60,876 nt of DNA from the NCBI GenBank assembly GCA_028376655.1, contig JAONAZ010000005.1:1-60876 (forward strand). The letters run 5' to 3'. A model generated the notes under the pieces. It did not search any database, had not been told where the DNA came from, and saw only the letters and a list, made by a program, of their open reading frames with translations. This document shows positions 1 through 60,876 of this stretch, one piece after another (positions within the stretch are counted from its first letter, which is position 1; each line of letters starts with the position of its first letter). Origin of the DNA: Acidimicrobiia bacterium (GTDB taxonomy: Bacteria > Actinomycetota > Acidimicrobiia > Actinomarinales > Actinomarinaceae). The translations under genes and the position numbers were made by a program.

Positions 1-531
1 AATGTTCAAGCTAAACTCGAACATGCAATTTATAGACAATACCAAGATGTGTTTAATGCTTTACTGAACTACGAAGTTTTAATTATTCCAGGAAACGTAG
101 ATTCAGAAAAAATAATCAAAGAGACTATGACAAGTAATGTAAATTATATCGATGGCAAAGTTATCAGCTACAAGCACTTTAAAATAGGTTTTGCTGGAGG
201 AGGAGTACCCACACCAATTAATGCTCGTGGGGAGATATCAGAAGAAGCATTTTCTTTAAAGTTGAAACAATTAGGTGAAGTCGACATCATATGCACTCAT
301 GCACCCCCATACGTAAAGGAATTAATCACAGATGTGATAACTAATAAAAAAGAACAAGGGTGGGAAAGTTTAAAAGATTATATATTAGAGAATAAGCCTA
401 AATATTCTTTATTTGGAGATGTCCATCAGCCACAAGCATCTAACTGGAGATTAGGAAATACTGAATGTATTAACGTAGGCTATTTTCGTGCAAATAGTAA
501 TTATTTAGAATTATCATCCTTGGTATCATGA
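1..531 (+). CDS. Metallophosphoesterase-like protein, 5'-truncated by window start
   Basis: Frame 1 is open from base 1 (NVQAKLEHAIYRQYQDVFNALL...), so the listed GTG at 49 is probably internal; IIPGNVDSE, CTHAPPY and FGDVHQP resemble calcineurin-like phosphoesterase motifs. Confidence 0.6.
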   Translation, partial: NVQAKLEHAIYRQYQDVFNALLNYEVLIIPGNVDSEKIIKETMTSNVNYIDGKVISYKHFKIGFAGGGVPTPINARGEISEEAFSLKLKQLGEVDIICTHAPPYVKELITDVITNKKEQGWESLKDYILENKPKYSLFGDVHQPQASNWRLGNTECINVGYFRANSNYLELSSLVS

Positions 532-1436
532 ACATCTTATCATTTGATGTCGGCGGAACATCTATCAAATATGGGATTGTGAACGAATACTCTGAAATTT
601 CAATGAAGGGCAGTATCAAGACACCAGATAATGAAAATAGTTTTTTAGAAGTAATTAATTCAATCATCAATAAATGTGATTCAAAACTTAATAAAATATC
701 AATTGCTATGCCTGGTTTTGTAGATAAAAAAAATGCAATATATTTGTATGGAACAAATATAAAGTATAAAATTGACTTCAACAAAATTAAAGATTTCAAT
801 TATTCAGATTTCATAATTGATAATGATGGTAACGTTGCTGCCTATGCAGAATATCAACTTAACTACAAAGATAAAGTTAAGAATCTAATAATGCTTACTT
901 TTGGTACTGGCATTGGTGGAGGAATAATTAATGATGGAAATCTTGTGAGGGGGAATAGTAACGCAGGCGAGTTAGGTCATATATTAATTTCAGAAAAGAC
1001 TGAAATTGTATGTAATTGCGGTAAGAAGGGATGTCTAGAATCTATTGTCTCAGCAAGATCATGGACAGAACGATGTAAGGATTTATCACATGAAGAACCA
1101 GATTCAGAATTAGCAATATCGTTTAGTGAAAAAAAAGTAGGTTCGATTTTATTTAACCAAAATATTAATTTAACCAAAAAGCAAATTGCTGTGAAAGATG
1201 AGATTATTACTTATATATCCAGAGGGTTGGTATCCATTTATGAAATTTTTAATAATGAATTGTTCATACTTGGTGGAAGCATGTCTAAAGAACCTTACGA
1301 TTTAGTAAAGCTAATTAAACATAATATTGACAAAAACTTTGAATTCATAGGTAGAGAATTCCCGGATATAAAAATTAGCAACTTTCAGTCTGATTCAGGG
1401 CTTATCGGTGCTGCCCTGTTAGCCCAGCATGAATAA
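528..1436 (+). CDS. ROK family sugar kinase (glucokinase-like)
   Basis: N-terminal DVGGTSIKYGIV, FGTGIGGGII, and ROK zinc motif CNCGKKGCLE. Confidence 0.85.
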   Translation: MNILSFDVGGTSIKYGIVNEYSEISMKGSIKTPDNENSFLEVINSIINKCDSKLNKISIAMPGFVDKKNAIYLYGTNIKYKIDFNKIKDFNYSDFIIDNDGNVAAYAEYQLNYKDKVKNLIMLTFGTGIGGGIINDGNLVRGNSNAGELGHILISEKTEIVCNCGKKGCLESIVSARSWTERCKDLSHEEPDSELAISFSEKKVGSILFNQNINLTKKQIAVKDEIITYISRGLVSIYEIFNNELFILGGSMSKEPYDLVKLIKHNIDKNFEFIGREFPDIKISNFQSDSGLIGAALLAQHE

Positions 1437-2112
1437 AGAACTTTCTATATTATTACCCGGCAGTTTTTTTGAAGAGGGCTATCAGAGCAAGCTTGAATTA
1501 CTTTCAGAAAAAAATTTTGACTGTGTATATCTTTTTGATCACACAGTAAACCCTTCAGATGGTCGTAAGGCTATGTACGAAATTAAAAAAGCGATTTCAT
1601 TAATTCAAAACAATAGTCATTATTCATTTGATTTAGGCCTATGTGTTTTAAATGTAAATAGAAGAAAGCTTGACTTGCTTTTTACAAAATATATTAATCC
1701 TATGTTGGAAATTGAAAAATTTAGACTTGGCCTCGGTACTGGCGACAATAGGTATGAAAAAAAGATTAAAGAATTTTCGCACGACCTCGATTCAATGATT
1801 TCTGATCTAGTAGATCAGTATAAATTTTCACATAAAGGCAGAAATTTATTCATTGGAGGAACCTCGCAAAAAAAGATTGACTTAGTTAAAAAATATTCAA
1901 TCGGGGTTAATCAATGGTTTGGTGATGAAAAGAAATTGCAATCACTCATTGATAATATCAGTAATAAAAAATCCTTTTTAGGTAGGTTTAGTCATTGTCA
2001 AAAAACTGATATTTCTTATTCAGATTTGTCTTCAAATATTGAAAAGATTTTTGTATTAAAAGATTCAGATATTGAAGAATTTTATTCCCAAGTAGATAAA
2101 ATTCTCTTATGA
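1429..2112 (+). CDS. Luciferase-like (LLM) oxidoreductase-like protein, short
   Basis: CVYLFDHT..., LGLCVLNVNRRK, RLGLGTGDNRYE resemble LLM flavin/F420 TIM-barrel proteins; unusually short (227 aa). Confidence 0.45.
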   Translation: MNKELSILLPGSFFEEGYQSKLELLSEKNFDCVYLFDHTVNPSDGRKAMYEIKKAISLIQNNSHYSFDLGLCVLNVNRRKLDLLFTKYINPMLEIEKFRLGLGTGDNRYEKKIKEFSHDLDSMISDLVDQYKFSHKGRNLFIGGTSQKKIDLVKKYSIGVNQWFGDEKKLQSLIDNISNKKSFLGRFSHCQKTDISYSDLSSNIEKIFVLKDSDIEEFYSQVDKILL

Positions 2113-3284
2113 GTAATTTTTCTAATAATTTAGTTAATAATTTTCCCGAGTATTTATTTAATAAAATTAATACTCAAAAACTTGAAGCAAGAAAAGATGG
2201 AAGAGATGTAATTGATCTTGGTTATGGAAATCCTGATATTCCCACAAATCCATTGGTCGTGGATAAGTTAATTGAATCAGCTAGAAACAAAAAAAATCAT
2301 AAATATTCAGTTTCTAAAGGAATAGTTGGTTTACGAAGTGCCATGAAAGAGAGGTATAAAAGAATTTATGATATTGACCTAGATGAAGATAAAAATATTG
2401 TAAACACTATAGGTAGCAAGGAGGGCCTAACTCATCTATTGATGTCCGTGTTAGATAGTGGAGATAAAATAGTGGTCCCTGACCCAAGCTATCCAATACA
2501 CCACTTTGCTCCGTTAATAGCTGGCGGCATTCCTATTAAAATTAAATGTTTAGATACAAACCAGTTTTTAGATGACTTGATAGAAATTTTGAAAACTACA
2601 AAAATAAAAGTTGTATTAATCTCTTTTCCTCATAACCCAACTACATTAACCGTTACACAAGATTTCTATGACAGGTTAGTCTTGCTTGCTAAAGCACACA
2701 ATTTTCTAATTATAAATGACTTTGCTTATTCTGATGTTTTCTTTAAGGACCAAAGACCTCCATCACTTTTATATTCAGATAGAGAGTTAACACATTCGGT
2801 TGAATTGTACTCACTTACGAAAGGATACTCTATGGCAGGGTGGAGAGTTGGATTCGCACTTGGAAATAAGGAGGCTATACAGGCCCTAACTAAACTAAAG
2901 TCATATATAGATTATGGAACTTTTCAACCAATTCAAATAGCATCTACAGTTGCTATCAACGATCTAGATTCTTACCCGCAAGAAGTATCCGAAATCTACA
3001 AAGAGAGAAGACTTTTAGTAGTTGAAAATCTTAAAAATTTTGGATTCAATATTTTTGATTCAGATGCAACAATGTTTGTTTGGGCTAAGATTCCAGAATT
3101 TTATAAAAAAAAATCAATGGATTTTTCATTAGAAATATTAAAAAATTCAAATGTAGCAATATCTCCCGGGGTTGGTTTCGGAAATCATGGTGAGGGATTT
3201 ATAAGAATTGCACTAGTAGAAAATAAACAAAGAATTAGACAAGCTATGAAAAACATGCAAAGTTATTTTGATGATAGTATGTAA
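2109..3284 (+). CDS. Class I/II PLP-dependent aminotransferase
   Basis: GYGNPDIPTNP, VPDPSYPIH, SFPHNPTT, SLTKGYSMAGWRVGFALG (PLP lysine region). Confidence 0.88.
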   Translation: MSNFSNNLVNNFPEYLFNKINTQKLEARKDGRDVIDLGYGNPDIPTNPLVVDKLIESARNKKNHKYSVSKGIVGLRSAMKERYKRIYDIDLDEDKNIVNTIGSKEGLTHLLMSVLDSGDKIVVPDPSYPIHHFAPLIAGGIPIKIKCLDTNQFLDDLIEILKTTKIKVVLISFPHNPTTLTVTQDFYDRLVLLAKAHNFLIINDFAYSDVFFKDQRPPSLLYSDRELTHSVELYSLTKGYSMAGWRVGFALGNKEAIQALTKLKSYIDYGTFQPIQIASTVAINDLDSYPQEVSEIYKERRLLVVENLKNFGFNIFDSDATMFVWAKIPEFYKKKSMDFSLEILKNSNVAISPGVGFGNHGEGFIRIALVENKQRIRQAMKNMQSYFDDSM

Positions 3285-3286
3285 CG

Positions 3287-4312
3287 ATGATTGATTTACG
3301 TTCAGATACTGTGACAAAACCGTCAAAAGAAATGCTGCAAAAAGTTTTAGAGGCAGAAGTTGGAGATGATGAGTATAAAGAAGACCCAACAGTAAACAGT
3401 CTTGAAGAATATTGCTCAGAATTAATGGGTTTCGAAGATGGATTATTTGTATCTTCAGGATTAATGGGAAATCAAATTTCATTATTAATTCATACCAATC
3501 CTGGTGAAGAAGTTATAACTACAAAAGATTCACATATTAAAAACTATGAACATGGCGCAGCAGCTTTTTTATCACGAACACAATTTAGAGATATCAAAAG
3601 TACTGATGGAGTATATGACAACGAAAGTCTGATGGAGACAATACAAGAATCCAAAATTAATAAACCGTTAATAAAAGTTCTAGCTACTGAAAATACCCAC
3701 CTTGCCTCTGGTGGTAGCGTAATCCCGTATGAACACATTAAGGCTTTATCTGAAATTTCTAACTCTAATGGTCTGAAGCTCCATGTTGATGGTGCAAGAA
3801 TCTGGCATGCAATTCTTACGGAACCAAATTCAGTTAAATATGGTAATTATTGTGACAGTTTAACATTCTGCTTCTCTAAAGGTTTAGGTGCACCAATTGG
3901 TTCAATGCTTTTAGGGAACAAAAAATTTATTAGTGAAGCTAGAGAGTTTAGAAAAAAGCTTGGTGGGGGAATGAGACAAGTAGGTATTATTGCTTCAGCG
4001 GCAAGATTTGCAATTGATAACAGAAATAATCTAATTAAAGACCATGAGTTAGCTTCTCTTGTAAATAATTCAATCGACAAGGAAAATAGGTCTTTTCATA
4101 CGGTTACTTATAAAGACACAAATATGATATTTTTTAGATTTGATACTCCAAGCAATGCAGAAATTTTCAGAAAAAAACTAGAAGATAAAAATATTATCTC
4201 TGGGTACATTAAAAAAGATGTTATCAGACTGGTATTCCATCAAGACGTAGAGAGCCATCAGGTAAATAATATAATTGAAGCGATCGACTATTCTTCTTCA
4301 CTAGACATTTGA
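3287..4312 (+). CDS. ltaE: Low-specificity L-threonine aldolase
   Basis: MIDLRSDTVTKPSKEM, EVGDDEYKEDPTVNSLE, HVDGARIWHA, SFCFSKGLGAPIGSMLLG. Confidence 0.88.
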   Translation: MIDLRSDTVTKPSKEMLQKVLEAEVGDDEYKEDPTVNSLEEYCSELMGFEDGLFVSSGLMGNQISLLIHTNPGEEVITTKDSHIKNYEHGAAAFLSRTQFRDIKSTDGVYDNESLMETIQESKINKPLIKVLATENTHLASGGSVIPYEHIKALSEISNSNGLKLHVDGARIWHAILTEPNSVKYGNYCDSLTFCFSKGLGAPIGSMLLGNKKFISEAREFRKKLGGGMRQVGIIASAARFAIDNRNNLIKDHELASLVNNSIDKENRSFHTVTYKDTNMIFFRFDTPSNAEIFRKKLEDKNIISGYIKKDVIRLVFHQDVESHQVNNIIEAIDYSSSLDI

Positions 4313-4518
4313 TTCCACTCAGTTATAGATTTTTCAGATAAATTAACCAATACAAAAACCCCACCCAGAGCAACAGAATTAGAGATAAGAATATTTAATA
4401 GTACATCTGTTAAACAATTAGAAATACAGAAGGCATTGCCAAGAACATACCCAATATAGCTTGCAAAGAAAGAAGTTAAGAGATAAACAATTATTTTAGA
4501 TTTGTTGCTAAATTTCAT
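4288..4518 (-). CDS. Small membrane protein, unknown function
   Basis: 76-aa ORF with two predicted hydrophobic segments; overlaps end of ltaE on the other strand by 25 bp. Confidence 0.5.
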   Translation of the reverse strand: MKFSNKSKIIVYLLTSFFASYIGYVLGNAFCISNCLTDVLLNILISNSVALGGVFVLVNLSEKSITEWNQMSSEEE

Positions 4519-4541
4519 AAGGATATTAAGTTTAGCTTAAT

Positions 4542-4766
4542 ATGGTTATTGTTAATCCCTGGATAACGTTATCAAGTTTCGTGTACTTTATAGTTGCGGG
4601 TTTTGGTGCTTTTCTTTTCAGTAGATTTATTGTTGAAAAATATTTAGAAATTTTTAAATCTAAGTTTTTTAAATTCCTTGAACCAGTGGTTGGTATTTCT
4701 AGTTTTTCTATTTTTTTTGGAGGAGCTTTAACTTTGTTATATTATCTATTAATAATGTCTCAATAA
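4542..4766 (+). CDS. Small membrane protein, unknown function
   Basis: 74-aa ORF with two hydrophobic segments, fills the gap between flanking genes. Confidence 0.5.
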   Translation: MVIVNPWITLSSFVYFIVAGFGAFLFSRFIVEKYLEIFKSKFFKFLEPVVGISSFSIFFGGALTLLYYLLIMSQ

Positions 4767-5308
4767 GAATGGGATACTAAAACTCCATCTTTAATTTCTT
4801 GTATTCCACAATGATTAGGTTTATCTTCATTAAAAACATTAGATTTAGTTTTATAATATGTAAAGGCTCTAATAGTGTCCTGATGAGAAACAAATAATGT
4901 ATTTTTAGAGTTTTCGTGAATTTCATTTACTCTATTAAATACACTTTTTAAATTTTCGTAAGTATTTGATATCTCGAGCGGATTATTTAAGTATGTTTCA
5001 TAGTCATTAGTTTTTGTAAACTCATTAAAAGTTGTACCCATCCAACCTATTACTCCGCTCCATTCATACAAGTTGTATGAAATTTCAATGTTAACATTTA
5101 ATGACTCTCTCACATAACTGGAGGTTTCCCTAGCTCTCAAAACAGGGGAGGAAACAATTTTTTCTATTTCAAAGTTATTTCGTATAAATTCTCCAGCACC
5201 TTTAGCTTGGTTAACTCCCTTTAAACTTAAACGATATCCAGGGACATCACCGTACATGATATTTTTGATATTATTGACCTCGCCATGTCTTAAAAATAAA
5301 TTACTCAT
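4760..5308 (-). CDS. Histidine phosphatase family protein
   Basis: N-terminal LFLRHGEVNN (RHG motif), SSPVLRARETS, FVSHQDTIRA. Confidence 0.8.
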   Translation of the reverse strand: MSNLFLRHGEVNNIKNIMYGDVPGYRLSLKGVNQAKGAGEFIRNNFEIEKIVSSPVLRARETSSYVRESLNVNIEISYNLYEWSGVIGWMGTTFNEFTKTNDYETYLNNPLEISNTYENLKSVFNRVNEIHENSKNTLFVSHQDTIRAFTYYKTKSNVFNEDKPNHCGIQEIKDGVLVSHSY

Positions 5309-5346
5309 AATTACAGGGTAGTTTCAATTTATATTAAAATTAAACT

Positions 5347-5697
5347 ATGGCATTAAACAAAAAAGAAGAAGAAATATTAAAAGAGATAGAACTGGAGCTA
5401 TCAAAAGAAGATCCAGATTTAGCTAAAACCGTAAAGGCCTCAACTCTTTCAAATTTTTCAAGAACAAGATCTACATTTTCTTTTGTAACATTTATTGTAG
5501 GACTACTCACCATGCTTGGAAGCTACATAGTCCTCCCACTTGTCGCTACAGCCGGCTTTGCCTTAATGGCAGTATCTGGATATGTTTTTGTGAGGAATAC
5601 TAAAGCACTTCTTAAAGCTGAGAATATAAATGAATGGAATTTTAAACAGGTTTATTCTTTAATAAGAAATAAAGATACCTCTAGACAAACTAAATAG
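5347..5697 (+). CDS. DUF3040-like actinobacterial membrane protein
   Basis: MALNKKEEEILKEIELELSKEDPDLA plus two TM segments, the layout of DUF3040 proteins. Confidence 0.65.
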   Translation: MALNKKEEEILKEIELELSKEDPDLAKTVKASTLSNFSRTRSTFSFVTFIVGLLTMLGSYIVLPLVATAGFALMAVSGYVFVRNTKALLKAENINEWNFKQVYSLIRNKDTSRQTK

Positions 5698-5740
5698 ATT
5701 TAATTAAATTTAACATACATCACTATTTAGGAGTAAGGTT

Positions 5741-6232
5741 TTGAAAAGAGATGCTTTTACATCAAAGCAAGCAAGTTATTTAACTGGATGTACTTCGCAT
5801 CAGTTAAGATACTGGGACAAAGTTAAACTTGTGTCTCCAAGTATTCAGTCTTCGAAAGGTAAACCCGGAGTTCCAAAACTTTACTCTTTTCGAGACATAG
5901 TTTCCTTAAGGGTAGTCAAAACATTATTAGATAATGGGATGAGTATCCAGAGAGTTAGACGAGCTTGGAAGTATTTAACAAAAAATGGAAATCTTGCTTC
6001 AGAACTTTCAGAAGTAAAACTAGTTTCTGATGGTAAGACTATATATTCAGTTGAAGAAGAACAAGTTTTTGATGCACTTAAGTCAGGACAGCTTGCATTT
6101 TTCGAAACAATTGATGATGTAGCAAAAGAAGTTAAAGAAGATGTATCAAAATTTGAACTTGATAAAGAAAGATTTTTGAACTTACTAACTAAAGTAGAAG
6201 AAGATGTCATTAATCAAGAAATGCAAGCTTAA
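5741..6232 (+). CDS. MerR family transcriptional regulator
   Basis: TSKQASYLTGCTSHQLRYWDKVKLVSPS...YSFRDIVSLRVVKTLLDNGMSIQRVRRAW, MerR-type HTH; preceded by AGGAG. Confidence 0.85.
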   Translation: MKRDAFTSKQASYLTGCTSHQLRYWDKVKLVSPSIQSSKGKPGVPKLYSFRDIVSLRVVKTLLDNGMSIQRVRRAWKYLTKNGNLASELSEVKLVSDGKTIYSVEEEQVFDALKSGQLAFFETIDDVAKEVKEDVSKFELDKERFLNLLTKVEEDVINQEMQA

Positions 6233-6252
6233 CTTAATTAAAGCTATCCAGC

Positions 6253-6765
6253 GTGGGTAATATAAATACTCACAAGACCTTAATATTAAATTCTACCTTC
6301 CAGCCGCTTTCTCTAGCAACACCACAACGCGCTCTAGCACTTTTATTTAGTAGAAAAATAAATGTACTAAAAGAATCAAATATAAATTTACGATCTGTTG
6401 AACAATCTTTCTTTATACCTAAAGTTGCGGCCCTAACTTATTATGTAAAAGCTCCATACGCAAGGAGAGTGGCTCTAAACAGAGAAAATATTTTTATAAG
6501 AGATTCTTATATTTGCCAATATTGTGGCGTCGATGCAGAGTCAATAGACCACATAGTACCTAAATCTAAGGGCGGCTTACACGATTGGAGTAATGTGGTT
6601 GCATGTTGTAAGAAATGTAATCTTTTAAAAGCTGACAAGCAATTAAGTAAAACTATTTTAAATCTTCAAAAAAATCCTACTGTTCCAGAGGGAAACTTCT
6701 GGATCAAAACAATAATTGGAAACAATCCAGACCCTGACTGGAAAGAGTATTTAATACTCACATAA
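6253..6765 (+). CDS. HNH endonuclease family protein
   Basis: LILNSTFQPLSLATPQRALALLFSRKINVL; CQYCG...IDHIVPKSKGGLHDWSNVVACCKKCN HNH motif. Confidence 0.88.
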   Translation: MGNINTHKTLILNSTFQPLSLATPQRALALLFSRKINVLKESNINLRSVEQSFFIPKVAALTYYVKAPYARRVALNRENIFIRDSYICQYCGVDAESIDHIVPKSKGGLHDWSNVVACCKKCNLLKADKQLSKTILNLQKNPTVPEGNFWIKTIIGNNPDPDWKEYLILT

Positions 6766-6779
6766 ATTTTTTTCTGTTT

Positions 6780-6829
6780 TGTGTTGCGTGATGTCACAAA
6801 GTGTCATATAATGTCATAGAGTGGTTCAA
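6780..6829 (+). promoter_or_regulatory. MraZ-type operator: five 10-bp direct repeats with in-phase TG
   Basis: TGTGTTGCGT / GATGTCACAA / AGTGTCATAT / AATGTCATAG / AGTGGTTCAA; three perfect TGTCA at 6792, 6802, 6812. Confidence 0.75.
6784..6812 (+). promoter_or_regulatory. Sigma70-type promoter for mraZ/dcw operon
   Basis: TTGCGT (6784-6789), 17-bp spacer, TATAAT (6807-6812). Confidence 0.7.
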
Positions 6830-6848
6830 GGCACGAAAGGCGGAAAAA

Positions 6849-7274
6849 GTGTTCCTTGGTGAATATAAACATACAATGGATTCGAAGGGTAGAGTAGTTA
6901 TTCCTTCTAAGTTCAGGAAAGAGCTTCAACAGGGCTGTGTAGTTACTAAGGGACTTGATAACTGTTTACAAATTCTTACAAAAAAAAACTGGAATCAAGA
7001 ATCAGAAAAGATGGCCTCTTTGCCTTCCACAGATAAAACATCCAGACAATTAAGAAGAGCTCTATTTTCTGGTGCAGTAGATTCTTCATTAGATTCTGCT
7101 GGAAGAATTCAGATACCTGAAAACCTAAGAGCATACAGTGCTATCAGTGAAAATGATGATGTAACAGTTACAGGATCCGGCCCAGTGATAGAAATTTGGG
7201 CAACTAAAACTTGGAAGAAGATTCAAAGCGATTCTGATAATGCATTTGCAAACATTAACGAAGTGAAAGGATAA
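6849..7274 (+). CDS. mraZ: Transcriptional regulator MraZ (start corrected from 6801)
   Basis: FLGEYKHTMDSKGRVVIPSKFRKEL and DSAGRIQIPENLR (two AbrB-like repeats); GTG at 6849 preceded by AAAGGCGG. The 6801 start lies inside the promoter/operator. Confidence 0.9.
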   Translation: MFLGEYKHTMDSKGRVVIPSKFRKELQQGCVVTKGLDNCLQILTKKNWNQESEKMASLPSTDKTSRQLRRALFSGAVDSSLDSAGRIQIPENLRAYSAISENDDVTVTGSGPVIEIWATKTWKKIQSDSDNAFANINEVKG

Positions 7275-7282
7275 GTTCATAG

Positions 7283-7359
7283 CCAGCTCTCTAGACAACT
7301 AAATTGGAATACCCTTACTCCGCCCAACTTTCCAATTGGTGCCAGTTCTAGAGAGCTGG
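7283..7359 (+). repeat. Nested inverted repeat between mraZ and rsmH
   Basis: CCAGCTCTCTAGA (7283-7295) is perfectly complementary to TCTAGAGAGCTGG (7347-7359); inner AATTGGAA (7302-7309) with TTCCAATT (7330-7337). Confidence 0.9.
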
Positions 7360-7361
7360 GT

Positions 7362-8279
7362 ATGAATACAAACAGGGCAGGGTATTTACCACACAGTGGT
7401 GTAATGGTTGAAGAACTTACTTCAATTGTTGAAGCACTTCCAAAAGGAGTATTCATCGATGCTACATATGGTTATGGCTCACATTTTAAAGTATTAAAAC
7501 AATTTGATAATTTAGAGTTGATTGGTTTTGATAGAGACAATGAAGCAATCGCAGCAAAAAGTGAAAATGACCATGTTATTAAATTAAACTTTTCAGAAAT
7601 ACCAAATTTTCTAACTCAAAATAATTTAAATCGTATTAGTGGGATTTTTTATGATTTTGGCTTGTCTTCACATCAGATTGATTCTTCAGAAAGAGGTTTT
7701 TCATTTCAGCAGAATGCTGATTTAGACATGAGAATGGATAAAGAACATAACTTAACTGCAAAGAAAGTAATAAATGAATATTCCAAAGATGAATTATTAA
7801 ATATTTTTAATAACTTTAGCGAAGAAAAATACGCTTATCAAATTACAAAAAAAATTATTGAACTTCGACCAATCGATACAACTTTAGATTTAGTTAATTT
7901 AATCAAAGATGCACTTCCAAGACAAAATCCAATTTTTACAACAAAAACAATAAGAAAAATATTTCAAGGTTTGAGGATTGAAGTTAATAATGAGTTATCA
8001 GAGATCGAAACTTCACTAAGGGAAATAAAAAATCATTTAGATACAGACGGGGCGATTGTGTGTATTTCATATCATTCTCTAGAAGATAAAATTGTCAAAG
8101 CATTTATGACTGATCTAACAGTTAGTTGTATTTGTGACCCTAAAGCTCCCATATGTATTTGTGCCACTGAACAAGAATTTAGGTACCACAAAAAAAAGAA
8201 ATACACACCAAGCCCTGAAGAAAAATCACTTAATCCAAGATCAAAGTCAGCAATTATGAGATGTGTAATTAAATTATGA
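7362..8279 (+). CDS. rsmH: 16S rRNA (cytosine1402-N4)-methyltransferase RsmH (MraW)
   Basis: YLPHSGVMVEEL, FIDATYGYGSH, GIFYDFGLSSHQIDSSERGFSFQ, DMRMD, SYHSLEDKIVK. Confidence 0.95.
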   Translation: MNTNRAGYLPHSGVMVEELTSIVEALPKGVFIDATYGYGSHFKVLKQFDNLELIGFDRDNEAIAAKSENDHVIKLNFSEIPNFLTQNNLNRISGIFYDFGLSSHQIDSSERGFSFQQNADLDMRMDKEHNLTAKKVINEYSKDELLNIFNNFSEEKYAYQITKKIIELRPIDTTLDLVNLIKDALPRQNPIFTTKTIRKIFQGLRIEVNNELSEIETSLREIKNHLDTDGAIVCISYHSLEDKIVKAFMTDLTVSCICDPKAPICICATEQEFRYHKKKKYTPSPEEKSLNPRSKSAIMRCVIKL

Positions 8280-8599
8280 ATAGAAAATTAATTTTTAGAA
8301 CGATGTTTTTCTCTATATTTTTCTCTGTAATTTTTAACTTATATCTTAATTTAGAGATAAATTCAATCTCATCGGAAATTAATAAAATGAATATCGAAAT
8401 CATAGAATTAGAGAGAGAAAAACAAGCAACCCATGTATTGTTCATCGAAAAATACTCAATTCAAAATATTGACTTACTATCAAAAAATAATTCTTATACA
8501 AGACTTGATATCCAGCAAACAAATAAGAATCTAGTTGCACCGTATAAGTCAAAAGTAGAAATTAATGAAACTACAACAGTTTTAGGATTTAGTAAATGA
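8276..8599 (+). CDS. ftsL: FtsL/DivIC-like septum protein
   Basis: Small protein with one N-terminal TM and coiled coil, located between rsmH and ftsI; identification mostly positional. Confidence 0.65.
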   Translation: MNRKLIFRTMFFSIFFSVIFNLYLNLEINSISSEINKMNIEIIELEREKQATHVLFIEKYSIQNIDLLSKNNSYTRLDIQQTNKNLVAPYKSKVEINETTTVLGFSK

Positions 8600-10272
8600 A
8601 ATATAAAAAAGTTAAAGAAGTTCTCTTGTTTTTTTTAGTGAACGCAACTTTTTTTACTGGAGCATCTTTGTTTCTATCTACAGTTTATGACCTACAATTC
8701 TCACAAACTGATTACTTTCAAAATCAGGCTCTTTCTTATAGGGAAAAAGTTGAGGTACTAGAAGCGTCAAGGGGATCAATTTATGACAGAAATCTTAATG
8801 TTATTTCAAGTAGCGTCCAGTCTTTCAACATAGGCATAAGACCTAGTGAGGTAATAGATCAAAAACAACTTTCCGAAGTACTTTCACTATTTTTAAATAT
8901 TGATGAAATTGAGATACTGGAAGAACTTACATCCAGAAATTCGTATTTTTATCTCAAAAGAAATGTTGATTTTGACATAGGAAAAGAAATTAAAAGCTGG
9001 AATTATAAAGGTGTATATGCAGAGATATCTTCAAAAAGAATTCTTCATTCAAATTCATTAAGTAATATTGTAGGAAGAGTAGATCCAGACAATAATGGTA
9101 TAGAGGGTCTTGAACTCTATTATGATTCTCTATTAACAGGTACAAATGGTGAGCTTAGATATGAATCAGCACCTGATGGTTCATTGATACCCCAAGGTGA
9201 AATAACTACAAAACAACCCATTCATGGTGAAGATATCATACTCACTATTGATGGAGATTTACAATACCTAACCGAGAATCTTTGTGAACAGGCCTTGGTT
9301 GAAACAAAAGCCTACAACTGTTCAGTTGTATTTGCTAATGCTCGGACTGGCGAAATAATAATTTCTGCTGAAAAAAAAGCAGCTGAAACTGAAAAATTTA
9401 ACATAAATTTAATTAGTGGAAGGGCAAACTATGAACCAGGTTCTGCACTAAAAATATTTACAATAGGTTCAGCAATAGAAAATAAATTGATAAAACCAAC
9501 GACGAAATTTGAAGTTAATGATGAGATTGAAATAATTGAAGGTTCTTGTAATAAAAATTACAAAGGTAAGGATAAGGGCTGCTTCCACGATTTTCTTAAA
9601 CATGAAAGGTACACCTTATCTGTAAAGGAAATAATAGAAAGATCATCTAACGTTGGAACCATTCTTGCAACACAAACTTCAAAAATTGACGATGTAGAAG
9701 ATTTTTTAAAAAAGTTTGGGTTTTCTGAAAAAACAGGAGTTGAGTTATCGGGTGAAACAAGAGGTAAATTTACAGAATATAATACTTGCAAAACATGTTT
9801 GAGCTCTCTTTCGATTGGTTATTCAATCGATGTTTCTCAATATCAAATGGTTAAAGCTTACAGCATTATTGCAAATGGTGGCAGAGATATAGATCTAACA
9901 TTAACAAGAGGAATTATAGGAATAGAAAATAAAAATCAAATAATCTCAAATACTACATCAAACCAACTAAAAGAGTTGTTAATTAATGTAGTTGAGGGAA
10001 AAAATGGGACAGGTAAATCTCTTAGAATGGATAACTATACAATCGGTGGTAAAACTGGTACGAGTAGAACACATATTGAAGGAGTTGGTTATTCAGACTC
10101 AAGGTTCAACACATCTTTCACCGGTTTTATAGAGACGGATGAAGGTCCTGTAGTTGGCTCGGTTTTGCTATGGGGAGCATCAGTATCACAACGTTCTGAA
10201 TACGTAACAGGGGGTTCTACAGCAGCTCCAATTTTTAAAACTATTGTAAGTTACCTAGTTCCAGGTGAGTAA
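8596..10272 (+). CDS. ftsI: Penicillin-binding protein, septal transpeptidase FtsI
   Basis: SxxK (GSALK), SxN (RSSNVG), KTG (GGKTGTSR); ASRGSIYDRN N-terminal motif. Confidence 0.93.
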   Translation: MKYKKVKEVLLFFLVNATFFTGASLFLSTVYDLQFSQTDYFQNQALSYREKVEVLEASRGSIYDRNLNVISSSVQSFNIGIRPSEVIDQKQLSEVLSLFLNIDEIEILEELTSRNSYFYLKRNVDFDIGKEIKSWNYKGVYAEISSKRILHSNSLSNIVGRVDPDNNGIEGLELYYDSLLTGTNGELRYESAPDGSLIPQGEITTKQPIHGEDIILTIDGDLQYLTENLCEQALVETKAYNCSVVFANARTGEIIISAEKKAAETEKFNINLISGRANYEPGSALKIFTIGSAIENKLIKPTTKFEVNDEIEIIEGSCNKNYKGKDKGCFHDFLKHERYTLSVKEIIERSSNVGTILATQTSKIDDVEDFLKKFGFSEKTGVELSGETRGKFTEYNTCKTCLSSLSIGYSIDVSQYQMVKAYSIIANGGRDIDLTLTRGIIGIENKNQIISNTTSNQLKELLINVVEGKNGTGKSLRMDNYTIGGKTGTSRTHIEGVGYSDSRFNTSFTGFIETDEGPVVGSVLLWGASVSQRSEYVTGGSTAAPIFKTIVSYLVPGE

Positions 10273-11684
10273 TGGAAAGTTCTAGAGAAGTACAAATTTT
10301 TGATGAACTAAATATAAATTTTGATAATTTGGTAAACAGTAGCTTAGATGTGTTCGAAGATTGTATTTTGATTATTAATATGAATAATAAAGAAAAACTC
10401 AATGAATATATAAAGCAGAGTCTTGTTAAAGAACCGAAATTTGTTATAACATCTACAAATTGTGATATTGAGGCAAAAAATATAATTAAGTTTGAAAATT
10501 ATGATGATATATTTAATCATGCATTAAAAAAAATGTATCCTGAATATATTTCAAAAAATTTTTATGGGCTTACTGGGACTAATGGGAAAACTACAACTGG
10601 ACATTATTTAAAGCAACTACTTGGCAAGAAAGCATTATTTATAGGAACAACAGAGAGTAATTTATTTAAAAGTGTGACGAAGGAAGAACATTTAACAACT
10701 CCAAAATTATTTAATATATTTAAATTATTAAGAAGCAAAGAATATTCCAATATAAATGATATTGTTTTGGAAGTTTCATCCCATGCCTTGGATCAAAATA
10801 GAGTCGGAAATATCAAGTTTTTAGTTTCAGGATTTACAAATCTTTCACAAGATCATTTTGATTATCATGAAAATATTGAAAATTATTTTAAAGCTAAGAA
10901 AAAACTATTTAATAAAAAACTTTCAATGAAATATGTATATCTTAACAACGAATGGGGCAAGCGAATAAATCAGGAGGTAGACAATAAATCCCATAGTATT
11001 GGATTTGATAAAGACAATGATGTGAGTATTAGTGAAATTGCCAAAAAAAATAATAAAACCAGTATCACATTTACTATTGAAGGAAATGAATATTTAGTAG
11101 AACTTCCATTTATAGGTCCCAATGCTGAATTAAATTATTTATTAGCATTCGGAATGGCTTATTACTCGGATAAATTATCAATTAAGCAAATAATTTCAAA
11201 TACTCAAAATATAACTAACCCCAAGGGTCGGTTTGAGATGATTCCTTATGAAGAAAATAAAATATTTATAGATTACGCCCACACTCCAGCAGCAATAAAT
11301 GAGGCTATTCAGGTCGTTAGTGATAAATATGATAAAGTTGTCGTAATTATTGGAGCTGGGGGAAATAGGGATATTCAAAAAAGAAAGCTTATGGGTAATG
11401 CAGCTAATAAAGCTGATGAAATAATAATAACAAACGATAACCCGAGAAAAGAGGACCCTATGTTCATTGCAAAAGAGATTTTGTCAGGTGTTGATTTGAA
11501 CAAAAAAGTAGAAATTATATTAGATAGAAAAAAAGCAATAAAGAAAGGACTCGAATCACTTCGAGGAAATTCTGTTCTATTAGTATTAGGTAAAGGTCAT
11601 GAAAAAGTGCAAGAACTTGAAAGCGGTTCTGTAGAATTTAATGATTCAGAAATAGTAAAAAAAATAATTAAAGATATGAAATGA
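10272..11684 (+). CDS. murE: UDP-MurNAc-tripeptide ligase MurE (meso-DAP type)
   Basis: GLTGTNGKTTTGH, EVSSHALDQNRVG, IDYAHTPAAI, ITNDNPRKEDP (DNPR motif typical of DAP-adding MurE). Confidence 0.92.
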   Translation: MESSREVQIFDELNINFDNLVNSSLDVFEDCILIINMNNKEKLNEYIKQSLVKEPKFVITSTNCDIEAKNIIKFENYDDIFNHALKKMYPEYISKNFYGLTGTNGKTTTGHYLKQLLGKKALFIGTTESNLFKSVTKEEHLTTPKLFNIFKLLRSKEYSNINDIVLEVSSHALDQNRVGNIKFLVSGFTNLSQDHFDYHENIENYFKAKKKLFNKKLSMKYVYLNNEWGKRINQEVDNKSHSIGFDKDNDVSISEIAKKNNKTSITFTIEGNEYLVELPFIGPNAELNYLLAFGMAYYSDKLSIKQIISNTQNITNPKGRFEMIPYEENKIFIDYAHTPAAINEAIQVVSDKYDKVVVIIGAGGNRDIQKRKLMGNAANKADEIIITNDNPRKEDPMFIAKEILSGVDLNKKVEIILDRKKAIKKGLESLRGNSVLLVLGKGHEKVQELESGSVEFNDSEIVKKIIKDMK

Positions 11685-12739
11685 TAGCAACAATAGTTTC
11701 TGGAGGAATAAGCTTCTTATTTGTAATATTATTTACTGCTATTGGCACCAACTTATTCAAGTCGAAAAACATTGGTCAGACTATACAGGAAGAATTGAAC
11801 TTTCATGAGCATAAAAAAGGCACACCAACTATGGGTGGAGTATTTATTGCCGCTGGGACTTTTTTTGGTTTTTTAATTGCTCATATTAACTTTTGGACAA
11901 TAGGACAAGGCTTTAAGGTAGAGATTGATTATATAGTTCCAGAAGTTCTAAGTCTCTTATTATTCGCAACATTAATGGCATCAGTAGGATTTATAGACGA
12001 TTTTTTAAAAGTTCAGAAAGGAAGAAACCTTGGTCTTAGTGCAATAACTAAACTGATACTTCAAATAATAGTTGCCTCTTTCATAAGCTACTATTTTTAT
12101 ACATTGAATTTGAGCACTACGTTCTACCTCTTTAGTGGGTTTGGAATAGATATAGGAATCATTAAATGGTTTTTAATAGTCTTGTTCATTGTTGGCTTCA
12201 CAAATGCAGTTAATCTAACTGATGGATTAGATGGTTTAGTTGCAGGTACTTCTACAGTTTCATTTGGAGGAATTTTAGTAATGACCTTCTGGATATTTAG
12301 ACATCAAGGGTATTACTCGAACTTTATGAATGATTCATTCTTATCTCTAGATTTATCGATTTTGGTTTCTTCAATTGCAGGATCCTGCTTGGGATTTTTA
12401 TGGTGGAATACTAATCCAGCAAAAATAATAATGGGAGATGTAGGTTCACATTTTATAGGAGCAATGTTTCCGTTAATCTTCTTTGCAATTGGTGCAGAAG
12501 GTCTCATTTTCTTTGTCTGTATGCTGTATGTTGTTGAAGCTTTATCCGTAATTATTCAAGTAGGCTCATTTAAACTTCGTGGAACTAGAGTTTTTAAAAT
12601 GGCACCATTGCATCATCATTTTGAAATGAATAATTGGGCCGAAACAACAATAATTGTAAGATTCTGGATTATTAATGGAATATTTGTCGTAATAGCACTC
12701 GGCCTCTTTTATGGTGACTGGGTTTTATTTGGTAACTAA
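11681..12739 (+). CDS. mraY: Phospho-MurNAc-pentapeptide transferase MraY
   Basis: HEHKKGTPTMGGVFI, FIDDFLKVQKGRNLGL, NLTDGLDGL, GDVGSHFIGA, APLHHHFEM. Confidence 0.96.
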   Translation: MIATIVSGGISFLFVILFTAIGTNLFKSKNIGQTIQEELNFHEHKKGTPTMGGVFIAAGTFFGFLIAHINFWTIGQGFKVEIDYIVPEVLSLLLFATLMASVGFIDDFLKVQKGRNLGLSAITKLILQIIVASFISYYFYTLNLSTTFYLFSGFGIDIGIIKWFLIVLFIVGFTNAVNLTDGLDGLVAGTSTVSFGGILVMTFWIFRHQGYYSNFMNDSFLSLDLSILVSSIAGSCLGFLWWNTNPAKIIMGDVGSHFIGAMFPLIFFAIGAEGLIFFVCMLYVVEALSVIIQVGSFKLRGTRVFKMAPLHHHFEMNNWAETTIIVRFWIINGIFVVIALGLFYGDWVLFGN

Positions 12740-13954
12740 TTGAAATATTTAATTTTTGGATACGGCGTAACTGGTAAATCAGTAGAAAAATATTTATCTT
12801 CAAAGGGTGAAGTGTATTTTATTTATGATGACGATGAAAAAAAACTCAAAAATATCGAAGAATCAAAACTATTTGTTAAAAATAAAATAAATGAGATAGA
12901 TGAAGTAATTATTTCACCGGGAATAATACCAAATCACGAGCTTCTACAAGAATTTATATCTAAAAGGGTCTCCATAAAAACTGATATAGATATTTTTTCA
13001 AATAATTATTCCGGAAAGATAATTGGAGTAACAGGAACCAATGGAAAAACTACATTTGTAAATGAACTTACTAAATTTTTAAATTTAAATATGGTACCTT
13101 CCATTGCTTTAGGCAATATCGGTGTTTCACCACTAGATATTATTGGTAAGGATTATGAGTATGTAGTTTTAGAACTTTCAAGTTATCAATTACATTACAC
13201 TACGAAATTAAATCTTGACATTGCTGTTATTTTAAATATTTTTCCAGATCATATTGATTGGCACGATAAATTTGAAAATTATGTTAATTCAAAATTAAAA
13301 ATACTCACCTTTTTAGACAAAGAAAAAGAAGATAGAAAAATAATTGGGTCTAATACAGGAGTTATCGAAAATAATCTACCAAAAAACTCTAATCTGAATA
13401 GTTCTATAAATAAAAATGTACATGAAGAGCTCTTATTATCTTTGGGTGAGGCTGTAAAATTAATTGGAGGAGAAGATCTTTTTAATTGCTATATTAAATA
13501 CATAGAAGTCAACAAAATTAATTACCCTCACAGAATGGAACAATTCTTAAATCTTAAAAATAAAAATATATCTTTCTTTAATGATTCAAAAGCTACTAAT
13601 TATCATGCCGTAAGTGAAGCTACAAAATTATTTAGTTCTCAGGAAAGAGATTGTATTCTAATTCTTCACGGAATAACCAAAGAAACTAATAAAAATGAGT
13701 TAAATATAGATTCAATTGTTAATCACATTGTCATTCCAAAAGATATGAATATAAATCTAGGTACTAATAATGCAAACATAACCTATATAGAAAATATATA
13801 TGATATAAAAGTTACATTGCAGAATCTTCTTAGTAATAATCAAATAGTTTTATTTTCATGTGGAGGCTCAAGTTTTAATGACTTTGAAAACTATGAAGAT
13901 AGGGGCAATTATTTTAAAAAAATAGTATTAAGTATGGACATTGAAGATGCTTAA
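12740..13954 (+). CDS. murD: UDP-MurNAc-L-Ala D-Glu ligase MurD (TTG start)
   Basis: FGYGVTGKS, GVTGTNGKTTFVNEL, LELSSYQL, NIFPDHIDWH; position. Confidence 0.9.
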   Translation: MKYLIFGYGVTGKSVEKYLSSKGEVYFIYDDDEKKLKNIEESKLFVKNKINEIDEVIISPGIIPNHELLQEFISKRVSIKTDIDIFSNNYSGKIIGVTGTNGKTTFVNELTKFLNLNMVPSIALGNIGVSPLDIIGKDYEYVVLELSSYQLHYTTKLNLDIAVILNIFPDHIDWHDKFENYVNSKLKILTFLDKEKEDRKIIGSNTGVIENNLPKNSNLNSSINKNVHEELLLSLGEAVKLIGGEDLFNCYIKYIEVNKINYPHRMEQFLNLKNKNISFFNDSKATNYHAVSEATKLFSSQERDCILILHGITKETNKNELNIDSIVNHIVIPKDMNINLGTNNANITYIENIYDIKVTLQNLLSNNQIVLFSCGGSSFNDFENYEDRGNYFKKIVLSMDIEDA

Positions 13955-15050
13955 TATTAGCAACACGTTCTTTAAAAAAATGAATTTGTATTCGATTTGG
14001 TTCTTAGTTACTTTTGGTATTCTTTTACAAATTTCGGCGTCATCCGTCCAGGGACTCAATCAATATAATGATAATTTCTACTTTATAAGAAGGCACATCG
14101 CATCTTTGGTAATAGGGATAATAATTTTTAATCTAATAAAAAGTATCACGTATGAATTTATTTTAAAGTTTTCAAATATTCTCATAGTGGGTATAACAAT
14201 TTCACTAATCCTTGTATTAGCTTATGGAGTTGTTGCTGGTGGTAGTCGAAGGTGGATTGACCTAGGTCCTGTATATTTCCAACCTAGCGAATTTGCTAAA
14301 CCCATAATTATTTTGTGGGTAGCTCATAGACTTTCTGAATTAAAGAATGAGCATTCTCAAAGATACTATTTGCAAAGAGCAATATTACTTCCATTAATTT
14401 GTTGCTTTTTAATTTACTTAGAGCCTGATTACGGAACAACATTGACAATATTGGGAATATTTTTTATTCAAATAGTATTTTCTGATATTAAATTTAGATA
14501 TCCAGCAACTATTTTCTCAATATCTTTATTCCCACTTTATCTGTTTGCTAATGCTTCCGACTATAGGAGAGAAAGGATTGAAACATTTTTGACTGGAAAA
14601 TGTCAAGAAGGTGTAGATTTGCTGGGAGATTGTTTCCAATTGAACCAAAGTTGGATTGCAATTAGTTCAGGTGGGTTAACAGGACTCGGACCAGGTACAT
14701 CTAGAGCAAGGTGGGGAATGCTACCTAATGCCTATACAGACTTTATTGTTTCCATTACGGGTGAAGAGTATGGATTTATTGGTATTTTAATACTTACCAT
14801 TATATTTTTACTTCTGATAATCTCCTTTTACGGAATGGCATTAACAACTGATGATAATTTTAAAAAATTAATACTAGCTGGACTAGCTACATGGGTCGGT
14901 ATACAAACAATTTTAAACTTAGGTGGAGCTGTTGGTCTTCTGCCAATTACGGGAATAGTTCTCCCTTTTATTTCGTACGGAGGTACAGCAATGGTTTCAA
15001 TATTTATAGGATTATCCTTAGCTCATAATGAGACATCTAAAAATGAGTAA
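13941..15050 (+). CDS. ftsW: SEDS glycosyltransferase FtsW
   Basis: GSRRWIDLGPVYFQPSEFAKP, EPDYGTTLTI, FISYGGTAMVS. Confidence 0.94.
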   Translation: MKMLNISNTFFKKMNLYSIWFLVTFGILLQISASSVQGLNQYNDNFYFIRRHIASLVIGIIIFNLIKSITYEFILKFSNILIVGITISLILVLAYGVVAGGSRRWIDLGPVYFQPSEFAKPIIILWVAHRLSELKNEHSQRYYLQRAILLPLICCFLIYLEPDYGTTLTILGIFFIQIVFSDIKFRYPATIFSISLFPLYLFANASDYRRERIETFLTGKCQEGVDLLGDCFQLNQSWIAISSGGLTGLGPGTSRARWGMLPNAYTDFIVSITGEEYGFIGILILTIIFLLLIISFYGMALTTDDNFKKLILAGLATWVGIQTILNLGGAVGLLPITGIVLPFISYGGTAMVSIFIGLSLAHNETSKNE

Positions 15051-16077
15051 AAGGTATTGTTTTTTTTGTGTTGGTACAGGTGGACATGTTTTTCCAGCTA
15101 AAAACATGGTATTAATGTTGATAGAATCTGGAGTGAGTGAAGATGATATTATTGTTGTAAGTGATAATAGGGGCTTAAGGTATTTCGAAGATTTAAATCT
15201 TCATACAATCAAAAAAAATTTTTATATTTCAAATAGGGGAATCTCTGGTTACGTTGTAAACATTGGTAGGTTTATTAGAACTGTGTGGGACCTTTACACA
15301 GAACTTAAATCAAAAAAGATTAATTCTATATTCACTACAGGTGCGTATATTGCTCCGTATGCTGCATTTATAAGCTTGCTGATTAGATCGGAACTTTTCA
15401 TACAAGAACAAAATCAGTATGCTGGATTGGGCAATAAAATAGCATCATATTTTCCAAGTACTGTATTTGAATCGTTTCCGAACACAAAAAATATTAATAA
15501 TACAAACAGTATTTATACAGGACCAATTTTGAATTTAGATCTAAATTATAAAAAACAAAAAAAAGAGAGTACAAAGTTTACTATTGGAATACAGGGTGGA
15601 AGCCAAGGGTCTCAGCAAATTAATAAATTTATCTTTAGGTTTATTAATAATTTAAAGGAGTCTGAAGTTAACTTTATACACATTACTGGTCCAGAAAAAA
15701 GTAATGTAGAAAAAATAAACAAATCTTTTTATCGTGAAGTTGAATTCATAGACGATATGAATGAATATTATCATTCTATAGACTTTCAAATCTCAAGAGC
15801 TGGTGGCGGCATTTTGGAAGCTGCATTTCTTCAAATACCTCAATTGTTAATTCCATTTCAATTTGGAACAACTGCAAGGCATCAAACCCTTAATGCTAAA
15901 TATCTTACAGAGATCGGAAATGCAAAAATCGTAAATGAGTATGAACAATTTGTTGAAATATTGAATAATCTTTGTGATTTTAAAAATGGCTACTTACAAG
16001 AAAACTTTATCTTCAAAGAGATCAAAGTTGGCAATGATGATATATTTAAAATTATTACGTCAGGCAGTCATGGATAA
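15028..16077 (+). CDS. murG: UDP-GlcNAc transferase MurG
   Basis: VGTGGHVFPA, GGSQGSQQIN, ISRAGGGILEAAFLQIPQLLIPF. Confidence 0.9.
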   Translation: MRHLKMSKRYCFFCVGTGGHVFPAKNMVLMLIESGVSEDDIIVVSDNRGLRYFEDLNLHTIKKNFYISNRGISGYVVNIGRFIRTVWDLYTELKSKKINSIFTTGAYIAPYAAFISLLIRSELFIQEQNQYAGLGNKIASYFPSTVFESFPNTKNINNTNSIYTGPILNLDLNYKKQKKESTKFTIGIQGGSQGSQQINKFIFRFINNLKESEVNFIHITGPEKSNVEKINKSFYREVEFIDDMNEYYHSIDFQISRAGGGILEAAFLQIPQLLIPFQFGTTARHQTLNAKYLTEIGNAKIVNEYEQFVEILNNLCDFKNGYLQENFIFKEIKVGNDDIFKIITSGSHG

Positions 16078-17383
16078 ATACAAAAAGATATACATATTAG
16101 GCATTGGCGGAACAGGAATGAGTTCCATTGCAAAGTATCTTTCACAATCTGGGTTAACTGTAAAAGGCTACGATCAAAGAAATTCATACATTACAAATGC
16201 TCTTGAACAAGATGACGTAATAATAGATTTTATACTTGATGATATAACTTATAGGGAAGATACTCTATTTATATACTCAACAGCTTTTGATATATCTAAA
16301 ACAAATCTTGAGCCGCATTCTGAAAGCTCTAACATAATTTCCCGTCCAGAGTTTCTTAATCAGCTAACTAAGGATAAACATGTGATATGCATTACTGGAA
16401 CACACGGAAAAACTTCTACAACAGCACTACTTTCACATATATTTCATTACAACAATCAAAATGTATCTTATATATATGGAGGTGTAACTTCTTTCAGCGG
16501 AATTGGTGGACATTACGGAAAAAATAGTAACTCGCTTATTTTGGAAGCAGATGAGGCTTTTGAAACTTTTAAAAGCCTGCATATAGATGATTTACTGGTA
16601 ACTAATATTGATGAAGATCATTTAGACTATTACATAACTTACGAAAATTTAGTTGATTCATTCAAAACTGTTATTGAAAATACAAGAAATAACATAGTGC
16701 TGAATCTAGACAATTCAGAGTTAAAGAAAATGGTGCTATCAAAAAAATCATACAGCTACTCTTCGCTAGATGAATCCGATATAACTATTAAAGATTCCGA
16801 AACTATTTTACACGATGGTGTTGAATACAAGATAGAAACAAATATGATTGGGGATCACTTTAAATCTAATATTGTTGGTGCAATTTATGTAGCTTATTTA
16901 AATGGTATCTCTATTCAAGATTCTCTTATATCTATTAAACACTTTCCAGGAGTTAGAAGAAGAGCAGAATTTCTTGGAACTAGCACAGGAATAAGCGTGT
17001 ACGATGACTATGGCCACCACCCAACAGAAATTGAAGCAACCATTGCAGCTTTAAAAGATTACACTACTGGTAGATTATATGTTGTATTCCAGCCCCACAG
17101 ATACACCAGAACACTACAGCACCTCGATAAATTTAGATCTTCATTGTCAAAAGCTGATGAATCAATCGTTGTAGACATCTATCCATCTGGAGAAAAGCCA
17201 ATTCCAGGAGTTTCAAGTAAAAATCTTGCTGGTGAGAATATAAAGTATATAAAATCTATGAGATCTGTACCGAGTTATTTAAGTAATCGTGTTATCAGTG
17301 GGGATACAATTCTGACAATAGGAGCAGGAGATATTACTTTATTGGGCCCACAGATATTAAAATATTTAGATGAAAAAAAATAG
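16070..17383 (+). CDS. murC: UDP-MurNAc--L-alanine ligase MurC (ATG 16070, trimmed from 15974)
   Basis: MDKYKKIYILGIGGTGMSSIAKYL start; ITGTHGKTSTTALL, EADEAFETF, YDDYGHHPTEI, FQPHRYTR. Confidence 0.93.
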   Translation: MDKYKKIYILGIGGTGMSSIAKYLSQSGLTVKGYDQRNSYITNALEQDDVIIDFILDDITYREDTLFIYSTAFDISKTNLEPHSESSNIISRPEFLNQLTKDKHVICITGTHGKTSTTALLSHIFHYNNQNVSYIYGGVTSFSGIGGHYGKNSNSLILEADEAFETFKSLHIDDLLVTNIDEDHLDYYITYENLVDSFKTVIENTRNNIVLNLDNSELKKMVLSKKSYSYSSLDESDITIKDSETILHDGVEYKIETNMIGDHFKSNIVGAIYVAYLNGISIQDSLISIKHFPGVRRRAEFLGTSTGISVYDDYGHHPTEIEATIAALKDYTTGRLYVVFQPHRYTRTLQHLDKFRSSLSKADESIVVDIYPSGEKPIPGVSSKNLAGENIKYIKSMRSVPSYLSNRVISGDTILTIGAGDITLLGPQILKYLDEKK

Positions 17384-18230
17384 TATAAAACTATCTGAAG
17401 TTACAACCTACAAATTTGGAGGTTACTGTGATAATTTCTTTGATGTGGATGACGAATCAATCAATTCAGAAGTAAATTTTAATATCAAAGATCAAGAGTT
17501 ACTTGTTCTTGGAAACGGATCTAACTTAGTTTTTTCTGATGAAGGCTATAAGGGCACAATTGTAAAGCCGAATATAAATTTTATTAAATTAAAGGATTCA
17601 AACTCAATATTAAGCTTGGGTGCATCGACGTATCTACCAGATATTGCAAGATTCTCCAAGAATAATTCAATAGCTAGTCTTGAGTGGTTAATCGGTATTC
17701 CAGGATCTGTTGGGGGTGCCGTTAGTATGAACGCAGGCGCTTATGGATATGAATTTGCTGACCATATAAAGTCAGTGAAAATATATGATATTAAATCTAA
17801 TAAAATTGAGATTAAAGATAAAGATTATTTTGAATTTTCATACCGAACAGCAAAAAACCTAGACAATAAAATTATACTTTCAGTAGATCTTCATGTAGAA
17901 AAAGGTAACTCTCAAGAAATTCAAAAGAAAATTTCTGAAAACTTAAAGCGTAGAAAAGATACTCAACCAGCAGGTGTTTACAACGCTGGTAGCGTTTTTA
18001 AAAACCCTAAAGAAGGTTCAGCAGGATTTTTTATAGAAAATGCTGGACTAAAAGGATTTAGCATTGAAGGGGTTGAAGTAAGCCAAAAACATGCAAACTT
18101 TTTTGTTGCCAGGAAAGGTTCTAAAGCTCAATCTCTTTTTGAATTAACAAACTATGTAAAAAACGAAGTATTCAATAAATTTGATATTACACTTGAAGAA
18201 GAAATTATATTTGTTGGTAATTTTTCGTAA
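17370..18230 (+). CDS. murB: UDP-N-acetylenolpyruvoylglucosamine reductase MurB
   Basis: LGNGSNLVFSDEGYKG, GIPGSVGGAVSMNAGAYG, FSYRTA, AGSVFKNP, AGLKG. Confidence 0.94.
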   Translation: MKKNSIKLSEVTTYKFGGYCDNFFDVDDESINSEVNFNIKDQELLVLGNGSNLVFSDEGYKGTIVKPNINFIKLKDSNSILSLGASTYLPDIARFSKNNSIASLEWLIGIPGSVGGAVSMNAGAYGYEFADHIKSVKIYDIKSNKIEIKDKDYFEFSYRTAKNLDNKIILSVDLHVEKGNSQEIQKKISENLKRRKDTQPAGVYNAGSVFKNPKEGSAGFFIENAGLKGFSIEGVEVSQKHANFFVARKGSKAQSLFELTNYVKNEVFNKFDITLEEEIIFVGNFS

Positions 18231-18232
18231 TT

Positions 18233-18925
18233 ATGAATGAATTTACTCAAATTCAACTGAGAACATTTAAATCATTCTTAGTTTTTTCATTGTTAGTTTT
18301 AGTTGTATCCTTAACTTTTATTGTTACTACTTCACAGAAGTATCGTATTTCTCAAATAGATTTTGATTCTAACATCGATCTAAATTTTCAAAGTATTGAT
18401 ACATTATATGGTGATTCTATATGGTTTGTTGATGAAAATTCATTTGAAGATGTCTATAACGATAATCCAGAAATCAAGAATTTATCTATAACAAAACTAT
18501 TACCAACTAACCTATTTTTATCCGTTCAGTTATATGAAGAGTTAACAAACATTATCGATTTAAGATCGTCAATAAAAGGGGTACTAATACTCTACGAAAA
18601 TAACTATACAGTCGAGACAAAGGAAATTAGGAATTATCTACCAGTAGTGGAAATTCTAAATGGGCCAGTAGGTGATGGCTTTAATGGAGAAATAATATCT
18701 TTCTTTAAAACCCTTGATAAATATGAATATATAAACAATTTATTAAAAATTTCATATGACGGCGTCAACTTGAATGCTGCTTATGATAAAACAATCTACG
18801 AACTTGGAGATGCTTTAGACCTTGGTAGAAAGGCTTCAGTGCTTGGTAAGTATCTAAGTGAGAATAGCTGTGAAGGTATAGTTAGATTTATCACTTCAGA
18901 ATCTACAATAGAGAAATGTAAATAA
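18233..18925 (+). CDS. ftsQ: FtsQ/DivIB-like division protein
   Basis: Single N-terminal TM plus extracytoplasmic POTRA/FtsQ-like layout between murB and ftsZ; weak sequence signature. Confidence 0.75.
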   Translation: MNEFTQIQLRTFKSFLVFSLLVLVVSLTFIVTTSQKYRISQIDFDSNIDLNFQSIDTLYGDSIWFVDENSFEDVYNDNPEIKNLSITKLLPTNLFLSVQLYEELTNIIDLRSSIKGVLILYENNYTVETKEIRNYLPVVEILNGPVGDGFNGEIISFFKTLDKYEYINNLLKISYDGVNLNAAYDKTIYELGDALDLGRKASVLGKYLSENSCEGIVRFITSESTIEKCK

Positions 18926-18972
18926 TCTATACCTAAAGTATAGGTCGAGATAAAATATAATAAATTTATTTG

Positions 18973-18978
18973 TATAAT
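18973..18978 (+). promoter_or_regulatory. Possible -10 box (TATAAT) upstream of ftsZ
   Basis: TTGTATAATGG 40 nt before the ftsZ ATG; no clear -35. Perfect 6-bp inverted repeat CTATAC-CTAAA-GTATAG at 18927-18943 lies upstream. Confidence 0.4.
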
Positions 18979-19017
18979 GGTGTATTAATGATATTCTTTT
19001 TTTGAAAAAGGATTTAA

Positions 19018-20085
19018 ATGAAAAAAACAAAAAAAAGTTCTAAGCAAAAAGGAGTAAATTTGAATATGAAACCAAAAAATTACACAGCTGTAATCAAAGT
19101 TATGGGTGTCGGTGGCGGTGGTACTAATGCTGTAAATCGAATGATGAAAATGAATATTGGTGGTGTGGATTTTGTAGCTTGTAACACAGATGCACAAAGC
19201 TTACTAGGTTCTAAAGCGGATTTAAAACTAGACCTAGGTAGAAAATCAACAAGAGGTCTTGGTGCTGGTGCTAATCCCGAAGTTGGCAGACAAGCAGCTA
19301 TAGACTCAGAGGAACTAATTGTTGAAGCACTAAAAGGCTCCGACATGGTTTTTATTGCTGCTGGAGAAGGTGGAGGAACTGGAACTGGTGCCTCACCTGT
19401 TATTGCAAACATTGCTCATGATTTAGGTGCACTTACTGTTGGTGTTGTAACAAGACCTTTCGGATTTGAAGGAAGACGAAGATCTGTACAAGCAGAAGAA
19501 GGAATCCAAGCATTAAGAGATGTAGTTGACACATTAATAGTTATTCCAAATGACAGATTATTGCAGATTAGTGATAAAGATATAAAAGTCAGTGAAGCGT
19601 ATATAAAATCTGATGAAATATTAGCTAATGGTGTTAAAGGTATTACTGGTTTGATTACAAACCCAGGTGTTATAAATGTTGACTTTGCTGATGTAAAGAC
19701 AATTCTTAAAGATGCAGGAAATGCAGTACTTGGTATAGGTAGATCAACTGGAGAGCAAAGAGCTCCTAATGCAGCACAAGCTGCAATATCGTCACCATTA
19801 TTAGAAGCAAATATGGATGGTGCAGAAGGAGTTTTGATTACTATAGCTGGATCTGAAGACCTAAGATTACAAGAGGTTAACGAAGCTGCAAGAGTAATTA
19901 CAGAACGTGCTGACGACAATGCTGAAATTATATTTGGCCATACAGTAGATGAAACTTTAGGTGACGCAGTGGAAGTGACAGTAGTAGCAGCTGGATTTGG
20001 TCCAAGACCAAGTAGAAAGCCAAAAGATTTTGATGAAAATCAAGATACTGGAGGTGACGGTCTTCCCGACTTTATCAAGGGATGA
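19018..20085 (+). CDS. ftsZ: Cell division GTPase FtsZ
   Basis: KVMGVGGGGTNAVNRM, GGGTGTGASPVIA tubulin signature, C-terminal DGLPDFIKG peptide. Alternative starts near 19060/19066 with AAAGGAG. Confidence 0.98.
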   Translation: MKKTKKSSKQKGVNLNMKPKNYTAVIKVMGVGGGGTNAVNRMMKMNIGGVDFVACNTDAQSLLGSKADLKLDLGRKSTRGLGAGANPEVGRQAAIDSEELIVEALKGSDMVFIAAGEGGGTGTGASPVIANIAHDLGALTVGVVTRPFGFEGRRRSVQAEEGIQALRDVVDTLIVIPNDRLLQISDKDIKVSEAYIKSDEILANGVKGITGLITNPGVINVDFADVKTILKDAGNAVLGIGRSTGEQRAPNAAQAAISSPLLEANMDGAEGVLITIAGSEDLRLQEVNEAARVITERADDNAEIIFGHTVDETLGDAVEVTVVAAGFGPRPSRKPKDFDENQDTGGDGLPDFIKG

Positions 20086-20687
20086 TTGAATCTTCACTTA
20101 TTAAAAAAAGTTACTTTAGTAACAAAAATGATGGCACCAATTTAAATGACATTGTAAGGAGTGTTAACTCATCAGAGTCAATACTCCTTAATGTTGCTCA
20201 AATGGAACAGACACATAGTAGTCATATTGAGCAAATTGAAGCGGAGGGGATCTATTTCTCTGACGGTATAATTACATCAAAAAAAAATGTTTCGTTAGTA
20301 GTTCAAACAGCTGATTGTATGCCCGTACTTATTGAAACAGATAAATGCATTGCAGCACTTCATATAGGCTGGAAGGGTCTTAAGAATAATATTTTTGACT
20401 TAGCTATACAAAAATTAACTGGAGAGAACATGTCAGTTTCAATTGGACCTCATGCTCAAAGCTGTTGTTATGAAGTACAAAAAGATTTAGCTAAATTTTT
20501 TCCTAATGAAATTATTAATAGGAAAGGTAAATTATATTTAATTTTATCAAATAAAATAATTGAATATTGCCAACTTAATAACATCAACTTTCAAGTTTCT
20601 GATATTTGTACTATTTGTAATAATGAATTTTGGTCTTACAGGGAAAACAAAACATCAGAAAGACAGTATTCATTAATATGGATATAA
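20082..20687 (+). CDS. pgeF: Peptidoglycan editing factor / multicopper-type laccase-domain protein (YfiH)
   Basis: QMEQTHSSHIEQI, VQTADCMPVLI, ALHIGWKGLKNNI, IGPHAQSCCYEV. Confidence 0.88.
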   Translation: MIESSLIKKSYFSNKNDGTNLNDIVRSVNSSESILLNVAQMEQTHSSHIEQIEAEGIYFSDGIITSKKNVSLVVQTADCMPVLIETDKCIAALHIGWKGLKNNIFDLAIQKLTGENMSVSIGPHAQSCCYEVQKDLAKFFPNEIINRKGKLYLILSNKIIEYCQLNNINFQVSDICTICNNEFWSYRENKTSERQYSLIWI

Positions 20688-21292
20688 AGAACCTTGAAAA
20701 AATAGTAAATACAGTATCAGAATTCGACTGTAAAGTTCTACCTGTTGTAAAAAATCAAGATATAAAAAATATTCAGAAATTAGTTGATTTTGGAATAAAA
20801 GACCTTGGTGAAAACAGATTGAATGAACTTGATTCACATAAAGAATATTTCCCAAATTTGAGTTTCCATTTCATTGCACCTTTGCAATCAAGAAAAATCC
20901 CTGAAATCATGGGTAAATGTACGAGTTTACATTCTGTATCCAGATTGAAGGAGTTAGATCTTATAGCTAATTATTATTCAAATCAATTTATTTTTATACA
21001 GGTAAACATTGACAATGATCCCAACAAGAGTGGCATAGATAAAAATGATTTAAATACTTTTATTAACCATGCACAAACTAAGGGAATATATCCTTCAGGT
21101 TTAATGTGTATCCCAAACATAGAGTCAGATAGAAAGTTTGTTTTTTCTGAAATGCAGAAAATAAATGATGATTTAAAAAAGAATTTCTCTGATTATCCTG
21201 GCGGCCTGTCAATGGGGATGTCTAATGACTATGAAATTGCACTGGATTATGGTGCTACGATAATTCGTATAGGTAGTAAAATATTTTTATAA
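20678..21292 (+). CDS. YggS/PROSC PLP homeostasis protein (start 20678, trimmed from 20630)
   Basis: VVKNQD (K site), DLGENRLNEL, QVNIDNDPNKSGI, GLSMGMSNDYEIALDYGATIIRIGSKIF. Confidence 0.88.
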   Translation: MDIKNLEKIVNTVSEFDCKVLPVVKNQDIKNIQKLVDFGIKDLGENRLNELDSHKEYFPNLSFHFIAPLQSRKIPEIMGKCTSLHSVSRLKELDLIANYYSNQFIFIQVNIDNDPNKSGIDKNDLNTFINHAQTKGIYPSGLMCIPNIESDRKFVFSEMQKINDDLKKNFSDYPGGLSMGMSNDYEIALDYGATIIRIGSKIFL

Positions 21293-21732
21293 TGTTAGAA
21301 AAATTCTTAGTAGCAATTGGACTCAAGCAACCAGAAAATATAAATATTGGAGCTTTAACCAAAGAAAATAAAACGGTCAGACCGTCTACTGAAAATAGAT
21401 TCTCTACTGACGAGCAAGTTGGTGACGTAAGAATACATAATCCAAAAGATGAGGTAGAGATTAAAGTTCTAAAGTCTTTTAGTGACATACACAACCTGGG
21501 AAGTGTCGTTAAAGAAGACTTTATTGTTGCTATGGATATCAGGGATATTAGTGATCAAACTGACCGTAGAAGAATTATAGATTTTGTAACTGGCATGGCA
21601 TTTATTAGTGATGCAAAAATAAGGTCAATTAATAAAGATGGTGTTTACTTAATTCTCCCAGCTTCATCTTCACTTCCTTCAAGCGAAAGAGAAAGACTTC
21701 AAAACTTGGGTCTTTATAATATCAATGTGTAG
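21292..21732 (+). CDS. sepF: Cell division protein SepF
   Basis: KVLKSFSD...MDIRDISDQTDRRRIIDFVTGMAF...KDGVYLILP. Confidence 0.9.
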   Translation: MLEKFLVAIGLKQPENINIGALTKENKTVRPSTENRFSTDEQVGDVRIHNPKDEVEIKVLKSFSDIHNLGSVVKEDFIVAMDIRDISDQTDRRRIIDFVTGMAFISDAKIRSINKDGVYLILPASSSLPSSERERLQNLGLYNINV

Positions 21733-21991
21733 TTTACTGATACTATTCTTTAGATTTTTTTCATACGCTCTATTTGCATGGATAATTTTAAGTTGGGTCC
21801 AAGTTTCACCAGACCATCCCTTAGGGCAATTAAAAAGTGTGCTTGATAAAGGATTTACAAGAATACTTGAGCCAATTCGTTCAAGAATACCAACTTTAAG
21901 AATAGGTATGGCTGGCTTAGATTTATCACCACTAATTTTAATTTTTGGTGTTAATTTATTACAGCCTTATTTACTTAGAGCTGTTTGTTAA
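21725..21991 (+). CDS. YggT family membrane protein
   Basis: YALFAWIILSWVQV...LDKGFTRILEPIRSRIPTLRIGMAGLDLSPLILI. Confidence 0.85.
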   Translation: MCSLLILFFRFFSYALFAWIILSWVQVSPDHPLGQLKSVLDKGFTRILEPIRSRIPTLRIGMAGLDLSPLILIFGVNLLQPYLLRAVC

Positions 21992-24900
21992 GCTTTTTCT
22001 ATTTTTATAGTTACCGAGTAGTCCAATAAATTTAATTCACCAGGTTCGCTCACTGAAGAAAAATTAATGGAAAGTGTTTCATTTTTAATATAGTTTTGAT
22101 GATACTTTATTGCTGATAGAAGTAATTCATCCGAAGAAACAATTGTTGTTTTTATACGATCTGTTATATCATATCCATTATCTTTACGCATTTTTTGAAT
22201 TAAAGATACAATCTCTCTTGAAATTCTTTCTTTGAGTAGCTCATCATCTATGTCTACATCAAGAGAAACAAGAAAATCATCAACAATATCCTGATTCAGT
22301 GAATCTGAAATTGCTACAAGTTGTAAATCTAAACTGTCTAATTCAATTTTCTGATTATTGTAGTTGAAAAATCCCTGTTCAATTATTTTTGCAATTTCTT
22401 CCTGTTGAAGTGAATCTAGCTTAGATTTAAGATTATTTACTTCTTTTCCTAACTTTGGACCTAATTTTTGATAATTAGGCTTACATATGTACTTAACCCA
22501 CTCAGATATATTATTTTCAAAGGTTAATTTTTTAACATTTAATTCATTAAGAATTATTTTTTCAACATTTTTTATTTGAGATTGGAGACTTTTATCGGAG
22601 GTCACAATTTTCACACTTCTTAATGGTTGTTTATTAGGTAGCTCTACGTTAAGTCTTATATTTCTTGCTGAGCGTATTATATTCTTAGCAATCTTTATTT
22701 CTTTTTCTAATTCTGTATTTATTAATTCATCATTTGCAACCGGATAGTTTTCATAATGTATACTTGTATTTTCTTCATCTACTAAACCCTGATAAATCTC
22801 TTCACATATAAACGGTAGTACAGGAGCCATTGTTTTAGAGAACTCTAACAAAACTTCATGCAATGTTTTAAAAGCATTAATTTTATCAAGGTCATCTACA
22901 CCTTTTTCTTTCCAAAACCTTTTCCTGTTAGACCGAACATACCAATTGGTTAGTTCTTCTATAAAACTTATTAATGGTGGTATTACTTCATATAAATAAT
23001 AGTTTTCCATTTTTTCATTTACTGTTTTAATCAATGACTGGAGTGTGGAAATTATCCACTGGTCCATTAAAGGTCTATCTTGAACTGGATCAGCTTTACT
23101 TAAATCTTCCATTGTTATTTCATCAGCATTTGCATAATTAGAAAAAAATGTAAAACTATTCCACAGTGGCAAAATTACATTTCTAGTTACTAGTTGTACT
23201 CCTTCTTCTGAGAATTTTAAAGGTTCACCTCTTACGACAGGAGAATTTATTAGGTATGCTCTTAAGCTATCACCACCGTAATTATTTAGTAATTCCTCTG
23301 GATCGGGATAGTTTTTTAGACTCTTACTCATTTTCCTACCGTCTTCAGCGAGGATCATTCCTGTAGTTATACAATTTTTAAAAGCTACCGAGTCAAAAAG
23401 TGCTACAGAAAGTATTGTAAGAGTGTAAAACCAACCTCTTGTTTGATCTAGACCTTCAGCTACAAAATCTGCAGGAAAACCATCCAAAAATTCATCCTTA
23501 TTTTCAAAAGGGTAATGTTGTTGCCCATAAGGCATAGACCCTGATTCAAACCAACAATCTAGAACTTCAGATGTTCTTACATATTTTTTACCTTTTATCT
23601 CTATTTCAATATCATCTAAATAATGTTTGTGAAGATCGTCTACCTTAACACCACTCAATTCTTCAAGTTCTTCAATCGAGCCAATGCAAATCTGATCTGT
23701 AGGATCTTCTGTATTAATCCACACTGGAATACAGCTACCCCAATACCTATTTCTACTTATAGCCCAGTCACGAGCATTACCTAGCCAATTTGAGAATCGT
23801 TTTTCCCCAATGAAACCTGGCACCCAATGGGTTTCTTCATTTAACTCAACCATCCGATCTCTTATTTTTTCAACCCTTACAAACCAGGTAGGAATTGCCT
23901 TATATATTAAAGGTGTTCCTGTTCTCCAGCAGAAGGGATATGAATGCATTTCTGTCTTTTGACTGAATAAAGAACCACGTTCTTTTAACTGTTTCATTAT
24001 GACCTTATCAGCATCTTTTACATTTAATCCTTCTATTCCTTCAACAGAATTGTCAAATTTACCTGATAGGGTTACTGGATCAACTATTACCTCGATACCT
24101 GCATTTTTAAGTGCATAAAAATCACTTTCACCATAAGCAGGGGCTTGCGAAACCAAGCCAGATCCAGATTCAGTATTGGTATCATCACTATGAATTAATC
24201 TAAATGCACCGTTCGAGTGTTCGTGTTCATACTCACTATAAGCTGGTATATATTCTGCTCCTATCATCTCAGCACCGAGTGATTCGTCCAAAATATTTAA
24301 TTCATAGTCTTTTAATTCAGTAATCAAATCTTTTGCTATCCAAAAGAAATCATTTTCAATTTGAACGCGTAAATACGTAATATCTTTACCTACAGCGACT
24401 GCCAAATTTCCAGGTATACACCAAGGTGTAGTTGTCCAGACCAAGAATTTATCAGATTCTTTTATTTTATTAAAATCACTTCGCGCATCTAAGGTAAAGA
24501 AAATTGAGGGATCTTCAACATCTCTGTAATCCATATTTGCTTCAAAATTCGATAAGGGAGTAGCAGCAGACCAGGAGTAAGGTAACACTTTGTAATCTTT
24601 ATAGATTAAATCATTTTCCCATAAGTTTTTAAATACCCACCAAACACTTTCCATGAAGTCAATATCCATAGTGTTGTAGTCATTTTCAAAATCAACCCAC
24701 CTACCAATTTTTCTTGTAACTCGCTCCCAGTTTTCGGTATTTGTTTGAACTTGACTTCTGCATGCTTCATTAAATTTACCGATGCCAAAGTCGTTTATTT
24801 GTTGAGGATCCTCTAATCCAAGTTGTTTTTGTACTTCCATTTCAATTGGAAGTCCATGAACATCCCAACCAAATCGTCTTTCAACGTAATAACCCCGCAT

Positions 24901-25119
24901 TGTCCAGTATCTGGGGACAATATCTTTTAGAACTCCAGCTAGCAGGTTTCCATAATGAGGACTACCCGTAGGAAATGGCGGGCCATCATAAAATCTAAAA
25001 ACTTTACCATTTTTCCTTTTTTGCATTGAGTTATCAAATGCATTTATTTCATCCCAGTAAGAGGAAATACTTTGTTCTTGAGTTGCAAGATTTATATTAT
25101 TATTAATTCTTTTGAACAT
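21988..25119 (-). CDS. ileS: Isoleucyl-tRNA synthetase
   Basis: YDGPPFPTGSPHYGNLLAG (HIGH region), WDVHGLPIE, KMSKSLKNYPDP; ~1043 aa. Confidence 0.96.
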   Translation of the reverse strand: MFKRINNNINLATQEQSISSYWDEINAFDNSMQKRKNGKVFRFYDGPPFPTGSPHYGNLLAGVLKDIVPRYWTMRGYYVERRFGWDVHGLPIEMEVQKQLGLEDPQQINDFGIGKFNEACRSQVQTNTENWERVTRKIGRWVDFENDYNTMDIDFMESVWWVFKNLWENDLIYKDYKVLPYSWSAATPLSNFEANMDYRDVEDPSIFFTLDARSDFNKIKESDKFLVWTTTPWCIPGNLAVAVGKDITYLRVQIENDFFWIAKDLITELKDYELNILDESLGAEMIGAEYIPAYSEYEHEHSNGAFRLIHSDDTNTESGSGLVSQAPAYGESDFYALKNAGIEVIVDPVTLSGKFDNSVEGIEGLNVKDADKVIMKQLKERGSLFSQKTEMHSYPFCWRTGTPLIYKAIPTWFVRVEKIRDRMVELNEETHWVPGFIGEKRFSNWLGNARDWAISRNRYWGSCIPVWINTEDPTDQICIGSIEELEELSGVKVDDLHKHYLDDIEIEIKGKKYVRTSEVLDCWFESGSMPYGQQHYPFENKDEFLDGFPADFVAEGLDQTRGWFYTLTILSVALFDSVAFKNCITTGMILAEDGRKMSKSLKNYPDPEELLNNYGGDSLRAYLINSPVVRGEPLKFSEEGVQLVTRNVILPLWNSFTFFSNYANADEITMEDLSKADPVQDRPLMDQWIISTLQSLIKTVNEKMENYYLYEVIPPLISFIEELTNWYVRSNRKRFWKEKGVDDLDKINAFKTLHEVLLEFSKTMAPVLPFICEEIYQGLVDEENTSIHYENYPVANDELINTELEKEIKIAKNIIRSARNIRLNVELPNKQPLRSVKIVTSDKSLQSQIKNVEKIILNELNVKKLTFENNISEWVKYICKPNYQKLGPKLGKEVNNLKSKLDSLQQEEIAKIIEQGFFNYNNQKIELDSLDLQLVAISDSLNQDIVDDFLVSLDVDIDDELLKERISREIVSLIQKMRKDNGYDITDRIKTTIVSSDELLLSAIKYHQNYIKNETLSINFSSVSEPGELNLLDYSVTIKIEKA

Positions 25120-25242
25120 ATCTTTAAAATTTTAAAGCTTTTTAAAATAAATATACAGATTATAAAGATTATTTAATAATTTATAAAATACTTAACTTTT
25201 CGCAGAAATTTACTAAGATATTTAAATTAATAGGAAATATAT

Positions 25243-25620
25243 ATGACAAGAAAATTATCAGCTAATACAGTAAATAAATTCAAGAAAAAACTTGAAGAAG
25301 AGAGAGGTAATCTTATAACTCTACTTGAAAGACACCAAGAAGAGCGTGAAAAAGTTAGACTTTCCGAGGGTTCAGCAGAGAGAAGTCCTGATCCATCCGA
25401 AGCTGATGGAGGGTCTATGGCTTTCGAATTAGAAAAAGAGTTAACACTTGATGAAAATACAAAATACCTTTTAAACCAAATTGAGCATGCCTTATTCCTT
25501 ATAAAGAAAAAGAAATACGGTATTTGTGAAAATTGTGGGAATGCAATACCTTTAGCAAGACTTGAAGCATTACCATATTCATCAAACTGTAAAGATTGCG
25601 CCCTTTTAATTGATTCTTAA
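25243..25620 (+). CDS. TraR/DksA-type zinc-finger protein
   Basis: KKKYGICENCGNAIPLARLEALPYSSNCKDC. Confidence 0.85.
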   Translation: MTRKLSANTVNKFKKKLEEERGNLITLLERHQEEREKVRLSEGSAERSPDPSEADGGSMAFELEKELTLDENTKYLLNQIEHALFLIKKKKYGICENCGNAIPLARLEALPYSSNCKDCALLIDS

Positions 25621-26068
25621 AAAATATTTATTACCAACAGTCACAGTAATTTCCCTAGCGTTGATTGATAATTTGAGTAAATATTATGTAAGAGTTGAAA
25701 ATATTCAAGAATTAGTAATAATCGAAAATTTTCTAACGATTGACTTAACTTACAACACCGGAATAGCTTTCGGTTTTCTGAGCGACTATACAAACACAAC
25801 CTATGCTGTTTCACTTTTAGTCCTAATTTGGCTAGTTTTTCAAATAAAAGATTCTCAAGGTAGTTCCATAGAATTATATTCTTTCACATTAATACTTGGA
25901 GGAGCCGTTGGAAACCTATCTGAAAGAGGTTGGAATCTGATCACAGATAATGGAGGAAAAGTAACTGACTTTATAGAACTTCTATTTATTCCTAGTTTTA
26001 ATTTTGCAGATTCATTGATAAGTATTGGTATATCGTTGCTATTGTTTTCGGAGTTTAAAAATAGATAA
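25610..26068 (+). CDS. lspA: Lipoprotein signal peptidase LspA (TTG start)
   Basis: TYNTGIAFGFL, GGAVGNLSER, VTDFIELL, FNFADS. Confidence 0.88.
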   Translation: MILKKYLLPTVTVISLALIDNLSKYYVRVENIQELVIIENFLTIDLTYNTGIAFGFLSDYTNTTYAVSLLVLIWLVFQIKDSQGSSIELYSFTLILGGAVGNLSERGWNLITDNGGKVTDFIELLFIPSFNFADSLISIGISLLLFSEFKNR

Positions 26069-26735
26069 TATAGAAATAGTTTATAAAAATGAAAGTTTCA
26101 TTATCTTTAACAAACCGAATGGTTTGCTTACCCACCCAACCAATAAGTCAACAGAGATAACCTTACGTGATTATCTTATTAATCAATATCCAACTATTTT
26201 AACTTGGGGAGAGGATGGTAGGGAAGGGATTGTTCACAGGCTAGATAGAGCTACTTCGGGATTGATTGTATGTGCATTAAAATTAGATTCATTTATGGAA
26301 TTGAAAGATAAATTCAAAAATAGAAATATTCAAAAAAAATATACTGCCTTAATCGAAGGTTCCTTACCATCTGAATCTGGAACTTTAAAACTTCCTCTTG
26401 CTAGGTCTATACAAAATCGGAGTAAACGGACAGTTAGTGAAACAGGTCGTGATTCAATCACCGACTACGAAGTAATAAAAATTTATGAAAATTTAAATAT
26501 TTCAAAAATAGAGTTAGGGTTAATAACCGGTAGGAACCACCAAATAAGGGCACATATGGAATATATGAAGACACCAATCCTTAATGACACACTTTATAGT
26601 GCGAGCAGGAATAATCTTATCCCAACTAATTCAGTAGCTCTACACTCTGGATTCTTAAAATTTAAGCTTAATGATATAGTTCACTCATTTAGTGCTGAAC
26701 CTCCTAATTTTTTTTATCAAGTCTTAGAAGTGTAA
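26025..26735 (+). CDS. RluA/RluD-family pseudouridine synthase (start uncertain)
   Basis: NKPNGLLTHPT, GIVHRLDRATSGLIV, GRNHQIRAHM. No recognisable N-terminal S4 domain. Confidence 0.88.
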   Translation: MVYRCYCFRSLKIDNIEIVYKNESFIIFNKPNGLLTHPTNKSTEITLRDYLINQYPTILTWGEDGREGIVHRLDRATSGLIVCALKLDSFMELKDKFKNRNIQKKYTALIEGSLPSESGTLKLPLARSIQNRSKRTVSETGRDSITDYEVIKIYENLNISKIELGLITGRNHQIRAHMEYMKTPILNDTLYSASRNNLIPTNSVALHSGFLKFKLNDIVHSFSAEPPNFFYQVLEV

Positions 26736-26764
26736 TTATTTAAAAATACTTTTAATATGTTTCT

Positions 26765-29700
26765 ATGAGTAAATCTTTTGTACACCTGCACGCACATACT
26801 GAGTACTCAATGCTTGATGGAGCGGCAAAAATACAAACATATATAGATAGAGTAAAGGAACTCAATCAACCCGCAGCTGCTATAACTGACCATGGAAATC
26901 TTTATGGTGCTTTGGAGTTTTACAATTTAGCAAAGAAAAGTGGAGTAAAACCAATTATTGGATATGAAGCATATGTAACTACAGAATCAAGATTTGATCG
27001 TCCTGATAGGATTAAAAATAAACGTTATCACCTGACACTTTTAGCAGAAAATAATGAAGGTTATTGGAACCTTGTAAACCTAGCCAGTAAGGCATTTACT
27101 GATGGTTATTACTACAAACCAAGACTTGATTACGACTTAATGAGAGAACATTCAAAAGGAGTAATAGCATTATCTGGTTGCCTTGGAGGAGAAATAGCTC
27201 AGCACTTAGCTCCAGACGGTTCGACTGAAGAGGGTAATGATGAAGGTGAAAGAAGTTATAAAAAGGCTCTTGAAAAGGCGACTTTATATCAAGAAATTTT
27301 TGGTATAGAAAATTTTTATATAGAACTCCATAAACACGGAATTAAACAACAAGAATTGATACTTCCAGACTTATTAAAAATATCAAATGAACTTTCAGCT
27401 CCATTAGTAGCAACAAATGATTCTCATTATGTTAATCCAGAGGATTCTTCTGCACATGATGCATTACTATGCGTTCAAACGAATGCAACGATTGATGATG
27501 AGTCTAGGTTTAAATTTGAAGGTGGAGGATATTATGTTAAATCTTCAGAAGAGATGCGTGAACTATTTAATGACGAGGAATACCCAGATGCATGTGATAA
27601 TACATTAAAAATAGCTGATAGAGTTAGCTATAGCTTTGAGTCGGGAAAATATTATTTACCAGCTTTTCCAATTGATGATCCAAACTTAACAGTCGAAGAG
27701 TACCTTAAAAATCTTGTCTACGATGGGGCAGCGTCAGTATATGAAGAATTAACTGATCAAGTCACTCAAAGAATAGAATATGAACTCGATGTTATAAATT
27801 CAATGGGATTCGCTTCTTATTTTTTAATAGTTGGTGATCTTATTAAATATGCAAAAGATAACAATATAAGAACAGGTGCTGGGAGAGGTTCTGCAGCAGG
27901 GTCGATTGTTTCGTACTGTCTTGGTATAACAGGAATTGAACCTCTAAAATATGGCTTACTTTTTGAGAGATTCTTAAATAAAGGACGTAAAGAATTACCA
28001 GATATTGACATGGATATTGATGAGCGTTACCGTAAAGATGTTATTGATTACGTCATAAACAAATATGGGGAAGACAAAGTCGCCCACATCGTAACTTTTG
28101 CAACAATAAAAGCTAAACAAGCAATTCGAGATTCTTCAAGAGTCTTAGGACTACCTTTTTCAGCAGGGGATAAAGTAGCCAAACTTATGCCACCAATGAT
28201 CCTTGGTAACACAGCAACCCTTTCTGAATGCTTGGCTTTAGATGAAGAAAACAATAGTGGATACAGCAAAGAGTTTTATTCTGCTTCTGCTGAATTAAGG
28301 ACGCAATATAAAAATGATCAAGAAGTTAAAAAGATTATTGATATTGCTCTTGGGCTTGAAGGCCTAAGAAGACAGGATGGTATACACGCAGCTGCTGTAG
28401 TCATATCTCCTGAAGCTATTACTAACTTTTTACCAGTCCAAAAGAAAGGTAAAGATGCAGAGTTAGTTACCCAGTATGAAATGCATACCGTTGAACAATT
28501 AGGATTATTAAAAATGGATTTCTTAGGTCTTAGAAATTTGTCAATCATAGACAGGACAGTCAAACTTATAAATAAAGATGATTTTAATATTGATGACGTG
28601 CCCCTTAACGACGATAAAACTTTTGAATTATTTTCATCCGGAAGAATGATTGGTGTTTTTCAACTCGAAAGTAGAATTGCTCAAATCACAGCAAGAAGCC
28701 TAAAACCAAGTAGGTTTGAAGACATTGTTGCACTTGTAGCGCTAATTAGACCTGGCCCTTTAGGAGCAAACATGCATATTGAGTTTGCAGATAGAGCGAG
28801 AGGGAAGAAAGAAATTGAATTTCTCCATGAGGATTTGAAAGAAATTCTAGAAGAAACTTATGGTGTTATTTTATACCAGGAACAGGTTATGCAGATTGCT
28901 CAAAGAATTTCTGGATTTCAACTAGATGAAGCGGATGATCTTAGAAAGGCAATGGGAAAAAAGATTCCTAAAGTAATGGAGCAACAGAGGAAAAAATTTA
29001 CTGATGGAGCAGTTACTAATGGGTACTCTGAACAATTCTCGATCGAACTTTTTGATCAGATAGCATTTTTTGCTGGTTATGGTTTTAATAAAAGTCACTC
29101 GGTACCTTACGCCCTTATCGCTTATCAAACAGCATATTTGAAGGCAAATTATCCGGCAGAGTATTTATCTGCATGTTTAACTGCAGTTAAAAGAGACAAG
29201 GATAGAACAGCTATATTTCTTTCTGAAGCTAGAGAGTTAGGAGTTAATGTAAAAACTCCTAATATTAATTTAAGTATAGAAGATTTTTCTGTTGCTAATG
29301 GTGAAATTCTTTTTGGACTTTCTGCAATAAGAAATGTTGGAGACATTACTGCTGAAAAAATTGTACTTGAAAGAGAAAATGGAGCATATGAAACCATTCA
29401 AGATTTTCTATCTCGTACAGATTCCAGATCATTGAATAAAAGAGGCGTAGAAGCCATGATTCAGGGTGGGGCTTTTGATCAATTTGGTTTTCCAAGAAGG
29501 GGCTTATATGAATCAATAATTGACCTTATAGAAGATGCAAAAGGCTTGAAGAAGGAAAAAGACAATTCCCAAACTTCTTTATTTTCTTTAGAAGAGCATT
29601 CAAATGAACTTACAAGTATTAAAAATATAGAATGGGATAAGAAAGAACTACTCGATAGAGAACGAGAAATGCTAGGGTTTTTTGTTAGTGAAGACCCGCT

Positions 29701-30259
29701 TGAAGGTTATGGTGAAATATTTAGATCTGAATCAACACACTCCATCATTGAACTTATGGATACAGAGGAAGATGAAGAGGTAAACGTTGCAATAACTGGC
29801 TTAGTTTCAAATGTACAAAAACGAGTTTCCAGAAGGGGTAATGCATGGATTCAGTTTGACCTTCAAGAATCTACAGGATCTTTAGGAGTTCTTGTTTTCA
29901 ATAAGCTCGTAGATAAATATAATGCGCAATTAGATGGAGAATTATATTTAAAGGTCTCAGGAACATATGTTGGTGGCACAGAAAATAATATCCGTGCGAG
30001 AGATTTTGAATTAATAGAACCATCTAAACTTTTAACTGATTTAGACAGAACACCACTTAAAATCTCGGTACAAGAAGAAATTATGGATAAAAATAATCTG
30101 ATCTTGTTAAAGGAATTACTCGAAAGGTATCCAGGTAGTTCAAAAGTTGAATTAGAAGTTAATAACGAACAAGGTGTCAAACTTCTTGAACTCAAAAATA
30201 TAAAAGTAAAAAAAACTACCAAGCTAAGGAATGAAATTAACACATTGTTATCAAATTGA
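26765..30259 (+). CDS. dnaE: DNA polymerase III alpha subunit
   Basis: FVHLHAHTEYSMLDGA (PHP), RTGAGRGSAAGSIVSY, LPDIDMDID, LIRPGPLGANMH, YQEQVMQIA. Confidence 0.97.
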   Translation: MSKSFVHLHAHTEYSMLDGAAKIQTYIDRVKELNQPAAAITDHGNLYGALEFYNLAKKSGVKPIIGYEAYVTTESRFDRPDRIKNKRYHLTLLAENNEGYWNLVNLASKAFTDGYYYKPRLDYDLMREHSKGVIALSGCLGGEIAQHLAPDGSTEEGNDEGERSYKKALEKATLYQEIFGIENFYIELHKHGIKQQELILPDLLKISNELSAPLVATNDSHYVNPEDSSAHDALLCVQTNATIDDESRFKFEGGGYYVKSSEEMRELFNDEEYPDACDNTLKIADRVSYSFESGKYYLPAFPIDDPNLTVEEYLKNLVYDGAASVYEELTDQVTQRIEYELDVINSMGFASYFLIVGDLIKYAKDNNIRTGAGRGSAAGSIVSYCLGITGIEPLKYGLLFERFLNKGRKELPDIDMDIDERYRKDVIDYVINKYGEDKVAHIVTFATIKAKQAIRDSSRVLGLPFSAGDKVAKLMPPMILGNTATLSECLALDEENNSGYSKEFYSASAELRTQYKNDQEVKKIIDIALGLEGLRRQDGIHAAAVVISPEAITNFLPVQKKGKDAELVTQYEMHTVEQLGLLKMDFLGLRNLSIIDRTVKLINKDDFNIDDVPLNDDKTFELFSSGRMIGVFQLESRIAQITARSLKPSRFEDIVALVALIRPGPLGANMHIEFADRARGKKEIEFLHEDLKEILEETYGVILYQEQVMQIAQRISGFQLDEADDLRKAMGKKIPKVMEQQRKKFTDGAVTNGYSEQFSIELFDQIAFFAGYGFNKSHSVPYALIAYQTAYLKANYPAEYLSACLTAVKRDKDRTAIFLSEARELGVNVKTPNINLSIEDFSVANGEILFGLSAIRNVGDITAEKIVLERENGAYETIQDFLSRTDSRSLNKRGVEAMIQGGAFDQFGFPRRGLYESIIDLIEDAKGLKKEKDNSQTSLFSLEEHSNELTSIKNIEWDKKELLDREREMLGFFVSEDPLEGYGEIFRSESTHSIIELMDTEEDEEVNVAITGLVSNVQKRVSRRGNAWIQFDLQESTGSLGVLVFNKLVDKYNAQLDGELYLKVSGTYVGGTENNIRARDFELIEPSKLLTDLDRTPLKISVQEEIMDKNNLILLKELLERYPGSSKVELEVNNEQGVKLLELKNIKVKKTTKLRNEINTLLSN

Positions 30260-30272
30260 TTAAAATTCAATC

Positions 30273-30482
30273 ATGACATTTAATATTGAAGAATTCCAGA
30301 AGAGATATACAGAAAGAGCTGAAGCCGTAAAAAGCCGACCGATGCCACCAATTGGTGGTGATGAAAGATTAGCTTTCATAAAACAAGCAGAAAAAGATTA
30401 TCAAGATTATATGATTATTTCTGATTCAGAATTTGAAATTACTGATGAATATTTAGTATTTAAATATAAATTAGATTCTTAG
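30273..30482 (+). CDS. Conserved-looking small soluble protein, unknown
   Basis: 69-aa ORF directly after dnaE, same strand; RYTERAEAVKSRPMPPIGGDERLAFIKQAEKDYQDYM. Confidence 0.55.
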   Translation: MTFNIEEFQKRYTERAEAVKSRPMPPIGGDERLAFIKQAEKDYQDYMIISDSEFEITDEYLVFKYKLDS

Positions 30483-31141
30483 TTTAAATCTCTACTCATA
30501 GGAAATATTATATTTATTACCTCTGCACATGCTTTTGCTATTTCCATGTGTTCTTTTTGGGTACCATTTGAAGCTCTGAGTTGAATGTAGTGTATCCAAC
30601 TTCTTAATGTCCCATTCATATACAATCTGCTTACTGTATTTCCCTCAGGTAATACGGATCTGGCTTGCTCTTTAGCAATACCAGCCTCAATAGCCCAATT
30701 ATATGCTTTTTTGGAAGTATTAATTACTTCTTCTTGCAGGTTATTCCATGTTGAAATTATATCTTCATTATTGGTTTCAATGGAATTTTGCCGGTTTTCC
30801 TTATCTTGTAATCTAGCTTCACGAATTTCGAATTCTAAATCTTTAACAGGATTTGCATAACGTTGACTAAATTCTTGAAAACTAAATGATCTATGCCTTA
30901 AAATTTGTCTAGCTATATCTCTTGTTGTCTCTATCTCTAAACATGCACTAACCATTTCAAGAGGAGACCAGTGGGCGTTTTTTATCAAATAGTTTATAAG
31001 TTTTTCACTAGTTTCTGTATTTAGTTGGTTTGAGGGATTTGAGACTCTTGCACAGAAAGCCACCAACTCTTGTGCATCTGTTATACCTTCAGAAAAAAAT
31101 TCTTCAGTGGGTTTAGAATAACTTATTAATTTAACTTTCAT
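30479..31141 (-). CDS. thyX: Flavin-dependent thymidylate synthase ThyX
   Basis: RHRSFSFQEFSQRY matches the ThyX motif RHRxxSxxxxSxR; FCARVSNPSNQ. Confidence 0.95.
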   Translation of the reverse strand: MKVKLISYSKPTEEFFSEGITDAQELVAFCARVSNPSNQLNTETSEKLINYLIKNAHWSPLEMVSACLEIETTRDIARQILRHRSFSFQEFSQRYANPVKDLEFEIREARLQDKENRQNSIETNNEDIISTWNNLQEEVINTSKKAYNWAIEAGIAKEQARSVLPEGNTVSRLYMNGTLRSWIHYIQLRASNGTQKEHMEIAKACAEVINIIFPMSRDLN

Positions 31142-31170
31142 TTATGTAACTATATTAAAATAAAAAAAAT

Positions 31171-31434
31171 ATGTTTTTATTACGGACAATAGTTTTTATT
31201 ATAATTTTTTCACTCATTCTAATTCTTGCTTATCCGCTTCTTATAGTTTTTAATATTGCTACAGGTGGAGACGGATTTGGCCTATGTAATGAACTGACAA
31301 CTTGTAATATCCCAATAACAGAGGGACCTAAACTTTTAGTTTTCTTGATAGGTATTTTCTTTTTTCTTGTCTTTCTTTTGAGGTTAATAATGAAATATAT
31401 GAACTCACTACAAAATAAAAATTCTATTCTTTAA
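31171..31434 (+). CDS. Small membrane protein, unknown
   Basis: 87-aa ORF with two TM segments, plausible start. Confidence 0.45.
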   Translation: MFLLRTIVFIIIFSLILILAYPLLIVFNIATGGDGFGLCNELTTCNIPITEGPKLLVFLIGIFFFLVFLLRLIMKYMNSLQNKNSIL

Positions 31435-32251
31435 TTACAAGAAAAATAGACAATAATACAAGAAACACTCCTGCCCAATTGGTTATGTTTAAAACTTCCC
31501 CAACGTATAAAATACCTATAATTAGTGCAAAAATAGCTTCAAGACTTAACAATAGCGCAGCTGTAGATGCGTTGATAATTTTCTGTCCGTATAGTTGTAA
31601 ATAAAATGCTGCGAAATTAACTACAAATCCCAGAAATAGAATAGGCATTACATACTGTATTTTAAAAGAAAATTGTTCAAGATTTAAAAATGGCACACAT
31701 AGCAAAGTTCCAATCAATGATTGAACAAACATCAATTGAGATATGTTTTGATTTTTAATGTATCTTTCAACCATAACAATATGAAGAGCATATCCTGTTG
31801 CACAAATAAGCGTAAAAAGATTTCCAAATAATTGGTCATAGCTGTTACTAGCAATTAAAAAAATACCAAGAAAACCAGTTAAGGAAAATAAATAACTCTT
31901 ACCTGAAAGGGATGTTTTATTGATTATTTTTGAAAAAATAGGTGTTAAAACTATATAAAACCCTGTTACGACACCTGAATTAATTGTTGATGTTGTTAAT
32001 AAACCTTGAGTCTGAGTAACATATCCAACCCACAGAAATACTCCCATAAGAAGTCCTGGTTTAACAGTTTTTTTAGTTGGGATACCTCCTGAAAATAAAA
32101 AAAGTATCGTAGCAACTGCATATCTTAGAAAAACTATATTTATAGGAGAAAAATCATCAAGTAAATTTTTGACAACAATAAAAGTTCCACCAAAAAATAT
32201 GGCAGATAATACTAATGAAGATATAGCCAATGTTTTTTTATTTTTAATCAT
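31424..32251 (-). CDS. EamA/DMT superfamily transporter
   Basis: Ten hydrophobic segments, FFGGTFIVVKNLL, FLRYAVATILF, LLSLEAIFALIIGILYVGE. Confidence 0.88.
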   Translation of the reverse strand: MIKNKKTLAISSLVLSAIFFGGTFIVVKNLLDDFSPINIVFLRYAVATILFLFSGGIPTKKTVKPGLLMGVFLWVGYVTQTQGLLTTSTINSGVVTGFYIVLTPIFSKIINKTSLSGKSYLFSLTGFLGIFLIASNSYDQLFGNLFTLICATGYALHIVMVERYIKNQNISQLMFVQSLIGTLLCVPFLNLEQFSFKIQYVMPILFLGFVVNFAAFYLQLYGQKIINASTAALLLSLEAIFALIIGILYVGEVLNITNWAGVFLVLLSIFLVIKE

Positions 32252-32291
32252 GTAATCTTATGAAGATTAATATCCAGATTAAAATAGATAC

Positions 32292-32939
32292 ATGAGCGAT
32301 GAAATAAAAAAATTAGCCAATAATTTTCAAAAATACCTACGTAAAGAATATTCAGATATTAAAACAATATTAAAATATAAAACTCAGTTTCAATTATTGG
32401 TTTCAATTGTTTTATCGGCACAAACTACTGATGATAATGTGAATAAGGCTACTAAAGGGTTATTTGAAAAATTTCCAAATGCAAAATCACTTGCATCTGC
32501 CAAAATTTCACAAATTGAAAAGCTGGTTTTTTCAACTGGTTTTTATAAGGTAAAGTCAAAAAATATACATGGCTTAGCAAAGGTTTTAGTTAATGAGCAT
32601 AATTCCAGAATTCCTAAAACGATAGAACAATTAGTTAAGCTTCCGGGAGTAGGTCGAAAAACAGCCTCTGTATTTTTGGCCGAAACTTACAACCAACCAA
32701 CTATTGCTGTAGACACCCATGTATTGAGGGTTTCTCATCGTTTAGGTCTTAGTACAAAAAGATTAGACCCTGTACAAACTGAAAAAGAGTTAAAAATGCT
32801 ATTTCCTAAAAGTTTCTGGCGTTATCTTTCTATGAGTTTTGTCCAATTCGGTAGAGATATATGTAATTCAAAAAAACCATTGTGTAATGTTTGTAAATTT
32901 AATAATTCATGCAAGTATTATTTTTCTATTAATAACTAA
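32292..32939 (+). CDS. nth: Endonuclease III
   Basis: LVSIVLSAQTTDDNVN, LPGVGRKTASV, VDTHVLRVSHRLG, C-x6-C-x2-C-x5-C FeS ligands (CNSKKPLCNVCKFNNSC). Confidence 0.94.
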   Translation: MSDEIKKLANNFQKYLRKEYSDIKTILKYKTQFQLLVSIVLSAQTTDDNVNKATKGLFEKFPNAKSLASAKISQIEKLVFSTGFYKVKSKNIHGLAKVLVNEHNSRIPKTIEQLVKLPGVGRKTASVFLAETYNQPTIAVDTHVLRVSHRLGLSTKRLDPVQTEKELKMLFPKSFWRYLSMSFVQFGRDICNSKKPLCNVCKFNNSCKYYFSINN

Positions 32940-32958
32940 TGTAATATATATTTAAACT

Positions 32959-33666
32959 ATGGAAGTAAACATATTTTTAGCATTCTTTTTCGGAATCTTG
33001 TCATTTTTCTCCCCGTGTGTATTGCCACTAGTACCCGGATACTTAACAATATTTTCTGGAACTGAAAATACTACTCAAAACAGATTGAGAGGTTCTTTAG
33101 AATTTTGTCTAGGGTTTTCAATTGTTTTCATCTCACTCGCAGCAATTGCATCTTCTGTTGGTTCTTTTTTCACCAGGAATTCCTCATCACTAGGAATGGT
33201 GAGTGGGCTAATAATTATTTTTTTTGGAACTTTGCTACTTTTTCCTACAGTTAATATGAAATATTTTTATTCCGCTAATTATGTAGATTTAAAAAAATTT
33301 TCTACGTTCAAAAACTTTGTTCTAGGCCTCACCTTTGCATTTGGTTTCACTCCATGCATAGGTCCCGTATTGGGAGCTCTTTTAACCCTGACTTCAAATT
33401 CTGACACACTCAATAGAGGTATTGGGTTACTAGTAAGTTTTTCAATTGGTCTAACTATCCCTTTTATACTCATATCTGTTTTAGCTGGTAAATTTAATAT
33501 GAAGAGTAAGTTATTCATAACATTCCAAAAATATTCTTCAAAAATTTCAGGTTTAGTTTTAATTACTTTAGGCATATTAATTTTTACCGACAAAATGTAC
33601 ATATTGGCATCTTTATTTCAGGATTTACTTATTTTTATAAATCTTGATTGGTTGAGTACAATTTAA
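32959..33666 (+). CDS. ccdA: Cytochrome c biogenesis/thiol-reducing protein CcdA
   Basis: FSPCVLPLVPGYL and GFTPCIGPVLGALL paired cysteine motifs in TM helices. Confidence 0.9.
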   Translation: MEVNIFLAFFFGILSFFSPCVLPLVPGYLTIFSGTENTTQNRLRGSLEFCLGFSIVFISLAAIASSVGSFFTRNSSSLGMVSGLIIIFFGTLLLFPTVNMKYFYSANYVDLKKFSTFKNFVLGLTFAFGFTPCIGPVLGALLTLTSNSDTLNRGIGLLVSFSIGLTIPFILISVLAGKFNMKSKLFITFQKYSSKISGLVLITLGILIFTDKMYILASLFQDLLIFINLDWLSTI

Positions 33667-33668
33667 AT

Positions 33669-34232
33669 ATGTATATTTTAAAAACTACTCATTCACTAAA
33701 AATTGAAGGCGAAGATGCTATTAAATTTATCGAGTCTCTTATCTCAGTCGATCCTGTAGATAAAATGTATAAATGTTCATTTTTACTTAAACCTGATGGA
33801 AAAATTGCACATTGGTTCATCATCTTAAGAGATGGAACAGATTTGTTCCTTTTTCAAAGCGAACAAGAATTAACTAATATAAAGAAAAGCTTAGATTTTT
33901 ATAAAATAAGAACTAAATGCACAATGGAGGTTATTCATCTCGAAAAGGATCTATCTTTAAAAATTGAAGAAATTGGTTTTGAATTTATCGAGTCAAATGA
34001 AGGAAATAATTTTATTAACTGGAGTAATCTGTCTATGATTTTAGATTTACCTTTACCCGAAATTTCTGCAGTTGGCCTTCTTCCTAACGAAACTAAATGG
34101 TTAGATTTTATGGTTGACTTTAATAAAGGATGTTTTTTAGGCCAAGAGCAAGCATCCAGGGTAAAGTTTAGAGGAAGGCCAAGAAGACTTCTAATATCTA
34201 ATAATAATACTCAAGAATTCTTAAAAATTTAG
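33669..34232 (+). CDS. Folate-binding YgfZ/GcvT-like protein
   Basis: KGCFLGQEQASRVKFRGRPRR (K-G-C-x-x-G-Q-E); start trimmed to ATG 33669. Confidence 0.82.
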   Translation: MYILKTTHSLKIEGEDAIKFIESLISVDPVDKMYKCSFLLKPDGKIAHWFIILRDGTDLFLFQSEQELTNIKKSLDFYKIRTKCTMEVIHLEKDLSLKIEEIGFEFIESNEGNNFINWSNLSMILDLPLPEISAVGLLPNETKWLDFMVDFNKGCFLGQEQASRVKFRGRPRRLLISNNNTQEFLKI

Positions 34233-34233
34233 A

Positions 34234-34530
34234 ATGTTCCGATGTGACTATTGTGGGAGAATTCTTTATAAAAATGTCTCAGGAAAATACAACATTTGTT
34301 CCGCTAAGTGTAAAAGCAAATTTAAAAATAAAAAATTAATTAGAGAATTAGAATTAGTTGTTTTTTCTGAAATAAAAAATGGCATTAAAGTTTCAGATAT
34401 AGTTTCTAAATTACAATATGAAAAATTTGATATTGTCAGTGCAGTTAGGAGGTTAACCTACCAAGGAAAAAAAATTTATTTAAAAACTAGTACTGAATTA
34501 AATCTTAAGTCTTTACTTTTTATAAAGTAA
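34234..34530 (+). CDS. Small putative zinc-ribbon protein, unknown
   Basis: CDYC-x14-CSAKC plus a C-terminal segment that may form a winged helix. Confidence 0.5.
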   Translation: MFRCDYCGRILYKNVSGKYNICSAKCKSKFKNKKLIRELELVVFSEIKNGIKVSDIVSKLQYEKFDIVSAVRRLTYQGKKIYLKTSTELNLKSLLFIK

Positions 34531-35122
34531 AAATAGCACCTTTATCAAATTTTTTTAATGAATATTGAACAATTGGTCCAACAGAAAGTACCATGACAAC
34601 CGTTCCATATCCGTAAGAGCCTCCAAGCAAAACTCCCAGCATGAATGCTGTAAAGTCAATACCAATTCGAGTAACCCTAATACTCGGGCCTAATTTAGAA
34701 ATTCCAGTCATTATTCCATCTCTGGGTCCAGGCCCGAGTCCAGATCCAATATAAACACCTACTCCTATTGCAAATACGAATGTTCCAAAATAAAGATAAA
34801 TATGTTTCATGTATGTGAGTTCAGGCGATGGAAGGTAAATCATGGTCAAGTCGATTACATTTCCAATAGTTAATATGTTTATGATTGTACCTATAAAAGG
34901 TAACTGCTTTAGTGGTATCCATCCAAGCAGTAGTACAAAACCAGTTATAACACCTGCAAAGCCAATCTTTACATTAATTAACTTACTAAAGCCATCATGA
35001 AAAACATCCCAGGAATTGAGACCTAAATTCGCTTCGATGGTGAAGGCCAATCCAAATCCACAAAGGAAAAGTCCAAAGAGTAGTTGAGGTAGTCTATTAA
35101 ATATTTTTTTTCTATTTTTCAA
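34520..35122 (-). CDS. YczE/YitT-like membrane protein
   Basis: LFGLFLCGFGLAFTIEANLGLNSWDVFHDGFSK, GSGLGPGPRDGIMTGIS. Confidence 0.75.
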   Translation of the reverse strand: MKNRKKIFNRLPQLLFGLFLCGFGLAFTIEANLGLNSWDVFHDGFSKLINVKIGFAGVITGFVLLLGWIPLKQLPFIGTIINILTIGNVIDLTMIYLPSPELTYMKHIYLYFGTFVFAIGVGVYIGSGLGPGPRDGIMTGISKLGPSIRVTRIGIDFTAFMLGVLLGGSYGYGTVVMVLSVGPIVQYSLKKFDKGAIFTL

Positions 35123-35483
35123 TAAAAAGCCCCTCTAATCTATCTACATATTCTGGGCATAGTTCATATGTTGACTGAAATCTTAAGATTGGAATAATCC
35201 TATCGTCTATAAAAATAACTATTTCAGAACCAGAAACAACGTTTTGTATTACATCTAAGGAGTTCTTTTCATCTATCCAGTCACTACTGGACTCACAAAT
35301 AGCTTTTCCCACAGCAACAAGTTCGTCATTTGATAACTTAATTAAAGTACTGTTGCTATCAGCAATCCTTACCTGATCAACAAAAGATTTACCGTAAGGA
35401 TCATTATTGATATTGAAAATAACAATAAAAGAAACAATCAATACTAAAAAGATAGCAAAACTGAAAATAGGTATTTTCTTCAA
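35112..35483 (-). CDS. DUF732-like exported/membrane-anchored protein
   Basis: N-terminal TM; FVDQVRI...ELVAVGKAICES...STYELCPEYVDRL resembles actinobacterial DUF732 layout with two cysteines. Confidence 0.45.
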   Translation of the reverse strand: MKKIPIFSFAIFLVLIVSFIVIFNINNDPYGKSFVDQVRIADSNSTLIKLSNDELVAVGKAICESSSDWIDEKNSLDVIQNVVSGSEIVIFIDDRIIPILRFQSTYELCPEYVDRLEGLFIEK

Positions 35484-35523
35484 GTAACCATTCTATACAA
35501 GCGGTTAATTTTGTTTAAAAAAG

Positions 35524-35605
35524 TACCCGGAGGGGGAGTCGAACCCCCACATCCGAAGATACTGGATTTTGAATCCAGCGCGTCTGCCAATTCCGCCACC
35601 CGGGC
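35524..35605 (-). tRNA. tRNA-Leu(CAA)
   Basis: Reverse complement GCCCGGGTGGCGGAATTGGCAGACGCGCTGGATTCAAAATCCAGTATCTTCGGATGTGGGGGTTCGACTCCCCCTCCGGGTA; anticodon arm CTGGA-TTCAAAA-TCCAG; class II variable arm; CCA not encoded. Confidence 0.95.
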
Positions 35606-35674
35606 TTTTCACCTTTGATTATATTTCATATTTATTCCAAAGAGAGAAAAATAATTTAAGTTTACAATGAAATA

Positions 35675-38176
35675 ATGATTGTTCTTGTTGATGGCTTCAG
35701 TATTGCTTTTAGAGCTTTCTATGCGTTACCTGAAACATTGATGACATCAAAAGGAACTCCAACAAATGTTATTCACGGTTTTTTGTCTATGCTTAATAAA
35801 ATAACAACTGACTATAAATTAGATCAATTAATTATCACTTGGGATCTACCTGGTCAAACATTTAGAAATGAAATTTATAAAGAATATAAAGCAAACAGAT
35901 CATCGGCACCTGATAATTTCAATATCCAAATACCATTGCTACATAAACTTTTAGAAACATTTAATATCCCACAAGTTTCAAAAGAAGGCTTTGAAGCGGA
36001 CGATGTTCTAGGATCTTTATCAGTAGCATTAAACAAAAAAAATAAAAAAGTCCTGATTGTCACCGGAGATAGAGATACGTACCAACTTATAAGTAATAAA
36101 ACAAAAATACTATATACGAAACGTGGTATTACTGATGTTGATTTAGTTGATGAAAAATTTTTTGCTGATAAATTCGGAATAAGTACTAAACAATATGTTG
36201 AATATTTGGCTTTGAAAGGTGATCCATCTGATAATATTCCGGGGCTACCAGGTGTGGGTGAAAAAACTGCGATTAATTTATTACAAAAATATAAAGATAT
36301 AGAAAATATTTACAAAAATCTTGATAATTTGACACCCAGAATTAAGAATTCATTTGAAACTAATAAAGATATACTTTTTATGAGTAAAGATCTTGCTACG
36401 ATACGAATTGATTTAGAACTTGAAATACCAGATATTAAAATTTCAGATACGATATTTACATCAGAAAAAATTCTTAAAGATTCACAAGTACAAGTCACCG
36501 AACTTGAACTGAATAAATATATAAGAAAATATAAATCACAACAAGAAGATGAAGCTACAGATGAAGGACAAATCGTTATAAAAGAGAGTGAAACCGAAAA
36601 CTTGCCAAGTAAGCCGATTGTATTTGTATTTGAAGGTGCAATTTATTTAGTTAATAAAGAATCTGCTTGGAAACTAAAAGAAGGTGAAGTATTAGATAAA
36701 GAATTCATATCTCTTACAACACAGAAAATCTATACGGTTCATCCAAATTTTGATAATAATTTAATTACTGCATATGACTGTATGATATTTTTATATGATC
36801 CAAACATAAGACCAGACAATTTATTGAATATTTGTAAACACATAGAACAGGCGAACTTACTAAATAAGAAATCGTCTCTACAAGAATTCGTAAAATTCTT
36901 TATTTCAAACTATGACTTTATACAATTAGAAATCAAAGATTTTAAATCTGATAAGTCGTTATTAAAAATTTATGAAGAATTAGATCTTCCAATAGTATCT
37001 GTATTAAATTCAATGCAAAAAAAAGGTGTAAAAGTATCTAATAATAAAATAGAAAAACTTTCTAAATTTATTAATCAAGAAATCCAAAATTATAAACAAA
37101 AAATTCACGATATTACTCAGCAGGACTTTAATTTAAATTCTCCAAAACAATTAGCGAAGGTACTTTTTGAAGATATGGACCTTCCTGTCATAAAAAAAAC
37201 ACCAAAGGGGGCACCTTCAACAGATGGATCTGTTTTAGAGGAACTATCAAAGGAATATGAACTCCCTAAATTTATTTTAAAATATAGAGAGTATGAGAAA
37301 ATTCGATCAACTTATATTGATGGTCTTAAAACTGAAATAACTGATAAAAATAGAATTCACACCACTTATAACCTTTTTGGAACAACAACTGGCAGACTTT
37401 CTTCTGAAAAGCCAAATCTACAAAATATTCCAAACAAAACTGATGTAGGTCAAAAAATACGTGAATTTTTTATTGCTGACACAAATCACGAATTTGTTAT
37501 TTCTGACTATTCTCAAATTGAATTACGAGTTTTAGCTCATCTCAGTTCCGACAAGAACATGATTGATATTTTAAGTTCTGAAGATTCTGATATACACACT
37601 GAAACAGCTTCTAGAATTTTTGATGTTGGTATTGATTCAGTAACTAAAGATATGAGAAGAAAGGCAAAAGAAGTTAATTTTGGTCTCATTTATGGAATGG
37701 AAGCATTTGGTTTATCAAAAAGTTTAAGTATTTCAAAAAATGAATCACAAGACCTTATAGATGCATACTTTTCACAGTTTCCAAAAATTAAAGGTTTTTT
37801 AGATCATATTGTCACAGATGCTGAAAAGGAGGGCTTTACAAAAACACTGTATGGAAGAAAAAGAAATATAAAAGAACTCAGCTCTTCTAACTTTCAGATA
37901 AAAGCTATGGGTAAGAGAATTGCAATGAATGCTCCCATACAAGGTACAGCAGCAGATATTATGAAAATAGCAATGCTTAAAGTTCAAACTAAAATATCAG
38001 GAATAAAATCTACTGATTTATTGCTACAAATACATGATGAAATTATTGTGCAGACACCAGTTTTAAATATTGAAGAGGTTACAAGGATTGTCAGCACTGA
38101 AATGGAATCAGCCACAAAGCTCAAAGTTCCACTATTTGTAAATATAAAAAATAATAAGGATTTAGCAAATAATTAA
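35675..38176 (+). CDS. polA: DNA polymerase I
   Basis: 5' nuclease domain (VDGFSIAFRAFYALP, GDPSDNIPGLPGVGEKTA) and polymerase motifs (DYSQIELRVLAHLS, RRKAKEVNFGLIYGM, QIHDEII). Confidence 0.97.
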   Translation: MIVLVDGFSIAFRAFYALPETLMTSKGTPTNVIHGFLSMLNKITTDYKLDQLIITWDLPGQTFRNEIYKEYKANRSSAPDNFNIQIPLLHKLLETFNIPQVSKEGFEADDVLGSLSVALNKKNKKVLIVTGDRDTYQLISNKTKILYTKRGITDVDLVDEKFFADKFGISTKQYVEYLALKGDPSDNIPGLPGVGEKTAINLLQKYKDIENIYKNLDNLTPRIKNSFETNKDILFMSKDLATIRIDLELEIPDIKISDTIFTSEKILKDSQVQVTELELNKYIRKYKSQQEDEATDEGQIVIKESETENLPSKPIVFVFEGAIYLVNKESAWKLKEGEVLDKEFISLTTQKIYTVHPNFDNNLITAYDCMIFLYDPNIRPDNLLNICKHIEQANLLNKKSSLQEFVKFFISNYDFIQLEIKDFKSDKSLLKIYEELDLPIVSVLNSMQKKGVKVSNNKIEKLSKFINQEIQNYKQKIHDITQQDFNLNSPKQLAKVLFEDMDLPVIKKTPKGAPSTDGSVLEELSKEYELPKFILKYREYEKIRSTYIDGLKTEITDKNRIHTTYNLFGTTTGRLSSEKPNLQNIPNKTDVGQKIREFFIADTNHEFVISDYSQIELRVLAHLSSDKNMIDILSSEDSDIHTETASRIFDVGIDSVTKDMRRKAKEVNFGLIYGMEAFGLSKSLSISKNESQDLIDAYFSQFPKIKGFLDHIVTDAEKEGFTKTLYGRKRNIKELSSSNFQIKAMGKRIAMNAPIQGTAADIMKIAMLKVQTKISGIKSTDLLLQIHDEIIVQTPVLNIEEVTRIVSTEMESATKLKVPLFVNIKNNKDLANN

Positions 38177-38230
38177 TATTCGTTTGTAAAATCCATAGAT
38201 ATGTTATGCTAAAAGACGAAAATATTATGA

Positions 38231-39526
38231 ATGGAAATACAAACCTATATGACAGATAATCAAAAGAAGGTAATCGAACCTTCAAATGTTGTTGAACTAC
38301 CAGATGACATAAAACCAGAAGACTTTCCAGACTTACTCGAGCAAACACTTATTACATTTAATGACGGTGATGTTATTGAAGGTACTATTGTTCGCATTGA
38401 CAGGAATGAGGTTATGGTTGATGTAGGTTACAAATCAGAAGGTGTTATACCCTCCAGAGAACTGTCTGTTAGAAAATCAGTAAATCCGAAAGATCTTGTA
38501 AATGAAGGTGATAAAATTCAAGCTCTTGTATTAGATAAAGAAGACGATGAGGGGAGACTTATTCTCTCAGTTAAAAGAGCAATTTATGAAAAAGCTTGGG
38601 GAGATATACAAGAAATATCAGACAATGACAAATCTGTTAAAGGTACTGTAATTGAAAGCGTTAAAGGCGGACTAATTGTTGATATTGGGGTTAGAGGATT
38701 CCTTCCAGCATCACTTATCGACGTAAGAAGAGTAAAAGAGTTAACTTCTTATATTGGTGAAGAAATTGAAGCAAAAATTTTAGAACTTGATAGACAGAGA
38801 AACAATATCGTTCTTTCAAGGAAAGCACACCTTGAACAAGAGCAATCAGGAGAAAGAAAGAGTTTCCTCGAAAATCTTGAGGTTGGAAATACAAAAGAAG
38901 GAAAAGTATCTTCAATCGTAAATTTTGGGGCATTCGTTGATATAGGTGGTATGGATGGATTAGTTCATGTATCTGAATTATCTTGGAGACATGTAGAAAA
39001 TCCAAATGAAGTTGTTAAAGTTGGAGACACAGTAACAGTTAAAGTTCTTGAAATAGATAATGATAAAGAAAGAATTTCTCTTTCTATAAAGCAAGTTACA
39101 GAAGATCCTTGGCTTGATTTTGAACATCAATATAAAGAAAATGACGTAGTTGATGGTAATGTGACAAAAGTGGTACCTTTTGGTGCATTTGTTACGATTG
39201 GTAATGGTGTAGAAGGTTTAGTTCATGTCTCTGAGATTTCAGTAGATAAAGTAGATTCACCTGAATTAGCTCTTGCAATTGGACAAAAAGTTAAAATTAA
39301 AATAACAGAGTTAGACATTCCAAAAAGAAGAGTAAACCTTTCAATCAAACAAGCTGATCCTGAATGGAAAGATGTTGAAGTAAAGAAAAATGCTCCTAAA
39401 ACTCATTCTTCACAATCTGAGGAAAAAAAGGAACAAAAACAGGAACGTCAAACCGTTGAAGGTGTTGATGAGTCGTTAGAAAATATTCTTAAGGAACTAA
39501 AAGAAAGAGGAATAGGAAACTCCTAA
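38231..39526 (+). CDS. rpsA: Ribosomal protein S1
   Basis: Four S1 repeats (e.g. VDVGYKSEGVIP, VNFGAFVDIGGMDGLVHVSELSW, VPFGAFVTIGNGVEGLVHVSEIS). Confidence 0.95.
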   Translation: MEIQTYMTDNQKKVIEPSNVVELPDDIKPEDFPDLLEQTLITFNDGDVIEGTIVRIDRNEVMVDVGYKSEGVIPSRELSVRKSVNPKDLVNEGDKIQALVLDKEDDEGRLILSVKRAIYEKAWGDIQEISDNDKSVKGTVIESVKGGLIVDIGVRGFLPASLIDVRRVKELTSYIGEEIEAKILELDRQRNNIVLSRKAHLEQEQSGERKSFLENLEVGNTKEGKVSSIVNFGAFVDIGGMDGLVHVSELSWRHVENPNEVVKVGDTVTVKVLEIDNDKERISLSIKQVTEDPWLDFEHQYKENDVVDGNVTKVVPFGAFVTIGNGVEGLVHVSEISVDKVDSPELALAIGQKVKIKITELDIPKRRVNLSIKQADPEWKDVEVKKNAPKTHSSQSEEKKEQKQERQTVEGVDESLENILKELKERGIGNS

Positions 39527-39556
39527 TAATTCCTGATACTCTTTATCCTTAACCTT

Positions 39557-40123
39557 ATGAATTCTAGAGTAACCATTATCACAGGACCAATAGGGAGTGG
39601 AAAGTCTACTGCATGTAACTATATCCAAGAAAAAGGTATAGCAACCGCAGACTTAGATATTGTTTCAAATAATATATTGAATAGTGAAATTTCCTTAGAT
39701 TTTCTGAATACAAATTTTGCGGAATGCATTAATCAAAACAAAGTTGATAGAAAGTTGCTTGCAGAGATAGTTTTTACGAATCTAGATAAATTGAAAATAC
39801 TAGAGAGTTTTTTACATCCACTAGTTACAGATAAGGTAGCTACTCTGATACAGGAAACCGATGGAGATTTGTTTATTGAGGCTTCTGCTCCTAAAAATAT
39901 ATATAAGCTTTACCCAACAATTGTAATTTTTGCCAATGAAAAAATACGTAGAATAAGGCTTCAAAGTAGAGGGATGTCTTTAGAAGACATAGACAACAGG
40001 ATAAATACACAACCCGAGGAGTCATGGTGGAAATCTATCGGCACAGTTATTGAAAATACTTCTTTCTCTGATCTACAAGTACAAATTCAAAATCTTATTA
40101 ATTCCGAATATGAACAAATTTAA
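39557..40123 (+). CDS. coaE: Dephospho-CoA kinase
   Basis: ITGPIGSGKSTACNYIQEKG, ADLDIVSNNIL, SFLHPLV; synteny rpsA-coaE-uvrB. Confidence 0.9.
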   Translation: MNSRVTIITGPIGSGKSTACNYIQEKGIATADLDIVSNNILNSEISLDFLNTNFAECINQNKVDRKLLAEIVFTNLDKLKILESFLHPLVTDKVATLIQETDGDLFIEASAPKNIYKLYPTIVIFANEKIRRIRLQSRGMSLEDIDNRINTQPEESWWKSIGTVIENTSFSDLQVQIQNLINSEYEQI

Positions 40124-42107
40124 AGTTATATCTGATTTCACCCCTCAGGGTGACCAGCCAAAAGCAATCCAAAATCTTAAAAATGGAGTTAAAAATAATT
40201 TAGACTATCAGACACTAATGGGTATTACTGGTTCAGGAAAATCTGCGACAATAGCTTGGCTTATAGAGGAGTTACAAATGCCTTCTTTAGTATTAGCACC
40301 CAATAAAGCTTTAGCTGCACAACTTGCAAATGAGTTTAAACAGTTTTTCCCTGAAAATAGAGTTGAGTACTTTGTTTCTTATTACGACTATTACCAACCA
40401 GAAGCTTATGTTCCAAGAACAGATACATTCATAGAGAAAGATTCGAATATAAATGAAGAGATAGATAGGTTGCGACATTCAGCTACAAGCGCGCTACTCC
40501 TGAGAAAAGATGTGATTGTAGTTTCCTCAGTTTCGTGCATATACGGTTTAGGGTCTCCACAAGAATATAAAAATAAGATAATACCACTTTTTAAAGGAGA
40601 GGAATTTGAGCTTGATCAGTTATTAGAGGAACTTATTCGCCAACAATACGTAAGGAATGATCTTGTAGTCACACGAGGAACTTTTAGATTAAAAGGGGAC
40701 ACTTTAGATATTTTTCCTGTTTACGAAGAAACAATATTTAGGATTGAATATTTTGGCGATGAAATTGAAAATATATTAAGAATAGACCCTGTAACCGGTG
40801 AAATACTAGAGAAACTAACTGAACTGGCAATTCTTCCAGCTTCTCATTATGTAACATCTGAGGATGTAATGAATAATGCATTAGAAAAAATCGAAAATGA
40901 TATGAATAAACAAATCAAAAAATTTGAAAAGGAAGATAAGCTATTGGAGGCACAAAGAATCAAACAAAGAACATTATTTGATTTAGAAATGCTTAAAGAG
41001 CTTGGAGTATGCTCTGGAATTGAAAATTACTCAAGGTATTTTGATGGAAGAAAACCAGGTGACGCACCTTATACGCTATTAGATTTTTTCCAAGAAGAAT
41101 TTTTAATGGTTGTTGATGAAAGTCATATTGCCATTCCTCAGATAAGGGGACAGTTTGCAGGTGATAAATCAAGAAAGACCACACTTGTTGATTATGGATT
41201 TCGACTACCTGCTGCGCTAGACAATAGACCATTAAAATTTGAAGAATGGCAAGGTAAGGTTAAAAATACTGTACTCGTGACTGCAACACCAGGTAAATGG
41301 GAAAATGCTAATTCACAAAATTTTGTTGAACAAATAATTAGGCCAACAGGACTTATTGATCCAAATATTATTATTAGACCAACTGAAAACCAAATAGAAG
41401 ATCTCTTAAAGGAAATAAATCAAGTTATCGCAAAAGGAAATCGAATCCTTGTAACTACACTTACAAAAAAAATGAGTGAGGCTTTGAGCGATTATTTTTT
41501 AAAGATGGGTATCAAGACTAGGTATCTCCATTCAGGTATAGATACTCTTGAAAGGATTGAAATTTTGCGTGACTTAAGAAAAGGAGAGTTTGATGTTCTA
41601 GTAGGTATCAATTTATTACGTGAAGGTTTAGATCTACCAGAAGTAGAACTTGTTGCAATTATGGATGCAGATAAAGAGGGATTTTTAAGATCAGAGACCA
41701 GTTTGATACAAACAATTGGCCGAGCTGCTCGTAATAAAGATGGTTATGTAATCATGTATGCAGATAGAAAAACGGATTCTATCTCTAAGGCAGTTTATGA
41801 AACAGAGCGTCGAAGAGAAATACAGATAGCTCATAATAAAAAATATGGAATTACTCCAACAACCATATCAAAAGAGATAACAGATATTCTAGAGATGGTT
41901 GAAAAAAACAGACCATCTAAACGTGAAATGGACTTCAAATCAAATATAGACTTGAGTAATGCTTCTAAACAAGACTTATACAAAATTTCTAAAAACATAG
42001 AAAAGGAAATGAAGGTTGCAGCAGATCTATTAGAGTTCGAATTAGCTGCTAGATTAAGAGACGAACTTAAAGAAATTAAAAAAGAAATTATGGAGTTACC
42101 GAGTTAA
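40110..42107 (+). CDS. uvrB: Excinuclease ABC subunit B (start trimmed from 40050)
   Basis: FTPQGDQPKAI, GITGSGKSATIA, YYDYYQPEAYVP, GINLLREGLDLPEVELVAIMDADKEGFLRS. Confidence 0.97.
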   Translation: MNKFKVISDFTPQGDQPKAIQNLKNGVKNNLDYQTLMGITGSGKSATIAWLIEELQMPSLVLAPNKALAAQLANEFKQFFPENRVEYFVSYYDYYQPEAYVPRTDTFIEKDSNINEEIDRLRHSATSALLLRKDVIVVSSVSCIYGLGSPQEYKNKIIPLFKGEEFELDQLLEELIRQQYVRNDLVVTRGTFRLKGDTLDIFPVYEETIFRIEYFGDEIENILRIDPVTGEILEKLTELAILPASHYVTSEDVMNNALEKIENDMNKQIKKFEKEDKLLEAQRIKQRTLFDLEMLKELGVCSGIENYSRYFDGRKPGDAPYTLLDFFQEEFLMVVDESHIAIPQIRGQFAGDKSRKTTLVDYGFRLPAALDNRPLKFEEWQGKVKNTVLVTATPGKWENANSQNFVEQIIRPTGLIDPNIIIRPTENQIEDLLKEINQVIAKGNRILVTTLTKKMSEALSDYFLKMGIKTRYLHSGIDTLERIEILRDLRKGEFDVLVGINLLREGLDLPEVELVAIMDADKEGFLRSETSLIQTIGRAARNKDGYVIMYADRKTDSISKAVYETERRREIQIAHNKKYGITPTTISKEITDILEMVEKNRPSKREMDFKSNIDLSNASKQDLYKISKNIEKEMKVAADLLEFELAARLRDELKEIKKEIMELPS

Positions 42108-44917
42108 TGTCTCAAGATTATTTAAAAGTAAAAGGCGCTAAAGAACATAATCTAAAAAATATCTCTCTTGATATTCCAAAGAATAAGTTTATTGTTATCA
42201 CAGGTTTATCAGGTTCTGGCAAATCTTCCCTTGCTTTTGATACTATTTATGCAGAAGGACAACGAAGGTATGTTGAAAGCTTATCTGCTTACGCTAGACA
42301 ATTCTTGGGTCAGATGGAGAAACCAGATGTCGAAAGCATTGAAGGACTATCTCCTGCCATAGCGATTGATCAGAAAACTTCATCTAGGAGTCCAAGGTCA
42401 ACAGTCGGAACAGTAACAGAGATTCATGATTATCTTCGTTTACTATGGGCCAGAATTGGGATAAGTTATTGTCCCATATGTGGTTCTAAGATTGAAAAAC
42501 AATCTGTAGATTTTATTGTTAATCAAGTCATGTCTCTAGGTGAAAATGTCGATATTGAGATTCTAGCTCCAGTTGTTAAATCTAGAAAAGGTGAATTCGA
42601 ATCACTTTTTAAAGATTTATTAAAGGATGGGTTTACTAGAGCATACATTGATGGAGAACTCATTAGACTTGATGAAGCCAAAAGATTAGATAAATATTTC
42701 AATCATGATATTTCAGTTCTTGTTGACAGGTTAAAAATAAAAAAAACAGCTGGAAGAAGATTACCTCAATCTGTTGAAACAGCCTTAAAGCTTACTGGCG
42801 GTACTCTCGATATAAAATTTAATGAGAATATCCAGAACTATAGTCAGAATTTAGGGTGTCTTGAATGTGGGACATCCTATGACAAACTTGAACCAAGAGA
42901 TTTTTCATTTAACTCACCTTTCGGTGCATGCAATACATGTAACGGCTTGGGAATCAATTATGAAATCGACGAAAAGCTCCTAATTAAAAATAGAGAGATA
43001 TCAATTAGTGAAAATGTATTTCCTGATATGTCGACCAGAAAATATTTTAGAGCACAGATTTACGGTGTTTGTGAGTTTTTTGAAATACCCATGGAAATTC
43101 CATATAAAGAATTGAGTGAAAATGACAAACATATTTTACTTAACGGTAGTGATGGAATAAAGACTCCAATTAGATATACAAATAGATTTGGAAATTCGAG
43201 AACTTGGGAGAGATCTTTCCCTGGTATAATTCCAATGTTTAAAAGATTATATGAAGAAACAACTTCTGACCATGCACGTGATTACTATATGCAATTTATG
43301 CGAGAACTTGCATGTGGAGGATGCGATGGAGAGAGATTGAATGAAAGATCTAGGATGGTCCAAGTTAAATCTTTAACTCTTGGACAATTTAATAAACTTT
43401 CCATAATAAAAGCTTATGACGTTGTTGGTAAGTTGAAACTAACTGGAAACTCTAAAGAAATAGCAGAAGCAATTTTAAGGGAAATAAAAGAAAGACTAAA
43501 TTTCCTAAATGAAGTCGGTTTAGGGTATCTGCAATTGAATAGAGGTGCAGCAACACTTTCTGGTGGAGAAGCTCAAAGAATTAGACTAGCAACACAAATA
43601 GGTTCAGGGTTAACTGGTGTATTGTATGTACTTGACGAGCCATCTATTGGGTTACATCAATCTGACAATAATAAACTTATCGAAACACTTATACGATTAA
43701 GAAATCTTGGAAATACTGTGTTGGTTGTGGAGCACGATGAAGAAACAATGAAACAATCTGATCACTTAATTGATATCGGGTGGGGAGCAGGAGAACAGGG
43801 TGGAAATATTGTTGCTTCAGGAACGTGGGAAGAGGTATCACGGGTTAAAAAATCAATTACAGGAAGATATCTATCAGGTAAGTTAAAAGTATCCTATCCA
43901 AAAGTAAGAAGATCGGGTAATAATTCAAAAATTGTTCTCAGAGGAGCTCAAGAAAATAATCTTAAAAACTTAACCGTCGAATTCCCTCTCGGAAAATTTA
44001 TTTCAGTAACAGGCGTATCCGGTAGTGGTAAATCAACACTTGTTACAGGAATCTTATCAAAAGCTATACAAAATGAGTTCACCAGGAAAAATTGGATTCC
44101 ACCGGGAATACATAAAAGTATTTCTGGACTTAATTATCTAGATAAGTTAATTGAAATTGATCAATCACCAATTGGTAGAACACCTAGATCTAATCCAGCA
44201 ACTTATTCAGGAGTATTTGACATGATTCGTAAGTTGTATTCAATGACTGAAGAATCAAAAATTAGAGGTTACAAACCTGGAAGATTTTCCTTTAATGTAC
44301 CCGGAGGAAGATGTGAAGTATGTAGGGGAGATGGAACGATAAAGGTTGAAATGTATTTTCTTCCAGATGTTTATGTTAAGTGTGAAGACTGTGACGGTTC
44401 AAGATATAATCCTGAGACATTGAGTATAAAATGGAAAGGGTATAGTATTTCTGATATTTTAAATTCAACTATTGAAAATGCTTTAAAAATATTTGAAAAC
44501 CAACCTTCAATATTCAAAATTCTTAAAACATTAGATGATGTAGGACTTTCATATATTACATTAGGACAAGCTGCAACAACACTTTCTGGCGGTGAAGCTC
44601 AAAGAGTTAAGTTAGCTAAAGAGTTGAGTAAACGTTCCACAGGAAAAACGATGTATATATTAGATGAGCCAACAACAGGGTTACATTTTGCAGATGTTCA
44701 AAAATTACTTGAAGTTCTTCATATGTTGGTTGATAAAGGAAATACCGTGGTTGTTATTGAGCATAATTTAGATGTTGTTAAAAATTCAGACTGGGTTATT
44801 GACCTTGGGCCAGAAGGTGGAGAAAATGGAGGAAAAATTGTAGCTTCTGGCACGCCAGAAAGTATCGTAAATGATAAACATTCCCTTACAGGTAAGTATC
44901 TAAAAAGTTTACTGTAA
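42107..44917 (+). CDS. uvrA: Excinuclease ABC subunit A
   Basis: VKGAKEHNLKNISLDIPKNKFIVITGLSGSGKSSLAFDTIYAEGQRRYVESLSAYARQFLGQM; zinc fingers; two ABC signatures. Confidence 0.98.
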   Translation: MSQDYLKVKGAKEHNLKNISLDIPKNKFIVITGLSGSGKSSLAFDTIYAEGQRRYVESLSAYARQFLGQMEKPDVESIEGLSPAIAIDQKTSSRSPRSTVGTVTEIHDYLRLLWARIGISYCPICGSKIEKQSVDFIVNQVMSLGENVDIEILAPVVKSRKGEFESLFKDLLKDGFTRAYIDGELIRLDEAKRLDKYFNHDISVLVDRLKIKKTAGRRLPQSVETALKLTGGTLDIKFNENIQNYSQNLGCLECGTSYDKLEPRDFSFNSPFGACNTCNGLGINYEIDEKLLIKNREISISENVFPDMSTRKYFRAQIYGVCEFFEIPMEIPYKELSENDKHILLNGSDGIKTPIRYTNRFGNSRTWERSFPGIIPMFKRLYEETTSDHARDYYMQFMRELACGGCDGERLNERSRMVQVKSLTLGQFNKLSIIKAYDVVGKLKLTGNSKEIAEAILREIKERLNFLNEVGLGYLQLNRGAATLSGGEAQRIRLATQIGSGLTGVLYVLDEPSIGLHQSDNNKLIETLIRLRNLGNTVLVVEHDEETMKQSDHLIDIGWGAGEQGGNIVASGTWEEVSRVKKSITGRYLSGKLKVSYPKVRRSGNNSKIVLRGAQENNLKNLTVEFPLGKFISVTGVSGSGKSTLVTGILSKAIQNEFTRKNWIPPGIHKSISGLNYLDKLIEIDQSPIGRTPRSNPATYSGVFDMIRKLYSMTEESKIRGYKPGRFSFNVPGGRCEVCRGDGTIKVEMYFLPDVYVKCEDCDGSRYNPETLSIKWKGYSISDILNSTIENALKIFENQPSIFKILKTLDDVGLSYITLGQAATTLSGGEAQRVKLAKELSKRSTGKTMYILDEPTTGLHFADVQKLLEVLHMLVDKGNTVVVIEHNLDVVKNSDWVIDLGPEGGENGGKIVASGTPESIVNDKHSLTGKYLKSLL

Positions 44918-46726
44918 ATGGATAAAATCAAGACAAATGAAATTCCAGAAAATCCTGGTATCTATATATTTAAAGATAAATACAATGACCCTCTCTATGT
45001 AGGAAAAGCAAAAAATTTAAGGAAGAGAGTCCCTTCATACTTTCGTGAAAATACAACTTGGAAAATAAAACGATTAACAACTGAAGCAGTAGAAATCAGC
45101 TTTGTAACCTCAAAAAATGAAGCAGATGCTCTTTTAGCTGAGTATTCATTTATACAACAATATAAACCAAAATATAATGTTCGCCTTAAAGATGATAAAT
45201 CTTACCCATATGTAACTCTGACAAATGAGGAATGGCCGAGAGCATACGTCTCTCGAAAAATTAATTCTAATAATATTAACTTTGGACCATTTCCCTTTAT
45301 AGGAGCAGCAAGGAGATCACTCGATCACCTAATAAATATCTTTCCAGTTAGAACATGTTCAAAGAATGTATTTGAACGTCATCAAAAACTTAATAAACCA
45401 TGTTTACTTTATGATATCAATAAATGTTGTGGCCCCTGTATTGATGCTGCTCCAAAAGATAATTATGTAAAAATGTTGAAAAATATTAAAAATTTTTATT
45501 CTGGTAAATCTGATGTTTATGTTGATAATAAAATATCAGAAATGAAATCATTCTCAGAGAATCAAGAATATGAAAAAGCTAATGAGGCCAAGAAACTTAT
45601 TGACCATTTAGAGAATGCACGTTCAACACAAACACTAATGGTTTCAAACACTAAATCTGTTGATGTTATAGGCATTGACGTGAGTAATCTGGATGTCGTA
45701 ATATCTTGTTTGTTAATTCGTAGTGGAAGAATCATTGGAGAGGTAAAGAAAACATTTGAACCCATTGATACTAAAAAACATGATGAGTACTTACCTCAAA
45801 TAATCTTATCAATTTTTTCAGAAAATCAGCCATCCGAAGAGATACTTGTTAGCCATAGTTTTCCATATATAGACCTTATACAAGAGGAGCTTACAAAAAA
45901 ATGGGGTCGTAAAATAACATTAAAGACCCCAAAGCAGGGATGGAAAAAAGAGCTTTTAGATACAGCGATTATTGATGCTAAAGAACTTCGTAGAGTGGTT
46001 AACTTCAGAAGAAGAACTGATCTAGAGTTCAGAACAAGATCTTTAGAACAACTTAAAAATAAATTAAACCTTATTAGTATTCCTTATCGTATTGAAGCGT
46101 ATGATATCTCTAATTTAGGTCCTGACTATAGAGTAGGATCAATGGTTGTTATGGAAGATGGATTATCAAAACCATCAATGTATAGAAAATTTCATATCAA
46201 GTCATTTCAAGGACAAGATGATTTTAAATCAATGGAAGAAGTTATATTTCGAAGGCTTAAAAGATTAATAAAAGATTCTGAAAATGATCCAAGTTTTAGA
46301 AGAAAACCCGATCTAATACTTATTGATGGAGGAAAAGGTCAACTTTCATCTGCTAAGGGGGTTATAGACCATCTACAACTTGATATTGACATTGTAGGAC
46401 TTGCAAAAAGAGAAGAAGAAATATTTAAACCTTTTAGTAAGGAATCCATTTTATTAAATAAAAATTCTGAAGCTTTATTTACTTTACAAAACATAAGGGA
46501 TGAAGCACACAGGTTTGCAATTAATGAAAATAGAAGATTAAGAATTAAAAACTTTGATAAACAAACATTGTTAACTATCGAAGGTGTCGGAACAGTAAGT
46601 TCAAAAAAAGTATTAGATAAATTTAAAACAATGGAAAAGCTTTCTAATGCGACTTACGAAGAACTTGAAGAGATAGTTAGTCCCAACATTGCCAGAAAAA
46701 TATATAGACATTTTAACGGCACATAA
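44918..46726 (+). CDS. uvrC: Excinuclease ABC subunit C
   Basis: PGIYIFKDKYNDPLYVGKAKNLRKRVPSYF (GIY-YIG), LIDGGKGQLSSAKGV, HhH C-terminus. Confidence 0.96.
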   Translation: MDKIKTNEIPENPGIYIFKDKYNDPLYVGKAKNLRKRVPSYFRENTTWKIKRLTTEAVEISFVTSKNEADALLAEYSFIQQYKPKYNVRLKDDKSYPYVTLTNEEWPRAYVSRKINSNNINFGPFPFIGAARRSLDHLINIFPVRTCSKNVFERHQKLNKPCLLYDINKCCGPCIDAAPKDNYVKMLKNIKNFYSGKSDVYVDNKISEMKSFSENQEYEKANEAKKLIDHLENARSTQTLMVSNTKSVDVIGIDVSNLDVVISCLLIRSGRIIGEVKKTFEPIDTKKHDEYLPQIILSIFSENQPSEEILVSHSFPYIDLIQEELTKKWGRKITLKTPKQGWKKELLDTAIIDAKELRRVVNFRRRTDLEFRTRSLEQLKNKLNLISIPYRIEAYDISNLGPDYRVGSMVVMEDGLSKPSMYRKFHIKSFQGQDDFKSMEEVIFRRLKRLIKDSENDPSFRRKPDLILIDGGKGQLSSAKGVIDHLQLDIDIVGLAKREEEIFKPFSKESILLNKNSEALFTLQNIRDEAHRFAINENRRLRIKNFDKQTLLTIEGVGTVSSKKVLDKFKTMEKLSNATYEELEEIVSPNIARKIYRHFNGT

Positions 46727-46785
46727 AAGTACACCTCCGGAAAAAAAACTTCCATCTGATTAGTTGGGAACTACAATAAATAAAT

Positions 46786-47649
46786 ATGGTAACTAAAAGA
46801 CCCGAAGTATTATTACTCCTTGGTATGTCTGGAGCAGGGAGGTCTGCTAGCTCCAATGTATTTGAAGATCTTGGTTACTACGTAATTGAAAACTTGCCCC
46901 CTGAGTTAGTAGAGTCAGTTGTAGAATCTAACGATGTTGCCGAATCTAATAAACAACTAGTTTTAACTATTGATGCTAGAGATGGTTCAGCACAAAATGC
47001 CTTAAACAGAAGTCTTGAAAGATTAAGCCAATCAGGTGTATTAACAAGAATGATATTTCTAGATGCTAATAATGAAACACTCATTGAGCGTTATGAAGAA
47101 AATAGAAGACCCCATCCAATGGGTATGGATTCTCTTTCTCAGTCTGTTAAGAATGAAAGAGAACAATTAAAGCCTATAAAAGAACTTGCAGACCTTGTCA
47201 TTGATACCACTGACATGAATGTTCATGAATTACGTAAAAGAATAATAGAGGGTTTTCAAGGGGAGGCCACAAATCAAGAGCTTAAAATATCAGTAACTTC
47301 ATTTGGATTTAAAAATGGTGCACCTAGAGATGCAGATATTGTATTAGATGTGAGGTTTCTACCCAATCCTCACTGGAGAGAGGAGCTAAGAGCATCTACC
47401 GGTCAATCACCTATGGTAAGAAACTACGTACTTTCTTTTGAAGATGCTGAAATCTTTCTTGAGAAAACGAAAGATCTAATTGACTTCTTACTACCAAGAT
47501 TTACATCTGAAGGGAAGTCCTATGTAGGTATTGCAATAGGTTGCACTGGAGGTAAGCATCGAAGCGTTGTGATGACAGAAGAAGTTGGTGGTTGGTTAAT
47601 TAATGAAGGCAAAGATGCTGTAATCCTCCATCGAGATATGAAAGAATAA
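46786..47649 (+). CDS. rapZ: RapZ/YvcJ-type nucleotide-binding protein
   Basis: LLLGMSGAGRSASSNVFEDLGYYVIENLPPELV, RFLPNPHW, IGCTGGKHRSV. Confidence 0.93.
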   Translation: MVTKRPEVLLLLGMSGAGRSASSNVFEDLGYYVIENLPPELVESVVESNDVAESNKQLVLTIDARDGSAQNALNRSLERLSQSGVLTRMIFLDANNETLIERYEENRRPHPMGMDSLSQSVKNEREQLKPIKELADLVIDTTDMNVHELRKRIIEGFQGEATNQELKISVTSFGFKNGAPRDADIVLDVRFLPNPHWREELRASTGQSPMVRNYVLSFEDAEIFLEKTKDLIDFLLPRFTSEGKSYVGIAIGCTGGKHRSVVMTEEVGGWLINEGKDAVILHRDMKE

Positions 47650-47651
47650 AT

Positions 47652-48806
47652 TTGTCTTCCGAAATAAAACTTGGAAATACACTTATACGTGCTGATTTAA
47701 ATGTACCAATTGAAAATAAAATAATTTTAGATAATTTTAGGATTATAAAGGCTATAGAACATTTAGAAGAAATTCGAAAAAAATCAAGAACAGTTACTTT
47801 CCTGAGTCACCTAGGAAGACCGCATGGAGTAGAATCAGAATTCTCCCTTGTACCCGTAGCAATGGAAATGTCTAAAATCCTAAATGAGGAGGTTATATTT
47901 ATCAACTCTGTTTATGGGTCGGAGGTTGGAAATAAAATCAACAATCAACCCGGTAAGATTTTCCTTCTAGAGAATTTAAGATTTCATAAAGAAGAATTAG
48001 AAAATAGCGAAAGTTTTGCTAAAAGAGTAACACAAAACTTTGATACATTTATCTTAGATGCCTTTGGCGCAGCTCATAGAAGACACTCGTCTATTGTTTC
48101 TTTTGGCAAATTTATTGAATCATATCAAGGTAAACTGATGACAAATGAAGTTGAAAATCTTCAGCTTCTTGTTAACTCACCTCAAAAACCCTTTACAGTC
48201 ATGCTTGGTGGAGCAAAGGTTTCTGATAAGCTTGAATTAATTAATAAACTTCTACCAATTGTTGATAATCTACTTATTGGAGGAGGCATGTGTTTTACTT
48301 TTCTGAAAGCTCTTGGAAATAATATTGGAAGCTCTCTATGTGAAGATGATTACTTAAATACAGCAAAAGAGTTACTGGAATCAGAAAATGGTCACAAAAT
48401 ACACTTACCATCGGATTTTGGAGTAACTAAATCTATAGATTCAGGCTTAAGAAAAGATAAATATATAACAGAATTTTCCAATGATGATATTGGTATTGAT
48501 ATTTCTAATAAAAGTATAAATACTTTCAAAACTATATTAAAAAACTCCAACACTGTTTTCTGGAATGGGCCTATGGGAATATTCGAAAAAGATAATTTTA
48601 AAATGGGTACTCAATCGGTAACTGAAATAGTTTCTAATCTGAATGCTTACACTGTTGTTGGTGGAGGAGATTCAGTAAGTGCAATTAGAAAATTTTCAGA
48701 TCCATCTAAATTTAATCATATTTCAACAGGTGGTGGGGCATCCCTAAAATATCTACAAGGTAATGAATTGCCAGGTGTAAATATTTATAAACCACTTATA
48801 CTTTGA
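47652..48806 (+). CDS. pgk: Phosphoglycerate kinase (TTG start)
   Basis: LIRADLNVPI, LSHLGRPHG, LLENLRFHKEE, DAFGAAHRRHSS, VMLGGAKVSDKL, STGGGASLKYLQG. Confidence 0.95.
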   Translation: MSSEIKLGNTLIRADLNVPIENKIILDNFRIIKAIEHLEEIRKKSRTVTFLSHLGRPHGVESEFSLVPVAMEMSKILNEEVIFINSVYGSEVGNKINNQPGKIFLLENLRFHKEELENSESFAKRVTQNFDTFILDAFGAAHRRHSSIVSFGKFIESYQGKLMTNEVENLQLLVNSPQKPFTVMLGGAKVSDKLELINKLLPIVDNLLIGGGMCFTFLKALGNNIGSSLCEDDYLNTAKELLESENGHKIHLPSDFGVTKSIDSGLRKDKYITEFSNDDIGIDISNKSINTFKTILKNSNTVFWNGPMGIFEKDNFKMGTQSVTEIVSNLNAYTVVGGGDSVSAIRKFSDPSKFNHISTGGGASLKYLQGNELPGVNIYKPLIL

Positions 48807-48810
48807 AAAC

Positions 48811-49575
48811 ATGAAGAAAATTGTTATTGGAAACTGGAAACTGAATTTAGACCATTTGGAAGCAATACAGCTTTTACAAAAACTTAATTATTCACTAGAT
48901 GTAAACATTGAAGATAAAATTGATATTTTATTAGCACCCTCTCACACATCTCTACGTTCACTTCAAACTATTGTTGATGCAGATAGTTTGAAAATACAAA
49001 TTTCATCACAAGATGTTTCAGCTTATACGGAAGGTGCGTACACAGGTGAAGTATCAGCAATGCAATTGCAAAAACTTAATATTACATATTCTATTATTGG
49101 CCATTCAGAGAGAAGGCTAGTTTTTGGAGAATCTGATGAGTTAATTAACCTCAAAGTACATAATGCTGTAGATAATAATCTTGTTCCTATAGTTTGTTTT
49201 GGTGAGCCAGAAGAAAATAGAAATAGTAACAATTACTTACCGTACCTATTAAATCAAGTTAACTTAGCAATTAAAGGTTTAAGAAAAGATAAAGTAAATG
49301 AGATCATATTTGCTTATGAACCAATCTGGGCAATTGGAACAGGTAAAGTGGCCTCAGTAGAAAATACTATAGAAGTTCTATCAGCAGTTAAGAAAGAAAT
49401 TTCTAATAAACCATTTTACGACGAAGAGAAAACAAGATTTATTTACGGTGGAAGTGTTTCCCCAACAAATGCTTCAGAATTACTTAATACTAAAATTATC
49501 GACGGCGTTCTTGTTGGAGGTGCTTCTTTGGATACAGATAAATTTGTTCAGATTATCAAGTCAATTAAATTATGA
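48811..49575 (+). CDS. tpiA: Triosephosphate isomerase
   Basis: IGNWKLN, IIGHSERR, FAYEPIWAIGTGKVA, IYGGSVSPTNA, DGVLVGGASL. Confidence 0.96.
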   Translation: MKKIVIGNWKLNLDHLEAIQLLQKLNYSLDVNIEDKIDILLAPSHTSLRSLQTIVDADSLKIQISSQDVSAYTEGAYTGEVSAMQLQKLNITYSIIGHSERRLVFGESDELINLKVHNAVDNNLVPIVCFGEPEENRNSNNYLPYLLNQVNLAIKGLRKDKVNEIIFAYEPIWAIGTGKVASVENTIEVLSAVKKEISNKPFYDEEKTRFIYGGSVSPTNASELLNTKIIDGVLVGGASLDTDKFVQIIKSIKL

Positions 49576-50315
49576 ACTTAGTATTTGTTCGCCATGGTCA
49601 AAGTATTTGGAATAAAGAAAATAAATTTACAGGATGGGTTGATGTCGGTCTTTCACAAAGAGGTAATAACGAAGCAATTGAAGCTGGCAAGTTATTGTCT
49701 GATATAGATTTTATTCCAAATATTTGCTACACATCCTTTTTAACTAGATCTAAAGAAACAGCGTTGCTTGTATTAAGTGAAATATTTACTAGTGAAGATG
49801 CAACGTATACAAAAAAAGAGCTTTGGCAGCTTAATGAACGTCATTATGGAGCACTTCAAGGGCTTGATAAACTACAGACCGCAAATGAATTTGGTGAAGA
49901 GCAGGTACATTCATGGAGGAGGGGATACAAGACACAGCCCCCTTTAGTCAAAGAGGACTCTAAATATAATCCAAACAATGATCTAATGTATGAAGATATT
50001 CATGAAAAACTCCCTTTAGGTGAATCTTTAGAAGACGTAGTTTTAAGAGTCAAAAAGACGTTGGATATAATTAAATCTTCAACCAAAGAAGGAAATGTAT
50101 TAGTTGTGGCACATGGCAATAGCATAAGGGCAATGATAAAAATACTAGAAGGTATCCCAGATAAAGATATCGTAGATATAAATATTCCGACTGGAATTCC
50201 TCTCGCATTTAACATTAATGATGATAAAATAACAAGAATTGGTTATCTTGGAAATGTAGAAAAGATAAAAGAACTAGAAAAAGAAGTTAAACTGCAATCT
50301 AGATTGAAAGAGTAA
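49572..50315 (+). CDS. gpmA: 2,3-bisphosphoglycerate-dependent phosphoglycerate mutase
   Basis: LVFVRHGQSIWNKENKFTGWVDVGLSQRG, LNERHYGALQGLDK, VVAHGNSIRAM. Confidence 0.94.
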   Translation: MNLVFVRHGQSIWNKENKFTGWVDVGLSQRGNNEAIEAGKLLSDIDFIPNICYTSFLTRSKETALLVLSEIFTSEDATYTKKELWQLNERHYGALQGLDKLQTANEFGEEQVHSWRRGYKTQPPLVKEDSKYNPNNDLMYEDIHEKLPLGESLEDVVLRVKKTLDIIKSSTKEGNVLVVAHGNSIRAMIKILEGIPDKDIVDINIPTGIPLAFNINDDKITRIGYLGNVEKIKELEKEVKLQSRLKE

Positions 50316-50320
50316 GATTT

Positions 50321-50557
50321 ATGGATACATTAACAGCAAGTTTAGTAGCGGTACATATTGTTATTTCAATAGCCCTTATTGGACTTGTACTTTTGAATAG
50401 TGGAAAAGGCGGTGGTCTTTCAGACATGCTGGGTGGACCAGGAGCATCAGGTAATATTGGTCAAACATTAGCAGAAAGAAATCTAAGTAGAATTACTGCA
50501 GCGGTAGCTCTTTTGTTCTCTATAACAACATTATTATTATTTTGGTTTCTTGATTGA
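50321..50557 (+). CDS. secG: Preprotein translocase subunit SecG
   Basis: 78-aa protein with two TM segments, LIGLVLLNSGKGGGLSDMLGGPG; synteny after tpiA. Confidence 0.9.
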   Translation: MDTLTASLVAVHIVISIALIGLVLLNSGKGGGLSDMLGGPGASGNIGQTLAERNLSRITAAVALLFSITTLLLFWFLD

Positions 50558-50561
50558 TTTA

Positions 50562-50645
50562 GCGCGGGTGGCGGAACTGGTAGACGCGCAGGATTAAGGA
50601 TCCTGTGGGGTAAAACCCGTGGAGGTTCGAGTCCTCTTCCGCGCA
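50562..50645 (+). tRNA. tRNA-Leu, anticodon AAG
   Basis: GCGCGGGTGGCGGAACTGGTAGACGCGCAGGATTAAGGATCCTGTGGGGTAAAACCCGTGGAGGTTCGAGTCCTCTTCCGCGCA; anticodon arm CAGGA-TTAAGGA-TCCTG; long variable arm GGG-TAAAA-CCC; CCA not encoded. Confidence 0.93.
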
Positions 50646-50650
50646 CAAGT

Positions 50651-51307
50651 ATGGAAACTAACAAAACAATTGCAATAATTAATGATCCAAACGTAACACT
50701 GGGTTCTTTATCACACAATAAAATCAAAGAAAAAAATGCTTGGGAGGTTGATTGGGACTCACTTTCAGAGAATAACAAATATATTATTCTCGGTGGTCAT
50801 ATGGGAGCTTATGACATTGATAAATATCCATACCTTATTAAAGAAAAGAAATGGCTCAATAGGGTAATATCTAGGGGATCAAAAGTTTTAGGCATATGTT
50901 TAGGAGCTCAACTTATAGCAGATGCAATGGGAGGCAAAGCTTTTCTCTCTAATGAGATAGAATTTGGTTTTAAGAAGTTAAACTTTCATACTGATTCCGA
51001 ATTGTTTACAGGCTTTAAAGACTCTAAAGTATTTCTTTGGCACAGAGATACATTTAATATTCCACCATCTGCTCAGCTGATTGCCTCTACAAAGTATCCA
51101 CAAATTTTTAAAATTAACAATTCCTATGCTTTACAGTTCCACCCAGAAGTTACAAAATCACTTTTTGATAACTGGTATGACAGTGAGGTTAGTCGACAAG
51201 AGTTAGCTAATTTTGACACATTGGCAACATCTAATTACCTAGTTAAAAATGCAACTGACCTAAATGAAGAAGTGAATATATTTTATAAAAAATGGAGTAA
51301 AACTTAA
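50651..51307 (+). CDS. Class I glutamine amidotransferase (GATase1)
   Basis: VLGICLGAQLIADAMGG nucleophile elbow Cys, ALQFHPEVT His-x-Glu. Confidence 0.88.
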   Translation: METNKTIAIINDPNVTLGSLSHNKIKEKNAWEVDWDSLSENNKYIILGGHMGAYDIDKYPYLIKEKKWLNRVISRGSKVLGICLGAQLIADAMGGKAFLSNEIEFGFKKLNFHTDSELFTGFKDSKVFLWHRDTFNIPPSAQLIASTKYPQIFKINNSYALQFHPEVTKSLFDNWYDSEVSRQELANFDTLATSNYLVKNATDLNEEVNIFYKKWSKT

Positions 51308-51882
51308 AAACTCATATCATTAATACTTTTAATGTAATTATTAAGTATTTCGTATCGTTTAATAATTTCTTTTTCTTCTAGTAAGCTTTTTCTTACCTCA
51401 TCATTCATAGGAACTTTAGAAGTTAACTCCCATAGTTTTAAAATCCTATTTGAAGTATCAATTTCAAATGTAGGCAAATCTATATCTAATCCTTGCTCTA
51501 ACATTATCCCCATACTCCTTTTGATATTATTTTGAAGTTGTAATAATTCTTCCTCCGTAGGAGGCAATCCAACATCAACAACATTCTCACAATTAGCTTT
51601 CGGATACTCATCATCAAGATTTATATTGGTAATTTTCATAAGATTTATACACTCGACTACAACAACTTGTTCAGCATTAGAAATATCTTTGTGGTCAAGA
51701 ATTTTAACTTCTGACACAACTTCTCCAATAGTATCTATAGAATTTCCAACACAAAATGTATTGTTATTTTTTATACAATCTCCTATAAGAAGAAGATATC
51801 GAGGTTCAAATATTCTTAAAACAGATATCTCATAAGGAAAATAATTAATACCAGCACCAAACAAAGGAAATTCTATTATCAT
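51304..51882 (-). CDS. LON substrate-binding (PUA-like) domain protein
   Basis: IIEFPLFGAGINYFPYEISVLRIFEPRYLLLIGDC matches the LON N-terminal domain opening. Confidence 0.8.
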   Translation of the reverse strand: MIIEFPLFGAGINYFPYEISVLRIFEPRYLLLIGDCIKNNNTFCVGNSIDTIGEVVSEVKILDHKDISNAEQVVVVECINLMKITNINLDDEYPKANCENVVDVGLPPTEEELLQLQNNIKRSMGIMLEQGLDIDLPTFEIDTSNRILKLWELTSKVPMNDEVRKSLLEEKEIIKRYEILNNYIKSINDMSF

Positions 51883-51918
51883 AACTCGTGTTATTTAGGA
51901 TAAGTGGTTTAAAACATT

Positions 51919-52965
51919 ATGAGAATAGAAGATGAAATAAAGTTAACTTTTGATGACGTATTAATAAGACCAAAAAGAAGTACACTTGTTTCCAGATCAG
52001 ATGTTGAGTTAAATAGAGAATTTAAATTTCGACACTCTGATCAAAAATGGACTGGCGTACCTATTTTTTCTGCCAATATGGACACAACTGGTACGTTTGA
52101 AACAGCTAAAGCTCTACAGGGTCACAATATGCTTACAGCAGTACATAAATTTTACACTTTAAAAGAATGGGGAGAGAATATAAAGGATTTAAATCCTGAA
52201 TTTCTTGCAGTAACAGTAGGCACTTCAGAAGAGGATTTTCAAAAAGCTGTAGATATATATAAATTAGAAAACAAAATTAAATTCCTATGTCTAGATGTTG
52301 CAAATGGATATCGTGAAGATTTTGTAGTAGCTGTTAAGAAATATCGAGAAACCTTTCCAAACAAAATTATTATTGCTGGCAATGTAGCTACAAGAGAAAT
52401 GACTGAAGCATTGATATTAGCTGGTGCTGATATTGTAAAAATTGGTATTGGCCCTGGCTCAGTTTGCACTACTAGAAAAGTTGCTGGAGTAGGCTATCCT
52501 CAACTTTCCTCCATATCCGAATGTTCAGATGCTGCTCATGGCTTAGGAGGCCATGTTATTGCGGATGGTGGATGTAAATATCCAGGAGATGTATCTAAAG
52601 CTTTTGGAGCAGGTGCTGACTATGTTATGCTCGGAGGGATATTTGCAGGCCATAAAGAATCTGGTGGAGATCTTGTAACTGATGAAAAGGGTATCCAATA
52701 CAAAGATTTTTATGGAATGTCCTCTAGAAAAGCTCAGGAGACCTACTACGGAGATTTAGCTGAACATCGCGCACCTGAAGGAAAAAAAGTGAGGCTTAAG
52801 TACAAAGGTGATATTGACACAACTGTAAAGTCTATTCTAGGGGGGATAAGGTCTGCATGTTCATATGTAGGTGCTAAATCAATTAAGGATTTGCCAAAAA
52901 GTACAACTTTTATAAGAGTTACACAAACAACTAATGAGATTTATACAGGATCTGAAAACAATTGA
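51919..52965 (+). CDS. guaC: GMP reductase
   Basis: [85 protein letters not shown]; 348 aa without CBS domains, as in GuaC rather than GuaB. Confidence 0.9.
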
Positions 52966-53195
52966 ATATAGAAATATACACAAAAGATTTTTGTATCTGG
53001 TGTGATAGAGCAAAAGCTTTATTGGAATCAAAAGACCTAAAATTTACTGAAATTGACATATCAAATGATGTTGCTCGGTCTGAATTTTATTCAAACGTAG
53101 GAGAGGGTGTTAAAACAGTTCCTCAGGTGTTTATTGAGGGTAAACGTATTGGAGGCTATCAAGAACTCGTTACATGGTTTTCAAATGGCATCTAA
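52962..53195 (+). CDS. Glutaredoxin
   Basis: [22 protein letters not shown] (CxxC), [20 protein letters not shown]. Confidence 0.88.
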
Positions 53196-54087
53196 CGAAT
53201 CTTCTAAGACAGTATTTCTTGCTATGTCTGTCAACTTTTCAATAGGTATAGCAAAATCTGTAATAGCAACAATAACTATGTCTAGTGCTATGTTTTCTGA
53301 AGCTATTCACTCTTTTGTTGATACCGGAAATCAATTTCTTTTATGGTTTGGAATTAAACAGTCAAAAAAAATAAATCCAAAAATATATCCTTTAGGAAGA
53401 GGAAGAGAAGAGTATTTCTGGACACTTGTAGTAGCAGTTTTAATATTCACTATAGGTGGCTTAGTTTCTTTAGAACATGGAATAGAATCATTATCCCACC
53501 CTAAAAAACTTGAAAACCTTGGTATTTCGGTTACCTTGCTAGTTATTTCAATAATTCTTGAATCGTATGTGCTAAAAAAAGCTATTTCAGAACTTAAAAG
53601 AGGTCAAAATAATGACAAGGGTGTTGTAGGTTTACTTAAAGAATCTACAGATGGTCCTTTAATCGCAATAGTCGTTGAGGACTTTGCAGCAACATTGGGG
53701 CTGTTTATAGCTTTGATTGGAACGATACTATCATCTCTCACTCAGAATTCTATATATGATTCAATCTCAGCAATTTCTATAGGTATTCTACTCATGGTAT
53801 CAGGCCTATTCTTAGGTTATGAGATGAAACATTTAATTACAGGTGAAAGTATTTCAGAAGATAAACTAAAGAAAGTTGATAAAGTAATAAAATCAAACAA
53901 AAATATATCTACGTTATTAAATCTTAAAATACTACCTATTGGAAGTAAGGAATACTTAGCACTCATAATGTTGGATTACGAAGATTCCTTAAGCGATAAC
54001 CAAATAGTAGAAATAAATACTATGTTAAAAAATAATATAAAAGAAACTGAACCTACAATTACAGAAATTTACTTTAATCCCCAATAA
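53185..54087 (+). CDS. Cation diffusion facilitator family transporter (start trimmed from 53107)
   Basis: SSAMFSEAIHSFVDTGNQFLLWFG, PLGRGREEYFWTL, four or more TM segments. Confidence 0.85.
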   Translation: MASNESSKTVFLAMSVNFSIGIAKSVIATITMSSAMFSEAIHSFVDTGNQFLLWFGIKQSKKINPKIYPLGRGREEYFWTLVVAVLIFTIGGLVSLEHGIESLSHPKKLENLGISVTLLVISIILESYVLKKAISELKRGQNNDKGVVGLLKESTDGPLIAIVVEDFAATLGLFIALIGTILSSLTQNSIYDSISAISIGILLMVSGLFLGYEMKHLITGESISEDKLKKVDKVIKSNKNISTLLNLKILPIGSKEYLALIMLDYEDSLSDNQIVEINTMLKNNIKETEPTITEIYFNPQ

Positions 54088-54101
54088 GATAAAATGATTT
54101 T

Positions 54102-54473
54102 ATGGAGATTAATAAAGAGCATCTAACTGAAGAGCAAATTCAAGTTACACAATTTTGTGGAACAGAACCACCTTTTTCTGGAAAACTTCTTAATGAAAAG
54201 CGTAATGGAATCTATAAATGTGCTGTTTGTAAGGAGGTGTTATTTGATTCCTCTACAAAATATGAGTCTGGATCGGGATGGCCAAGTTTCTTTGATGCGA
54301 TAGAGGAAAAAATTAAATCAAAAGAAGATAAAACACTTGGAATGGTAAGAACTGAGATACTTTGTAAAAATTGTGAATCCCACCTTGGTCACGTATTTCC
54401 AGATGGGCCGAAACCTACTGGGAACAGATACTGCGTTAATAGTTTGAGTTTAGAGTTCTACTCAAATGAGTGA
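54102..54473 (+). CDS. msrB: Peptide methionine-R-sulfoxide reductase
   Basis: [40 protein letters not shown] (catalytic Cys), two CxxC. Confidence 0.95.
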
Positions 54474-54774
54474 AATCTTCGTAGACAATAACTGTACTGT
54501 TTGTAGTTCATATGGCGAATTTTTAAATAAAAGAAATCATAACGTGAAAGTATCAAATCAACTTGAACTAAAGCTAGAAGATATAGAAAGGGATGAGTTG
54601 GTCTACATTAATAATAAAAAGAAGTTTTATGCTTCTAAAGCAGTAATTGAGTCTATTGCTGATCTTGGAGGACTGTATAAGCTAATTAAAATATTTTATC
54701 TTGTGCCTAAGATTATTAGAGATAGCGTCTATAAAATTATCTCAAAAAATAGAAAAAGGTTTTTTTATAAATAA
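54466..54774 (+). CDS. DCC-type thiol-disulfide oxidoreductase-like (DUF393)
   Basis: [17 protein letters not shown] (DxxCxxC); small size. Confidence 0.6.
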
Positions 54775-54985
54775 ATTAAATAAAATTTTTGAGAATAAAA
54801 TATTCAAGACGTTTTTTTACTTTTCTATATTCAGGGCTATTCATGGTTTTATTGTTGTTATATTTTTTTACTATTTTGGATATAAGGCAAATGTTGGAGT
54901 TGAAATTTATCTTTTATATTTATTAATCTCTATAGTCGTATCTAGGCAACTCTTTAAAAAAGTAAAAATCAGATTTAATCTCTGA
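54701..54985 (+). CDS. Small membrane protein, unknown (start uncertain)
   Basis: C-terminal two-TM segment; N-terminal 74 nt overlap the preceding ORF. Confidence 0.4.
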   Translation: MCLRLLEIASIKLSQKIEKGFFINKLNKIFENKIFKTFFYFSIFRAIHGFIVVIFFYYFGYKANVGVEIYLLYLLISIVVSRQLFKKVKIRFNL

Positions 54986-55457
54986 AGTTACCAAATGATA
55001 GATGGATATCGTAATTTTTTTCTTTAATTGCATTCATAATTGACTGTAATGAATCTCTTTTCTTAGAGGTTACTCGAATAGAACCATCTTGAATTGATGA
55101 TTGTAACTTTTTATCATTCTCCTTTATGAATTTAACTATTTCTTTCGCATCAGAAGTTTCAATTCCTGTTTTTAACGTATAAACTCTTTTATTCTCAGAA
55201 GGCGTTTCTTCATCAAGAAAATCAGATAAAAACTTTATAGATATATTTCTTTTTGCAAATTTTTCTCTTACTACTTGGTCTGCAGCTAAAAGTCGATCCT
55301 TAGTTGAACTATTTATACTTATTGATGTTTCAGAACTATTTATTGAAGTATTTGTATTCTTAAAATCGTATCTATTTGTTATTTCTCTTTTACTTTGATC
55401 AATAGCATTCAATACTTCTTGTTTGTCGAACTCTGAATTGATATCAAAACTTGGCAT
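54975..55457 (-). CDS. YajQ family nucleotide-binding protein
   Basis: MPSFDINSEFDKQEVLNAIDQSKREITNRYDFKNT; VTSKKRDSLQSIMNAIKEKNYD. Confidence 0.92.
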   Translation of the reverse strand: MPSFDINSEFDKQEVLNAIDQSKREITNRYDFKNTNTSINSSETSISINSSTKDRLLAADQVVREKFAKRNISIKFLSDFLDEETPSENKRVYTLKTGIETSDAKEIVKFIKENDKKLQSSIQDGSIRVTSKKRDSLQSIMNAIKEKNYDIHLSFGNFRD

Positions 55458-55459
55458 AA

Positions 55460-55648
55460 CTAACTCCTATATTTTTCATTAATGTAATTAAGCTCAGACT
55501 CAATTTTATTGAGACTTTTTTTTAAGGACTGGATTTCTTCAACTTTATCAAAGTCTTCATATATTTTAAGTTTCTTTTCTAATGTTCTATACCTCAATAG
55601 TAAAAAAACTATTATTACTAGTAGACCAACCCAAAATATATTTTCCAT
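55460..55648 (-). CDS. Small TM/coiled-coil protein, unknown
   Basis: 62-aa ORF fitting exactly between yajQ and crcB. Confidence 0.45.
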   Translation of the reverse strand: MENIFWVGLLVIIVFLLLRYRTLEKKLKIYEDFDKVEEIQSLKKSLNKIESELNYINEKYRS

Positions 55649-55651
55649 AAT

Positions 55652-56014
55652 CTAATTTACCAGTTTACTTCCTATGTATACCCCTAATAATGCTGCTAGT
55701 AATGACAATATTACAGTTCCAAAAAAATACGCAAGGGTAGTGAGTTGTGAATTCTTGCTTAATTCTATTATATCAAATGTAAATTGAGAGTAAGTTGTGA
55801 ACCCACCAAGTATTCCAGTAAGTAAAAATAAACTTACTATGCTATTTCTTGAAACTATTGAGTAAATTACCCCAAATAAGAAAGAACCTGATACGTTTAT
55901 AAGAAGTGTTGATATTTGAGTTAGCATTGTAAAATTTATTAGATAATTCATCAAAAATCTAGCAACCGTCCCAATTCCACCTCCAATGAAAACAAATAAA
56001 ATTTTACTGTACAT
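55652..56014 (-). CDS. crcB: Fluoride channel FluC/CrcB
   Basis: FIGGGIGTVARFLMNYLI, LLINVSGSFLFGVIY, GILGGFTTYSQFTFD. Confidence 0.92.
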   Translation of the reverse strand: MYSKILFVFIGGGIGTVARFLMNYLINFTMLTQISTLLINVSGSFLFGVIYSIVSRNSIVSLFLLTGILGGFTTYSQFTFDIIELSKNSQLTTLAYFFGTVILSLLAALLGVYIGSKLVN

Positions 56015-56450
56015 TATGTTGTCTTAAATATTCATAACCTACAATTGCTACTGAATTAGCTAAATTTAGACTTCTCGATTTATCATCCATCGGAATTGTG
56101 AGTAAATTCTTATTTTCATAAATAATTTCCTCGGGTAAACCAACAGATTCAGGACCAAAAATCAAGTAATCAAATTCTGAAAGGTTTCTATCCCAGTAAC
56201 TCTTTGTTCCCTTTGCTGAAAGGTATGCAATATTTTTATTATTATTTACAGATATGAATTCTTCCCAGTTTTCATAAGTACTTACAGATGCTAAATCATG
56301 ATAGTCAAGACCTGCACGTCGAATTTTATTCTCTTGAAAGCTGAATCCGTAGGGTTTTATGATATTGAGCGATATACCAGTATTTGCTGATAGCCTTATA
56401 CACGCTCCAACATTTCCGGCAATTTCTGGTTGATACAGTACAATTTCCAC
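56004..56450 (-). CDS. trmL: tRNA (cytidine(34)-2'-O)-methyltransferase TrmL-like
   Basis: VLYQPEIAGNVGACIRLSANTG, FGPESVGLPEEI, NLANSVAIVGYE (SPOUT). Confidence 0.9.
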   Translation of the reverse strand: MEIVLYQPEIAGNVGACIRLSANTGISLNIIKPYGFSFQENKIRRAGLDYHDLASVSTYENWEEFISVNNNKNIAYLSAKGTKSYWDRNLSEFDYLIFGPESVGLPEEIIYENKNLLTIPMDDKSRSLNLANSVAIVGYEYLRQHNVQ

Positions 56451-56501
56451 AATGTAATTATATTCCTATTCAAGAACCATATAGTATGTAAAATATTTAC
56501 T

Positions 56502-58055
56502 ATGAAACAGTTTATAAGTCTTTTCTTTCCATCATTGGGCAGCTTTAGAAAAATTGTGAGTGAGATACCTAAAACTTCTATTTCCAGAGTAAGATTTATT
56601 GACTTTTTGAAAGTTACTGGCCTCATGCTCATTATTTTTAATACAAGCTTTTTTCTAGACTTCAAACAATCAAGTGGTGAGTTTATAATTTATAATAGAA
56701 CGCTTTTAGATAATTCATTGACTCCAATTACTTGGATAACTGCAGGAATGGCACTCTTCTTTTTCTCGACTGGATTTACTAATAAAATAGCGTGGTACTC
56801 AAATGTAGGTAGAGATGGAAGTCAATGGAAGTTTTTATCAGATAGAGTAAATGGGCTAATGGGCTCTGTATTGGTGTGGGTATTTTTTATAACTTTATCA
56901 CTAAACGTAATATCAAAATTAGTTTTTTTCCCACTGTTCATAACAAACCAAGAAGATGGCATTATTACAGTGACTGAATTTATAATGTGGCCCCTATGGT
57001 TGGTTTCTATTTACCTTGTAGTCGTATTGTTTTGCCCATTAACGATATATTTTCATAAAAAAAATCCGTACCTTACTCTTTCATTTTTAATATTTTCACT
57101 AGTTTTAATAGATAATATTGAATTATCAATATCTCTTTCCTATATAAAGCTTTTTAACTATCTAATTTTTTGGTTAACAATTCACCAATTAGGTTATTTT
57201 TTGGCTGATGGAAAAATTTTTTCATATAGAAAATCACTTTTTGCTGCTATCTCTTTTGTCGCATACAGTTACTTAGGTTATCTCCACATCACTACCGATC
57301 AGTTTTTATCTGTTACAAATTATCGTTTATTATCATTAACGAATGAAGATCCACCAACAACTGTATATTTAATTTCATCTGTAGGTCTTTTGTCATTAAT
57401 TTTATTTTTTCGTTCGCAACTTGAAAACTTATTGACCAATCGATTGGTTTGGTCTATTTTTTCTATCATCCACGCCAATATTTATACGCTATTTTTATGG
57501 CATATTGCTTTATTTTTTTTCATGAGTTACTTTAATGTCCAATTAATCTATTACCCACTTATAGTATTTCTTATTGTTTTCTTGTTTGGTAACTATGAAC
57601 GAAAAACATTCAGATTATCTCGTGAACTTATTAAAAGAGTAAACCCCTTACAACCTTGGCCAACTCCAATTAAAGCTCGATTATCGTATAGTAATTTTCT
57701 ATTAGCATGGATATCGTCAATTCTTGTATTGATCGGGATTTTTCAAATAACACTTGGTGGGGTAGGCTTGTCAGGTTTCTTTTCTTTAAGGCAATTATAT
57801 ATTTTTTCTGGGAATACTTTTGAGGCATTTACTCGCATAGTTCTTGGACTAATACTCTTAAATGTAACTATTCGTAGAAAAGATCTTAAAAATCAATTGC
57901 TTATAATTGGAATTACTTCACAGATTATTACCTTAGGTGTAAGGATTCAACTTTATGACATCGTTACGCCCCTAGAGCTATACATGAGCATATTTTTAAT
58001 ATCATTTTTTCTTATTCTGATATTTAATAATCGTAACTATAAATCAATGGCATGA
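56502..58055 (+). CDS. Polytopic membrane protein, acyltransferase-3-like (start trimmed from 56430)
   Basis: RFIDFLKVTGLMLIIFNT opening, about ten TM segments; acyltransferase-3-like topology but family not certain. Confidence 0.6.
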   Translation: MKQFISLFFPSLGSFRKIVSEIPKTSISRVRFIDFLKVTGLMLIIFNTSFFLDFKQSSGEFIIYNRTLLDNSLTPITWITAGMALFFFSTGFTNKIAWYSNVGRDGSQWKFLSDRVNGLMGSVLVWVFFITLSLNVISKLVFFPLFITNQEDGIITVTEFIMWPLWLVSIYLVVVLFCPLTIYFHKKNPYLTLSFLIFSLVLIDNIELSISLSYIKLFNYLIFWLTIHQLGYFLADGKIFSYRKSLFAAISFVAYSYLGYLHITTDQFLSVTNYRLLSLTNEDPPTTVYLISSVGLLSLILFFRSQLENLLTNRLVWSIFSIIHANIYTLFLWHIALFFFMSYFNVQLIYYPLIVFLIVFLFGNYERKTFRLSRELIKRVNPLQPWPTPIKARLSYSNFLLAWISSILVLIGIFQITLGGVGLSGFFSLRQLYIFSGNTFEAFTRIVLGLILLNVTIRRKDLKNQLLIIGITSQIITLGVRIQLYDIVTPLELYMSIFLISFFLILIFNNRNYKSMA

Positions 58056-58065
58056 GTCATAATAT

Positions 58066-59100
58066 ATGAATATGAAAAAAGATGAATCTAGACAAGAGTT
58101 ATTAAATAGAGCATTTATATATATTTTGTTCATTGGCATATCGGTCATAATTTTTTTAAGAGTTAAACCATTACTTTTTGATTTATTTGTAGCAATTGTT
58201 TTAGCTGCACTAGCAGAACCTGTCGTTTACAGACTTTCTAAAAAATTTGGTAGAAATATTTCAGCATTAATTTCTGTTGCAATTTTACTACTTCTTATTT
58301 TTGGAATTATATTTTCTCTCATACCAATAATGGTTCAAGAAATATATTTCCCCTCAACTCAGCTTCCTACATATTTAGACAATATCCTCGAATACTTTAA
58401 TAGTGAGGGTTTTACAATATCTAGTGAGTCCCTTGATCTTGAAACTCAATTTAGTTCATTTATAAAGTCTTACGGCGAAACTGTAGGAGAAACAGTAGTT
58501 TTTGCTGGTCAAGGTGTTTTAAGTGCATTGGGTCACTTTGTTATAATATTTTTCTTTTCATTCTATTTGATTAGCGAGGGTGAACATTGGAGAGAAAATT
58601 TAAAACAAAATATCTCTTCAAAGTATTCAAATCTTATTGATCAAGTTTGGACAATAGGTGTTTCTAAAGCTGGTGGATTTATTGTTGCAAGAGTAATCCT
58701 TGGGATATTGGCCAGTGTAGTTTTTACAATATCTTTTCTAATAATTGGGCTTCCTTCAGCAGTAGCCCTTGGAATTGCAGCCGGTGTATTGTCACAGTTG
58801 GTACCTGTAATTGGCACTTTTATTGGAGGTATCGTTCCTGTACTAGCTTCTATTTCTCTTGGTGCTAATTCAGTTTTATATACTTTGTTAGTTCTATCTA
58901 TATATCAATTAATTGAAAACTACTTTATAAGTCCTAAAATTACTCAATCAACAATGGAGATTCACCCTGCTGTAGCTGTATTTTCAACTATTTTTGGCGC
59001 TTATACGGTAGGTGCCGTAGGAGCAATTTTAGCATTACCTGTTGCAGCTACAATTCAGGGAGTTGCCGGCACTATTATTGAAAATCAAAAAAATAAGTAG
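58066..59100 (+). CDS. AI-2E family transporter (PerM-like)
   Basis: Multiple TM, LAEPVVYRLSKKFGRNISALISV, LVPVIGTFIGGIVPVLASISLG, ENYFISPKI. Confidence 0.88.
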   Translation: MNMKKDESRQELLNRAFIYILFIGISVIIFLRVKPLLFDLFVAIVLAALAEPVVYRLSKKFGRNISALISVAILLLLIFGIIFSLIPIMVQEIYFPSTQLPTYLDNILEYFNSEGFTISSESLDLETQFSSFIKSYGETVGETVVFAGQGVLSALGHFVIIFFFSFYLISEGEHWRENLKQNISSKYSNLIDQVWTIGVSKAGGFIVARVILGILASVVFTISFLIIGLPSAVALGIAAGVLSQLVPVIGTFIGGIVPVLASISLGANSVLYTLLVLSIYQLIENYFISPKITQSTMEIHPAVAVFSTIFGAYTVGAVGAILALPVAATIQGVAGTIIENQKNK

Positions 59101-59101
59101 C

Positions 59102-59386
59102 ATGTTTAACATACCTATTAATGCTTTGAAATCAGTTGACCAATTACTTCAACACTTCAGGGAAGAAACAGTAGATGAAGTTGAAAATTCTTTTAAGTCA
59201 TTAAAAAGAAATTTTAAAGCAGGAAACTATTTAGCTATTGCAACCTTATTTATAATTATTGGGATCACTTCTATTTTAACTCAAATGTTCACTGGAAATT
59301 TTTTCCTACAAGCTATGACTTATTTCTCTATGGCTTTATTGTGCTTAGTTTCATTCGGAATTATTATCTGGAGGATATTGAAATGA
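59102..59386 (+). CDS. Small membrane protein, possibly holin-X-like
   Basis: ATG 59102 start (trimmed from 59042), 94 aa, two TM segments after an amphipathic N-terminus. Confidence 0.5.
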   Translation: MFNIPINALKSVDQLLQHFREETVDEVENSFKSLKRNFKAGNYLAIATLFIIIGITSILTQMFTGNFFLQAMTYFSMALLCLVSFGIIIWRILK

Positions 59387-59538
59387 CAGATTACAGAGAA
59401 TCATATAGGAAATTAAAAAATGATATAGATAAGGATAACTCTAAATTAATTACTTTCCTTTTCTTTGGTATTTTAATAGGAAGAGTTTTTGAAAAATATC
59501 GAAAATTAAAAAAGACAATATTTAAGAGGTCTTCTTGA
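59383..59538 (+). CDS. Small protein, unknown (start trimmed from 59341)
   Basis: ATGA overlap with previous ORF; 51 aa MTDYRESYRKLKNDIDKDNSKLITFLFFGILIGRVFEKYRKLKKTIFKRSS. Confidence 0.5.
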   Translation: MTDYRESYRKLKNDIDKDNSKLITFLFFGILIGRVFEKYRKLKKTIFKRSS

Positions 59539-59624
59539 ATAAATCTTTACAAAAGTTTGTTGCTGTAGTTCTTGCTGCAGGAGTTGTATTTTCTACAATA
59601 GCTTATTTTTTACTTCTAATTTAA
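59535..59624 (+). CDS. 29-aa predicted single-TM peptide (not in supplied ORF track)
   Basis: TTGA overlap with upstream stop; MNKSLQKFVAVVLAAGVVFSTIAYFLLLI. Confidence 0.4.
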   Translation: MNKSLQKFVAVVLAAGVVFSTIAYFLLLI

Positions 59625-59627
59625 ATT

Positions 59628-60401
59628 GTGGATTTTGAAAATAGACTAATAGTTATTTCTACTGGAAATAAAAAATATCTAAGTGTAGTAACCCAAGGTC
59701 AAAACTTTATAACCAATGAAGGTAAAATCGAATTTGACCAGATTAAATCAATACCTTCGCGTATTGAATCTTCTACAGGCGTAATTTTCTCAATATACGC
59801 ACCATCTTATAAAGAATTTATACTACTTATGAAACGTGGACCTCAAATTATATATCCTAAAGATGTTGGCTCAATAATAGTTTCTGCAAATATTAATTCA
59901 AAAAGCAAAGTGTTGGAGATCGGAACTGGTTCTGGTGCTCTAACTCTTTTTTTATCATCAATATTAGGACATGATGCTAAATTTTATTCACTTGATGTTA
60001 ATAAAAAAAATCAGTATCGTGCAAAAAAAACTATATCACGATATTTATCAAATTATTCAACTGATTTTATAAAAGATATAAATTTTATAAATCAAGATCT
60101 TTCTGGTTTTCAAATAGATACTATACCAATTAATTTTGATTCTATTATCACAGATGTACCTGAACCTTGGTTATTTTTTGATAGTAATCAGATTAATAAT
60201 GACTTACATTGGGTATCATATCTACCATCCATATCACAGGTATCTAGAATTACAGATACTCTTGAAGAAAATCAATTTCAGGATATCGAGATAAAAGAAG
60301 TGATCGAAAGAGAATGGACAGTTAGAGGAAAAATATCCAGACCAAAACATTCAATGGTTGGTCATACTGGATTTATTGTAAGCGCTAGAAATATTTTATG
60401 A
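59628..60401 (+). CDS. trmI: tRNA (adenine(58)-N1)-methyltransferase TrmI-like (GTG start)
   Basis: MKRGPQIIYPKDVGSIIVSANI, VLEIGTGSGALTLFLSSILG, VPEPWLFFDS, REWTVRGKISRPKHSMVGHTGFI. Confidence 0.88.
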   Translation: MDFENRLIVISTGNKKYLSVVTQGQNFITNEGKIEFDQIKSIPSRIESSTGVIFSIYAPSYKEFILLMKRGPQIIYPKDVGSIIVSANINSKSKVLEIGTGSGALTLFLSSILGHDAKFYSLDVNKKNQYRAKKTISRYLSNYSTDFIKDINFINQDLSGFQIDTIPINFDSIITDVPEPWLFFDSNQINNDLHWVSYLPSISQVSRITDTLEENQFQDIEIKEVIEREWTVRGKISRPKHSMVGHTGFIVSARNIL

Positions 60402-60402
60402 C

Positions 60403-60648
60403 TTATGGTTCAATCATGATGCATTCGCCAGGACACTCTTCTGCTGACTCTACAACTGCATCTTCTTGACCTTTAGGTACTACAGCTAGGCCCTCTGCTC
60501 CACCAACGTTACCATTTTCTTCAGAAAAAACTTTATCCCCTTCTTTAACGTAAAAAAGGCCATCATCTAATCCAACAAAAACATCTGGAGCTATTTCTTC
60601 ACATAGCCCATCTCCCGTACATAAGTCTTGATCAATCCATACTTTCAT
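60403..60648 (-). CDS. Ferredoxin (3Fe-4S/4Fe-4S type)
   Basis: MKVWIDQDLCTGDGLCEEIAPDVF ... ESAEECPGECIMIEP. Confidence 0.88.
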   Translation of the reverse strand: MKVWIDQDLCTGDGLCEEIAPDVFVGLDDGLFYVKEGDKVFSEENGNVGGAEGLAVVPKGQEDAVVESAEECPGECIMIEP

Positions 60649-60744
60649 AGTTCATATTTTACCTTGTTAGAGATATACACAAATCTTCGAATATAAAAAT
60701 TATATTGAAAGTTTTGTAGGATACTTATAAAGCTAAAACTAATT

Positions 60745-60876
60745 ATGAAAAATGTATTTAAAAGATGTATAAAATTGGTGTCTCTCTTTGATAGTTCAAA
60801 CACAGTTAATTTAGATAGTAATTACATAAAAGATAATATTTCTGATTATCGAAATCTTTCAGATTCCGCCTTTAAA
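60745..60876 (+). CDS. 5' end of a PafB/PafC-like WYL regulator, truncated by window end
   Basis: MKNVFKRCIKLVSLFDSSNTVNLDSNYIKDNISDYRNLSDSAFK resembles the N-terminus of PafB/PafC proteins; open to the window edge. Confidence 0.45.
   Translation, partial: MKNVFKRCIKLVSLFDSSNTVNLDSNYIKDNISDYRNLSDSAFK

Follow-up and report, generated by a model that had tools for sequence, protein, structure and literature searches.

The spacer between mraZ and rsmH in the analyzed DNA forms a conserved RNA hairpin that locks the rsmH start codon in a long stem. The DNA, referred to as the window, is a stretch of 60,876 nucleotides from a very small marine member of the Acidimicrobiia. Based on sequence comparison and folding models, we propose that the hairpin is a cis-regulatory RNA, probably a counterpart of the mraW RNA of other Actinomycetota, and that it acts here as a translational gate with a trans-factor at its loop. 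We put the probability of this reading at about 0.6. Gene order at the start of the dcw cluster ranks among the best conserved in bacteria, yet to our knowledge post-transcriptional control at this point is hardly known. In the literature searched, no tested function for the mraW RNA was found.

Structure of the mraZ-rsmH spacer

Between the stop codon of mraZ and the ATG of rsmH the spacer measures 87 nt (Table 1). It is conspicuous, as a sequence-only reading of this DNA had already remarked, because spacers between genes in the order have a median length of only 2–3 bp (PMC7771536). Folding yielded a minimum free energy of -40.9 kcal/mol as compared with -22.6 ± 3.4 kcal/mol for dinucleotide shuffles (z = -5.4; none of 200 shuffles was as good). 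The outer stem is built up from two 20-nt arms (7276–7295 and 7347–7366) with a single G-G mismatch, and the rsmH start codon is paired with CAU (7278–7280) within it. The sequence-only reading had described an outer stem of 13 bp (7283–7295/7347–7359) and an inner stem of 8 bp (7302–7309/7330–7337). Both are present, the former as part of the larger stem that takes in the rsmH ATG. The same reading had named AGAGAG as the only SD-like stretch, which is correct within the spacer; AAAGGA at the end of mraZ (7266–7271) is SD-like as well. The idea that the hairpin brings this AAAGGA close to the ATG was discarded as a conserved mechanism, with AAAGGT, AAAGAA and AAATAA found in relatives.

Table 1. 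Features of the mraZ-rsmH junction in the window.
Feature	Position	Strand	Basis and remarks
mraZ	6849..7274	+	Likely start GTG 6849, which we take to be the start from the MraZ N-terminal motif; stop TAA 7272–7274 directly 5' of the hairpin; ORF 6801–7274
Whole structured element	7275..7367	+	Folding; 85 of 92 positions invariant in 37 genus genomes
Outer stem, 5' arm	7275..7295	+	CAT 7278–7280 pairs with the start codon; class-wide covariation of the stem
Inner stem, 5' arm	7298..7309	+	Folding
Terminal loop UACCCUUACUCCGCCCAACU	7310..7329	+	Folding; C-rich
Loop core ACUCCGCCC, near-invariant	7317..7325	+	CCGCCC at 7320–7325; loop comparison among members
Inner stem, 3' arm	7330..7340	+	Folding
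GGTGCCAG side, partly unpaired	7338..7346	+	Conserved G-Y-GCCAG of the compact subtype
Outer stem, 3' arm	7347..7367	+	Carries SD-like AGAGAG (7350–7355) and the start codon
rsmH (16S rRNA m4C1402 methyltransferase)	7362..8279	+	ATG 7362–7364 paired in the stem

An intrinsic terminator, consisting of a G+C-rich stem and a subsequent T-run, was ruled out: there is no T-tract 3' of the stem and a terminator scan of the region revealed no terminator, in agreement with the earlier statement that the hairpin is not a classic one. An Rfam search of the window and of class members yielded no family matching the element; the matches obtained in the window were of the miRNA type and were dismissed as chance. 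Directly upstream of mraZ the window contains a small HNH-endonuclease-like gene (6253–6765).

Conservation in the genus and across the class

In a search of relatives, the same spacer was found to precede rsmH in most genomes of the genus. A comparison of 37 "Ca. Actinomarina" genomes resulted in a mean pairwise identity of 98.8% for the element. The flanking genes of the same genomes share 79% (MraZ) and 60% (N-terminal part of RsmH) amino-acid identity, and identity at third codon positions amounts to only 57% in mraZ and 53% in rsmH. Where the element is missing from a genus genome, an rsmH match is mostly missing too, so that incomplete assemblies are the likely reason for its absence.

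Several other explanations of the spacer were rejected on the basis of these comparisons. A protein-coding leader is ruled out by a conservation pattern that does not track codons. A repeat or mobile element is ruled out as well, since a DNA search of the genomes returned nothing that stands out other than the single copy of the element itself. The genome searches, with a completeness of only 79% for genome G000, returned no long complementary match indicative of an antisense partner in trans. Prompted by an 87-nt spacer that is open in frame, bypassing or readthrough of the T4 gene 60 type and an rsmH start farther upstream were also considered. All of these were rejected, since the distance between the two genes is not kept: it is 87 nt in most genomes of the genus, 86 nt in one (L095) and widely variable in the class. 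A pseudoknot between the loop and rsmH codons (AATACCCT/AGGGTATT) was discarded, as the pairing is not preserved in relatives.

For a wider comparison, 22 spacers from other families were chosen by the position of rsmH alone; 16 of them have the same architecture with different stem sequences. In an alignment of 19 diverse members, two-sided changes occur in 17 of 31 pairs and 92.2% of the cells are paired, as compared with 36–56% in slid controls; none of 500 shuffles reached the covariation score. Compensatory base changes thus support the stem, as is characteristic of a conserved cis-regulatory RNA. According to the sequence-only reading, the hairpin is a post-transcriptional element acting in cis that hides the ribosome binding site of rsmH in its 3' arm, and homologues without compensatory changes would refute this proposal. 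It survived that comparison, with two-sided changes found across the class, and is well supported by the covariation, the position of the start codon and the cost of opening it (see below).

A covariance model (R1) matched 223 of 296 class genomes (E ≤ 1). A second model (R2), describing a three-way-junction subtype with two-sided changes in 17 of 32 pairs, matched 185 of the 296 (E ≤ 0.01). Counting the genomes named in the two match lists, both models together cover about 240 of the 296 Acidimicrobiia genomes. Outside the class, a search with R1 in a phylum sample of 347 genomes gave only four marginal matches (E 0.2–0.9), and 40 mraZ-rsmH regions, nearly all from other classes, contained no such element in their spacers except for mraW-type ones. 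The element is therefore conserved between mraZ and rsmH across the class, in most of its genomes, and not convincingly elsewhere in the phylum.

Four genomes of families f3 and f11 (L062, L067, L072 and L082) lack the element, and their mraZ and rsmH genes overlap or are separated by no more than about 20 nt. Other f3 genomes retain it, and the absences appear to be losses. The full element was also found on contigs labeled Armatimonadetes or Acidobacteria (L248, L205 and L222), which are probably mislabeled or misbinned Acidimicrobiia. A genome of another class (L161, family f51) contains a different long hairpin, GTCGGCTGAAGC/GCTTCAGCCGAC, between mraZ and rsmH, with GGGCGGGG in the loop region.

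The near-invariant loop ACUCCGCCC(G) is common to both subtypes. In the compact subtype, to which the window belongs, the outer stem measures about 20 bp, the loop of the inner stem has the form CCC-(0–3 nt)-ACUCCGCCC(G), and the stretch G-Y-GCCAG is found 3' of the inner stem. In compact members with a start codon found, the ATG or GTG of rsmH mostly follows CCGCCC at a distance of 41 or 43 nt; the distance is 42 nt in the window and 35–38 nt in three other compact members. This codon is part of the stem and is immediately preceded by a G-rich, SD-like stretch; its predicted opening cost is mostly 27–45 kcal/mol. Members of the three-way-junction subtype share the first loop and have, in addition, a second hairpin carrying a conserved GGRGAGAMAWCC motif. 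Here, the first in-frame start is within the stem in 6 of 34 members and otherwise mostly 40–60 nt downstream. Burial of the rsmH start thus applies to compact members, including the window, and usually not to three-way-junction members; for this reason it cannot on its own be the conserved function. Pairing would be possible between the GGAG of GGRGAGAMAWCC and CUCC in the first loop (L147, L148, L152, L292-L321 and other R2 loci).

One tally of the loops includes loci that were found by the loop pattern, and the other loop comparisons are the fairer basis. Since conservation of the loop exceeds any pairing need, we infer that it is contacted by a trans-factor or takes part in a tertiary contact.

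Proposed gate and candidate trans-factors

According to the folding calculations, opening the region from -18 to +6 around the rsmH start requires 24.3 kcal/mol, the highest value of the 43 gene starts in the window (next 14.1, median 7.9 kcal/mol). When the 5' arm was blocked up to 7284–7286, in imitation of what a ribosome at the mraZ stop might do, the opening cost of rsmH dropped from 26.6 to about 15 kcal/mol. Because the cost ranks first and is reduced in this way, a translational gate that is eased by translation of mraZ is the best reading for the window member.

We propose the following mechanism. Folding and covariation show that the long stem encloses both the SD-like sequence and the start codon of rsmH, so that initiation by free ribosomes should be poor. 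Ribosomes that reach the end of mraZ, where the stop codon directly adjoins the stem, would melt the 5' arm and, judging from the calculated energies, lower the barrier. A trans-factor would dock at the near-invariant loop and tip the equilibrium between the closed and the open state. RsmH, acting on its own message, is a candidate for this factor. In the genus the mraZ stop codon abuts the stem, so rsmH translation may depend on mraZ translation; this suggests coupling rather than the uncoupling of mraZ from the rest of the operon that had been put forward earlier. The geometry of this coupling is not conserved in the class, as the mraZ stop lies anywhere between about 1 and some 40 nt from the stem.

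The candidate trans-factor leads to the first alternative, autogenous repression by substrate mimicry, in which RsmH would bind the loop sequence ACUCCGCCCG and stabilize the closed hairpin on its own mRNA. We regard this as a tentative and rather unlikely reading. The element sits on rsmH itself, and the loop core ACUCCGCCCG matches the RsmH target ACACCGCCCG around C1402 in 9 of 10 positions. Nowhere else in the 16S rRNA of the genome does the 10-mer match as well, and for shuffled 10-mers the probability of an equally good match at the RsmH site is 0.0025 (mononucleotide shuffles) to 0.045 (dinucleotide shuffles). For whole loops, however, P is 0.01–0.2, other 10-mers of the element likewise match 16S rRNA in 9 of 10 positions, and the hypothesis was framed after the sequence had been seen. 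A further likeness, of GGUGCCAG to helix 18 of 16S rRNA, is absent in some members and was treated as chance. Strict 16S mimicry is weakened by the loops of divergent members: the U at which they depart from 16S rRNA is retained in 20 of 20, whereas positions shared with it vary (A in 8 of 20, G in 15 of 20). The 'all' set of this loop comparison contains a few loops picked wrongly, from reverse-strand matches. For METTL15, the human homologue, binding to short h44 RNAs has a Kd of about 1–2 µM, but its RNA binding shows no sequence preference (PMC10828496), and catalysis by RsmH requires the 30S subunit, not naked 16S rRNA (PMC5053481). In view of the divergent loops, the 30S requirement and the non-specificity of METTL15, and with statistics that are modest, we retain autogenous control by RsmH as a candidate only and not as a conclusion.

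Alternatively, the hairpin could be a processing site, at which RNase III or another nuclease splits the mraZ mRNA from the downstream dcw mRNA and control is exerted via mRNA stability. Such a site would suit members with the start codon outside the stem, it would lie between the same two cistrons in both subtypes, and a long stem with small interruptions has a stability that might suit RNase III. Processing has no need, however, for an invariant loop or for the degree of sequence conservation seen in the genus (98.8%), and the start codon within the stem of compact members would have to be a coincidence. We therefore consider this explanation unlikely.

Sensing of the ribosome state would provide feedback without binding of RsmH: with its start in a stem, rsmH would need C1402-methylated ribosomes for translation. 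This is in line with observations in B. subtilis, where mRNAs with a stem-loop over their early codons respond to MraW/RsmH status and need MraW-modified ribosomes (PMC13317604, preprint), and the rsmH start is the most occluded one in the window. On the other hand, strengthening the stem abolished translation in B. subtilis (PMC13317604). The near-invariant loop would be left without explanation, as would the three-way-junction subtype with its start usually outside the stem. Taken together, this makes the idea quite improbable. A metabolite-binding riboswitch, responding for example to S-adenosylmethionine or a cell-wall precursor and controlling rsmH and the following genes, is very unlikely: there is a conserved structure with a conserved loop ahead of an operon, and the related mraW RNA is listed as cis-regulatory with a '?' for riboswitch (PMC2864571), but the compact subtype is a simple long hairpin with one short conserved loop, and Rfam riboswitch models gave no match in the window at E ≤ 10 and no credible one in relatives.

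The translational gate thus remains our preferred reading for the window member. The class-wide occurrence of the element in two subtypes, with a near-invariant loop and, in compact members, a start locked in the stem, offers concrete, testable mutants. Should the loop factor be RsmH, ribosome modification would be linked to the expression of the cell-division and wall cluster. The furthest-reaching version, a class-wide RNA operator in which RsmH reads its own message via a loop resembling its 16S target and of which the mraW RNA is a cousin, is doubtful on the present sequence comparisons. If this were true, an rRNA methyltransferase would be regulating itself through RNA mimicry, and the mraW RNA would have its explanation.

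Comparison with the mraW RNA and other known systems

The closest known relative in position and shape is the mraW RNA (RF01746; Weinberg et al. 2010, PMC2864571), which is likewise located between mraZ and rsmH (mraW) in Actinomycetota and is listed as cis-regulatory. It shares with the element a long outer stem, an inner stem and a short, C-rich terminal loop with a conserved core. This core is ACUUCCCC in the mraW RNA and ACUCCGCCC in most members described here, a difference of one transition and one extra G; a divergent class member (L324) has the loop ACUUCGCCC. In the mraW RNA the rsmH start is downstream of the stem, as it usually is in the three-way-junction subtype, whereas in the compact subtype it lies in the stem. 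The mraW RNA has been reported from Actinomycetales only (PMC2864571), the present element is from Acidimicrobiia. One actinomycete mraW RNA (L199) has an ATG in the 3' arm of the stem that opens a short frame, with a TGA overlapping the ATG of rsmH (ATGA), possibly a coupled upstream ORF.

With the RF01746 model, neither the window region nor any of 18 class loci was matched at E ≤ 10. At its gathering cut-off (50 bits) none of the class genomes tested passed, while seven other Actinomycetota genomes and one control did. Conversely, R1 and R2 gave 15–20 bits at the expected position of some mraW loci, less than the 26–28 bits obtained on an unrelated hairpin; these cross-searches are thus weak and unspecific. 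We judge the element to be a variant of the mraW kind and not a member of RF01746; common descent of the two is likely but unproven.

Autogenous leaders of ribosomal-protein genes, such as mycobacterial rpsO (PMC8470358), are similar in that a leader structure, possibly resembling the rRNA target, precedes a ribosome-related gene. In our element this likeness to rRNA is a short sequence resemblance of modest statistical weight. The MraW-dependent mRNAs of B. subtilis (PMC13317604) carry short stem-loops at the starts of other genes (cmpA, isp) and not ahead of mraW/rsmH. With the element they have in common that the start region is locked in a stem, and for cmpA translation is tied to methylation of C1402.
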